DNA of 64,000 nucleotides from Loxodes magnus (lineage: Eukaryota > Ciliophora > Karyorelictea > Loxodida > Loxodidae). Below the pieces are notes generated by a model that saw nothing but the letters and a program-made list of their open reading frames with translations, had not been told where the DNA came from and did no database searches. The DNA is taken from assembly GCA_946699065.1 (NCBI GenBank), contig CAMPDV010000120.1, forward strand, positions 372,001 through 436,000, written 5' to 3'. Positions 1-64,000 of the stretch are shown here, in pieces (position 1 is the stretch's first letter; every line of letters begins with the position of its first letter). A program made the translations under genes and the position numbers.

Positions 1-1180
1 AGATAAAATGTTACGATTTAGTACAATCAAATAACTTTAATATGAGTGTTCAGACTTAATAACAAGAAATAGACTAGTTTCCACTAAGAGAGTATTTAAG
101 CTTTACTAAAATAGAATTAATTTATAAATCCTTCTTCATTCTTAACTTAGTTTATTTAGATTTAAGTACAAATTAAGAAAATTTAGCTGTAGTAGAAGGC
201 TTATTTCTCAAAATAAGAGTTCAATTCACATTTTTCCTAAGTTATTTAATCTAATGATTTTATAAGCAAATAATGCTTAAACTTATCTGCATGCTGTTAC
301 TTATCCTTAATGATTTGAATTATTTAGATTTTTAATGCTTACAATTAGACAAAATCAGAAATTGGTTACAATTCATAGAGATCAATATCCAACTATAATT
401 AAGAAGCTTTCAATTAAAGTTACCTTTTTAAAATCATTTTATCATGAAGATACATTTGTATCCTTTTGTTACTTTAGCAAAAGAGTTCTTTCAATTAATC
501 TTATTTAAAAGGCCTTTATCACTCATTTAGATATCAAAGCATATACATTTTTACTTTTAATCAGCATAGAAAAATAAAAGATTTGATTAAGCTGCTACTT
601 TTATCTTGCTACAGTTAAAAGGAATCCTATATTCCTAACTAAAGGTTAACTGTATTTAGCATTAATTAATATCTAAAGTTAAAATTATGTCTCTAGTAAG
701 ATTAATTATGAGTATTTCTTGTTATCTCTTTAAGTACTAAGATTGAAACAGCTTGGTTATTACTTAAAAGTAAAAGCATAGAAGTGAAGACATCTTCTTA
801 GAATATCTTCTTATTTTTGAAGAATAATCTTTATTATTATAGCAAGTTTATCAGTTTAATGTATATCAGTTCAAGTATTAATTTTAGTATCTTTCATCTA
901 CTAAATAACTTATAAGCGTAACTCTTAATAAGCTTTATTAACTAAGAGAGGCATAAATATACTTATATTGATAAGTTCTATTTAAGTGTATAAGAGTTAG
1001 AAAGTATCCAATATAATTAATACAGTTAAGACCTTTACTCATGTAACTAAGTAGCTAGGTAATTTACAGAATTATTTTACTTATTTGAGTTAATAGATTT
1101 TCTTTTATAGTAAACTTAACTAAAGACATATTTAAACTATTTCATTTCTATCAATTATCGTTAATCATAATCAAGCCAAT

Positions 1181-1969
1181 ATGCAAAACTTAATTCAGTC
1201 AGGAGATTAAAATCAGTCCGTACAAACTCTTTTCACTATATTTTCCTTATCGAGTCTAGAAGATGAAGTTTAATCTCCTTTAAACTAGATTACGAACAGC
1301 TAAAAGGAGAATAAATGGAATAAAAAGTCAGTTTCATATGATATGGACAATTCCAGTCAGAATTAGTTAGATCAAGGAATTTTAAGTAAGTCTGAGGAAT
1401 AAATTGCTGCTAAAAAGGAGTATTTATTTAGAAAGTACAGTAGATCTAAATCCAAAATGTAGAATCATTCAAAACACTTAGATTGCAACTAGGATGAAGA
1501 AGCTAAAATAAATGATCCAGAAGAATATTAATAATCTTTACAGTAAGATATGTATAATAACGAGCTACTTCAACTAAAAAAAATTAAGAGAGAATTCTAA
1601 CTTATAAAGCATAAACTCTATAAATCCTAGGAACAAAATCAAAAAGAGAATCAATTTAGCTTAGAAAAGTCTTAAAAGTAAAATTATAATATTTTACTTG
1701 TTGAAGAAAAAGAAAAAGAAGTCTAAGAAAAAATGAAAGATATTTAGCTGAAGTTGATTAGAGTTAATCAGTAATAAACGTAGAACTAAAATTAAAGCAT
1801 CCTTTGCGATGATAAGGAAAAGCAAAAAGAAGTTAAAATCTACGATCAATATTAAGAAAATTTTAAAATTAAAAGACTCCTTTTAAAGAACTTGGATATC
1901 TTTACTTATCTAATTATATTTCTAATTTCGGTTTTTTATTTGGCAGGGAATGGATTTATGAAAAAGTGA
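1181..1969 (+). CDS. Coiled-coil protein with C-terminal membrane segment (array unit 1)
   Basis: Read with TAA/TAG as Gln this frame is open for 262 codons from ATG to the first TGA. The product is charged and Gln/Lys/Glu-rich, with likely coiled coil over about residues 125-215, and ends in a hydrophobic stretch (about residues 235-257, containing LIIFLISVFYLAG) followed by a short basic tail. I do not recognise the family. If the TGA at 1967 is read as Trp, the frame runs on into further hydrophobic stretches, so this may be the cytosolic N-terminus of a multi-pass membrane protein rather than a tail-anchored one. An upstream AAAGGAG-like run has no meaning in a eukaryote. Two of the few differences from the other units are amino-acid changes (Met/Ile, Ser/Asn), so constraint is not evident. 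It could be an expressed gene or a young pseudogene. Confidence 0.55.
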
Positions 1970-4079
1970 GAACTAGATTTGATTATGTTTTGTTATTTAA
2001 TAATAATTATATTTATAAGTAAAGTATATAGCTAATTAATTACTTGTATATATCTTCTTTTCCTTTTATATGTCTATAAGTAATAATAGTTTAGTAGCTT
2101 TGTCTTAGTTGTATTTTAATATTATAAAATAAGATTTAATAAGGTAAGTTATTAATAATTTGGAGACTTAAACTAGACTTTTTAAATTTAGCTTCTTCTA
2201 TACTTTTATGTAACTTTTATTCTTATCAAGTAAATCTTTAATAGATAGTGAAGATCTAAATTTATCTATTGCAATAATATTTAATTTCTTAACTTAAAAT
2301 ACCTTTATCTTCAATTTTAGCTAATAGAGGTAATTTAGAACGCTTAAAAATAAAGAAGCCAGTTAAATTATATTTGTACCTTTATTTAGTTTTGGATATA
2401 ACATTTTTGAAGGGCAATAAATAAATGTAAGCTTTAAAGCAACCTAATACTTCTAAAGTAGATGAACAATTAAATAATTGTATTATAATACATCTTTATA
2501 AATTAGTTAAATTAAGACTTTTTTAAAGGATTATTATAAGGTTACTTGTTAGTTTCTTTGCTTAGCATTTGTATTATTATATTTGCTTTTATTACTCAAA
2601 TTTAAAAAGGAGCTTGCATTTTAAAATCTAGACGAATGCTTTAAACACTCAAGCAAAACATCTAAGAAATAAAGATAATTATAAATTGAATTTTTCATAT
2701 AAAGCCAATTTTTATAATATTAGTAAGTTTTAAGGATTATAGAGCTATATTCTTCTAAATTTAGAATATATAAATGAAAAGTAAAAATCTTATTTAATTA
2801 GATAGAGTTTACAGTTTTTAATTAAGATGCTATAGAAAGAGATTATCTATTAAAGCATACATCATATTCCTACATGAATATATTATTCTATAAATATAAC
2901 TCTTTAGCTCTTAATTTATTTGAAAATAGATATTATTTTACTATTAGTGAAGTTATCTCTATTAATTAAGCAATTACTAATCATATTATTTTAGGAATTT
3001 AAGAAGAAAGATAAAATTACCTAAGGAGATATTAATATATTTCACAATCATGTTTTATCTATTTATATAAGCTATTTTTATTCTTCCCTTCAATTAAGTA
3101 TAAATTTATAATTATCACTACTTAGTTATATTTCTAGATCTTCAAAACTATTTTGTTCTATTTAAGCTTATTATTTAGTTAAATTAAGTAAAATATATAA
3201 TTAATGAAATAAAGCTCTTTATATTAATGAGCTTTATTTAGAAAGTATTTATTATTCATTCCTTATTAACCTTTGTAGCTATTTAATTAAGCTAACAGAG
3301 CAGGTTCAAGTTTTATTAAATGCTAAGCTTTTCAAAAGAAAAATCTATTTATATCAAGATATAATTGTTTTAGAAAGCTTTTCTTAGCATTATTTATTTA
3401 TTCTTAGCATTGCTTTTAAAATAATTATCTAACTTATCTAATGTTAGAGATGCATAGGTTTTAAACATTAACTTGACTAATTACTCTCTAATTTATTTTA
3501 GCATAAAGATTTAATTATCTAAGTATGTAAACAATTATAATTTTCCTTATTTCACTAGATTTACTACAATCTACATTTATTATAAAGCTAATTCTTTATT
3601 ACTTATTTCATTCTAATTAACTCATTCCTTTATGCTACTTAGAAGTAAGCAACAAATATCTAAATTTTGTTTCTTTAAACTTTAATAATAAAGATCTCAA
3701 ATATTACTATTTTAAGCTATTTCTATTTTACCAAATAATCATCATCTTAATTTAAAAAATTTCATTGTAATAGTTAAATCCTTTAAAAATAGGTATATTT
3801 GGGATATCAATTAAGTACTACTAGGTATCTGAATATAGGTTACTTTTAGATATATGATATTAGTTTATTTACTAAGATATTTCTATTTTTAACTTTTTAA
3901 TTTATTGAAAACGCGAAATTTAATATTGTAAAATTAAGTTATTGCAAGCATAACTACTTTAACCATTTAAAATTTATAATAAAGGAAATATTAATAATAC
4001 CATTGAAATACAAAGTTAAAGATTATAAATGCTTGAAATCAAGAATATGCCTTCTTTTAGTTTTTTAAGCTTCCATTTA

Positions 4080-4640
4080 AAATTGTGCATGACATGGTTC
4101 CTTTTAATTTAAGCTAAATCTTCCTCTCGATTTTATATTTCATTATACACATTTTGTTACTATGGTAGCAGCCAGGTTTTTAAGCAATCTTTGTGAACGT
4201 ATTTTACAGACCTATGAAGTTACCAGGTGAGATTAGCTTTCCATTCTATTCCCTAGAACCATAGCTAATTCGGAATTATTAGCCTCCTTTTGAAGAAGCA
4301 GAACTTTAGCTTTCCATTTTAATCAATTTTTACTATTCTCAAATTTGAATCTCTTGATTCTGTATTTTCAAAGCTTATTAATTTTCACTATTTTGCTACC
4401 TCAGCTGTAATTAATTTTTCTCTGAATCACTAAACTTTCCTCAAACTATAAATTTTTTGAATCAATTAAGTTTCATTCACTGATAGATCAATATGCAACT
4501 ACCCACAAGCATTTTACTCGTTTTCATCCCTTGCTGAAGCATAAAGTTCCTCAATATTAAGGGGTATATAACGTCTTTCCACTCTTAAGAATAACTCCTT
4601 TCAGACTAATTTTCTTCTAAGTCAAGCAAATGAAAGTATT
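4080..4640 (-). pseudogene. RING-variant (RINGv/MARCH-type) protein remnant, unit 1
   Basis: Minus-strand frames give the end of a RINGv zinc-binding domain: the signature SVKYVHKDCLKTWL is intact (about 4170-4212) and is preceded, after a one-base frameshift, by KLISPGNFIG and RISYGS in the right spacing. In the RINGv pattern, C-x2-C-...-C-x-C-x7-H-x2-C, the four cysteines before the histidine are here Phe, Ser, Gly and Phe; the His and the following Cys remain. The last Cys pair appears as His residues (Tyr/His in unit 2). N-terminal to the domain is a Gln/Glu-rich, probably coiled stretch with at least one more frame change. RINGv proteins are usually membrane E3 ubiquitin ligases; this copy cannot fold as one. 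Confident as a remnant, less so about its limits. Confidence 0.7.
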
Positions 4641-6814
4641 TTGATAAGCCCTAAAATCTAAGCAAATTAATACTTTATAGTTAGTTCTCTATGCTCATAT
4701 ATACTTAATTACACATCTGTTTATATACTTGCATCTTTAACTTTAAATACTTAAAAGCTAATTAACCTCTTTAAACATATGATACTTTATACTTACCATC
4801 TAAAAGTAGGAGATAGCTAGGTATATCATTATACATGAAACTATCATTACAAGCTAGGGACTGATAAGCTATGTCAATTAAATAACTAATAGAACATTAT
4901 CTTCTTAAGAGTTATTATATAATCATCAAAATAAACGTTAAAGGATAAATGAAACAATAAATGCAGATTAATTAAATGCCTTTTAGCTTCTAATTCGCTT
5001 TAATCATAAGTAGGGAATATTACTAAATCAGCGCTTCTAAGATAAGCACATAACTTAGATAAGTAATGAAAGAGATTAAGTCAAATATAAATTTAGCTTG
5101 GCTGACGAATGAATTAGGGCAAAGCTCTTTTAAGCAAAATGTTTACTATCTTTGATTTGAAGGAAATAACCAAAAAGTAGGAATGAAGTCTTTAAATAAT
5201 GATTAGTAAGCAGGAAATTGAGATTTTAAGAGTGAAAATCGTAAGTTAACTACTTAAATCTAGTAATTTATGCACTAAATATAGGACTAGGAAAGGAAGA
5301 AAATGAGATTTAAAATGATTTATAAGATAATAATAGCTATTAAGCTTGATTTGAATATCAAGAATTTGTAATTTACAAATGTGTAAAAGATATATCAGTC
5401 ATATAATTATTATGGTGCTTATTTAAATTCTCTGCTATTTCATATAAAATAAATATTTTTAGCTAAAGTTATTAAAAGTTTTTTGATTCTGAGATTCTAA
5501 TTTTATTAATTTTATGCATTTAAGCCTTTTTATCCGTTCTTAAAATTGATTTAGATCTATTAACCTAAAATATGCTATTAGTAAATTTAGAATAGTTCTT
5601 TAATTAAATTAATTAGACTTAAATTATACTAGCATCTCTTATTTACATTTATCACTAAAATGCATACTTTAAGTAACTTCTATTATTGCAATGCTTAATA
5701 AATTTAAGAATTTTTATTTTACTAATTATTTCTAATAAAAACTAAATAATTTCAATAAGTATCTAAATACTTAAATTAAGACTCAATCTTTCTAATTTCT
5801 TAAATATATAATTAGTATCCATAAAGCTTTTAATTATATATCTCTTATACATTTTATTATTATATTTTATTAAATCCATAAAGCAACTAATTCCCTTCTA
5901 TTTCTTTTAGAATTTAAATATTATAACTAGATAATTATATATACTTTAATTTAAATAGTCAAATTCAAGTATTTTATTGAAAATATGCTTTATCGTTTGT
6001 AATACATTTAAAGCTTTTAGCTTTACTTTTAATTTTTACTTAAACAGATTGTTTTTCTCTTACAAGCCTTTAGTATATTAAATTCTTTCTTTAAGTCTTT
6101 ATTTAGTTTAGTATTGTCATAGAACTATTTCCACAATTAAACTTACTTAAAGAAATAGTTACTTTATAGCTTAGCATAACTTAACTAAAATTAGATATTT
6201 TAATTTAGCTTTAGGTATTAAACTTACAATTTACAGATATATATAAATTTAAGTTCTAGTGTAGCTTATAAATTTATTTAGTACCTATGTTTATATTTAA
6301 GCAAAATGCTGCTTAAGCACAAGATAAATAATAGACTTTCAAGTAATTTTATGTCTTTTAACTCTGTTTCTTGTCTATCTAACATAAAACAATTCCTTTA
6401 TACTTCTATTTATTTAGATCACCCTTTATTTTTAAAACTGCTTCTATAAACTTAATTTTATTTAAGACTTTAATAATTATTCTACCTAATGAGACTATAT
6501 AATTTAATATAAATTAACATAATTAAAATTTTTAATAAGCTAAATTATTAAGAGCTATATCAGTTTTTTATCACATCTTTATTTATTTTCTGGTAATTTT
6601 TACATCAGCAAATTTAAGAAATTGTAAGAAATGTATTTCATAAATTATGCTAAATCTTAATAAACTTGGAATAAAAAGAAAGTTGCTAGATGATAATAGT
6701 TTTAATTAGAAATGCATTTAGGATATAGTATAAATAGAAGTTTAGATAAATTTAAAAAAGAATTAAAACTGCTCATAATCTACTTATTATGTTATATGTC
6801 TATTATTATAAATT

Positions 6815-7735
6815 AAAGTGTTTGGCCTTCTTGTAGGTATTTCAACCTATTTCATGCCTGTCTCCAGATTTCTCCGGAGGCTAAACTTAATGTTCGTACT
6901 CCTCCACCCACTTTCCTATTTTGCTTTTTTTAAAATCTATAGTTTCTCTTTCCTTACTATTGCCTTTTTTCTTGTATATATTCCTAAGAATGTTTATCCA
7001 TAACTGTTCTCTATTCGTTCATAGTTTAAGCTGTTGCTACTCCTTCCTTTTTTCTACTATTATCTTTGCTTTTGCCAGTAACTCTGTTTGAAATTTAGGA
7101 ATTTCCTACACTTGCTTTACAAGCGCTCTCATAAGGTACAGTAGTAGTAGAATTTCACTTCTCACTTGTATAAAACTTACCAACTTTAATTTCTTTGATC
7201 TCTATCTTGCCCTATTTCTAATCCCTTGATTCAATTTATTTTTGGCAATGTTTGCTGATTTTCTAATAGCTGTGATAATTTACCATCAATTTCTCTATAT
7301 TTTTAATCCTGATTCTGGAATTAGCTGTTCTGACTCTGAGATATGGTCAAGAAAGCGCTTAGATCTCTCTCCTGAGACGTCTTGATTCGATTTCCTATAT
7401 CTTGCTCAGATTCTCCATTAACTTGTCATTGTCCTTTTTCAGCTTCCTAATCTCTTCTGGAGGTTCAGCACCATTTTGATGAGCTATTTCATACTCATCT
7501 AACTAGAAGGATTGAATTCCGAGACCTCCTAGTGAAGAGCAGACTTCATCTGCTTCCTTGGCTTCTCTTATTAGGTTGGAGTTATTGCATGTGTTATCTT
7601 CTGAACTTGTTTCTTTTACTCTCCAGGTCGTTGGGATTAAAAAAAAGGTTAGTACTGAGGGAAAGAAGACTATCCAAGATTGGATTCAGGTTTCCTCTCT
7701 CCAACTTTTGGAGATGGTGTTAAAGCATACTTTAC
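6815..7735 (-). mobile_element. Decayed ORF1-type retroelement, unit 1
   Basis: Minus-strand relative of the element at 40053-41035. The shared protein segment is clear in the range 7380-7580: KQMKSALHQEVSEFNPS, then MSMKQLIKMVLNL, and after a one-base frameshift IRKLKKDNDKLM, matching the other element residue for residue at most positions. The start region is degenerate. A GC-rich inverted repeat (CCTCCGGAG) near 6870 and the terminal motif GGTTGAAATACC followed by an ATAATAATA tail match the 3' ends of the other two elements. The plus-strand ORFs over this stretch are shadows. Confidence 0.75.
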
Positions 7736-7859
7736 TTATTTAAAAGCACTCATTTACATATCTTTTATAATCCAAAATTTATGTTCTCATAGACTAAGAA
7801 ATTTATAAATCCTAGATAAAGAAATTAAATTTCAATTAATAACTAAAAAAAGATTTTAT

Positions 7860-9390
7860 TGATTAATGAGAAAATTCAGTTTTTAACAAACACAAAAACT
7901 TGACTCAAGAATAGATTTATTTTAGAGCAAATCGATTTAGTTTGTAAAAATAATAATGAGATTCAAAAATTAACCGGATCTCTTCCATCAAAGGACAAGT
8001 AAGAACTGAGATAGAAATTCAGAACAGAAAGGTTAATACAGCTCTCAACACCTTCATTGAAAACTGAAAAAAAGAGATTACTCAATCGAATCGATAAAAA
8101 TAATAACGAAGAAATAAAAAATAAACGAAGAAGGTAAATTACGATAATTCAATATAGATCCTATTACCTTTGATTTAGACAATACTGAAATAGAATAAAT
8201 AGACTCTTAGTAGATGAAACAGCTGATTTATCAACTTATTAGAAACAAAAAATCTCGAAAAGGAATTAAACTCCCAGAAGGAAGAGATGCTTGTAATAAG
8301 TCAGGATTTGATAAATCATGAAGATGATGATGAAGTCCATATGTAGATCGAAGAGCTAAAGTCGGAGTTTATGAGCAAACTGCAAGTTTAGAGAATGATA
8401 TTTGAGTAATGCTAGAGCAAGACGAGAAAAATTGAGTAAAATTAGATTCTAGACTCAAATTAATAGAAGAAAACCTGTAGAAGCCTTCATAAGGAACTCC
8501 AATTGAAATAGAGAAATAAGAAAAGACATTTAATAAAGCAAGAAAAAGATGTTACATTTGCAACAGCACTTGCATTTATGGCGGAAATGTCCCCAATAGA
8601 AAAAAATAAGAATAAATATCTGGAGAAATGCTAACTAGTAGCAACTGAAGTATCGAGCGACGGAATTCTTCCAATCGGGAAATGGGAAAATCTGGAAAAA
8701 ATAAATTCTCAACTCAGATTATTCAAAAGATAGAAGTCAAGGAAAAAAGCAATGCAAGGAACGAACATGCAGGAACTGAGATTTTATGCCTTTAAAACTT
8801 CAATTAAGCCGGTAGGCGAATAGTTATTTTAATGATTAATGGGATTCAAAAACAACTACCTATACATTAATAACAATTCTAGCCTTTTTCTTTTAAAGAA
8901 ATCTAGCTAATTATATAAGATATACCTAGTGGCAAGGTAGCAGGTTCAAATTGCATTAAAGGTGAATTATTAAAATATGGAGAACATTATCTTACCTTAA
9001 TTCTTCACTATTTACTGAATAATATGCTGAGACTCGGAAGAATACCATATAAGATAAATACTTCAACTATTATTTCTATTTTAAAAAAAGGAAACGAAGA
9101 TTATTTAAAAAATTGAAGAGCTATTTCTCTAATAAACACAGTACTAAAATTATATGATAAAACCCTTACAAAGAGATTATATTATTTGATATAAGAAAGA
9201 AACTTAATAAATTAAAGTTAAATGGAACTTTTGAAAAGGAAATAAACAACAATGTAAATTTGCGTTCTTTTGTAACTAATAGACATGCTTCATAAATAAG
9301 CAAGGGGAAAATCAAATTACTAACAAATATACATGGATTAAATGCTCTATTTTATAGAGAGAAAATTACTCTTTGATTCACTAATTATTC
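7860..9390 (+). pseudogene. LINE remnant: CCHC knuckle plus reverse transcriptase, unit 1
   Basis: Non-LTR retrotransposon fragment on the plus strand. The first part (7860-8520) reads as broken, charged, coiled-coil-like segments. At 8541-8590 a zinc knuckle CYICNS then HLWRKCPQ gives C-x2-C-x4-H-x4-C after a frameshift. From about 8880 to 9385 one frame holds the fingers and start of the palm of a LINE reverse transcriptase: FSFKEIQ, IKGELLKYG, IPYKINTSTIISILKKGN, then KN-W-RAISL with Trp encoded by TGA, and LYDKTLTKRL. The motif A region is damaged (the D-x4-AFD core is not intact), and the catalytic YADD part is missing. It is inactive by this reading. The family is close to LINEs with an NYRPISL motif. 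Confidence 0.8.
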
Positions 9391-9724
9391 TATTATCCAA
9401 TTATTCTTATGCTTGAATGATTATCTATTAGTAAAAGACAATTTAAATTTTCTTAATATTAATTAGGTTATTTTAAATATCAGTAGCAAACAGTTAGTTT
9501 ATGATATTCTCTTTATTAAGATTAAAATTGCAGCTTTTATTTAATTTTTAGCTAAAGATACTTTATTTAGATATTTGATTACACTTAATATTTTTCTTAT
9601 TAAAGCAATATTAAATTCCTTGTAATAATGTAAATCTTTTATTAAATCAAAGATAAAACTCTTTATTTGGTTCAAATATCTATTTTTAGTTATTATTGCT
9701 AATTAAATTTGTATAAAAAACTTA

Positions 9725-9990
9725 TATTATAGAGAGCGTAGCGCCTGCATAGCTATTAAAAAAAGTTTTATTTATTCTTATTAAGTCTTAAGGAATTCTT
9801 CCCATGTACTAGAAGTCCCTTGGACAGTTTTGTCTCCATAAGGTTATTGTCGAAATATTTTCCTAAGAATCCTTAAAATTCTAGCATCTTACAACTATTT
9901 TACTTGAAGCCTCGAGAACTGAATGCTCTCTTGGCTCCTGCTACTATTATTGTTCTTTTTTCACCATGAGGTACTTCCTAGTAGTAATTT
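9725..9990. repeat. GC-richer dispersed element, copy a, unit 1
   Basis: Begins with GAGCGTAGCGCCTGCATAG and, about 80 bp on, has CTAGAAGTCCCTTGGACAG followed by TTTTGTCTCC. These two blocks recur in the same order at 11335 and at 50393, so this is a dispersed family. No convincing protein; a minus-strand Gln-rich frame is open here but looks accidental. Confidence 0.5.
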
Positions 9991-10129
9991 TTCGTTCTTA
10001 GTTTAAAAAATGTTCCTCACTATTTAAATTAAAAATTATATATAATATAAATAAAAATTAACCTTTATATCTAAAAATAGGTAAAAATGAGAATAAAATA
10101 TAAGCAAATTTATAAAATAGTATCAATTA

Positions 10130-10350
10130 ATATGCCTTTACTATGTTTTCATATAGGAAATAAAATTGTTTATTTACATCTTATTCATCAGTCCTACTTT
10201 ACTTATTGCTCATGTTCTTCTTCAATTACTTCAATTTATCCAGATCATTCTACCATTGTAGTAATTTCTCATTTCGCATTAGGATTTCAATTCTTCTTCT
10301 CAGTAAATTTTTTGAAAGCTTTAAATTCTAAAATATATTTCTTTTAACTG
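10130..10350 (-). pseudogene. Possible coding remnant, unit 1
   Basis: One minus-strand frame is Glu/Trp/Lys-rich (EFKAFKKFTEKKNW, then IEVIEEEHEQ) and uses TGA at about five Trp positions in 60 codons. Another minus frame is also open and Lys/Leu-rich, so the frame is not certain. The plus-strand 86-codon standard ORF over the same bases is hydrophobic and is probably a shadow. No family recognised. The same stretch recurs at 25966-26186. Confidence 0.3.
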
Positions 10351-11334
10351 CTTTTAAGTGCGAAAATTAAGAGCAATATAACCTTGATTATATGTTAAAA
10401 TCTTTATTAAATCGTATTTTTTAAGTCTTAAAATTCTTAATTAAGATCTTGCAGAATTTCGCTTGCTTAAATATGAACGAAGCTATCTAAATCTCCATTT
10501 TTGGAAATCTCAGAGTACTTGATTTTGAAGTGTCTTTGTTATAAGTTGTATTAGAAATTATAGCAAAATTACTAAATTTGTATATAGAAATTATTTCCCA
10601 TAAGTTTATTTAGTTTCGTAAATAGAAATTATCTTGCTTCTTTATCAATATCTTCAAAGTAAAAACGTGAGTTTACTTTAATCTCATCCTTTCTGTAGTA
10701 TCTTAAAGGAACTTTTGCTTGACTTTGCTATAAACTTTTTAAAAATGTTTACATTCTTCAATATTCTATATATCTATTTAAAGTATTAAGTTAGTTTCTT
10801 CAAGTTTTTAAAATATCTCAGATTTTTACTTTTTTAAATAAAAAGTTATATCAGAGTAAAATTCGTTTATGTTTCTTATCATAATTTTAAATATCTCATT
10901 ATTATGTAGTATTCAAAAGATAGTCAATTCAAAATTATAAAGTATGATTCATTAAACATTTAGTTTGGACTTTAGAATGCATTTCTTGTTACTTTTTTTT
11001 TAATTAGCATATATGTATTTCTTTATTTTTCCAATGTCCCTTAGAATCTTACATGAAATAACTTCTGAACTATAATTAGCTTTAGAGAATAAAAAGATTT
11101 GAAGAATCTATTTAAAGCTTTAAGAGATATTCTAATTTGGACAACTATATAAGAAAATATATAAAGTTAATTTTAATTTTTTATTTCACTTAATCACTAG
11201 TTTCAGAAGGTTTAGTTTTATAAGCATTATAAAGCTAAAAGTTTCTAGATTTAATACTTTTATTATTATTTTTAAATACTACTAAACTAAATTCTCATAA
11301 TCAATTATTTCATTAGTTAATTAAAATCATTATA

Positions 11335-11735
11335 CAGTGCGTAGCACCTCATTGGCGCGCAACTCTTTCAGTATTACAATTTAATATTAAGAAAAATGTT
11401 CTAATATTTCTTGTTAAAATTCTAGAAGTCCAATGAGTCATGTCAGCTTCTCCAAATGGGGAATCTTCTTATTTAAAATTATTCTTAAATCTTGAGTCAA
11501 ATGTTTCAGTCTTCTTGAATAAGATCCAAATAAGAATTAGTTATTAAATGCATAATTAGAAGGTCCGTCAGTCAAACTTTCACACTGCTAAAGAGAACCC
11601 TCAGGGTAAGTTAGTTATGTCTCAACGGATCTTATCCACCCTTCTCCACTGTGCATTTAATGCGAGATTACTCACAACGCAGTATACAATGCACCAGATT
11701 ACCTACTAGTTTTTCTGACGCGGCCAAGATCCATT
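11335..11735. repeat. GC-richer dispersed element, copy b, unit 1
   Basis: Starts GTGCGTAGCACCTCATTGG and GCGCGCAACTCTTT, has CTAGAAGTCCAATGAG about 90 bp later, and extends through a stretch of unusually balanced base composition to GACGCGGCCAAGATCC. It stands out sharply from ~80% AT surroundings. The head matches the element at 50393. No tRNA or rRNA structure was recognised; a structured non-coding RNA or SINE-like element is possible. Confidence 0.5.
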
Positions 11736-12044
11736 TTATATAATAATAGTACTAATTTTAAATAATTTGATATGAAATATAAGTTGGAAATTTCTTAACT
11801 TTTAAACTGAATGCCTTTTATTGAGAAGTTATAATCCAATTCTTATAAGATTTGAAAATATCAGAAAAATAACTTGTTTTTAATTTTCTTTTTCATACAT
11901 TTTTACTTTTTGTTATATCTACGAGGATTTAAATTAATTCTTTTTAATTTAATGATCTTCAAGTAAGATATATAGAGTAAATGATCACTCAAAGTTTAAA
12001 AGAAAGAGAAAATAGAAATTTACTAGAAATCTATAAAGATACAA

Positions 12045-12470
12045 CTAAGTTAGAAATAGATATACATTTTGATAGGTTGCTTTACTTTCTATAATCTTAC
12101 AGTTTTTCTATATTATATTTTTTAAGTTTTAGACTCTTTACATTCTTAAGATTTTATTACTTCTATATTTTTATTAAATTGTTTCATATACTCTTTCACT
12201 TCATCTTTATTACAATTATCTTGAAAATCTTAAACTTTATCGTAAAAATTGTAGATTTTTTATAATTCTTTTTTATCTTTTTATGACTTGAATTTGTAGC
12301 AAATGCTTCAATTTATAATAGATGAAGGTTCATTTTATTAAAATCTATTTCTTATTTATCTGTTCCACTAATTTCTATAGACTCAACTTTTCTTTGTATT
12401 AATAAAATAATTTACTAACTTGCAAAGTCCTATGTCTCTTTTTAGCAGCAACAAAGTTATCTCGTTATAA
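12045..12470 (-). pseudogene. Frameshifted helical protein remnant, unit 1
   Basis: Minus-strand frames read as charged helical protein: ISGTDKQEIDFNKMN in one frame and, after a frame change, IYNFYDKVQDFQDNCNKDEV and YMKQFNKNIEVIKSQE. The composition (Asp, Glu, Lys, Asn, few TGA) is that of coding sequence, but two frames are needed. It resembles the coiled segment that follows B-box zinc fingers in ciliate proteins, though I see no intact zinc motif. Function unknown. Repeated at 27880-28305. Confidence 0.4.
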
Positions 12471-13204
12471 ATATGCATAGATTTTACCTAATAGCCATTA
12501 TTTGATTTTCTTAATTCTTTTAAATTAATATTTTAATTTAAATAGTACATTCCTATTTAAAGATACTGATACTCATTTTCATTTAGCATTTAAAATCTTA
12601 GTTATCTCTTTATCTATTTAGTAATAAGACTCATAATATTATTTTCAGAAAAGATTGCTTTTACTCACTAATTTTTCATTTTTATCTTTAAGATTATAAT
12701 CTTTATTCTTATTTTGTTTTCATCGAAAAATAGTTTCAAGTGTAGAAAATAAAAGTTTTGCTGATAGATTTAATGAATACTAGCTAAGTATTAATAATAA
12801 GAAAATTTAATCTAGTTATGCTTTTAAACAACTAATGTTATATCATCAATGAAATTTTATCATATTGCTTTATTTTAAAAAGTCATTAGTAGTTTATTAA
12901 GTTACTTGAGCTTTTAGTTTTATAAAGGAACTGTTATATATTCTTGTTTATTGCCATTTATAAGTTATTCCTTTGCTTTTATTCATATTATTTATTATAT
13001 TTTTCTTCAAAACTCTCACAAGTTTGCTTGTCTTTGCAAGTGCCTATGCTTTTAAAAATGTTTAGATTATATTTGTTATTCTATTAAGCTTTATCCAATA
13101 TTTTTCTTGCTTGTTTGTTAGCAAAAATTTATAAAAATGTATATAAAATTACTAAAGAAATAAGAGTATCAACACAGAAAATAACTTTAGAAGTATATAT
13201 TTAG

Positions 13205-13525
13205 AAAATAATCTTTTATTAGCTTAAAATTTAATTAACTTTAGATTTTATTTAGTTTTTATGATTTAATCTTCAGGAATTTTTCTCCAAGTTGCTTTTA
13301 ATTTTTCAATTTCCTTCCAATCTTTTTTATGGCTTAATTAAGCGATAAATAAATATTTCTTTTTTAAAAATACTTGAAAGATATATTAGTTAACTGCTAA
13401 AGTATATCAAGCTTCTATACAAGTTATATCCTTTTTCTTCTTAAGTATTTTAATAGCTTCACTTAAATTTGTTTATTTCATATAATTTAAGACTTCATGA
13501 TTTCTTTACAAATAATAAAAGAAGT
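13205..13525 (-). pseudogene. Helical (TPR-like?) protein remnant, unit 1
   Basis: A single minus-strand frame reads NLSEAIKILKKKKD, then IEAWYTLAVNQY (Trp from TGA), SHKKDWKEIEKLKATWRK and IPEDQIIKTK. Amphipathic helices of this kind occur in TPR and related proteins, but the repeats are not clear. There is no defined start or stop nearby, so it is probably a fragment. Repeated at 29040-29360. Confidence 0.4.
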
Positions 13526-15659
13526 TCCTTTAAAGCAACAAAAGCAATAAAAGCTTAGAAAATTAATTCTTAGATCTTAGTTAAAATTAGCATTGTTTCA
13601 GTGCTCTTATTTCTTCTATATTTTACTTTTGGAAACATATTCAGTGATAATCTATTATTTACAAATCTATAAGATAAAGTCAGTGGAAGGATATAAAAGT
13701 CTTATATTTTATAATATAAATAACTAACTAAAACTAAAAACAATTAACAATAAATAGTTAGGGTTTTAACATTAACCATATAGAACTTTAGCCAATCCTT
13801 AAGTAACTGTTCATTAATTTATACACTTTTATTATAATACACTAAATTTATTTATTTAAACTAAGATAATACAACTGCAGAATTTAAACTTATAGAAATA
13901 CAAAATGTTAGAAAATAGTTTTGTAAAGTATTGATATAACTTAGATGCTGATATAACTTAATTATTAATATTATAAAATAAATGTTTAAATATAAAATTA
14001 TAAGATAAAGAATATTCTTAATTTCTAAGAGACAGAGTCTTGTGGATTATGATGCTATGGTTGATATTACTTAGCTAATTCATTAAAATTAATTATTTCA
14101 TAAAACTTAAATTATTATATTATTAATAGATTATACAGCTTAGTTTTTAATTTGTCTAATAGCAAAGCATAGAACCATCTTAAATTATTAAATAGACATA
14201 CAAATATCTTACATACAGACTTTAGTATCTTTAATTTAGTAAGGCCTTAATAATAAGTTATTAAAAGCTTAATAATTAAATCTATATATCTTTTATTAGA
14301 CACAGGATATTGTTTAATAGATATATGATAAAGATTTGGTTTTACAGAAATGATTATCTAAACTTTATCTTTTATAACTTAAACTTTTCTTATTGTTTAT
14401 GTTTCTTTATTTATAACTAAAGTCACTTATCATTATATTTCAACCTTTATGAAACTAATAAATAATAACTCTTTTAGAAAGCTTTTAAATTAAGTTTAAA
14501 GCTTAATAAACACTCATATGGTTACTTTGCTGTAGCTTTTTCAAATTAATTAAGCTTATCTAGAAAGAGAGTCTAAATGTCTTGATAATAATATTAATCT
14601 AGCAAGATAAGAATTAGCATTTAATAAATAGCTTCTAACTCTTATCTTCCAATTAATATTAAAAACCAGATTTATAAAAGTTGCTTAGTTGATAAGTTAA
14701 GATTTTTAACAAAAATATAACTCTAGAAAGTTAAAATATAAAGCAAGGAGAAAGCAAAAAAGAATGCTGATAGATGTAATAGTAAAATATGAAAGAATCT
14801 AAATAATTTTATTAAAGAGTTTAAATAATTTCTATATCCATTTTAATGTTTAGTCTATTCATTTATTTAACAACTATCTAGAAAACAACTCATTCCAAAT
14901 TTATCTCCTGAGTTTGTTGCTAGTGAAGCAAATGGATTTTTAGATAAAGTTATTAAATGAGTTTATCAATGCAAACTAAATAATGGAGTTTTAAAGATTT
15001 AGTTACTATGTATAAATAAAATACGCTTTTCTCTATATATTTTTAAAATAGTTAAAGTAAGTTAATTAATAATTTCCTTTTAATGCCTAGATTTTAATAA
15101 AGTTAATTGATTCAAATATTGCTAATATATCAACACTTTTAAATTTTTCTTTTAGAATATTTATTCTCATGCTTTACATAGAAACTTATTCATATACCTA
15201 TTTTTGTATCTTTTAAAGTTTCTAAAAAGAGTTGATATAGTCAGTTTTTAAAATTGTGTGTTCATATATAGATAGAATGTTTAATAAATAGATAAGCATG
15301 CTAATAACTAATTACTATCTGTTTAATTTTAAAATTAATACTCATATTTTATTATTTCTCTCTTAAAGAAGGAGTCTTCATTTAGGATTGTTTGACAGTA
15401 TAAATAGCTCCAATTTTGTTATAATTATTATACCTTTAATTGAATAGCATTTCGCTTTGGTAATTTTGAACTTTTTAATTCTAAAATATTCTTATTGCTT
15501 AAGCGAAATAAATAGATTAAAATGCTTGTTTTAAGATATAAGTACATTTTTTCCTAGGATAAATTATAAGAAAATAGCAATGTTAAAAGCTATTTGGATA
15601 CTAAGCTTATTTAATTAGCTTTCTCTTTACCATAGAAATTATTAATTATCAAGTTTATT

Positions 15660-16020
15660 TTAAATGAAAGATAAAGCTATTTCGACAGCCTTTAGAATCT
15701 TATTGTTTTAAACATCATTATTGGTAGTTATTTTTAAACCTTGAGAAATATAAATCTGTAAGCAATTGAGTCAAATCTCTCCAATAGTACAGAATCATTA
15801 TGACTAATGTTTATAAATTCGTTCCAAAATCTCACTTTCAGATAAAATTTTACGATTTAGTACAATCAAATAACTTTAATATGAGTGTTCAGACTTAATA
15901 ACAAGAAATAGACTAGTTTCCACTAAGAGAGTATTTAAGCTTTACTAAAATAGAATTAATTTATAAATCCTTCTTCATTCTTAACTTAGTTTATTTAGAT
16001 TTAAGTACAAATTAAGAAAA
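15660..16020 (-). pseudogene. Coding remnant crossing the unit 1/unit 2 junction
   Basis: Minus-strand reading gives VKNEEGFINQFYFSKAQILS in one frame and, after a frameshift, VETSLFLVIKSEHSYQSY, ILSESEILERIYKH, then W-FCTIGEIW-LN with both Trp from TGA, and ILKAVEIALSF. The amino-acid mix is clearly that of a protein. No family recognised. Because it runs through the point where the window starts, the unit boundary used here is arbitrary. The same remnant lies at 31495-31855, and its 5' half at 1-185. Confidence 0.45.
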
Positions 16021-17019
16021 TTTAGCTGTAGTAGAAGGCTTATTTCTCAAAATAAGAGTTCAATTCACATTTTTCCTAAGTTATTTAATCTAATGATTTT
16101 ATAAGCAAATAATGCTTAAACTTATCTGCATGCTGTTACTTATCCTTAATGATTTGAATTATTTAGATTTTTAATGCTTACAATTAGACAAAATCAGAAA
16201 TTGGTTACAATTCATAGAGATCAATATCCAACTATAATTAAGAAGCTTTCAATTAAAGTTACCTTTTTAAAATCATTTTATCATGAAGATACATTTGTAT
16301 CCTTTTGTTACTTTAGCAAAAGAGTTCTTTCAATTAATCTTATTTAAAAGGCCTTTATCACTCATTTAGATATCAAAGCATATACATTTTTACTTTTAAT
16401 CAGCATAGAAAAATAAAAGATTTGATTAAGCTGCTACTTTTATCTTGCTACAGTTAAAAGGAATCCTATATTCCTAACTAAAGGTTAACTGTATTTAGCA
16501 TTAATTAATATCTAAAGTTAAAATTATGTCTCTAGTAAGATTAATTATGAGTATTTCTTGTTATCTCTTTAAGTACTAAGATTGAAACAGCTTGGTTATT
16601 ACTTAAAAGTAAAAGCATAGAAGTGAAGACATCTTCTTAGAATATCTTCTTATTTTTGAAGAATAATCTTTATTATTATAGCAAGTTTATCAGTTTAATG
16701 TATATCAGTTCAAGTATTAATTTTAGTATCTTTCATCTACTAAATAACTTATAAGCGTAACTCTTAATAAGCTTTATTAACTAAGAGAGGCATAAATATA
16801 CTTATATTGATAAGTTCTATTTAAGTGTATAAGAGTTAGAAAGTATCCAATATAATTAATACAGTTAAGACCTTTACTCATGTAACTAAGTAGCTAGGTA
16901 ATTTACAGAATTATTTTACTTATTTGAGTTAATAGATTTTCTTTTATAGTAAACTTAACTAAAGACATATTTAAACTATTTCATTTCTATCAATTATCGT
17001 TAATCATAATCAAGCCAAT

Positions 17020-17808
17020 ATGCAAAACTTAATTCAGTCAGGAGATTAAAATCAGTCCGTACAAACTCTTTTCACTATATTTTCCTTATCGAGTCTAGAA
17101 GATGAAGTTTAATCTCCTTTAAACTAGATTACGAACAGCTAAAAGGAGAATAAATGGAATAAAAAGTCAGTTTCATATGATATGGACAATTCCAGTCAGA
17201 ATTAGTTAGATCAAGGAATTTTAAGTAAGTCTGAGGAATAAATTGCTGCTAAAAAGGAGTATTTATTTAGAAAGTACAGTAGATCTAAATCCAAAATGTA
17301 GAATCATTCAAAACACTTAGATTGCAACTAGGATGAAGAAGCTAAAATAAATGATCCAGAAGAATATTAATAATCTTTACAGTAAGATATGTATAATAAC
17401 GAGCTACTTCAACTAAAAAAAATTAAGAGAGAATTCTAACTTATAAAGCATAAACTCTATAAATCCTAGGAACAAAATCAAAAAGAGAATCAATTTAGCT
17501 TAGAAAAGTCTTAAAAGTAAAATTATAATATTTTACTTGTTGAAGAAAAAGAAAAAGAAGTCTAAGAAAAAATAAAAGATATTTAGCTGAAGTTGATTAG
17601 AGTTAATCAGTAATAAACGTAGAACTAAAATTAAAACATCCTTTGCGATGATAAGGAAAAGCAAAAAGAAGTTAAAATCTACGATCAATATTAAGAAAAT
17701 TTTAAAATTAAAAGACTCCTTTTAAAGAACTTGGATATCTTTACTTATCTAATTATATTTCTAATTTCGGTTTTTTATTTGGCAGGGAATGGATTTATGA
17801 AAAAGTGA
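17020..17808 (+). CDS. Coiled-coil/membrane protein (array unit 2 copy)
   Basis: Same 262-codon frame as at 1181, intact in ciliate code. Compared with unit 1 it has ATA instead of ATG (Met to Ile) and AAC instead of AGC (Ser to Asn) in the coiled-coil part; both changes are shared with unit 3. The hydrophobic C-terminal segment and the TGA are preserved. Family unknown. Confidence 0.5.
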
Positions 17809-19917
17809 GAACTAGATTTGATTATGTTTTGTTATTTAATAATAATTATATTTATAAGTAAAGTATATAGCTAATTAATTACTTGTATATATCTTCTTTT
17901 CCTTTTATATGTCTATAAGTAATAATAGTTTAGTAGCTTTGTCTTAGTTGTATTTTAATATTATAAAATAAGATTTAATAAGGTAAGTTATTAATAATTT
18001 GGAGACTTAAACTAGACTTTTTAAATTTAGCTTCTTCTATACTTTTATGTAACTTTTATTCTTATCAAGTAAATCTTTAATAGATAGTGAAGATCTAAAT
18101 TTATCTATTGCAATAATATTTAATTTCTTAACTTAAAATACCTTTATCTTCAATTTTAGCTAATAGAGGTAATTTAGAACGCTTAAAAATAAAGAAGCCA
18201 GTTAAATTATATTTGTACCTTTATTTAGTTTTGGATATAACATTTTTTAAGGGCAATAAATAAATGTAAGCTTTAAAGCAACCTAATACTTCTAAAGTAG
18301 ATGAACAATTAAATAATTGTATTATAATACATCTTTATAAATTAGTTAAATTAAGACTTTTTTAAAGGATTATTATAAGATTACTTGCTAGTTTCTTTGC
18401 TTAGCATTTGTATTATTATATTTGCTTTTATTACTCAAATTTAAAAAGGAGCTTGCATTTTAAAATCTAGACGAATGCTTTAAACACTCAAGCAAAACAT
18501 CTAAGAAATAAAGATAATTATAAATTGAATTTTTCATATAAAGCCAATTTTTATAATATTAGTAAGTTTTAAGGATTATAGAGCTATATTCTTCTAAATT
18601 TAGAATATATAAATGAAAAGTAAAAATCTTATTTAATTAGATAGAGTTTACAGTTTTTAATTAAGATGCTATAGAAAGAGATTATCTATTAAAGCATACA
18701 TCATATTCCTACATGAATATATTATTCTATAAATATAACTCTTTAGCTCTTAATTTATTTGAAAATAGATATTATTTTACTATTAGTGAAGTTATCTCTA
18801 TTAATTAAGCAATTACTAATCATATTGTTTTAGGAATTTAAGAAGAAAGATAAAATTACCTAAGGAGATATTAATATATTTCACAATCATGTTTTATCTA
18901 TTTATATAAGCTATTTTTATTCTTCCCTTCAATTAAGTATAAATTTATAATTATCACTACTTAGTTATATTTCTAGATCTTCAAAACTATTTTGTTCTAT
19001 TTAAGCTTATTATTTAGTTAAATTAAGTAAAATATATAATTAATGAAATAAGCTCTTTATATTAATGAGCTTTATTTAGAAAGTATTTATTATTCATTCC
19101 TTATTAACCTTTGTAGCTATTTAATTAAGCTAACAAAGCAGGTTCAAGTTTTATTAAATGCTAAGCTTTCCAAAAGAAAAATCTATTTATATCAAGATAT
19201 AATTGTTTTAGAAAGCTTTTCTTAGCATTATTTATTTATTCTTAGCATTGCTTTTAAAATAATTATCTAACTTATCTAATGTTAGAGATGCATAGGTTTT
19301 AAACATTAACTTGGCTAATTACTCTCTAATTTATTTTAGCATAAAGATTTAATTATCTAAGTATGTAAACAATTATAATTTTCCTTATTTCACTAGATTT
19401 ATTACAATCTACATTTATTATAAAGCTAATTCTTTATTACTTATTTCATTCTAATTAACTCATTCCTTTATACTACTTAGAAGTAAGCAACAAATATCTA
19501 AATTCTGTTTCTTTAAACTTTAATAATAAAGATCTCAAATATTACTATTTTAAGCTATTTCTATTTTACCAAATAATCATCATCTTAATTTAAAAAATTG
19601 CATTGTAATAGTTAAATCCTTTAAAAATAGGTATATTTTGGATATCAATTAAGTACTACTAGGTATCTGAATATAGGTTACTTTTAGATATATGATATTA
19701 GTTTATTTACTAAGATATTTCTATTTTTAACTTTTTAATTTATTGAAAACGCGAAATTGAATATTGTAAAATTAAGTTATTGCAAGCATAACTACTTTAA
19801 CCATTTAAAATTTATAATAAAGGAAATATTAATAATACCATTGAAATACAAAGTTAAAGATTATAAATGCTTGAAATCAAGAATATGCCTTCTTTTAGTT
19901 TTTTAAGCTTCCATTTA

Positions 19918-20478
19918 AAATTGTGTATGACATAGTTCCTTTTAATTTAAGCTAAATCTTCCTCTCTATTTTATATTTCATTATACATATTTTGTTACTA
20001 TGCTAGCAGCCAGGTTTTTAAGCAATCTTTGTGAACGTATTTTACAGGCCTATGAAGTTACCAGGTGAGATTAGCTTTCCATTCTATTCCCTAGAACCAT
20101 AGCTAATTCCGAATTATTAGCCTCCTTTTGAAGAAGCAGAACTTTAGCTTTCCATTTTAATCAATTTTTACTATTCTCAAATTTGAATCTCTTGATTCTG
20201 TATTTTCAAAGCTTATTAATTTTCACTATTTTGCTACCTCAGCTGTAATGAATTTTTCTCTGAATCACTAAACTTTCCTCAAACTATAAATTTTTTGAAT
20301 CAATTAAGTTTCATTCACTGATAGATAAATATGCAACTACCCACAAGCATTTTACTCGTTTTCATCCCTTGCTGAAGCATAAAGTTCCTCAATATTAAAG
20401 GGTATATAACGTCTTTCCACTCTTAAGAATAACTCCTTTCAGACTAATTTTCTTCTAAGTCAAGCAAATGAAAGTATT
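19918..20478 (-). pseudogene. RING-variant remnant, unit 2
   Basis: Same remnant as at 4080-4640, with the same frameshift before SVKYVH. It differs in a few bases, including the C-terminal zinc-ligand region where a Tyr codon stands in place of the His of units 1 and 3. Confidence 0.65.
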
Positions 20479-22649
20479 TTGATAAGCCCTAAAATCTAAG
20501 CAAATTAATACTTTATAGTTAGTTCTCTATGCTCATATATACTTAATTACACATCTGTTTATATACTTGCATCTTTAACTTTAAATACTTAAAAGCTAAT
20601 TAACCTCTTTAAACATATGATACTTTATACTTACCATCTAAAAGTAGGAGATAGCTAGGTATATCATTATACATGAAACTATCATTACAAGCTAGGGACT
20701 GATAAGCTATGTCAATTAAATAACTAATAGAACATTATCTTCTTAAGAGTTATTATATAATCATCAAAATAAACGTTAAAGGATAAATGAAACAATAAAT
20801 GCAGATTAATTAAATGCCTTTTAGCTTCTAATTCGCTTTAATCATAAGTAGGGAATATTACTAAATCAGCGCTTCTAAGATAAGCACATAACTTAGATAA
20901 GTAATGAAAGAGATTAAGTCAAATATAAATTTAGCTTGGCTGACGAATGAATTAGGGCAAAGCTCTTTTAAGCAAAATGTTTACTATCTTTGATTTGAAG
21001 GAAATAACCAAAAAGTAGGAATGAAGTCTTTAAATAATGATTAGTAAGCAGGAAATTGAGATTTTAAGAGTGAAAATCGTAAGTTAACTACTTAAATCTA
21101 GTAATTTATGCACTAAATATAGGACTAGGAAAGGAAGAAAATGAGATTTAAAATGATTTATAAGATAATAATAGCTATTAAGCTAGACTTGAATATCAAG
21201 AATTTGTAATTTACAAATGTGTAAAAGATATATCAACCATATAATTATTATGGTGCTTATTTAAATTCTCTGCTATTTCATATAAAATAAATATTTTTAG
21301 CTAAAGTTATTAAAAGTTTTTTGATTCTGAGATTCTAATTTTATTAATTTTATGCATTTAAGCCTTTTTATCCGTTCTTAAAATTGATTTAGATCTATTA
21401 ACCTAAAATATGCTATTAGTAAATTTAGAATAGTTCTTTAATTAAATTAATTAGACTTAAATTATACTAGCATCTCTTATTTACATTTATCACTAAAATG
21501 CATACTTTAAGTAACTTCTATTATTGCAATGCTTAATAAATTTAAGAATTTTTATTTTACTAATTATTTCTAATAAAAACTAAATAATTTCAATAAGTAT
21601 CTAAATACTTAAATTAAGACTCAATCTTTCTAATTTCTTAAATATATAATTAGTATCCATAAAGCTTTTAATTATATATCTCTTATACATTTTATTATTA
21701 TATTTTATTAAATCCATAAAGCAACTAATTCCCTTCTATTTCTTTTAGAATTTAAATATTATAACTAGATAATTATATATACTTTAATTTAAATAGTCAA
21801 ATTCAAGTATTTTATTGAAAATATGCTTTATCGTTTGCAATACATTTAAAGCTTTTAGCTTTACTTTTAATTTTTACTTAAACAGATTGTTTTTCTCTTA
21901 CAAGCCTTTAGTATATTAAATTCTTTCTTTAAGTCTTTATTTAGTTTAGTATTGTCATAGAACTATTTCCACAATTAAACTTACTTAAAGAAATAGTTAC
22001 TTTATAGCTTAGCATAACTTAACTAAAATTAGATATTTTAATTTAGCTTTAGGTATTAAACTTACAATTTACAGATATATATAAATTTAAGTTCTAGTGT
22101 AGCTTATAAATTTATTTAGTACCTATGTTTATATTTAAGCAAAATGCTGCTTAAGCACAAGATAAATAATAGACTTTCAAGTAATTTTATATCTTTTAAC
22201 TCTGTTTCTTGTCTATCTAACATAAAACAATTCCTTTATACTTCTATTTATTTAGATCATCCTTTATTTTTAAAACTGCTTCTATAAACTTAATTTTATT
22301 TAAGACTTTAATAATTATTCTACCTAATGAGACTATATAATTTAATATAAATTAACATAATTCAAATTTTTAATAAGCTAAATTATTAAGAGCTATATCA
22401 GTTTTTTATCACATCTTTATTTATTTTCTGGTAATTTTTACATCAGCAAATTTAAGAAATTGTAAGAAATGTATTTCATAAATTATGCTAAATCTTAATA
22501 AACTTGGAATAAAAAGAAAGTTGCTAGATGATAATAGTTTTAATTAGAAATGCACTTAGGATATAGTATAAATAGAAGTTTAGATAAATTTAAAAAAGAA
22601 TTAAAACTGCTCATAATCTACTTATTATGTTATATGTCTATTATTATAA

Positions 22650-23573
22650 ATTAAAGTGTTTGGCCTTCTTGTAGGTATTTCAACCTATTTCATGCCTGCC
22701 TCCAGATTTCTCCGGAGGCTAAACTTAATGTTCGTACTCCTCCACCCACTTTCCTATTTTGCTTTTTTTTAAATCTATAGTTTCTCTTTCCTTACTATTG
22801 CCTTTTTTCTTGTATATATTCCTAAGAATGTTTATCCATAACTGTTCTCTATTCATTCATAGTTTAAGCTGTTGCTACTCCTTCCTTTTTTCTACTATTA
22901 TCTTTGCTTTTGCCAGTAACTCTGTTTGAAATTTAGGAATTTCCTACACTTGCTTTACAAGCGCTCTCATAAGGTACAGTAGTAATAGAATTTCACTTCT
23001 CACTTGTATAAAACTTACCAACTTTAATTTCTTTGATCTCTATCTTGCCCTATTTCTAATCCCTTGATTCAATTTATTTTTGGCAATGTTTGCTGATTTT
23101 CTAATAGCTGTGATAATTTACCATCAATTTCTCTATATTTTTAATCCTGATTCTGGAATTAGCTGTTCTGACTCTGAGATATGGTCAAGAAAGCGCTTAG
23201 ATCTCTCTCCTGAGACGTCTTGATTCGATTTCCTATTTCTTGCTCAGATTCTCCATTAACTTGTCATTGTCCTTTTTCAGCTTCCTAATCTCTTCTGGAG
23301 GTTCAGCACCATTTTGATGAGCTATTTCATACTCATCTAACTAGAAGGATTGAATTCCGAGACCTCCTAGTGAAGAGCAGACTTCATCTGCTTCCTTGGC
23401 TTCTCTTATTAGGTTGGAGTTATTGCATGTGCTATCTTCTGAACTTGTTTCTTTTACTCTCCAGGTCGTTGGGATTAAAAAAAAGGTTAGTACTGAGGGA
23501 AAGAAGACTATCCAAGATTGGATTCAGGTTTCCTCTCTCCAACTTTTGGAGATGGTGTTAAAGCATACTTTAC
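22650..23573 (-). mobile_element. Decayed ORF1-type retroelement, unit 2
   Basis: Copy of the 6815-7735 element in unit 2, with the same frameshift and decay. Unit 3 ends before this position, so only two copies exist in the array. Confidence 0.72.
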
Positions 23574-23697
23574 TTATTTAAAAGCACTCATTTACATATC
23601 TTTTATAATCCAAAAGTTATGTTCTCATAGACTAAGAAATTTATAAATCCTAGATAAAGAAATTAAATTTCAATTAATAACTAAAAAAAATTTTATT

Positions 23698-25226
23698 GAT
23701 TAATGAGAAAATTCAGTTTTTAACAAACACAAAAACTTGACTCAAGAATAGATTTATTTTAGAGCAAATCGATTTAGTTTGTAAAAATAATAATGAGATT
23801 CAAAAATTAAGCGGATCTCTTCCATCAAAGGATAAGTAAGAACTAAGATAAAAATTCAGAACAGAAAGGCTAATACAGCTCTCAACACCTTCATTGAAAA
23901 CTGAAAAAAGAGATTACTCAATCGAATCGATAAAAATAATAACGAAGAAATAAAAAATAAACGAAGAAGGTAAATTACGATAATTCAATATAGATCCTAT
24001 TACCTTTGATTTAGACAATACTGAAATAGAATAAATGGACTCTTAGTAGATGAAACAGCTGATTTATCAACTTATTAGAAACAAAAAATCTCGAAAAGGA
24101 ATTAAACTCCCAGAAGGAAGAGATGATTGTAATAAGTCAGGATTTGATAAATCATGAAGACGATGATGAAGTCCATATGTAGATCGAAGAGCTAAAGTTG
24201 GAGTTTATGAGCAAACTGTAAGTTTAGAGAATGATATTTGAGTAATGCTAGAGCAAGACGAGAAAAATTGAGTAAAATTAGATTCTAGACTCAAATTAAT
24301 AGAAGAAAACCTGTAGAAGCCTTCATAAGGAACTCCAATTGAAATAGAGAAATAAGAAAAGACATTTAATAAAGCAAGAAAAAGATGTTACATTTGCAAC
24401 AGCACTTGCATTTATGGCGGAAATGTCCCCAATAGAAAAAAATAAGAATAAATATCTGGAGAAATGCTAACTAGTAGCAACTGAAGTATCGAGCGACGGA
24501 ATTCTTCCAATCGGGAAATGGGAAAATCTGGAAAAAATAAATTCTCAACTCAGATTATTCAAAAGATAGAAGTCAAGGAAAAAAGCAATGCATGGAACGA
24601 ACATGCAGGAACTGAGATTTTATGCCTTTAAAACTTCAATTAAGCCGGTAGGCGAATAGTTATTTTAATGATTAATGAGATTCAAAAACAACTACCTATA
24701 CATTAATAACAATTCTAGCCTTTTTCTTTTAAAGAAATCTAGCTAATTATATAAGATATACCTAGTGGCAAGGTAGCAGGTTCAAATTGCATTAAAGGTG
24801 AATTATTAAAATATGGAGAACATTATCTTACCTTAATTCTTCACTATTTACTGAATAATATGCTGAGACTCGGAAGAATACCATATAAGATAAATACTTC
24901 AACTATTATTTCTATTTTAAAAAAAGGAAACGAAGATTATTTAAAAAATTGAAGAGCTATTTCTCTAATAAACACAGTACTAAAATTATATGATAAAACC
25001 CTTACAAAGAGATTATATTATTTGATATAAGAAAGAAACTTAGTACATTAAAGTTAAATGGAACTTTTGAAAAGGAAATAAACAACAATGTAAATTTGCG
25101 TTCTTTTGTAACTAATAGACATGCTTCATAAATAAGCAAGGGGAAAATCAAATTACTAACAAATATACATGGATTAAATGCTCTATTTTATAGAGAGAAA
25201 ATTACTCTTTGATTCACTAATTATTC
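23698..25226 (+). pseudogene. LINE remnant: CCHC knuckle plus reverse transcriptase, unit 2
   Basis: Unit 2 copy of the LINE fragment, with the same frame breaks, the same TGA in the N-W-RAISL motif and the same damaged palm. A few substitutions differ from unit 1. Confidence 0.78.
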
Positions 25227-25560
25227 TATTATCCAATTATTCTTATGCTTGAATGATTATCTATTAGTAAAAGACAATTTAAATTTTCTTAATATTAATT
25301 AGGTTATTTTAAATATCAGTAGCAAACAGTTAGTTTATGATATTCTCTTTATTAAGATTAAAATTGCAGCTTTTATTTAATTTTTAGCTAAAGATACTTT
25401 ATTTAGATATTTGATTACACTTAATATTTTTCTTATTAAAGCAATATTAAATTCCTTGTAATAATGTAAATCTTTTATTAAATCAAAGATAAAACTCTTT
25501 ATTTGGTTCAAATATCTATTTTTAGTTATTATTGCTAATTAAATTTGTATAAAAAACTTA

Positions 25561-25826
25561 TATTATAGAGAGCGTAGCGCCTGCATAGCTATTAAAAAAA
25601 GTTTTATTTATTCTTATTAAGTCTTAAGGAATTCTTCCCATGTACTAGAAGTCCCTTGGACAGTTTTGTCTCCATAAGGTTATTGTCGAAATATTTTCCT
25701 AAGAATCCTTAAAATTCTAGCATCTTACAGCTATTTTACTTGAAGCCTCGAGAACTGAATGCTCTCTTGGCTCCTGCTACTATTATTGTTCTTTTTTCAC
25801 CATGAGGTACTTCCTAGTAGTAATTT
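25561..25826. repeat. GC-richer dispersed element, copy a, unit 2
   Basis: Unit 2 copy of the element at 9725-9990, almost identical. Confidence 0.5.
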
Positions 25827-27169
25827 TTCGTTCTTAGTTTAAAAAATGTTCCTCACTATTTAAATTAAAAATTATATATAATATAAATAAAAATTAACCT
25901 TTATATCTAAAAATAGGTAAAGATGAGAATAAAATATAAGCAAATTTATAAAATAGTATCAATTAATATGCCTTTACTATGTTTTCATATAGGAAATAAA
26001 ATTGTTTATTTACATCTTATTCATCAGTCCTACTTTACTTATTGCTCATGTTCTTCTTCAATTGCTTCAATTTATCCAGATCATTCTACCATTGTAGTAA
26101 TTTCTCATTTCGCATTAGGATTTCAATTCTTCTTCTCAGTAAATTTTATGAAAGCTTTAAATTCTAAAATATATTTCTTTTAACTGCTTTTAAGTGCGAA
26201 AATTAAGAGCAATATAACCTTGATTATATGTTAAAATCTTTATTAAATCGTATTTTTTAAGTCTTAAAATTCTTAATTAAGATCTTGCAGAATTTCACTT
26301 GCTTAAATATGAACGAAGCTATCTAAATCTCCATTTTTGGAAATCTCAGAGTACTTGATTTCGAAGTGTCTTTGTTATAAGTTGTATTAGAAATTATAGC
26401 AAAATTACTAAATTTGTATATAGAAATTATTTCTCATAAGTTTATTTAGTTTCGTAAATAGAAATTATCTTGCTTCTTTATCAATATCTTCAAAGTAAAA
26501 ATGTGAGTTTACTTTAATCTCATCCTTTCTGTAGTATCTTAAAGGAACTTTTGCTTGACTTTGCTATAAACTTTTTTAAAATGTTTACATTCTTCAATAT
26601 TCTATATATCTATTTCAAATATTAAGTTAGTTTCTTCAAGTTTTTAAAATATCTCAGATTTTTGCTTTTTTAAATAAAAAGTTATATCAGAGTAAAATTC
26701 GTTTATGTTTCTTATCATAATTTTAAATATCTCATTATTATGTAGTATTCAAAAGATAGTCAATTCAAAATTATAAAGTATGATTCATTAAACATTTAGT
26801 TTGGACTTTAGAATGCATTTCTTGTTACTTTTTTTTTAATTAGCATATATGTATTTCTTTATTTTTCCAATGTCCCTTAGAATCTTACATAAATAACTTC
26901 TGAACTATAATTAGCTTTAGAGAATAAAAAGATTTGAAGAATCTATTTAAAGCTTTAAGAGATATTCTAATTTGGACAACTATATAAGAAAATATATAAA
27001 GTTAATTTTAATTTTTTATTTCACTTAATCACTAGTTTCAGAAGGTTTAGTTTTATAAGCATTATAAAGCTAAAAGTTTCTAAATTTAATACTTTTATTA
27101 TTATTTTTAAATACTACTAAACTAAATTCTCATAATCAATTATTTCATTAGTTAATTAAAATCATTATA

Positions 27170-27570
27170 CAGTGCGTAGCACCTCATTGGCGCGCAACTC
27201 TTTCAGTATTACAATTTAATATTAAGAAAAATGTTCTAATATTTCTTGTTAAAATTCTAGAAGTCCAATGAGTCATGTCAGCTTCTCCAAATGGGGAATC
27301 TTCTTATTTAAAATTATTCTTAAATCTTGAGTCAAATGTTTCAGTCTTCTTGAATAAGGTCCAAATAAGAATTAGTTATTAAATGCATAATTAGAAGGTC
27401 CGTCAGTCAAACTTTCACACTGCTAGAGAGAACCCTCAGGGTAAGTTAGTTATGTCTCAACGGATCTTATCCACCCTTCTCCACTGTGCATTTAATGCGA
27501 GATTACTCACAACGCAGTATACAATGCACCAGATTACCTACTAGTTTTTCTGACGCGGCCAAGATCCATT
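27170..27570. repeat. GC-richer dispersed element, copy b, unit 2
   Basis: Unit 2 copy of the element at 11335-11735 with a handful of substitutions. Confidence 0.5.
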
Positions 27571-27879
27571 TTATATAATAATAGTACTAATTTAAAATAA
27601 TTTGATATGAAATATAAGTTGGAAATTTCTTAACTTTTAAACTGAATGCCTTTTATTGAGAAGTTATAATCCAATTCTTATAAGATTTGAAAATATCAGA
27701 AAAATAACTTGTTTTTAATTTTCTTTTTCATACATTTTTACTTTTTGTTATATCTACGAGGATTTAAATTAATTCTTTTTAATTTAATGATCTTCAAGTA
27801 AGATATATAGAGTAAATGATCACTCAAAGTTTAAAAGAAAGAGAAAATAGAAATTTACTAGAAATCTATAAAGATACAA

Positions 27880-28305
27880 CTAAGTTAGAAATAGATATAC
27901 ATTTTGATAGGTTGCTTTACTTTCTATAATCTTACAGTTTTTCTATATTATATTTTTTAAGTTTTAGACTCTTTACATTCTTAAGATTTTATTACTTCTA
28001 TATTTTTATTAAATTGTTTCATATACTCTTTCACTTCATCTTTATTACAATTATCTTGAAAATCTTAAACTTTATCGTAAAAATTGTAGATTTTTTATAA
28101 TTCTTTTTTATCTTTTTATGACTTGAATTTGTAGCAAATGCTTCAATTTATAATAGATGAAGGTTCATTTTATTAAAATCTATTTCTTATTTATCTGTTC
28201 CACTAATTTCTATAGACTCAACTTTTCTTTGTATTAATAAAATAATTTACTAACTTGCAAAGTCCTATGTCTCTTTTTAGCAGCAACAAAGTTATCTCGT
28301 TATAA
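27880..28305 (-). pseudogene. Frameshifted helical protein remnant, unit 2
   Basis: Unit 2 copy of the 12045-12470 remnant, with the same frame change. Confidence 0.38.
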
Positions 28306-29039
28306 ATATGCATAGATTTTACCTAATAGCCATTATTTGATTTTCTTAATTCTTTTAAATTAATATTTTAATTTAAATAGTACATTCCTATTTAAAGATA
28401 CTGATACTCATTTTCATTTAGCATTTAAAATCTTAGTTATCTCTTTATCTATTTAGTAATAAGACTCATAATATTATTTTCAGAAAAGATTGCTTTTACT
28501 CACTAATTTTTCATTTTTATCTTTAAGATTATAATCTTTATTCTTATTTTGTTTTCATCGAAAAATAGTTTCAAGTGTAGAAAATAAAAGTTTTGCTGAT
28601 AGATTTAATGAATACTAGCTAAGTATTAATAATAAGAAAATTTAATCTAGTTATGCTTTTAAACAACTAATGTTATATCATCAATGAAATTTTATCATAT
28701 TGCTTTATTTTAAAAAGTCATTAGTAGTTTATTAAGTTACTTGAGCTTTTAGTTTTATAAAGGAACTGTTATATATTCTTGTTTATTGCCATTTATAAGT
28801 TATTCCTTTGCTTTTATTCATATTATTTATTATATTTTTCTTCAAAACTCTCACAAGTTTGCTTGTCTTTGCAAGTGCCTATGCTTTTAAAAATGTTTAG
28901 ATTATATTTGTTATTCTATTAAGCTTTATCCAATATTTTTCTTGCTTGTTTGTTAGCAAAAATTTATAAAAATGTATATAAAATTACTAAAGAAATAAGA
29001 GTATCAACACAGAAAATAACTTTAGAAGTATATATTTAG

Positions 29040-29360
29040 AAAATAATCTTTTATTAGCTTAAAATTTAATTAACTTTAGATTTTATTTAGTTTTTATGAT
29101 TTAATCTTCAGGAATTTTTCTCCAAGTTGCTTTTAATTTTTCAATTTTCTTCCAATCTTTTTTATGGCTTAATTAAGCGATAAATAAATATTTCTTTTTT
29201 AAAAATACTTGAAAGATATATTAGTTAACTGCTAAAGTATATCAAGCTTCTATACAAGTTATATCCTTTTTCTTCTTAAGTATTTTAATAGCTTCACTTA
29301 AATTTGTTTATTTCATATAATTTAAGACTTCATGATTTCTTTACAAATAATAAAAGAAGT
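29040..29360 (-). pseudogene. Helical (TPR-like?) protein remnant, unit 2
   Basis: Unit 2 copy of the 13205-13525 fragment, almost unchanged. Confidence 0.38.
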
Positions 29361-31494
29361 TCCTTTAAAGCAACAAAAGCAATAAAAGCTTAGAAAATTA
29401 ATTCTTAGATCTTAGTTAAAATTAGCATTGTTTCAGTGCTCTTATTTCTTCTATATTTTACTTTTGGAAACATATTCAGTGATAATCTATTATTTACAAA
29501 TCTATAAGATAAAGTCAGTGGAAGGATATAAAAGTCTTATATTTTATAATATAAATAACTAACTAAAACTAAAAACAATTAGCAATAAATAGTTAGGGTT
29601 TTAACATTAACCATATAGAACTTTAGCCAATCCTTAAGTAACTATTCATTAATTTATACACTTTTATTATAATACACTAAATTTATTTATTTAAACTAAG
29701 ATAATACAACTGCAGAATTTAAACTTATAGAAATACAAAATGTTAGAAAATAGTTTTGTAAAGTATTGATATAACTTAGATGCTGATATAACTTAATTAT
29801 TAATATTATAAAATAAATGTTTAAATATAAAATTATAAGATAAAGAATATTCTTAATTTCTAAGAGACAGAGTCTTGTGGATTATGATGCTATGGTTGAT
29901 ATTACTTAGCTAATTCATTAAAATTAATTATTTCCTAAAACTTAAATTATTATATTATTAATAGATTATACAGCTTAGTTTTTAATTTGTCTAATAGCAA
30001 AGCATAGAACCATCTTAAATTATTAAATAGACATACAAATATCTTACATACAGACTTTAGGATCTTTAATTTAGTAAGGCCTTAATAATAAGTTATTAAA
30101 AGCTTAATAATTAAATCTATATATCTTTTATTAGACACAGGATATTGTTTAATAGATATATGATAAAGATTTGGTTTTACAGAAATGATTATCTAAACTT
30201 TATCTTTTATAACTTAAACTTTTCTTATTGTTTATGTTTCTTTATTTATAACTAAAGTCACTTATCATTATATTTCAACCTTTATGAAACTAATAAATAA
30301 TAACTCTTTTAGAAAGCTTTTAAATTAAGTTTAAAGCTTAATAAACACTCATATGGTTACTTTGCTGTAGCTTTTTCAAATTAATTAAGCTTATCTAGAA
30401 AGAGAGTCTAAATGTCTTGATAATAATATTAATCTAGCAAGATAAGAATTAGCATTTAATAAATAGCTTCTAACTCTTATCTTCCAATTAATATTAAAAA
30501 CCAGATTTATAAAAGTTGCTTAGTTGATAAGTTAAGATTTTTAACAAAAATATAACTCTAGAAAGTTAAAATATAACGCAAGGAGAAAGCATAAAAGAAT
30601 GCTGATAGATGTAATAGTAAAATATGAAAGAATCTAAATAATTTTATTAAAGAGTTTAAATAATTTCTATATCCATTTTAATGTTTAGTCTATTCATTTA
30701 TTTAACAACTATCTAGAAAACAACTCATTCCAAATTTATCTCCTGAGTTTGTTGCTAGTGAAGCAAATGGATTTTTAGATAAAGTTATTAAATGAGTTTA
30801 TCAATGCAAACTAAATAATGGAGTTTTAAAGATTTAGTTACTATGTATAAATAAAATACGCTTTTCTCTATATATTTTTAAAATAGTTAAAGTAAGTTAA
30901 TTAATAATTTCCTTTTAATGCCTAGATTTTAATAAAGTTAATTGATTCAAATATTGCTAATATATCAACACTTTTAAATTTTTCTTTTAGAATATTTATT
31001 CTCATGCTTTACATAGAAACTTATTCATATACCTATTTTTGTATCTTTTAAAGTTTCTAAAAAGAGTTGATATAGTCAGTTTTTAAAATTGTGTGTTCAT
31101 ATATAGATAGAATGTTTAATAAATAGATAAGCATGCTAATAACTAATTACTATCTGTTTAATTTTAAAATTAATATTCATATTTTATTATTTCTCTCTTA
31201 AAGAAGGAGTCTTCATTTAGGATTGTTTGACAGTATAAATAGCTCCAATTTTGTTATAATTATTATACCTTTAATTGAATAGCATTTCGCTTTGGTAATT
31301 TTGAACTTTTTAATTCTAAAATATTCTTATTGCTTAAGCGAAATAAATAGATTAAAATGCTTGTTTTAAGATATAAGTACATTTTTTCCTAGGATAAATT
31401 ATAAGAAAATAGCAATGTTAAAAGCTATTTGGATACTAAGCTTATTTAATTAGCTTTCTCTTTACCATAGAAATTATTAATTATCAAGTTTATT

Positions 31495-31855
31495 TTAAAT
31501 GAAAGATAAAGCTATTTCGACAGCCTTTAGAATCTTATTGTTTTAAACATCATTATTGGTAGTTATTTTTAAACCTTGAGAAATATAAATCTGTAAGCAA
31601 TTGAGTCAAATCTCTCCAATAGTACAGAATCATTATGACTAATGTTTATAAATTCGTTCCAAAATCTCACTTTCAGATAAAATGTTACGATTTAGTACAA
31701 TCAAATAACTTTAATATGAGTGTTCAGACTTAATAACAAGAAATAGACTAGTTTCCACTAAGAGAGTATTTAAGCTTTACTAAAATAGAATTAATTTATA
31801 AATCCTTCTTCATTCTTAACTTAGTTTATTTAGATTTAAGTACAAATTAAGAAAA
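31495..31855 (-). pseudogene. Coding remnant crossing the unit 2/unit 3 junction
   Basis: Second full copy of the junction-spanning minus-strand remnant described at 15660-16020, same frameshift. Confidence 0.43.
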
Positions 31856-32854
31856 TTTAGCTGTAGTAGAAGGCTTATTTCTCAAAATAAGAGTTCAATT
31901 CACATTTTTCCTAAGTTATTTAATCTAATGATTTTATAAGCAAATAATGCTTAAACTTATCTGCATGCTGTTACTTATCCTTAATGATTTGAATTATTTA
32001 GATTTTTAATGCTTACAATTAGACAAAATCAGAAATTGGTTACAATTCATAGAGATCAATATCCAACTATAATTAAGAAGCTTTCAATTAAAGTTACCTT
32101 TTTAAAATCATTTTATCATGAAGATACATTTGTATCCTTTTGTTACTTTAGCAAAAGAGTTCTTTCAATTAATCTTATTTAAAAGGCCTTTATCACTCAT
32201 TTAGATATCAAAGCATATACATTTTTACTTTTAATCAGCATAGAAAAATAAAAGATTTGATTAAGCTGCTACTTTTATCTTGCTACAGTTAAAAGGAATC
32301 CTATATTCCTAACTAAAGGTTAACTGTATTTAGCATTAATTAATATCTAAAGTTAAAATTATGTCTCTAGTAAGATTAATTATGAGTATTTCTTGTTATC
32401 TCTTTAAGTACTAAGATTGAAACAGCTTGGTTATTACTTAAAAGTAAAAGCATAGAAGTGAAGACATCTTCTTAGAATATCTTCTTATTTTTGAAGAATA
32501 ATCTTTATTATTATAGCAAGTTTATCAGTTTAATGTATATCAGTTCAAGTATTAATTTTAGTATCTTTCATCTACTAAATAACTTATAAGCGTAACTCTT
32601 AATAAGCTTTATTAACTAAGAGAGGCATAAATATACTTATATTGATAAGTTCTATTTAAGTGTATAAGAGTTAGAAAGTATCCAATATAATTAATACAGT
32701 TAAGACCTTTACTCATGTAACTAAGTAGCTAGGTAATTTACAGAATTATTTTACTTATTTGAGTTAATAGATTTTCTTTTATAGTAAACTTAACTAAAGA
32801 CATATTTAAACTATTTCATTTCTATCAATTATCGTTAATCATAATCAAGCCAAT

Positions 32855-33643
32855 ATGCAAAACTTAATTCAGTCAGGAGATTAAAATCAGTCCGTACAAA
32901 CTCTTTTCACTATATTTTCCTTATCGAGTCTAGAAGATGAAGTTTAATCTCCTTTAAACTAGATTACGAACAGCTAAAAGGAGAATAAATGGAATAAAAA
33001 GTCAGTTTCATATGATATGGACAATTCCAGTCAGAATTAGTTAGATCAAGGAATTTTAAGTAAGTCTGAGGAATAAATTGCTGCTAAAAAGGAGTATTTA
33101 TTTAGAAAGTACAGTAGATCTAAATCCAAAATGTAGAATCATTCAAAACACTTAGATTGCAACTAGGATGAAGAAGCTAAAATAAATGATCCAGAAGAAT
33201 ATTAATAATCTTTACAGTAAGATATGTATAATAACGAGCTACTTCAACTAAAAAAAATTAAGAGAGAATTCTAACTTATAAAGCATAAACTCTATAAATC
33301 CTAGGAACAAAATCAAAAAGAGAATCAATTTAGCTTAGAAAAGTCTTAAAAGTAAAATTATAATATTTTACTTGTTGAAGAAAAAGAAAAAGAAGTCTAA
33401 GAAAAAATAAAAGATATTTAGCTGAAGTTGATTAGAGTTAATCAGTAATAAACGTAGAACTAAAATTAAAACATCCTTTGCGATGATAAGGAAAAGCAAA
33501 AAGAAGTTAAAATCTACGATCAATATTAAGAAAATTTTAAAATTAAAAGACTCCTTTTAAAGAACTTGGATATCTTTACTTATCTAATTATATTTCTAAT
33601 TTCGGTTTTTTATTTGGCAGGGAATGGATTTATGAAAAAGTGA
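32855..33643 (+). CDS. Coiled-coil/membrane protein (array unit 3 copy)
   Basis: Third intact copy of the 262-codon frame, with the unit 2 versions of the two variable codons. The presence of three open copies shows that the frame has not been broken since the array amplified, but the copies are so similar that this is weak evidence for selection. Confidence 0.5.
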
Positions 33644-35757
33644 GAACTAGATTTGATTATGTTTTGTTATTTAATAATAATTATATTTATAAGTAAAGTA
33701 TATAGCTAATTAATTACTTGTATATATCTTCTTTTCCTTTTATATGTCTATAAGTAATAATAGTTTAGTAGCTTTGTCTTAGTTGTATTTTAATATTATA
33801 AAATAAGATTTAATAAGGTAAGTTATTAATAATTTGGAGACTTAAACTAGACTTTTTAAATTTAGCTTCTTCTATACTTTTATGTAACTTTTATTCTTAT
33901 CAAGTAAATCTTTAATAGATAGTGAAGATCTAAATTTATCTATTGCAATAATATTTAATTTCTTAACTTAAAATACCTTTATCTTCAATTTTAGCTAATA
34001 GAGGTAATTTAGAACGCTTAAAAATAAAGAAGCCAGTTAAATTATATTTGTACCTTTATTTAGTTTTGGATATAACATTTTTGAAGGGCAATAAATGAAA
34101 TAAATGTAAGCTTTAAAGCAACCTAATACTTCTAAAGTAGATGAACAATTAAATAATTGTATTATAATACATCTTTATAAATTAGTTAAATTAAGACTTT
34201 TTTAAAGGATTATTATAAGATTACTTGCTAGTTTCTTTGCTTAGCATTTGTATTATTATATTTGCTTTTATTACTCAAATTTAAAAAGGAGCTTGCATTT
34301 TAAAATCTAGACGAATGCTTTAAACACTCAAGCAAAACATCTAAGAAATAAAGATAATTATAAATTGAATTTTTCATATAAAGCCAATTTTTATAATATT
34401 AGTAAGTTTTAAGGATTATAGAGCTATATTCTTCTAAATTTAGAATATATAAATGAAAAGTAAAAATCTTATTTAATTAGATAGAGTTTACAGTTTTTAA
34501 TTAAGATGCTATAGAAAGAGATTATCTATTAAAGCATACATCATATTCCTACATGAATATATTATTCTATAAATATAACTCTTTAGCTCTTAATTTATTT
34601 GAAAATAGATATTATTTTACTATTAGTGAAGTTATCTCTATTAATTAAGCAATTACTAATCATATTGTTTTAGGAATTTAAGAAGAAAGATAAAATTACC
34701 TAAGGAGATATTAATATATTTCACAATCATGTTTTATCTATTTATATAAGCTATTTTTATTCTTCCCTTCAATTAAGTATAAATTTATAATTATCACTAC
34801 TTAGTTATATTTCTAGATCTTCAAAACTATTTTGCTCTATTTAAGCTTATTATTTAGTTAAATTAAGTAAAATATATAATTAATGAAATAAGCTCTTTAT
34901 ATTAATGAGCTTTATTTAGAAAGTATTTATTATTCATTCCTTATTAACCTTTGTAGCTATTTAATTAAGTTAACAAAGCAGGTTCAAGTTTTATTAAATG
35001 CTAAGCTTTCCAAAAGAAAAATCTATTTATATCAAGATATAATTGTTTTAGAAAGCTTTTCTTAGCATTATTTATTTATTCTTAGCATTGCTTTTAAAAT
35101 AATTATCTAACTTATCTAATGTTAGAGATGCATAGGTTTTAAACATTAACTTGGCTAATTACTCTCTAATTTATTTTAGCATAAAGATTTAATTATCTAA
35201 GTATGTAAACAATTATAATTTTCCTTATTTCACTAGATTTACTACAATCTACATTTATTATAAAGCTAATTCTTTATTACTTATTTCATTCTAATTAACT
35301 CATTCCTTTATGCTACTTAGAAGTAAGCAACAAATATCTAAATTTTGTTTCTTTAAACTTTAATAATAAAGATCTCAAATATTACTATTTTAAGCTATTT
35401 CTATTTTACCAAATAATCATCATCTTAATTTAAAAAATTGCATTGTAATAGTTAAATCCTTTAAAAATAGGTATATTTGGGATATCAATTAAGTACTACT
35501 AGGTATCTGAATATAGGTTACTTTTAGATATATGATATTAGTTTATTTACTAAGATATTTCTATTTTTAACTTTTTAATTTATTGAAAACGCGAAATTTA
35601 ATATTGTAAAATTAAGTTATTGCAAGCATAACTACTTTAACCATTTAAAATTTATAATAAAGGAAATATTAATAATACCATTGAAATACAAAGTTAAATA
35701 TTATAAATGCTTGAAATCAAGAATATGCCTTCTTTTAGTTTTTTAAGCTTCTATTTA

Positions 35758-36318
35758 AAATTGTGCATGACATGGTTCCTTTTAATTTAAGCTAAATCTT
35801 CCTCTCGATTTTATATTTCATTATACACATTTTGTTACTATGCTAGCAGCCAGGTTTTTAAGCAATCTTTGTGAACGTATTTTACAGGCCTATGAAGTTA
35901 CCAGATGAGATTAGCTTTCCATTCTATTCCCTAGAACCATAGCTAATTCGGAATTATTAGTCTCCTTTTGAAGAAGCAGAACTTTAGCTTTCCATTTTAA
36001 TCAATTTTTACTATTCTCAAATTTGAATCTCTTGATTCTGTATTTTCAAAGCTTATTAATTTTCACTATGTTGCTACCTCAGCTGTAATTAATTTTTCTT
36101 TGAATCGCTAAACTTTCCTCAAACTATAAATTTTTTGAATCAATTAAGTTTCATTCACTGATAGATCAATATGCAACTACCCACAAGCATTTTACTCGTT
36201 TTCATCCCTTGCTGAAGCATAAAGTTCCTCAATATTAAGGGGTATATAACGTCTTTCCACTCTTAAGAATAACTCCTTTCAGACTAATTTTCTTCTAAGT
36301 CAAGCAAATTAAAGTATT
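35758..36318 (-). pseudogene. RING-variant remnant, unit 3
   Basis: Third copy of the RINGv remnant, same frameshift and same missing cysteines. It agrees with unit 1 at some sites and with unit 2 at others. Confidence 0.65.
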
Positions 36319-37289
36319 TTGATAAGCCCTAAAATCTAAGCAAATTAATACTTTATAGTTAGTTCTCTATGCTCATATATACTTAATTACACATCTGTTT
36401 ATATACTTGCATCTTTAACTTTAAATACTTAAAAGCTAATTAACCTCTTTAAACATATGATACTTTATACTTACCATCTAAAAGTAGGAGATAGCTAGGT
36501 ATATCATTATACATGAAACTATCATTACAAGCTAGGGACTGATAAGCTATGTCAATTAAATAACTAATAGAACATTATCTTCTTAAGAGTTATTATATAA
36601 TCATCAAAATAAACGTTAAAGGATAAATGAAACAATAAATGCAGATTAATTAAATGCCTTTTAGCTTCTAATTCGCTTTAATCATAAGTAGGGAATATTA
36701 CTAAATCAGCACTTCTAAGATAAGCACATAACTTAGATAAGTAATGAAAGAGATTAAGTCAAATATAAATTTAGCTTGGCTGACGAATGAATTAGGGCAA
36801 AGTTCTTTTAAGCAAAATGTTTACTATCTTTGATTTGAAGGAAATAACCAAAAAGTAGGAATGAAGTTTTTAAATAATGATTAGTAAGCAGGAAATTGAG
36901 ATTTTAAGAGTGAAAATCGTAAGTTAACTACTTAAATCTAGTAATTTATGCACTAAATATAGGACTAGGAAAGGAAGAAAATGAGATTTAAAATGATTTA
37001 TAAGATAATAATAGCTATTAAGCTAGATTTGAATATCAAGAATTTGTAATTTACAAATGTGTAAAAGATATATCAACCATATAATTATTATGGTGCTTAT
37101 TTAAAGTCTCTGCTATTTCATATAAAATAAATATTTTTAGCTAAAGTTATTAAAAGTTTTTTGATTCTGAGATTCTAATTTTATTAATTTTATGCATTTA
37201 AGCCTTTTTATCCGTTCTTAAAATTGATTTAGATCTATTAACCTAAAATATGCTATTAGTAAATTTAGAATAGTTCTTTAATTAAATTA

Positions 37290-37304
37290 ATTAGACTTAA
37301 ATTA
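37290..37304. repeat. Left target-site duplication (15 bp)
   Basis: ATTAGACTTAAATTA. It is repeated exactly at 38126-38140, on the other side of the inserted element. Unit 2 has a single copy of this sequence at the same place, which shows it is a target-site duplication. Confidence 0.95.
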
Positions 37305-38125
37305 AAATAAAAAAATGGAAATGGAATAGAATATTCGACTATCTAAAAATTAGGCAAGGAACGCAAGAAGAAGAGCTAACAAAGAACTAGAGAAGAAGTA
37401 GAAATCAATGGAACACTTATCAAGCTCCTCTTCAGAAGGCAAAGTAATGGTTGGACAAGTTAATGAGAGCACTTCGCTTTCAATTGAAATGGAAAAGATG
37501 AAAAAATTAATTTCTAAATATGAAGAAGAAACATATAATCAAGGAGAAAGAATTAGAGAGCTTATGAATAACATTGAGGATCAAAATAACGAACTATTAA
37601 TTCTTAGGAAATAGCTTATATAAAACAATATTGTGACAGAACAATAGCTCTATACTCAGTCTTAAAATAATTTCAAACAAGGGGTAAACATGAGTATTGA
37701 AGTCCTCCCTTCTTAAGCAAAAGATTAAGAAATAAATAAAGAATAAAATGTTGATAAAAGTTTAATTAAAAGAATAGAACAAATAGAAAAATTAGTTTTG
37801 CCTTAGTTGAATAAAAAAAAATAGACAAAAAATTGTTGATGTTGTAAGTCGAAATATCACTTATTAAAAAATTGTTAAAAATGATAAAAATTGAAAAAAA
37901 GAGAAGAAATAAAAACATGAAAGATGTTAAACAAACTTTGAATAACCGACTCAGGAATTTACAAATAGAAATTATTTAGTGGTAACATGGAAAATTCATT
38001 GTGGTAGCCACCCACATTCAAAAAAAGGCCGTGGTATACATCCACGTTAAAAAAAAGGCGGAGCGAAATCGGTTGGAATCCCGAAGAACTCCAAAACTCT
38101 TAACATTTTAGTTTACATTATTATT
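37305..38125 (+). mobile_element. ORF1-only retroelement inserted in array unit 3
   Basis: An 821-bp insertion absent from units 1 and 2, flanked by an exact 15-bp target duplication, as expected for target-primed (non-LTR) retrotransposition. It starts AAATAAAAAAATGG, carries one coding frame (37315), then a 3' region with two short GC hairpins (GTGGTAGCCACCCAC at about 38000; CGTGGTATACATCCACG at about 38031), the motif GGTTGGAATCCC, and a (TTA)n tail. No reverse transcriptase is present, so it must have been mobilised by a partner, probably a LINE. It is younger than the array amplification or at least private to unit 3. Confidence 0.92.
37315..37941 (+). CDS. Retroelement ORF1-like protein: coiled coil plus CCHC knuckle
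   Basis: Starts at the first ATG, ten bases from the element's 5' end. In ciliate code the frame is open 174 codons to a TGA at 37837, but that TGA lies inside a zinc knuckle: Cys-Trp(TGA)-Cys-Cys, KSKY, His, LLKN, Cys, an exact C-x2-C-x4-H-x4-C. So it is read as Trp here, and the true stop is probably the TGA at 37918 or 37939 (the latter is used). N-terminal 30 residues are Arg/Lys-rich; residues ~65-110 (KMKKLISKYEEETYNQGERI) form coiled coil. The layout, basic region, coiled coil and knuckle, is that of LINE ORF1/gag-like nucleic-acid-binding proteins. No frameshift is seen, so it may be functional. Confidence 0.72.
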
Positions 38126-38140
38126 ATTAGACTTAAATTA
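38126..38140. repeat. Right target-site duplication (15 bp)
   Basis: Exact copy of 37290-37304. After it, the array sequence resumes at the base where unit 2 continues. Confidence 0.95.
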
Positions 38141-39360
38141 TACTAGCATCTCTTATTTACATTTATCACTAAAATGCATACTTTAAGTAACTTCTATTAT
38201 TGCAATGCTTAATAAATTTAAGAATTTTTATTTTACTAATTATTTCTAATAAAAACTAAATAATTTCAATAAGTATCTAAATACTTAAATTAAGACTCAA
38301 TCTTTCTAATTTCTTAAATATATAATTAGTATCCATAAAGCTTTTAATTATATATCTCTTATACATTTTATTATTATATTTTATTAAATCCATAAAGCAA
38401 CTAATTCCCTTCTATTTCTTTTAGAATTTAAATATTATAACTAGATAATTATATATACTTTAATTTAAATAGTCAAATTCAAGTATTTTATTGAAAATAT
38501 GCTTTATCGTTTGCAATACATTTAAAGCTTTTAGCTTTACTTTTAATTTTTACTTAAAAAGATTGTTTTTCTCTTACAAGCCTTTAGTATATTAAATTCT
38601 TTCTTTAAGTCTTTATTTAGTTTAGTATTGTCATAGAACTATTTCCACAATTAAACTTACTTAAAGAAATAGTTACTTTATAGCTTAGCATAACTTAACT
38701 AAAATTAGATATTTTAATTTAGCTTTAGGTATTAAACTTACAATTTACAGATATATATAAATTTAAGTTCTAGTGTAGCTTATAAATTTATTTAGTACCT
38801 ATGTTTATATTTAAGCAAAATGCTGCTTAAGCACAAGATAAATAATAGACTTTCAAGTAATTTTATATCTTTTAACTCTGTTTCTTGTCTATCTAACATA
38901 AAACAATTCCTTTATACTTCTATTTATTTAGATCATCCTTTATTTTTAAAACTGCTTCTATAAACTTAATTTTATTTAAGACTTTAATAATTATTCTACC
39001 TAATGAGACTATATAATTTAATATAAATTAACATAAATTCAAATTTTTACTAAGCTAAATTATTAAGAGCTATATCAGTTTTTTATCGCATCTTTATTTA
39101 TTTTCTGGTAATTTTTACATCAGCAAATTTAAGAAATTGTAAGAAATGTATTTCATAATATTTAAAAAGTAAATTAAGAAAACAGATTTAAAAGAAAGAG
39201 ACTAGATACTAATAAATTAAACTAGAAATGTATTTAGAATAAAGCATAAGTATAAGAATAGATAGATTTAAAAAGAAATAAAAAACTGTTCATGATTTAT
39301 AAATTATATTATAATTAATTACAAAAGTATTTAATAAAATCTTAGCTAATCTTTTAAATA

Positions 39361-40052
39361 ATGGAAGTACACCAACAAACTCAGAAATGTGAAATTTGCT
39401 TCTTGGAATATGATTTTAGAGACAATATTCCCAAGTTACTACCCTGTGCATTGCTTATGTCATATATGCTTATAGGCTAGTTCAAAAATAAGGAACAATA
39501 AATTGAATGTCCTTTTTGTAAAAAGATAAACTAAATTGATATAAATGAGATTCCTATAATTTTCTAAATGATCGAAACTTAATACTCATGCTAAAATATT
39601 TAAAATTAAATTGAAGCGAAAAAAATTAAAGGCAAAATAATTAATACATGATCATCAGGACTTTTTGATTGCTTTAAAGATATAGAATCTATAACTTTTA
39701 TTTGTCCATATGTATCTAGTCTGTGATGGCAGGGGTTAAAATTTTACTAACTTAACTGAAAAAACAAACTAAAGCTTCAATATCTAACATGTTTGTTTCC
39801 TTGTGTTTTATTCTGTGTAGCCAGATATAAAATGAGAAAATAATTGGGCATAGAAGGAACATTATGTTAAGATATAATGGCTCATTGCTTATGTCACTGT
39901 TGTGCGCTTTATTAAGAAAATGAAAATGCATATAAATACTTTTTATAATAATAAGTATTAAAGCAAAAAAAATTTTTTCAACCAAATAGAAATTGAACAG
40001 TAGGACTATTTGAGTTCTTTAAAAGCCCTTATTAAATTTGCTCTTTTATATG
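39361..40052 (+). pseudogene. RING-PLAC8-PLAC8 protein, 5' part (broken)
   Basis: Starts ATG with MEVHQQTQKCEICFLEYDF, a RING beginning (C-x2-C). LLPC, HCLCHICLQ and IECPFCKKI complete a C3HC4 RING but need two frame changes between 39430 and 39520. From there one frame runs through to 40052: W-SSGLFDCFKDIES, KMRKQLGIEGTLCQD, IMAHCLCHCCALYQE, which is a PLAC8 Cys-rich domain, then W-TVGLFEFFKSPYQICSFI, the start of a second PLAC8 domain. The Trp that opens each PLAC8 domain is TGA. The gene is then cut by the retroelement at 40053-41035. RING suggests an E3 ligase; PLAC8 proteins are membrane-associated. The minus-strand standard ORF at 39752-39985 is a shadow. Confidence 0.7.
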
Positions 40053-41035
40053 TAATAATAATAATATTAATTTTGAGTTTTCCGTTTTAGGGATTTCAAA
40101 CCCCGTCAGGAGGACAACAGTTCGGGCTCCCTGCTGTTAAATATAAAAGTTCGGGTCACCCAATTTTAGCGAGAATGGGAACTCGGATTTTTCCAGGTTT
40201 TCCCTCCTTTAGCTTGCCTTTGTTCCGTCTTAATCTTGTATATTGAACCATCCGGGTTGCAATACATTCTTTTCATTCTTGCTTCTTGCTTCTTCCTTTT
40301 TCTTCTTTTTTTGTTCTTTTATCCAATAGTTTCTTTATTTCTATTAGAATTTCTAACACTTCAGATAAAAATTTCATACGCTTCCACAGCAGAAACATTT
40401 CTTTTTTATTTTGAATTATTTTCCTTGATTTTTTTGCTCTTTCTAGGCTTCGATTTCCATTTGTATAGCTCCAGTTTCGCTTTGATCTTTCTTAAAATTT
40501 TACAATTTCTTTTCTACTTTTCCGAGTCTGTTATCCAGTTCAGTCTGTTTCTAAAGCTAATTTTGGGATTCGTTAGTCTGACTTTGTGAGATATTCCAAA
40601 AGGCGTTAAGATCTCTTTCTTAGGATATAAGTCTTGACTCAATTCCTTCTGCTAGGTCTAGCCTTGCCATCAGCATATCATTGTCCTTCTTCAATCTCTT
40701 GACCTCTTCCTGGAGGTTCAGTACCACTTTGATGAGCTACTCCATGCTCATCTGGTCAGAAGGGTTGAACTCTGATACCTCCTGGTGGAGAACAAACTTC
40801 ATCTGTTTCTTCGGTTTCTTGCTTGAGGTTGGAGTTTCCGTATGTGTATTCTTCAAGGTTGGCTTTCTTTCGTTTTGTTAGATTCCAAGTTATTAGTTCA
40901 GTGTTGGTTAAGGTTGTGATAGAGAAGATTGTTAATATTATTAAGACTTGGTTTCTTGCTTCCTCCCTTCCTTTTTGGCTTAGGAAGAGGTGGTATAGAA
41001 ACCTGAATTGAAACCTTCAACCATCTTTTTTATTT
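40053..41035 (-). mobile_element. ORF1-only retroelement inside the RING-PLAC8 gene
   Basis: Minus-strand element of ~983 bp. Its 5' end (AAATAAAAAAGATGG, at 41035) matches the 5' end of the element at 37305, and its 3' end has the same order of features: GC-rich hairpin-forming stretch, GGGTTTGAAATCCC, and a (TTA)n/(ATT)n tail at 40053-40070. Flanks are TTTTATATG on the left and TTTTAATATG on the right, an imperfect target duplication. Removing the element lets the PLAC8 frame continue. No reverse transcriptase inside. Confidence 0.85.
40374..41024 (-). CDS. Retroelement ORF1-like protein, coiled coil plus knuckle
   Basis: 216 codons from ATG to the first TGA. N-terminal ~75 residues are Gln/Ser/Lys-rich; about residues 95-190 are coiled coil (LIKVVLNLQEEVKRLKKDND); the end is KKKCFCCGSV then TGA. 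Reading TGA as Trp gives C-x2-C-x4-Asn-x4-C with FYLKC, so the His of the CCHC knuckle is Asn. Downstream of this TGA the frame has no further TGA within the element, so either this TGA stops it before the last Cys or the C-terminus has been frameshifted. Same domain order as the protein at 37315 but diverged in sequence. The codons are richer in G and C than the surroundings. Plus-strand ORFs at 40236-40589, 40681-40881 and 40823-41011 are shadows. Confidence 0.65.
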
Positions 41036-41210
41036 TAATATGACTTATTAGTTAAATTTACAATTGCAAATGATGGTAATTAAAAATATCTTATGGTATT
41101 TTGCTTTTTATCACTTTTATTGTTCTATAATTTTATAATGTTCTTATTTGCTAGTCTCCATAAAGAGATAATTGCTATTTTTTAAGGAAAATTAAGAAAT
41201 GTATAGTACT
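41036..41210 (+). pseudogene. RING-PLAC8-PLAC8 protein, 3' part
   Basis: If the retroelement is removed, the frame of the second PLAC8 domain continues as LISQIYNCKWWQLKISYG and ILLFITFIVLQFYNVLICQ, a hydrophobic stretch where PLAC8 domains have one. The end of the second domain is not clear and no CALxQE motif was found, so the 3' part is decayed or shifted. Confidence 0.45.
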
Positions 41211-41414
41211 AATTAATTTCATTATGCTTCTTAACTAGAATTTCCATTTGAGGTATTCTTGGAAATTTAGATATCTAATTAAGTTTATTGATTATCTCTC
41301 TAATCATCAAACTAAATCTCACTTAAAAATATCAAGCGCATTAATTTATTTAACTATTAAAAAAAATTTAAAGCTATTTATCTTTTAAAATATAATAAGC
41401 TTATTTCTTTTGTT

Positions 41415-41885
41415 TCAGCAACCTCTCAGTCTCATATTCAAAATAAGACTATCCTAGCTCTATATATCATAATCCAATAAAGTTCTTCTATCTTCTAAAA
41501 TTTTTCCTCTGTAAATTATATAATAGTTTTCTGGAATAATTCCTTCTTTTTCTTCTTTATTTGAGGAATTCTATGGTATCTGAAAACTTCATATCTAAAG
41601 AAGATATTCTACCAGTGATAGTCCTGATACTTATTTACATAACGGGTGGAACTAGATGAAGAGTTGTTTCTTCTATATACTGTAAACAGATAAAGTTCCT
41701 TAATCTTTTAAGTATTTTCTTTCATAATCTAGCAGATATTAATATTTAAGAATTCCTTCTTTGGCTTAAAATTTTGCTTTTGTGTTTTCCATGGTATCTG
41801 AAAATTATACATCTAAGGTAATCGTTTTATCATTCTGAATCTTGTCATATATTTACCCAGTATAATTTAGAGTTAGAAGAACTAT
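41415..41885 (-). pseudogene. Decayed ubiquitin repeat gene
   Basis: Two head-to-tail ubiquitin-like units on the minus strand. The upstream unit (about 41645-41870) reads TITLDVQFSDTMENTKAKFQ, then KEGIL, GTLSVYSIQKKQ. The downstream unit reads [20 protein letters not shown], then after a deletion that shifts the frame [26 protein letters not shown] and MRLRGC before TGA at 41415. Ubiquitin blocks are unmistakable but diverged well beyond normal ubiquitin, and the reading frame is broken. The C-terminus is Arg-Gly-Cys, as in the plus-strand gene at 57258. The two loci are paralogues. Confidence 0.75.
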
Positions 41886-44022
41886 AAAGCATGGCTAGAT
41901 CTAAAATCTTAGTAATGCATAATAATATTAAGTTAATCTACTAAGTAAATAAAGCTATAAGCAATAAAGCATTTGCTCTGCTAATTTATTAACTATTTGC
42001 TAAAATTAGATTCAATCCTTATTCCCATGTATCTACTCTACTCTAATACTTTAGTAATTAAATCTATTTTTCGTTAGTTAAAGTTGCTTGAGTTTTAATT
42101 AGTTTCGAACCTAATAAAGCTATTTAATCATATGGTTCTTTTTTTATATCTAGTTTAATAGGTGAAAACATTTTCTAAGTCAGTCTTAATACAAAAAAAA
42201 ATGACAAAATATAATAAATAAAGATATAGTAGAAAGTATACTTACCAATATTAAAGGAGCAATTCATAGTTATATCATTAATATACCTAACACTAAATTT
42301 AGACTCAGTTAATTTTGTTAATTATATTTCAGATAGATAAATTGAATAGCTTCTAGAAGAAATAAAGTAACTAAACTTGTAGAATTAGAGAGATAGGTTA
42401 ATGATAATATCTGTATTGTTGATTATCAATTATCTAGGTTATAGGTTTTGTCTTATATTTTGAAAATCTAAATGGAATTAAAATCTTCCAAAGTTCTAGA
42501 TTTAATATATAACTCAAGTTTATCTTCTTGAGCATTAATCAAAAAGAATTAAGCAAAAAATAAGATTAACTAGTTTGAAACTTAGAAGTTTATTTATAAA
42601 CCTAAAATAAATCTAATTATAAAACAGTTTATCAGCAAACACTATCTCCTCTCTTATTTAAAGAAGTTTAGAGCTTTATTTAATAAAACTTGCTTAGTCT
42701 ACTTTATTTATTAGATCTAGTTTATTTGAATACTGTTGAAGTTGATATACGAAACTTTAGCAACATTTTTATCATATCTACACTTAGCATGATATGGATT
42801 ATTTTTGGTTGAGATTAGTAAATCTAAGAAGGAAAATAATTTATAGTAATTTAGTTAAATAAAGAGAAAGTTTAAATTATGACTAAGTATTCTAAAATCT
42901 AGATAGCTAATATTTAATTATTTATATATCATTAGTTAATTTTCCTAGCTCTATTCTTTCTTTATATACTTATTTAGCATGTAAATCCAAAAAAGGATTA
43001 TCTTATGTAGTCTCATTATAAATATATAAACTCATCAGTTCTTGCTAAAATCTCTATAATTTTAGAGAATATTTTGACTATATGAATTAAATTAATCAAT
43101 TATAGGTAGCTAGTTAATGAGCATTAAAGAGATACCAAAAAGTCCAGATTGTACTAGTATTTCTCACTTTTATTTTAAAATAGTTCACTCTTAAATTTAA
43201 GGATCATATGTATATTGACCAATCAAACTTTTTCCTCGATCTTCTTAATCTCAAAATGAAAATAAGTAGGCAAGATTAAATAAAAGTATTCAAATTGATA
43301 AAATATAAGGATTAATAGAAAGGAAGGGTTATTTAAGTCTCATAACTAATTCTCTTGGAACTGAATAAGATTTTCTTAAGATAAAAATAGATTTCTATAT
43401 ATCTAAACTAGCCTTTAACGAATTGACTGATTTAAAGATCTCATAGGCTTTACTATTTTATTAGCTCTAAAAGATATTTATCAAATCTTCTTATGAACTA
43501 CTCTTATTTACAGATCAGTCAAGAAAGGCAAAGTTAGAATCAAAGCTTGCATATTTAATAAATATTGCTTCTAGATAAATAGCCATCAGCTCTTTATTTA
43601 TTTCATAGAATTTCATTTAAAAATCAATCTTATTTAGACAGGAAGGTATCTCTTAAAAATAGTTGAGCTTGTTATCCTGTTAAGGCTAAATGCCTTAATG
43701 AAAGATTAATTTAAAAAAGGAAAATAAAATAATAATTTTGAATCTAAAGCCTTAAATAGATTCTTTTAGTATGATATGGTTCTTGTCTTCTGTAGTTCTA
43801 AAGCAATTTATAAGTATCTATATAAGCTCGAGCGATTGCAAGGTTGCAAACTAGTAATCATTATAATGGGATTAGAACTAAAGAGTTATTCTTTATATAT
43901 AAGATTAAGGGAAATTTAGATATGCATATAACTTGTTTTTAAATGGATGGATAAATTATAAGATAAGCATAAACCATTTTATTATATAAGTAACTTTTAA
44001 GTTTTAATTTATAAATCTATTC
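41886..44022. other. AT-rich spacer, no gene supported
   Basis: Composition resembles the non-coding parts of the tandem array. Short open stretches exist in all frames, as expected when only TGA can stop, but none has convincing protein composition or a recognisable motif. Confidence 0.5.
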
Positions 44023-47000
44023 TCACTACTCAATATAGGTCTTATCATGATCATTTGAATACTAAGACTCAGAAGATTTATCCAATTCCTTCACCTCTAA
44101 ATTTTAAAGGAAAAATTAGTTTTGAACTTCTTCTTAGTTCTTTTAGATTTAAATCTTAATATTTAGTTCGCTCTAAGCAGCTTAATGAGATACACTAGGA
44201 TCTTAATAAACTTTGACTAGATTAATTACATGCTTCCTTTTTATTTTTAATGGAGATTCTGCTACAAACTTAGTTGTTGACTTTTCATTAGTAGATTCTA
44301 GCTTATCCTCAAAGAGTTAATCTGCGTTAATTTTAAGACTAAAAGGTTACTATGGAAGAGAAGGAGATTTTGGGACGAATCCTCGCTAGACAAAAAAGGA
44401 GTTAGTTCGCATGTTGTTTTAGACATCAATTATCCCTTCCTTTATCAAATTGAAAATGTTTTGCTTAAAGATTTTTAATTCATCTTTAAAGATTTCTTTG
44501 CTTTTAATCTTATGTATATACTATCATTGAATCACCTCGTAAATTTGCATAGCTCCTCCTATAGAAATCATTATTCCTACTATTGATCCTATTAAAGCTT
44601 AGGCAAACTATAATAGAGAATATTTAGAACTTCTTAAAGTTTTTAGTCCACTTTCTAGAAGTTCTATTTTAAGCTCACTTCTAACACCTTCAGTTATAGT
44701 TATTTGCTAAGTTGTGAAAGTTGATCCTATTTCAATCTGTTCTTTGCTCATAAGATGAAAGCCTGTTTCTTCTCTCTTTTACCCGTAGTCTTCTTTGAAA
44801 ACTGAAGGAATTCCTATAACTGTCATTGCAGTTGGAGTAGGACCTCTAAATATTTTCCCCTAGGGTACAGAAACTTGCATTACAACTGTACTGAATTGAT
44901 TAGGAATTGAAGATGAAGAAGTAACATTAAATTCTATCCCACTTGCAAAACTTTTAGGTTCAAGAATCGTAAATGTTAGCACTGCATTTTATGTCATGCT
45001 ACACTTAGTAAAAATAACTTAAATATGGCAATTTTCGTTAACCTTTTTGCACGAAGTCTAGTAGCTATTATATTTCTTTTGCTCAGTATCTTTGAATGTT
45101 ATTTGATTAAAGTCTATTTAAAGAGACTCGACACACTCAGTTCAATCTGTTTGAGTTCTGTTAATTTTTAAATCCTTGATGCACTAACCTCCATACTAAA
45201 GGTATGTCAAAGTGAAATAGAAGTCAGCTGTTATAACCTTATAGCTTTCTAAGAGAATTAGATAGGGGATTAAGGCTTTAGTTTCTATAACATTATTGTA
45301 ATAGAATTGAATAAAGCTCAGGCAGATTATAATTACTGCTACAAATACGCATATTACTGTAAAGAACCCTCCTATTACTGTCTTTTTAGATTTGAGTACT
45401 TCTTGCTTATAGTTATGTTTCTTGTGATAGATATCTATTTTATATATCTTTTAGTATAATCTTTTAGAGCAGTAAATCAGGAAAAAGATTATGAAGAACG
45501 AGCCTGCTGTTATTATATAAATTAATTACTTTTTCTCGTTAAACTATTTGCTGTCTATTGAATAGCTTTCAGGCTAGCTAAAAGTTATTTAATTACTAAC
45601 TTCATAGATTTGAGGATATATAGATCCTATTGGACATTTTTCGAAAGTAGAACACTAGAAACACTCTGATAATCCTGAAGTTGGTCCATATGTACCTTCA
45701 TTGCATGAATCGCAGTATTTTTAATTCTAGGCAGCTTCTAGACTATTATAAGTTCCAGCGACACAAGGAATACAAGAACCATTTGAAGTTCAATAAGATC
45801 CTTTGCTGCATGTAGTGCAGTTACCGTTTTTACCTATAAAAGTTCCTTCACTGCATTTTCATCCACATTAGGAAACTGGACAGTCAAAAGTAAAAACATA
45901 GAATTAGTTTTAAGATTTTTAGATTTGTATAGACGACTTTGCAACTGCCACACCACCAAACATTATTATTTGTCTCTAATAAAATACCATACTCTGTCCC
46001 AATGCATAGCCTGGCCAACTTCTAGAGTTTTTATCTAAATTGTAAATTTTTATTAATCCAGAGTCTAAGTTCATTTCGATAAAGTTATCCTTTAAGAGAT
46101 CTCAGTATGCTCCTCCATATCAAACTATTTGGTTCTGTGAAGCTACTACTCCATATAAAGAAGCTGTATAGTATTCATCATAAGTCTTATTTATGAATCT
46201 CCATTTTTAAGTATCTAAGTTAAATTCATAGACAGCATCTGCAGGAGTTTTTGATACCTTTTCTCCTCCAATAACGTAGAATAATCTTCCATTTGCATGG
46301 GCATGGCAATATACTATTTCTTAAGGACCTTGCAGATCGTCAGAGGAAAGTAACTTTCACTTATAAGAGCTAAAGTTAAAGGAATACAATTCACTTGAAA
46401 TTCCACTTTAGCCCATTCCTCCATACACTAGGAATATGTTTCCTATAATAATTCCACAGCTTCCATACTTTCCAGAAGGACTATCTGAAAAATATTCTTG
46501 GATAGATCAGCTCATAGTTAGAGAATTAAATAAATACATACTGCTTAAAATTTCATTATTGTAACCTAGCCCACCTCAAATTACTAAGTACTTGCCATGA
46601 ACTGCTGCCGCATGCTTACTTCTTGATTAAGGAACATTTCCCTTAATATTAGGCTATCACCATTTTCACTTCTTCAAATCGAAAATCCAAATTTCGTTAT
46701 TTCTTGCTGAGTTATGCTCTCCTCCAAAAACTATCATTGAAGTAGAAATTATGCTAGCAGAATGAAAAGCCCGAGGTTCTGGAGTATCCATAACAGGGTA
46801 TAATGGTTCTCATTTTAGGTTTTTTTTTGTTATATTTAATTTAATAACATCATTTTTGCATCCATATTAACTTCAGCCAGAAAATAAATAAAAGCAATTC
46901 TTATGAAATCCTACTATGGCGTTGTCTCTTTCACTAATTTCAGGATTCTCAATTTCTAAACGTTTCCATGTTAGTCTATCTAGATTACTTATATCTAAAT

Positions 47001-47844
47001 AAAAGCTTTAGTTTATATCATGATAAAGATAGAAATTTCAACCTTAAAAGAAATACCAGCGCTATTAGCTTAAATCTGCTCAATCTCCATTGAGATAGGT
47101 ATAAGTTGGATAATCTCCATATACTTCTTTTCTTTACCAAACTCCTGTGGAAAGATTCAATAGGTACATGTATTAATCATTTTAAGAAAGGTCATAGTCT
47201 CCATTTTTAAGTAGTAATTATCCATTGAGATATAATAAATTAGGAGAACGCATTTTAATAGGCTTCTATCCTTTAGTTATAATATGCCTGAATCTTCAAT
47301 TCGAGAATGATAATTCTCAGAGCTCATTTGTATAGTGTTCTTATCCCATACCACCAAAAATAAGCATTTTCCAGTCTTAGCTTTCTTCATCTTTATAAGT
47401 TGTGCATCCCATTTTTTTAGCAGGAGGAGGAGATTCGCCTGTGACTAAAATCTGAGTTCAATATTGGTAATCTATATTGAAGATTCAAAGGTCATTTTGG
47501 TTTCCTTTCTAAGTTTATCCTCCATAAAGAATAAACAAATTGCGCTCTTCTATCTTAGAAGTACAGGGACTTGTTCTAGCTTCAGGTGCCATAGCATTAG
47601 TAAGAGTCATTCGAGTCCACTTAAGATTTTCATATGTAAACTTCCAAGTATCATCTAGCATTTACGTGTTTGACATTCCATGAGTAATAATTAAGAACTA
47701 ATCATAAAATTACTAGCCGCTACTTCAATATCGTGCTTGAGGTGGCGTTCCACTATAGGGAAACATAGATCATTCCGATTAAGTAAATTGTATAATTAAT
47801 AGTACAATGAAGGGTATTAAGTCTTACATCATACACTATTTCAT
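44023..47844 (-). CDS. Kelch-repeat / Cys-rich multi-pass membrane protein
   Basis: Intact 1273-residue frame in which TAA/TAG are Gln and about 20 TGA are Trp. It starts MKQCMMQDLIPF with a signal peptide (to about residue 23). Residues ~25-645 are Kelch-type repeats with MLIFGGMG, MIVFGGEH, LFYVIGG and IIMFGGV blades; Trp before the blade turn is TGA in SSYK-W-KLL and TGG in DTQK-W-RFI, proving TGA as Trp. Residues ~650-745 are Cys-rich with CSEGTF, CTTCSKGSY, CIPCVAGTY (ephrin-receptor/GCC-like). TM segments lie at ~773-795, ~822-848 and ~1076-1100, followed by a hydrophilic tail. The stop is TGA at 44023, directly after a TAG. Probably a surface or secretory-pathway receptor-like protein of a family common in ciliates. 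The plus ORF at 47464 and minus ORF at 47753 are a shadow and a fragment. Confidence 0.92.
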
Positions 47845-50392
47845 TATAAAATAGGAAAAATATGAGTTTAAAAATGTCAATCTTAAGAATACTAACTTCA
47901 TATGAATAAAATGACTTTAGTAAAGATTCAAATGAAGAGATATAAAACATACAGCAATAAACAATTAATTAAGTTAAGTGAAACAAATATATAACTATAG
48001 TGGAATTAACTTTTACCTGCTTTAGGTATAAAATAAAATTGTGCTATATTTATAAAATCAGAGTAGCAATTGTTGATTGTATAATATGGATATATCTCAA
48101 ACTTATTGAACATAACACTTACTTTAAAATCTAATATCTTAATCTTTATATTTATTTAGAAAACATTGACGAGTAATTTAAATACTTTAAAATGAGAATT
48201 TAGAAATTGCTTATCTTCTTCAAAACACCACTAAAGATTAAATGAATTGGTTGAATCTTTTAGTAATTTGCATAAGTAAAGAGATTTTAAAATTCAGGAG
48301 ATAATAACTATAAAAGAAACTAAGAATATAAAATAATGGGAACGAATGAATAATTTCTAAGGGAGTAAAGAAACAATCCTCATCTCATAATAATTTAAAA
48401 TAGCTATTTCTTAATTTAAATATAAATCAGCAATATTTATCTCTTTGCTTTAATATTCAACAATTCTTTCTCTCGTAATTTTAAATATTTAGTTTAAAAA
48501 TCTTAAACTAAATGCTTTTGTTACATCCCACATCTTACAGATTAATTTTAAAATATCTCGAATTTAAATTCTCATTTCTTAGTATAAATTAAGTCAAAGA
48601 TATATCTTAAATCTTAGAGGTTCAATGACACTTAAATAAAAAGAGGTGGTAGATATCTTAATTGGAACTGCCTAAAATTAACTTTTACCAATTTCTTTTT
48701 TCTCTAATTTTTTGTTTTTTACCATTCCTAAGAAAAATGAAAAAATTAAGAATTTTCTTTGATCTATTGATCAAACTCAAAAATAATGGATGCTTGGAGT
48801 TGCTTCAAGAGCCAAGCCAACATATTTTCTTCTGGAAACTATTACAATTAGTATAAATTTAAAAATTAGCCTATTCTTACTAACTTTTATTAATTTACCC
48901 TTTAATGAGTAGATAGCTAATTATATCATCAAGGAAATAAAAGTTTATTTTAAACTTCTTAATTTTAAATACTTAGCCAAATTAAACAAAATTAAAAAGT
49001 GAATGCAAGCAGGATTTAGTTTTAAACTAGTTGATTCTTGGTTTAATTAATTTAAATAAGTATGCTCTATTATTAATAATAGGCTTCTAATCTCTTTATC
49101 AAATTAGCTCTATTATTTTAGAATTTTTATTTCATACTCAGTATCTCTTAAGATGAATATTTTACTATTGAAGCCTAAAATCTTAAATAGCTCTGGCACT
49201 TTGTCTTACTATTAAAGTTTTTTGGAATTTCTCAATAATTCTTAGCTAGTTAGTTTGAATTGCTAGGATAAAAAGAGAATAAGCATTAGACTAACTAAGT
49301 TAGACACTCCTATCTTTGTATTAACTTTTTTGATAAAATAGAGACTAATGGTAAAAATAAAATTTAAGGAATTCTACATTTTGAGTTGTAATTTCAGTAG
49401 CAGAAAGATTAAAAAAATATAAGATTTATTAACTTAAATCTCATTTTGGGTAGTTAATCTTCTATATGCATCTGAAGTTTTAGATGATAGTAAATTATAA
49501 TATGAGCTAAAATTTATTTACCATGGCTATTCTAAATTATTCATAATAAACTATTTTATAGTCTTCTACTATCTGAAAATTTGGTACTTTCTTCTAAATC
49601 TGAAATCAATTCTTCATTTATAAATCCTTAAATTTTTTATGCTTAACATCATAATTAAAAAAAGTGATATTTCATATCATTTTCAAACTAACTAAAAGTG
49701 TAGAAGTTAGATAACTTAAGCCTTTATAAAAATTTAATTAATTATGCAATCAAAATAAAATTAAAAAGCATAAGCTAAGAGTTAAGCATATTAATAGACC
49801 TTAATTAGTTTTTAGAAACTAAAGGAAGTATTAAAAACAAAGATTCTCTTTTTATAGTTTTATCTTATTTGAAAGAGTTTGCAAGTGTAAGTTATTTAAT
49901 TTATAATATAAAGTAAGTTATATTAAAGATATTCAGATAAGGGAAATTTTGTTTGCAAAGCTTGGAATAAATATATAGTGAAAAACTACTAAAATTTATC
50001 TTTAAATAAATTTAAAATTCATAAATAGAGAACAAGCTTTGGTATCTCCATAAAGTTTTATCCAATAAAATAAGTTTGCTCATACTAGTAAGTTTATAAT
50101 ATTATTCTATTCAAATTATAAATAAAAAAATAGAATCCAAGCATCTCCCATAATAGATAATTATAAGTGAATTTCTAAAGTTTCATATCTTATAATTTTG
50201 ATTATTTGTTATACTTAGACTGACATTTCAATTTATTTATGCTATTTATGTTTTTAAATTTCTTAATCAAATACTTTAAGCTTTATAAGTAGTAAGCAGC
50301 TTAAACTTAGGATTAAGTAACTTTTAAATTTGTTTCAATCAAAGCTTTCTTTTCTTATTCTCATCTATTCAAATATATAAATAAAAATAATA
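47845..50392. other. AT-rich spacer with possible decayed coding patch
   Basis: Mostly without protein-like composition. At about 48600-48850 the minus strand reads ENSQFFHFSQEWQKTKNQRK, which might be a remnant; the plus-strand 64-codon ORF over it is probably a shadow. Nothing else is supported. Confidence 0.35.
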
Positions 50393-50815
50393 GCACTCTC
50401 GTTGGTGCGCAGCTCTTTTGTTTCATACTGACAAGAATGTTTGATACTGTATAATTATTCAGTACTTATAAAAATGTTCAATACTGATATAATTTTAGAA
50501 TACTCGTAATCTTTAATACTTGCTGGAGGTCCAAGGACATGGCAGGATTGTGTCTCATTGCATCACCAAAGCAGAGGACGACATGTGTCAATTATGGGTA
50601 CTTAAATTCCCCACCTCTGATGAAGCTCGCAATATTATTTCTTTTTCGTTCCAGAATTAAAAATAAACGAAACCAAGTCAAGCCAACGTCGAAGGTCTAA
50701 GGATCTTATGTCTCGAGGCCAAACCAAAGCAGAGGAAGACATAAGTCGATTATGGGTACTTAACTTCCCCAACCTCTGATGAAGATGACCTTGTTGTTCA
50801 CCTTCGAACAACTAT
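50393..50815. repeat. GC-richer dispersed element with internal duplication
   Basis: Starts CTCTCGTTGGTGCGCAGCTC, matching the head of the element at 11335, and ~120 bp later has CTGGAGGTCCAAGGACATGG, matching the second block. Beyond it, a ~95-bp module occurs twice, at 50528-50628 and 50694-50788: GGTCYAAGGA, ACCAAAGCAGAGGA, ATTATGGGTACTTAA, CCTCTGATGAAG. No coding frame is convincing. CTGATGA looks like a snoRNA box C but no full C/D layout was found. Possibly a non-coding RNA locus or SINE-like element. Confidence 0.55.
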
Positions 50816-52254
50816 GGTGGTTTTAAAGAATATAATTATATAATAAATGCTTATAATTTTAGATTTAAATTACATCATAATAATTATTTTCTCTACTTCT
50901 ACTTTTTCTTTTTTCTGAAGAATCTCTTATTTAATTTATTTCTAAACTTTATATTAATTTTAAGTTAAAATAAAAATGAGAAATTAGTATTTTCTTTAAT
51001 TAATGGAATGAATGAAAAGATGAAATTTTATATGAAAAAATTTGAAATATAAAGGAAAGGAAAAATAAAATAAAATAAAAAATAAGATAAGAAGTTTCCT
51101 TAGGTACTCAAAAAAGAATCATATTTACTAAGAAAGCTTTGAAATAAAAATATTTACTAGCTATTCTTTCAAATTCGAACAAGTTGATCTTCCAATATTA
51201 TTGTTTTAAGAATTAAATTTTTATACAGTTATTATATTTCTTACTTTTATTATTCATAAAATATAAAACTTAGAATCAAAAAAGCTTAGCTTTAATATAG
51301 CTAATTCATTTCCTAAATTAAAATAGATTAGTTAGATATTTAATCTTTTTGTTAATGCTTGAAGTTATTTTTGATCCTAATTACGTAAAAATCTATGATA
51401 TCAAATTAAAAAAATTAACGATATCTGATAATACTTTATTTAACTATCTTAAGATTAAAAATATTTTTCTTTATTTATGTTTTTTTGTCAAAAAAAACAA
51501 AAAAATTTAAATTTACACTTAATCATTAAAATTAGTAATCTTTTTAATGTAAATTTCTAATTTATATAATAGAAATAAAAATAAACTAAAAGTTTTAGAA
51601 ATTTTATTTTAACAAAATAAAATTTTTAACTTCATAAGATATCTACAAAATTTACTAAAATAAAAAATAATTTCCTTAATAAAATACTTATTTTTAAATG
51701 ATTAGTTTAAAACTAAAATTCCTAAAATTCATTAAATCATTTTTTTATTTTTCGCTATTATTTTTAAATTTTCATAAGTTTACTTAAAAAAAGAATATTG
51801 AAAATAAAGTAAATAAAATGCTCTTCTGTTTTAAAATAGAAAATTTGTTAAAAAATTGTCAAAGATTTTATATCTATATGTAATTTTTTTCTCGAAAGTT
51901 TTTAACTTTAACTTTCTTTACATTTTTTTATTTAGATAAAATTAAAATAATATAAAGAAAATATATTTTAAATTTAGATATTTTTTTTAATTTAAAATAA
52001 ATTCAGTATTTTAGCTTTTTTTCAATTTTACAATTTTTAATTTTTTTTCATTATATTTTATATTTTATTGAAGGATTCTATGCATTTTCAATTATTTGCC
52101 AAATTTTTCAAAATCTCTAAAAATATTTATTTTGTGTTAATTTTTTAAAACAATTAACTTTTTTATTTATTATTTAAAATCAAATTTACTGTTTCCATAC
52201 AATTTAAATTTTAATGGACTATGAATATATTTAATTTTTTAATTATTAAGTTTT
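50816..52254. other. Extremely AT-rich intergenic region
   Basis: Long A and T runs with very few G or C, especially 51450-52230. No gene. It separates the dispersed element from the convergent end of the kinase pseudogene and probably includes its 3' flank. Confidence 0.6.
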
Positions 52255-53714
52255 AAGAGTATTGGCTTTCTCATCTTGATCTTCTCCACTTTCTTATTGT
52301 GCTATCCTCCACTACTGATACTATCAATTCATTATCGTTACTCAATGTCGCAATTAAAATATCATACTCATGGCCTTGTAAAGTTTATAAGCATTAATCT
52401 GTATTAAAGTTCCAAATCTTGATTGTCTTTTCCTTAGAGCTAGATACTATAAAGTTTTAATTGAGACTTATTTGAATACTCTAAACATGGCCTGAATGGC
52501 CTAAAGATCCCAAACACATTTTCCAGTTGAAAAGTTCTATATATTTATTGTCTTATCATAATTTCCAGATACGATTCATTTTAGATCAATCGTTAAAGAT
52601 ACTAATCAAACCACACTTTACTGTCCCTACAAAGCTCTCTTACAAATCTAAACTTAGAAGTCTCATATCTTTATAGTATTATCACCACTTCCTGAGACGA
52701 TTTATTCAAAGTCTGGAGTAATGACGACTGAACTGATGAAATTAGAATGACCTTATAATTCTTAGTCTGTATATTAAGAATTACCTTAAATATATAAAAT
52801 TTCCTATTTCGTTAAGACTAAAGTTGATGCTTTATTTTCTTCTTAAAATTTAAAATTTCCACCTTATGATTAAATATTTTCAAGAGATGCGTTTAATTTA
52901 GCTGTTTTAGTTATTGCTATAAGATGCTTTGAAATACATTTTGAATATTTTCTATTTTTTTCTTTCAGCTTGATTTTATAATCAGCATCTTTGAATTAAA
53001 TTCTGATATTTTTAGGATACTATTCAGTTATTTCTTCTCTTTCTCCTGCTTTCACCCTCTCTTTTATAAACTTGTCATCTGCCTTCTAAAAAGGTACTTT
53101 TGCGCCTTTATTTCCCAAAAGATAGCACCCAATGCAAATATGTCGGATTACTTGCTGAATTTTGAATTTTCGCACATGTGTTCAGGAGCCATTCAACGGA
53201 AATTTCTCACCTCTTATATATTCATTTGATATTTCTATTCAGTTTCACTCTTGATAACTGAAATTCGTAATTTTAGCTCTTAAATTATTATCTAGCAATA
53301 TGCTATTACTTTTTAGATTTCTATGGATAATATTTTTTTCGTGTATATAATTTAGATCTAAAACAATGTCCAAACTAATTTAGTAGCGTAATTTCCAATT
53401 CAAATCTTTAGAACTATTTAATAAGTTTAGTAAACTTTACGGTAATAATTCAAATACTAAGCATAAAGGAGTTTAGCAATATCCATATACTGTTATTATA
53501 TTCGAATGTCTAATTTTCTAAGTCGTTGCTATTTCATTTTCCATTTCTTGTTTGGCTAACTGAGTTATATTTTGGTTATAAAACTCTTTGATCGATTCTT
53601 AGATGTTTCCTTTTATTAAACCCTTACCACTCCAAAATCTCCATTAGCTATTACCTCTAACTTTTAAAGCTCAGAGATTTAGATAATACAATCCTGATTT
53701 ATTGTCTCATCCAT
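52255..53714 (-). pseudogene. Protein kinase-WD40 fusion, frameshifted and catalytically dead
   Basis: Minus strand from MDETINQDC. A glycine loop (NGDFGVV), then after a frame change QEMENEIATTQKIRHSNIIT, LVFELLP, YIHEKNIIHRNLKSNSILLD, KITNFSY, and after another change RNFRWMAPEHM and SDIFALGAIFWEIK: the order and motifs of a tyrosine-kinase-like kinase. HRD is HRN and DFG is NFS, so both catalytic aspartates are lost. C-terminal are WD40 repeats: ELQGHSNFISSVVITPDFEQ, NTIKI-W-DF with Trp from TGA, IVSGNYDKTINIQNF, then after a further shift GHSGHVQSIQIS and KTIKIWNF, GHEYDIL. At least three or four frame changes make it a pseudogene; introns are an alternative but no clear GT-AG pair fits them. 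Confidence 0.8.
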
Positions 53715-53976
53715 TTATAATTATTTACTAAAATAACAGCATAAAATTTCGAAATAACAGAAGAAGCCCTTTTTTAATTTTTAGTGTAAGGTAGATTAAC
53801 AAAGTACAGTTGCGAAATAAAATGTATTGCAAGTAAGTAATGCTTATGAATAAAAAAAATAAGACTAATATTAATAGAAAGAACTTAGAAATAGTAGATA
53901 AATAGATTAGTATATAATATCTTAATTAAACAATTTAGCTTATATAAGAAAACAAAAATCTAATTAAAATAAAGTA

Positions 53977-54412
53977 ATGGAGTTTCTTTGGATTCTGAGA
54001 CGGAGTTAAAGCCATTTTGCATCAACAAGAAAGGAAATATTATAAGATGTTTTTACTTCATGAGGAAAGGAAACCTGGTAAGAAAGAGAAAAAAATTATG
54101 AAGCAAACTGAGTCGAATATATTGCAAACAATAAGTAACATATATAGATGAAAGTTGTATCAAGTTTAGATCTGGATGATTAAATAACGAATGTGAATAG
54201 TATGAGCCTTAGAAAATCCTAAAAGGAACTAAAATGTGTATAATCTTAAAAGAGTAAGAAAAGGATTTATTATCAGAGGTAGATGAAGACTGAGACGAAG
54301 AGAAAGAATATGAAGAAAACTATCAATATTTTCGAAAGAAACAAGGAAATTCTTTTAATCTATAATAAACTTAAACTACATTTAAACTGTGATAATCCTT
54401 TTAAATGAGTAA
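53977..54412 (+). pseudogene. Degraded gene for an acidic/basic protein
   Basis: Three stretches with protein-like composition occur in succession but in different frames: FWDGVKAILHQQERKYYKMF, then SSLDLDDQITNVNSMSLRKS, then EKDLLSEVDEDWDEEKEYEE followed by NYQYFRKKQG. The first ATG at 53977 opens one of the frames. The gene lies divergent from the kinase pseudogene with ~260 bp between. No family recognised. Frame changes could also be very small introns. Confidence 0.4.
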
Positions 54413-54663
54413 TCACTTTAATCTATTTATATTTTTATATTATAGATATGGAATTAAATAAATTCTTTAATAAAGAAAATAAAAAAGAAAAATATTAAGT
54501 ATCTTCTTATAAATTCGAAAGAAAAGAAATATAATTATTTAATGTCAGTCATAGTAATTAAAAAAATTTAATTTTAATAATAGTATTTTCATAAAAATAT
54601 TAAATAGAAGAGTTTATTTCGAAAACCTGGAAAGTGAATAATTATATAAAATAAATAAATATA

Positions 54664-54687
54664 AATCAATCAATCAATCAATCAAAA
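54664..54687. repeat. AATC microsatellite
   Basis: Five to six consecutive AATC units followed by AAAAT. Confidence 0.9.
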
Positions 54688-54832
54688 TATTCCTTAAGAA
54701 TGGAAAATGTCTTCGAGAAAGGTTTTTGATCACCTCCTACTATGGGAGCGGAATCTAGAAATGTCAATTCTCTATCACAAGTCTATTTTTATAAAATAAT
54801 CTTCTTTTTAAAATATACAAAAATAAATATTA

Positions 54833-55620
54833 ATGACTTTTCTGAAGCAATCTATGAAACATATACATGCAACAATCTCGACTGAGTATCCATCAAAGAA
54901 GAAAATTAGCAAATCTGAGATCGGAGTAAAGATATTCAGACTCTATATAGACCTCGGAGATTTTAAAAAGCTGCAACTCCTTGGAATAAATTAGAAAGAA
55001 ATTGCTAAGGTGATAAAATATCTTATCAAATAAATATAGGATTTGGAAAAATAAGCATAAAAAAATAAAGTTATACAGAATTTACAAGACTTAATAATAT
55101 CAGACAAAAAATAAGCAAAGACTTTTGCTAAATATAAAAATGCATAATTAATTCATAAAAATTAATAAAAAAATCTAAAGAAACAAATTCTATTAAGAAC
55201 CAACTATAAGATATAGAGACATGTCCAATGCAAAGAATATTTAGAGAGCAACTTGGAGGAATTTTGAAATTTCCTGTAAAAAATTACCTCTGTAAATGTG
55301 GTGGAAAAGACATGTTTAGACATATCTTCGAATGTGTCTATTATTAGGACATAGTTAGAAATATCTCTGATAAATTTCCTGGAAAAAACTTGGAAAAACT
55401 AGTAACTTATGAATAAATCTACATAAACTAGCAGTTCACTTCTCATAAGTAAATGGATGCAGATCTTCAGATAAAAATTTTTCATAAGAATCTACGAAAA
55501 AAAAAATTGAAATTGTAGAAAAAAACACAGATAATTGATTGGAGCCTAAAGAAGAACAATAGGAAAGCACAAGAACAACAGGGAAAAGTTGGAAGATGGA
55601 AATAACGATGTTTGAACTTT
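54833..55620 (+). pseudogene. LINE 3' fragment: C-terminal part of reverse transcriptase ORF
   Basis: Opens with MTFLKQSMKHIHATISTEYP in one frame, long charged helical sequence (LIKQIQDLEKQAQKNK), then a frame change near 55215 into MQRIFREQLGGILKFPVKN followed by LCKCGGKDMFRHIFECVYY. The Cys-x-Cys...His...Cys cluster (CKCGGKDMFRHIFEC) is the zinc motif found behind the reverse transcriptase in many LINEs. Downstream the frame is Lys/Gln-rich to about 55620. The polymerase domain itself is absent: a 5'-truncated insertion, as usual for LINEs. It may or may not be the same family as the fragment in the array. Confidence 0.65.
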
Positions 55621-55634
55621 TTGAACATAATTAA

Positions 55635-55668
55635 AATGAAGTATCTGATTTATATCAGTAACTTCATT
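55635..55668 (+). other. Hairpin at the 3' end of the LINE fragment
   Basis: AATGAAGTATCTGAT, loop TTAT, ATCAGTAACTTCATT: a 15-bp stem with one mismatched position pair. It lies just beyond the coding part, where some LINEs carry a structure recognised by their reverse transcriptase. A transcription-termination role is equally possible. Confidence 0.6.
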
Positions 55669-57257
55669 TCAATAACATTTGTATTAAGTGATTTCTTCTT
55701 CTAATAAAAAAATCTAAGAAATTTAATAGAAAAACATAATTAGAAAGAAGTTTAAAAGTTAAGCTATATCAATTAAAATTTAACATTCAAAAATCAATAA
55801 AAGCAAATTATAAAGAAAGAAGACTAGGATATGTAGAATTTGTAATAATTTGAAAAATATTGGGAAAATTCATAAAGTTATAAATTACAACAACTAAAAG
55901 TTATAACAAGCAAAATACTATTTACTAAGATATTTTTAATAACCATCATTTATAATTGTTCAAGAGTTTAACTATTAAATCAAAAGGAATTAAGAGAAAA
56001 ATATTAAGATAGTACGTGACTGTAATAAAAGCAAATTCTAAGAAGAACTTTACAACCAGAATTATAACAAAAAGCATTATTGAGTGTTTATAATAAATAA
56101 AAAGGTAATTTAATTTTTATATTACTTTGTAACTTTTGATTCTATTATTATTAATCATCTTTAGATTAGTTTATCTTTATTACTTTTAGCTTTTATTATT
56201 TAAGAGAAAACTAAGTGATTTGAACAAAAAAAATTTTATTTTGCATTTTTTAGCCTAAATCTATTAATTTTTCTTTTTTAGTCTACTGTAACTTTCTAAG
56301 TAGTTTACAAGGAAATCATGCTGAATAAAATAACTTTTTTGCTTAATCTATATGATATTATTCCATATTATACCTAAGAAATTTTATTCGTTAGAAAATC
56401 ATTTTAATAAATAATTTTGTAAGAAAGAAACTAACTTTATAGAAAGTTTATTGATGTTTATAAGAATTAGTTTAAAGTTTCTTAAAGGCTTATATAAGAT
56501 TTAAACTGAAATCTAGTCAAATATAAGAAAGATAAAGATCAATCAAGAGCATGATTTTTTTCTAAGCTCACAACTTAAAAATTAATAACACATCTAAAAG
56601 GCTTACTCATATTACTGAAAATAGGTAATATTTGAATCAAAGTACTAGTAATTTCTTGCACAATTTTAATTGAAAAAGTCTTAATTTTCTAATATTTTCC
56701 TAAAGGTTACTACCAACAAAATCTAGTAATTTAAAGATACGATTTGGTAAAATATTAGTGACAAATCGTTACTTGAATAGATAAAAATGTGACTTAAACA
56801 AAGTTAGCTTTAAGTTAAAATAATATAAGTAAATACTATAGTTAAATATTTAAAAATAAAGACCTATTTACCCATAAATCTCCTTCTAAAGGTATAAACT
56901 AATAAGAATCTTTTATTTTCATGAATATTGATCGCTCGTCTTAAACTTATATCTAGCACCTTTTGTAGCATCATTATATATAAGTATAATAGATTTTTCC
57001 TACAATACATAAAGTTATTAAAAAAAGAATAGATGCTTATTAAATAGATATTACAATATTTAAATCAAAGCATTTATTAGTAAAATAAATCTTAAAGCTA
57101 CTTAAATATCTATTTATGTTTATAAATTTCTATTAAAGATAAATAATGTATTGCAAATATCTATTAAATATCAAAAGCTTCTGATCAAAGTTAATTCTAA
57201 CATATTATATTATAAAATTATTCTTATTTAAAGACTCTATTTCTTATTTCTTTATAA
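55669..57257. other. AT-rich spacer, no gene supported
   Basis: No motif or convincing protein composition on either strand. The last ~100 bp are the 5' flank of the ubiquitin gene and have no recognisable promoter element. Confidence 0.5.
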
Positions 57258-57878
57258 ATGGAAAGCTTATGTGAGTGGAGCGAAACTAAAAATTAAATGT
57301 TGTACTGTCAAGTTTACAAAACTTATATATGCGCTTAGGATCTGAATATCTGTTTTACACTTGCGAAAGATCATAGTGGGGAAGAAATTAATCCTATTAG
57401 TTAGATCTAGAAAGAATCAATGGAAATAGTTGTGCTGGCATTATCAGGAAAGAAAATAAGATTAGTTGTATTTCCTTTTGATAGAATTTCGAAAGTAAAA
57501 ACATTAATCCAAGATAAGGAAGGAACTCCGACAGGTTATCAGAGATTATTATTTGGTCAAAAACAATTAGAAGATGGAAGAACATTATCTGATTATAATA
57601 TATAGAGAGAATCAACTATTAACTTAGCTCTAAAAATAAGTGGTGGCATGTAAATATTTGCTATAACTCTAACTGGTAAAATGATTACATTAGATGTAGA
57701 ACCTTCAGATTCCATAGAAGACGTCAAATTAAAAATTTAAGATAAAGAAGGAATTCTTCCAGCATAATAGAGGCTAATTTGAGCAGGAAAATAGTTAGAA
57801 GTTGGAAGAACTTTATCTGATTATAAGATATAGAAAGAAGAAACTATTCATATAATTCTAAAACTGAGAGGTTGCTGA
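57258..57878 (+). CDS. Divergent two-unit polyubiquitin-like protein
   Basis: 206 residues. The last 152 are two ubiquitin units of exactly 76 residues. Unit [21 protein letters not shown] ... [23 protein letters not shown], ending KISGG. Unit [21 protein letters not shown] ... [19 protein letters not shown] (Trp from TGA where ubiquitin has Phe), [13 protein letters not shown], ending KLRGC and TGA. The final Gly76 is Cys, so unit B could not be conjugated in the usual way. Upstream, an in-frame ATG gives 54 extra residues ending IQKES directly before unit A, looking like the rest of a partly deleted earlier unit; the start could instead be the unit A Met at 57420. Ubiquitin is nearly invariant in most eukaryotes, so this is a divergent paralogue. 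The overlapping minus ORF at 57397 is a shadow. Confidence 0.8.
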
Positions 57879-58163
57879 AATAAAACTAACAAAATTTATT
57901 ACTTAGAAAATTAAATATATATAGCTTAATATTATTTTAGGAATATTAAAATAAATTAACTAGGAATTTATGCTTTATATACTTTTTATTTATTCCTTTT
58001 ATTACTATTAAAATGTACTCTAAATAAAATGCTATTATGGCTTTTTATTTTCAATATACTAAATCAAAAAAGATTTTGCTCTCTAGTAAAAATATTACAA
58101 CTATGCTACTTTTTTAACTTTTTTGCTTCTGATTTATCTTTAATTTTTTAAATTTTTATCTGA

Positions 58164-58349
58164 AAAGAAATACTTATTTTAGTTAATCGCAAGCAACATG
58201 CACTACAAATAAAAAACTAAGCAATTTTTTAATCCTTAAAAGATACTGTAAAAGAGCTTTATAAAACCTTATCGTAAATAGATGCTGCACTTATTCTGGT
58301 TGATGATAAAGGTGAAAAAACTTATAAGTTAAAAGAGAATCAAATATGA
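58164..58349 (+). CDS. Possible small frame, beta-grasp-like
   Basis: In one frame, ending at TGA 58347, the residues EILILVNRKQHALQIKNQAI, SLKDTVKELYKTLSQIDAAL and ILVDDKGEKTYKLKENQI alternate like a small alpha/beta domain, similar in feel to ubiquitin-like or doublecortin folds. There is no good start codon and the flanks are AT-rich, so it may be the end of a decayed gene. It lies ~290 bp downstream of the ubiquitin gene on the same strand. Not identified. Confidence 0.35.
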
Positions 58350-61300
58350 CAAATAATATATATATCCATAGTTCAAATAATGAAAGAGTATAACTTTATA
58401 AGGTTATAATATAATAAGCTTTCATTATAGAAATGATCATATCTTAAAATTATAGTTAGATTCTAGTTTAAATATAATACTTATAAAATAATCCATTCTT
58501 TTAAAAGGATCTCATTTTTATGAGTAGTAATTAAAAAATCTAAGTGACATTGATTAATTTCTTTTTAAAAGTATCATAATACCTCAAATCTACATATACT
58601 AGAATTGTTACCTCATTAATAATAGAGAATATATTATGAGAAAATAAAGTTAGATAAGAAATATCTAGCAATATTATACTTTTCGCCCAATAAGCATATA
58701 AATGTTTAAAATGATAAAAGCTACTTCATCTTGCTAAAAGTTTATATAAAGTATTACTATACTAAGATCTTAGATTCTTAAATTTAATGCTACTTATTTA
58801 ACTGGTTTCTTTATATAGATAGTCATAGGTTTATTAAATCTAGAGCATAGTACATTAGTGCTATAATAATATTTTGCCTTAAATTTTAAAAAGACTTGCA
58901 ACTAGATAAGGAATTAGTTAAAAATTTCTTAGGAGTTTTTCTCTTCAGTCAGGAATCAATCAATATTTGATAATAAATTTTCTATTATTTAAAAGCCTAA
59001 TTAGTTTTTATCATCCTATACTTATATTTTGATCAATGATTTATTAAATATATATAAAGAAAACTCTTAAAACGAATTAAATAAAATTTAAATTAAAAAA
59101 ATCGTTATTTAAACAAAAATGCATTAAAAATCATATTGCTATTTAATCAAAAGAAAGCGATTCAAAAATACTACAATTTTAAGTAATTTATAAAACTTCA
59201 CCTTGACAAGTATATACTTTTAAAAACTTTAAAAATCAGAAAAATGAAAGTAAAATGTGTTTAAAAAACTTATCTAAAAAAATTTTTTAACTTAAAATGA
59301 ATTTAAATTAAATTAAATTAAGCTAACAAAAATTTTCCAGCAACCACGAAGTTTAAATGTTAGGTGAAGAGCTGATTCTTTTTTTATTTTAAAGTCCGAT
59401 AAATTTTTTCCTTCGCATAACAATTTTCCTGCAAAAATTAACATGTTTGACTGAGAATTTGTTCTTTAAGGTCGTTAACTGTTCCTGAAAGTTCGATATC
59501 ACATGTTATCACTTTACCAGTCTGAGTTTAAATATATATTTACATTTATAATAAAAAAATGAACTTTATATTTAAGCAAATTATATTGCTAAATAATTTG
59601 AACTAAAAATCTATTATAAAGAAATATAATTTTCTTATAATTTTTTAAAATAACTTGCCGTATTTTTTTTGATGCAATTTTATATTTTTAAGTGATTTTG
59701 TTAGTTTAACTTTAAAAAAATAATCATTTTAGTGCTTACAATTAATTATCAACACTAGAGTAGAGTGAAATGAGTTGTTTATAATTCTTTTTTCTTTTTC
59801 TAGACTTTGCATTTCGCTGGCGTAACTTTTATTTTGTGAATGCAGAACTTTCAACTATTGCGCATTTCAATAATTTCTGAGTTGCTTTTTTATACTTCTT
59901 TTTATAATAAATTTTCAGAGTCATTTTTTGTTTGAGATTATGAACTTAAAAAAGATGTATAAATTTAGATAATCTCTTTATTTACTCACTTGATAGTTAT
60001 GCAAGTTAATCTTATTTTGTTGTAAGTCTCCTTTTAATTTTTTTTGTTAGTAACTTCGTTTTGTAATTTTAAAAAAATCTCGATTTTTGATAAATTTTAT
60101 TTTTTTATCCTTCGACTATTTTTATTCAAAAATTAAAACTCAAAAGTAAGTTTATTTAATTTACTAGTTGCTATACTTTTTGCTCTGAGGTTAACTTTTA
60201 TAAATTTAATCATTTTTGTAAGTTTTCGATTCTAAAGATATTGATAATAAAAACTGGATGATTTTAACCAAAGTATCTAAGAGAAAATGGTTGAAGATTA
60301 ATAAAAATTTAGACTTATTATTTTTTAATATAGAAGCATTATGCTTCTTTTTTCAATTTTTAGATTTTCTAATGATTTTGATAATTTGATAATTTTTATA
60401 AATATCAAAAAATTTTTTTTCATTAATATCATTTATATTCTAAGACGGGTACTTATCAGATCATAGTTTATTTATCTCTTGTGTATTTTTTTTACACTAG
60501 GTATGCTTTCTCATTTACAGATATAACATAATTTTTTTGCCTTGCTTAAACATTCTCTCTTAAATTATTTCCATGTTTTTACTATCAAAGTTAAGATTAA
60601 ATTTCTAAAAATTTGAAAGTATTTAGTGCGATCTCTAAGTAATTACTTAAAAATAATCTTTAACCTTTTCAATGCTTTCAATTATATTTTAACTTACATC
60701 TCTTAAAATTTAATTTAATTTACTTATATAATTTTATCATTTCCTTCTGCTTGTTTTTCATATCTCTTAAATAAAAATTTTATCTCTCAATATTTTTTGC
60801 AATCTCAATCGTATTACATTTTATATAGACCTTTACCTTAAAAATTCTATAAGTACACAATTTATAAGCTTTTCTTTGTAGCCGCTTTAATTAAAACTTT
60901 GTCTCTTTATAATCTTTCTATGATATCTAATATTCATCAATATAGATAGGATTAGTAATAATATATCCTTATTTATACATCTTCCAATCCCATATCCTAC
61001 CGATACAATCAACTATATTAATTCAAGCTTTACCCGCTTATAGTTTTTATTCTTTATTTCTTATACCAGTTTATAAACCCTTCTAACACCAAAAGCTACA
61101 GCTACTATATACCTTCTTATTTCCACTCTTAATATAATTTCCTAACTTACCTTTATATTCTATGAAGCAATAGTTAATAAACCCTTACTAGTTTAATCTA
61201 AAAGATAAAGATTAAAAGGTAACAGATAGTTAAAGCAAAAATAAGCATTTGAACAACTCTTGATATTCTTTGATTAATAGCCTACTTTTAGTATACTTGG

Positions 61301-61880
61301 AAAAAGAGTTAATAAGTATTAATTAGTATCAATAACCCTATCCATACATTTTAGTCCCATAAGTATAGAAATAGGATAGAATGACCTTTTCTCTATTCTA
61401 TTAAGTAATCTCCTTTCTGATCAATTTGTCTTAATACATGAGATTCAACAATCAGCCTTAAACTTAAAATATTTAATTCGTATTAGCACTTTTAATAATC
61501 CATTCTATCATCAATCAAATTTACAAACCTTAGTTTTTAAGTTAAAACTCAGAATAATAAAACAAGGGAATATTCTACAGCAATCACTAAAGAAGTTTGA
61601 TTTAGGTAATCAAAATACTGGTCTAAGGATAATAGTCTTGTAAAATACACCCAGAAAGTAACTTTGAATATCTAATTTCCCTAATAAGAAGCAAAAAGGA
61701 CTTAAAGTAATAATCATAAACATATGAGCATCTAGTTACTACTATTACTAAGCCTCCTCTACGTTATATTATCTAGATATAGTGTATCCCGATCTCTATC
61801 CATTAAATAAATCAAATCACAGCCAGCATTCTACTATTTAATGTTGAGAATTAAATTTTTTCCAGTGGTTGTTAAAAGAA
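58350..61880. other. Long AT-rich intergenic region
   Basis: 59150-60900 is extremely AT-rich with homopolymer runs. 60900-61850 is less extreme and has many short CCTA/TACC blocks but no array and no convincing frame. No gene supported. Confidence 0.5.
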
Positions 61881-61889
61881 ATTACTTAG

Positions 61890-62460
61890 AGTATTTTATG
61901 CAAATGTAGATAAATTATTCAAATATAAGGTAGAAATGAAAAAACTAAGTTTAAACAATAATTTAATTCATAATGAAGTACTATACACGTACTTTAGAAG
62001 GATGAACTAAAGAATTTTATTAAAGTTGGAAAAGATAATAACTTATAGAAATTTAGAAAAGCACACTCTAAAAATACCTTAGTCTTTATTATGCTTTTAA
62101 ACAAGTGTAGAAAAAGATGCTAACCTTAGGATATTGTTAGTTATAAAAAGATTTTAGAAGTAGGTCATATATAAATAAGTGATTTAAGGAGAGAATTATT
62201 ACTGAAAGATAAGATTAAAACTAAGAAAGTGAGATACGCAAGTTTCAATACTCAAAAAAACTGGAATCCTAAACTCTTTTATTATGTTAACAGAAACAAA
62301 ATCTACTAATTCATCCAGAGAAAATTGAAAATCCTTAAAAAGGACACACTTTTTATCACCAGCAATAATAAAAGTATATAACTTCAGACTTTTAGAAAAT
62401 AAGGCAATAGAGTATGAAAAATCAGTCAAATTTGAACTAAATTTATCTTATAAATTAAGA
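61890..62460. other. Ambiguous coding patch
   Basis: Two readings compete. Plus strand: DELKNFIKVGKDNNLQKFRK, SYKKILEVGHIQISDLRREL, YASFNTQKNWNPKLFYYVNR, a basic protein. Minus strand (from 62429): MTDFSYSIALFSKSLKLYTF and FKDFQFSLDELVDFVSVN, 76 codons without any standard stop. Neither has a recognised domain. I cannot decide the strand from the sequence alone. Confidence 0.3.
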
Positions 62461-63062
62461 GATTAAAAGATATATAACCCTTTCACTTAAATACATACTT
62501 TTAGCATAATCCCAGTTATATTTTACCTATTAATTTATCTTTCCAAAAACATTCACTTTAGTGGCATTTCGAACTTTAATAGTTCACTTTATTTGTTTTG
62601 AAAATTTTACAAATAGAGAACCTTAACCATATTAGTCTTTCCATTTAAGATCCCAAAAAAGATAAGTTTAAGGTATATTTAACATCCTTCAGAATATTTA
62701 CATTTGTCATTTATTTTATATGATAAACCAGTCCTATCATATTTTACGTAAGCTTATTAAGATAATTTTAAAGTAGAAACTTATCCCTAATGATTATCCA
62801 CACTCATGCATCTATAATATCACTATTTTTAAAACCTATAAAATCAATCTAAAGCCTTGAACTGAGTTATCATTATCCAAATATACAAGCTACTTATTAT
62901 AAATGCTTAAACGATTATAGGATGATCCTCTTTTAAAGTTAAAGTCTAAGTCACAAGCATAATTATTTAAGATATAACTTCATCACTAAAAGTATAATTT
63001 TTATCATAAATTACAATGTAAGAAAAAGGTATAAAAGGAGAAGCTTAGCTAAAATAATTATA

Positions 63063-64000
63063 ATGTATTAATTTAGTAGAAGGAAGAGCAAAATTCTTCA
63101 ACTAAACGTGATTGAAAACTAGGTTTTATATAAGCCTGTTCTTCATAATATTCATCCTCAAGCTGGTTAAAACTTGATCAAGTTCAATAGTAGTCTGTAG
63201 CCGAACTTACTGTTTTTAAGGGAAAAAGCATAAAATTAGGATGCGTTATAATAAGTATTTAGCTTTTTAAGTATATGTGATATAGCCTAAGTATCTAGAG
63301 TATGTAAAGAATGATACTCACTATCTTGAAAATAAAGTATATGGTTTGAAAAAATACAAAGGGCTTACTCTATTAAGCATTTAATTCCTTATTTGATTGA
63401 GTGGATGGGAAACACTAGTTCCAATTTAGATTAGAAAGTTTAGAGATACTTCTGAGAAATAATCAATACACAGAAAACTCCTTTAAATCACCCAAAAGAG
63501 ATTTATTACATTTTCTCCTAAATATCTTGTAAAAGCTGCTAAACAATAGACAGCACACTCAGGCTAATTCCAGTCTTAAACTTTGTCTTGTGCTATAAAT
63601 GTAGATCTTAGGAAGAAAATTACAAGTTAATAAGCAAGGAAGAGATCTTAGGACTATAGCCATTGAACTAGTTCGAGTTTGAATGAATGGATTTACAGCC
63701 AGTGAACTAGTTCGAGTTTGAATGAATGGATTTACAGCCAGCTTAAGATCTTGAACAAGTTTAAAAATAAAAGAATGAAGAATGTTTCTTTTATGGATAG
63801 GTAAAAAAAGCCTTAGCTAAACTTAATGAGTTTCTAAAAATGTAATTCTTGAAAGTTCTTTTTAAAGAAGATAAAGGAGATTAAATTCCTTTCAATTATG
63901 CATTAGAAATTGCTTAAGTTTTGAACTGGAACAGATCTTCTGAAGAAAGAAAGTTATAGTAAAACGCAGTCATCAATTACTTGCTATTTAATAACTCTTA
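63063..64000 (+). CDS. F-box protein with XPA-like C4 zinc motif (3' end beyond window)
   Basis: Uninterrupted frame from ATG (MYQFSRRKSKILQLN) to the window edge, >312 residues. Residues ~60-85 are an F-box: VFSFLSICDIAQVSRVCKEW, with that Trp and the next one from TGA. Residues ~155-180 give CKSC, 17 residues, CYKC, then RSQEENYKLISKEE, the spacing and following motif of the XPA/Rad14 zinc finger. Next is a perfect in-frame duplication of 13 residues (NQFEFEWMDLQP core), then NEECFFYGQVKKALAKLNEF and a helical region with LEIAQVLNWNRSSEERK. F-box proteins bring substrates to SCF ubiquitin ligases; the zinc motif may bind nucleic acid or protein. Five TGA serve as Trp in this part. No frameshift seen. 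The F-box is confident, the XPA resemblance less so. Confidence 0.8.
63660..63737 (+). repeat. 39-bp tandem duplication inside the F-box gene
   Basis: Two head-to-tail copies, 63660-63698 and 63699-63737, differing at one base (Leu versus Val codon). The length is 13 codons, so the frame is kept and the protein gains one extra copy of an acidic/aromatic peptide. Confidence 0.95.

Follow-up and report, generated by a model that had tools for sequence, protein, structure and literature searches.

The 64,000-nucleotide window analysed here (Loxodes magnus contig CAMPDV010000120.1, positions 372,001 to 436,000) carries an intact Kelch-repeat gene on its minus strand (47844..44023), which runs in a single frame of 1274 codons from an ATG at 47844 to a terminal TGA at 44025..44023. 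Its codons include 22 TGA (21 internal and the terminal one), 42 TAA, 24 TAG, 10 TGG, 22 CAA and 4 CAG. An initial annotation of this DNA had described such a gene, with about 20 TGA codons and an end at TGA and no strand given, and both points are borne out. GC content is 30% in the 60 bases before the terminal TGA and 15% in the 60 after. With TGA, TAA and TAG all masked as X, the protein still has hits among Kelch-repeat proteins of solved structure (best E 8.3e-21), and under NCBI table 27 it scores 298 bits against Pfam PF24681. A cysteine-rich stretch following the repeats gives a weak match to Ephrin_rec_like, below the cut-off. A codon-usage scan trained on this gene found few other stretches in the window, and the other genes of the window were read around motifs named in the initial annotation.

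On the plus strand, a di-ubiquitin-like gene of 153 codons (57420..57878) makes the window a textbook case of a dual-meaning codon. A TGA at codon 121 (57780..57782) is a sense codon, though it occupies the position of Phe45 in the second ubiquitin unit and not that of a required Trp. A second TGA, 32 codons further on at codon 153 (57876..57878), ends the gene, with GC content of 26.7% before it and 10% after. The proposed end of the ubiquitin gene at TGA thus holds, though the C-terminus is LRGC, not LRGG. All seven TAA and TAG codons of this gene fall at ubiquitin Gln sites.

The remaining sites cited in support of a reassigned code read as described. They comprise NTIKI-TGA-DF in a kinase-like and WD40 stretch on the minus strand (52230..53700, TGA at 52665..52663); VCKE-TGA in an F-box stretch on the plus strand (63030..63479, KE-TGA from 63306, TGA at 63312); CALYQE at 39901 in a plus-strand gene with PLAC8 and, by eye, RING-like domains (39361..39996); and, both by eye and on the plus strand, Cys-TGA-Cys-Cys at a zinc-knuckle start (37834..37845) and the reverse-transcriptase motif N-TGA-RAISL (9111..9131). 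A repeat copy of the reverse-transcriptase motif lies from 24947. The claim that a Trp opens both PLAC8 domains stands in part: both TGA codons are present (39649 and 39994), and Pfam detects the first domain only, the second being placed by eye.

Residue-swap tests, in which 19 residues (all but Pro) were tried in place of TGA on Kelch models, show that TGA falls at Trp positions beyond chance. Trp gives the top score on three of five Kelch models, including the strongest, and comes second on the other two. For PF24681, Trp yields 302.2 bits, compared with 273.2 for Ile, the best of the 18 others, and 255.0 for X; the corresponding values are 128.5 against 114.4 (His) for Kelch_3 and 108.9 against 106.6 (Phe) for Kelch_HCF. 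Counting against Trp, Val scores 188.3 above 172.6 on the ATRN-LZTR1 model, and Cys 99.2 above 95.5 on Kelch_4. Outside the Kelch gene, Trp leads for PLAC8 (51.8, followed by Phe 49.6, X 47.9 and Cys 47.1), for F-box-like (37.2, followed by Phe 36.4, X 30.1 and Cys 29.9) and for WD40 (48.1, X 33.5), whereas PF24817 on the WD40 stretch prefers X (42.9) to Trp (35.6), again counting against it.

Gene families extend this picture. Read over their full length, 23 actin and Ras-type genes hold 16 internal TGA codons, of which 11 stand at Trp columns by eye; of the other five, three face Tyr in close paralogs, one Thr and one Gly. The Trp of WDTAGQE is written TGG in 14 and TGA in 4 of 20 Ras-type genes. 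In the Kelch gene, the masked protein's best PDB match spans seven TGA codons (324, 345, 393, 396, 423, 446 and 496), and the residues facing them are, by eye, Trp at two (345 and 496), Phe at one (423) and others at four; within the Kelch protein itself, SSYK-TGA-KLL (codon 496) has its counterpart in DTQK-TGG-RF of the next blade, as the initial annotation had it. A TGA in Pelota, at a site that we take to be Asn in relatives, counts against Trp. That TGA falls where families require Trp is therefore correct for many sites and overstated as a rule, given 11 of 16 in the actin and Ras-type genes and two of seven in the best Kelch alignment. The assignment of TAA and TAG to Gln positions is supported beyond chance: besides the ubiquitin sites, 17 of 20 Ras-type genes use TAA or TAG for the Gln of WDTAGQE, and in the full-length eRF1 gene, 9 of 20 TAA and TAG codons face a human Gln (9.8-fold, P 9e-8).

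Gene ends were placed by homology for 55 genes, 50 of which (12 actin-type and 38 Ras-type) terminate at TGA. Across these 50 terminal codons, composition switches from coding to UTR-like, GC falling from 32.2% over the 60 preceding bases to 19.8% over the 60 that follow; published L. magnus values, in excerpts of PMC11441545, are 33.5% for coding sequence and 18.6% for 3′ UTR. No TGA occurs among the last 1000 codons of the 50 genes; taken by themselves, the 23 genes read whole show no significant shortage of TGA ahead of the stop (0/460 versus 16/6373, Fisher P 0.62). Together with the codon tests, the 50 TGA ends confirm that all three standard stop codons are sense codons and that TGA is both Trp and stop, and they support a code in which TAA and TAG are Gln and TGA is Trp inside genes and stop at their ends.

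TAG ends none of the 55 placed genes. TAA is the apparent end of the other five, picked by eye, exactly where their homologs end: CNC-TAA in L113, whose similar gene L099 has CNC-TGA; CLIF-TAA in L109; CCN-TAA in L126; and KTF-TAA and KTC-TAA in two Arp1-type genes, L082 and L083, the Arp1 chains in the PDB ending at KTF. An intron was considered for the CNC-TAA of L113 and rejected, as the fitting GT-AG stretch would by eye remove the Cys motif kept in L099. Against reference medians of +9.1 for coding and −10.7 for UTR, the sequence after TAA scores as UTR in four of the five (LOD −17.1, −17.3, −10.6 over 27 bases only, and −11.9), and that of L083 lies between the classes (−1.2). Within their last 20 codons, the 23 genes read whole contain little TAA (3/460 versus 145/6373) but show no such shortage of TAG (16/460 versus 79/6373). 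Excerpts of PMC11441545 likewise make a depletion of UAA visible in published L. magnus data. All of this would suit a code like table 28 of Condylostoma, in which all three codons both end genes and encode amino acids. We nevertheless consider such a code unlikely, given the predominance of TGA ends, the lack of any TAG end and the choice of the five TAA candidates by eye. In three further cases, TAA stands one or two codons ahead of TGA as though read through (CC-TAA-N-TGA, CC-TAA-TGA and CC-TAA-F-TGA), and the 50 TGA-ended genes show no shortage of TAA close to their ends (23/1000, in windows some of which may cross introns). The proposal of table 27 or nearly table 28 was apt.

Elsewhere in the genome to which the window belongs, where the initial annotation had recommended looking for a suppressor-like tRNA, Trp-tRNA(CCA) genes in which the top pair of the anticodon stem (27–43) is unpaired, leaving four base pairs, fill two tandem arrays of about 47 and 66 copies. 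One array (C67) holds 48 such genes with A27·C43, 47 of them intact; the other (C148) has U27·C43, with 67 genes in the stretch read and 66 in the array. The spacers vary, but the aligned tRNA is free of substitutions across 47 and 63 units of the respective arrays. Trp-tRNA with a normal 5-bp anticodon stem occurs in three places. These genes were found with a Trp-tRNA pattern carrying G37 after the anticodon; three patterns with A after the anticodon gave chance matches and one Gly-tRNA(UCC), and no Trp-tRNA. Gln-tRNA(UUA) accounts for 78 of the 100 places listed out of 370, and Gln-tRNA(CUA) for none of those 100. Tandem arrangement is not peculiar to the reading of UGA, because other tRNA genes are also multi-copy and arrayed: Gln-tRNA(UUA) recurs in steps of about 275 bases, and another tRNA is spaced at intervals of 527 and about 1752 bases, among 63 scored candidates out of 42786.

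A Trp-tRNA(CCA) with four instead of five base pairs in its anticodon stem would probably read both UGA and UGG. That TGA is read instead by a dedicated suppressor tRNA of anticodon UCA we regard as improbable, since the abundant Trp-tRNA(CCA) genes carry the 4-bp stem that, in excerpts of PMC13092985, strongly raises UGA readthrough in reporters. That the TGA-rich frames are pseudogenes or intron-bearing, with TGA only a stop, is scarcely credible: AT-rich DNA holds many TGA by chance (each of the five remaining frames of the Kelch gene has 17 to 40), but the 3.8-kb Kelch gene, the actins and the Rabs keep their frame although many of their TGA codons occupy Trp columns, residue swaps favour Trp, and introns, averaging 19.3 bp and relatively poor in lengths divisible by three (PMC11441545, in excerpt), would usually break the frame.

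For a code with TGA as both Trp and stop, we infer that the unpaired Trp-tRNA and Gln-tRNA(UUA) are the decoding tRNAs and that the outcome depends on how close the codon lies to the 3′ end. Gln-tRNA with anticodon UUA would read UAA, and UAG probably via wobble; eRF1 would still recognise UGA and, slightly, UAA, and may win only near the mRNA 3′ end, given a short UTR and poly(A)-bound proteins in the vicinity. A bolder reading, to which we give even chances, is that the standard Trp-tRNA is itself the UGA-reading form (two arrays, A·C or U·C kept without substitution, at least 110 copies against three normal ones) and that UAA is a real minor stop in particular genes (Rab-type and Arp1), making two dual-meaning stops set by distance from the 3′ end. 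Dual stop and amino-acid codes show how a codon can change meaning without a lethal intermediate, and the conserved genes that may stop at UAA, along with the two unpaired Trp-tRNA arrays, offer concrete test cases for the published 3′-end-distance model. The 2022 karyorelict paper reportedly already suggested a small minority of UAA stops.

Judged by composition and code, the window is very probably karyorelict nuclear DNA using table 27 (TAA and TAG Gln; TGA Trp internally and stop terminally). The dual-meaning code is not new: excerpts of PMC11441545 give table 27, with short UTRs, for L. magnus itself. What is added here are the Trp-tRNA arrays, the composition switch at TGA in 50 genes and the five apparent TAA ends. 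The genes agree with table 27, as in Loxodes and Parduczia, in reading TAA and TAG for Gln and TGA for Trp or stop and in having AT-rich sequence directly past the stop, but a few look TAA-ended, contrary to table 27 in its strict form. With table 28 (Condylostoma magnum), they share three codons that are sense inside genes and TGA as a stop, but placed ends at TAA are few and at TAG absent. Trp-tRNA(CCA) with a 4-bp anticodon stem has been reported in Blastocrithidia, Condylostoma, Blepharisma, Loxodes and Amoebophrya (excerpts of PMC13092985 among the sources); the genes described here have the same CCA anticodon and unpaired top stem pair, but in two versions, A27·C43 and U27·C43, each in its own array.

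The Kelch gene lies on the minus strand at 47844..44023, with an ATG at 47844, a terminal TGA at 44025..44023 and 1274 codons, among them 22 TGA (21 internal), 42 TAA, 24 TAG and 10 TGG, which bears out the initial annotation of a Kelch gene at 44023-47844 with about 20 in-frame TGA codons. Read with table 27, the karyorelict nuclear code in which TAA and TAG are Gln and TGA is Trp or stop, its product matches the Pfam model PF24681 at 298 bits; seven further Kelch-type models score lower, and an Ephrin_rec_like match falls under its cut-off. Masking the three codons as X leaves matches to structurally characterised Kelch-repeat proteins (best E 8.3e-21), so that the frame and identity of the gene are independent of the assumed code. 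Over the first 660 codons, TGA was set to each of 19 residues (without Pro) and to X, and profile scores were compared. Trp ranks first for PF24681 (302.2 bits, against 273.2 for Ile, the best other residue, and 255.0 for X), Kelch_3 (128.5; His 114.4) and Kelch_HCF (108.9; Phe 106.6), and second for ATRN-LZTR1 (172.6; Val 188.3) and Kelch_4 (95.5; Cys 99.2). The top PDB alignment for the masked protein, read by eye, places two of seven TGA codons opposite Trp and one opposite Phe. Taken site by site, the Kelch evidence for TGA as Trp is mixed.

The broader proposal that TGA falls where protein families require Trp stood in part. It is favoured by the PLAC8 and F-box scores, which are best with Trp (rivals tried: Phe, Cys and X only), and by the Pfam WD40 model, which gives a WD40 stretch 48.1 bits with Trp and 33.5 with X, the only rival tried there; against it are model PF24817, which prefers X for that stretch (42.9 versus 35.6 with Trp), and the Kelch alignment, with only 2/7 TGA codons facing Trp. 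Genes sampled genome-wide provide a cleaner test than the Kelch sites. They were drawn from the 705.7-Mb assembly, in which the window belongs to contig C120, and comprise 15 actin-type genes, hand-chosen from 96 matches for mutual difference, and the top 60 of 150 ranked Ras-type matches, 20 covering the domain and 40 restricted to the C-terminal end. Twenty-three of these genes (12 actin-type and 11 Ras-type) were read complete in one frame and contain 16 internal TGA codons, 11 of them at Trp columns by eye: actin-type alignment columns that we take to be W79 (three genes), W86 and W340, the WDTAGQE Trp of two Rabs, and four further columns with TGG in paralogs or relatives. The other five lie off Trp columns: three where close paralogs have Tyr, one at Thr and one at Gly. 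Of the 20 domain-bearing Ras-type genes, 14 have TGG and 4 have TGA at the WDTAGQE Trp; the remaining 2 have another residue there.

TAA and TAG sit at Gln positions, as first annotated. All seven in the di-ubiquitin-like gene (57420-57878, plus strand) align to ubiquitin Gln; among 20 Ras-type genes, 17 have TAA or TAG at the WDTAGQE Gln, two have CAA/CAG and one has Met; and in the eRF1 gene L004, human Gln stands opposite 9 of 20 aligned TAA/TAG codons, a 9.8-fold enrichment over expectation (P 9e-8). The di-ubiquitin-like gene, whose first unit has diverged strongly, closes with LRGC in place of LRGG. A presumably Pelota-like gene lies on contig C2. Two closely similar eRF1 genes (L003 and L004), 35 kb apart on C196, both lack internal TGA and terminate at TGA. 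Relative to human eRF1, DEFGTASNIKS becomes DAHGRAQNIKS and YLCDNKF becomes FLCENTF; single eRF1 changes do not track codes, according to Swart 2016.

The ubiquitin and Kelch genes do end at TGA, as had been noted, and GC falls after both, from 26.7% to 10% and from 30% to 15%, respectively. This is the same switch as in a set of 50 TGA-ended genes, in which GC drops from 32.2% in the 60 bases upstream to 19.8% in the 60 bases downstream. TGA directly follows the conserved C-terminus in 12 of the 15 actin-type genes and TAA does so in two, both Arp1-type; another, L084, also runs into TGA but lacks a conserved end and was excluded from the end count. A recognisable Cys end, sought in any of three frames, could be placed in 41/60 Ras-type genes (19/60 were not placeable) and leads to TGA in 38 and to TAA in 3; among the 38, TAG occurs just ahead of the stop in two and TAA one or two codons ahead in three. 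TGA is found in 0/1000 of the last codons of the 50-gene set and, in the 23 whole genes, in 0/460 of the last 20 codons versus 16/6373 farther in, which is not significant alone (Fisher P 0.62). The closest sense TGA, at the Phe45 site of ubiquitin (codon 121), precedes its stop TGA (codon 153) by 32 codons, followed by 36 and 39 in actins.

A minor stop-UAA alongside TGA is possible. TAA falls exactly at the homolog-defined end of five genes, picked by eye from printed frames: L113 (CNC-TAA; the similar gene L099 has CNC-TGA), L109 (CLIF-TAA), L126 (CCN-TAA), the Arp1 gene L082, with TAA after the same KTF at which the best PDB Arp1 chain stops, and the Arp1-type L083. A base-composition score, for which the 50 TGA-ended genes served as training set (medians +9.1 for coding and -10.7 for UTR), classes the sequence past TAA as UTR-like in four of the five (-17.1, -17.3, -10.6 over 27 bases, and -11.9) and gives no decision for L083 (-1.2). 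Across the 23 genes read complete, the last 20 codons are poor in TAA (3/460 versus 145/6373) and not in TAG (16/460 versus 79/6373); the 50-gene set shows no such shortage of TAA near the end (23/1000). The abstract of a 2022 karyorelict paper reportedly suggests that stop-UAA may serve a small minority of transcripts, and our candidates are therefore support for that suggestion, not a discovery. The published L. magnus paper (PMC11441545) describes UGA and UAA, not UAG, as depleted over ~20 codons upstream of the stop, and nonetheless names UGA the sole stop.

A G37 pattern for Trp-tRNA(CCA) genes matches 144 places versus 3 for the control, with some chance matches among the 100 of 144 listed. 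Tandem arrays lie at C67:481800-491700 (L050) and C148:154800-174600 (L051, L054), with steps of about 188 and 241 bases. C67 holds 48 genes with stem halves ATCGA/TCGAC, 47 intact, plus one broken copy, and the 19.8 kb read of C148 holds 67 with TTCGA/TCGAC, 66 sharing one orientation. At the top of the anticodon stem, positions 27 and 43 are A.C or U.C and do not pair, so that the stem has 4 bp; the 5-bp form occurs at three places, all on C110, two of which were checked as tRNA genes. Among 47 and 63 aligned units, chosen by a 15-base core within the tRNA, the tRNA has no substitutions and two gap cells on C67, and the spacers have 629 and 27 differing cells. Such arrays are not peculiar to Trp-tRNA, as Gln-tRNA(UUA) and one further tRNA gene are also arrayed. 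Gln-tRNA(UUA) is common: at least 78 UUA, at least 22 UUG and no CUA were seen among the 100 of 370 pattern matches listed. Nineteen Gln-tRNA(UUA) places stand in a row at C214:232598-237570 (steps of ~275 bases), and the further tRNA gene, its anticodon not read, recurs regularly at C78:681122-688206, C103:669738-672972 and C158:171420-182004 (steps of ~1753, 527 and 1752 bases). A Gln-tRNA(UUA)-like gene in the DNA piece L058 (1473-1545) has one extra A in its anticodon loop, called by ARAGORN as a four-base anticodon, which could be a sequencing error. A literature search turned up no publication about arrayed Trp-tRNA genes in Loxodes, and we claim no priority, the two most relevant papers being outside its reach; no word beginning 'tRNA' occurs in the main text of PMC11441545, the paper on L. 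magnus.

Positions 1-37000 of the window contain a 15.84-kb unit repeated head to tail, with a reverse-transcriptase motif inside the unit; its two complete copies and a partial third one are 99-100% alike when 300-base pieces are compared.

The 4-bp Trp-tRNA of Loxodes is in print, as cited in PMC13092985 and PMC12005148. The code of the window genes is likewise already known, because L. magnus was published with table 27: its somatic assembly is described in PMC11441545 as using that table, with GC of 33.5% in coding sequence and 18.6% in 3' UTRs and mean UTR and intron lengths of 53 bp and 19.3 bp. The genes read here match published L. magnus in both composition and code.
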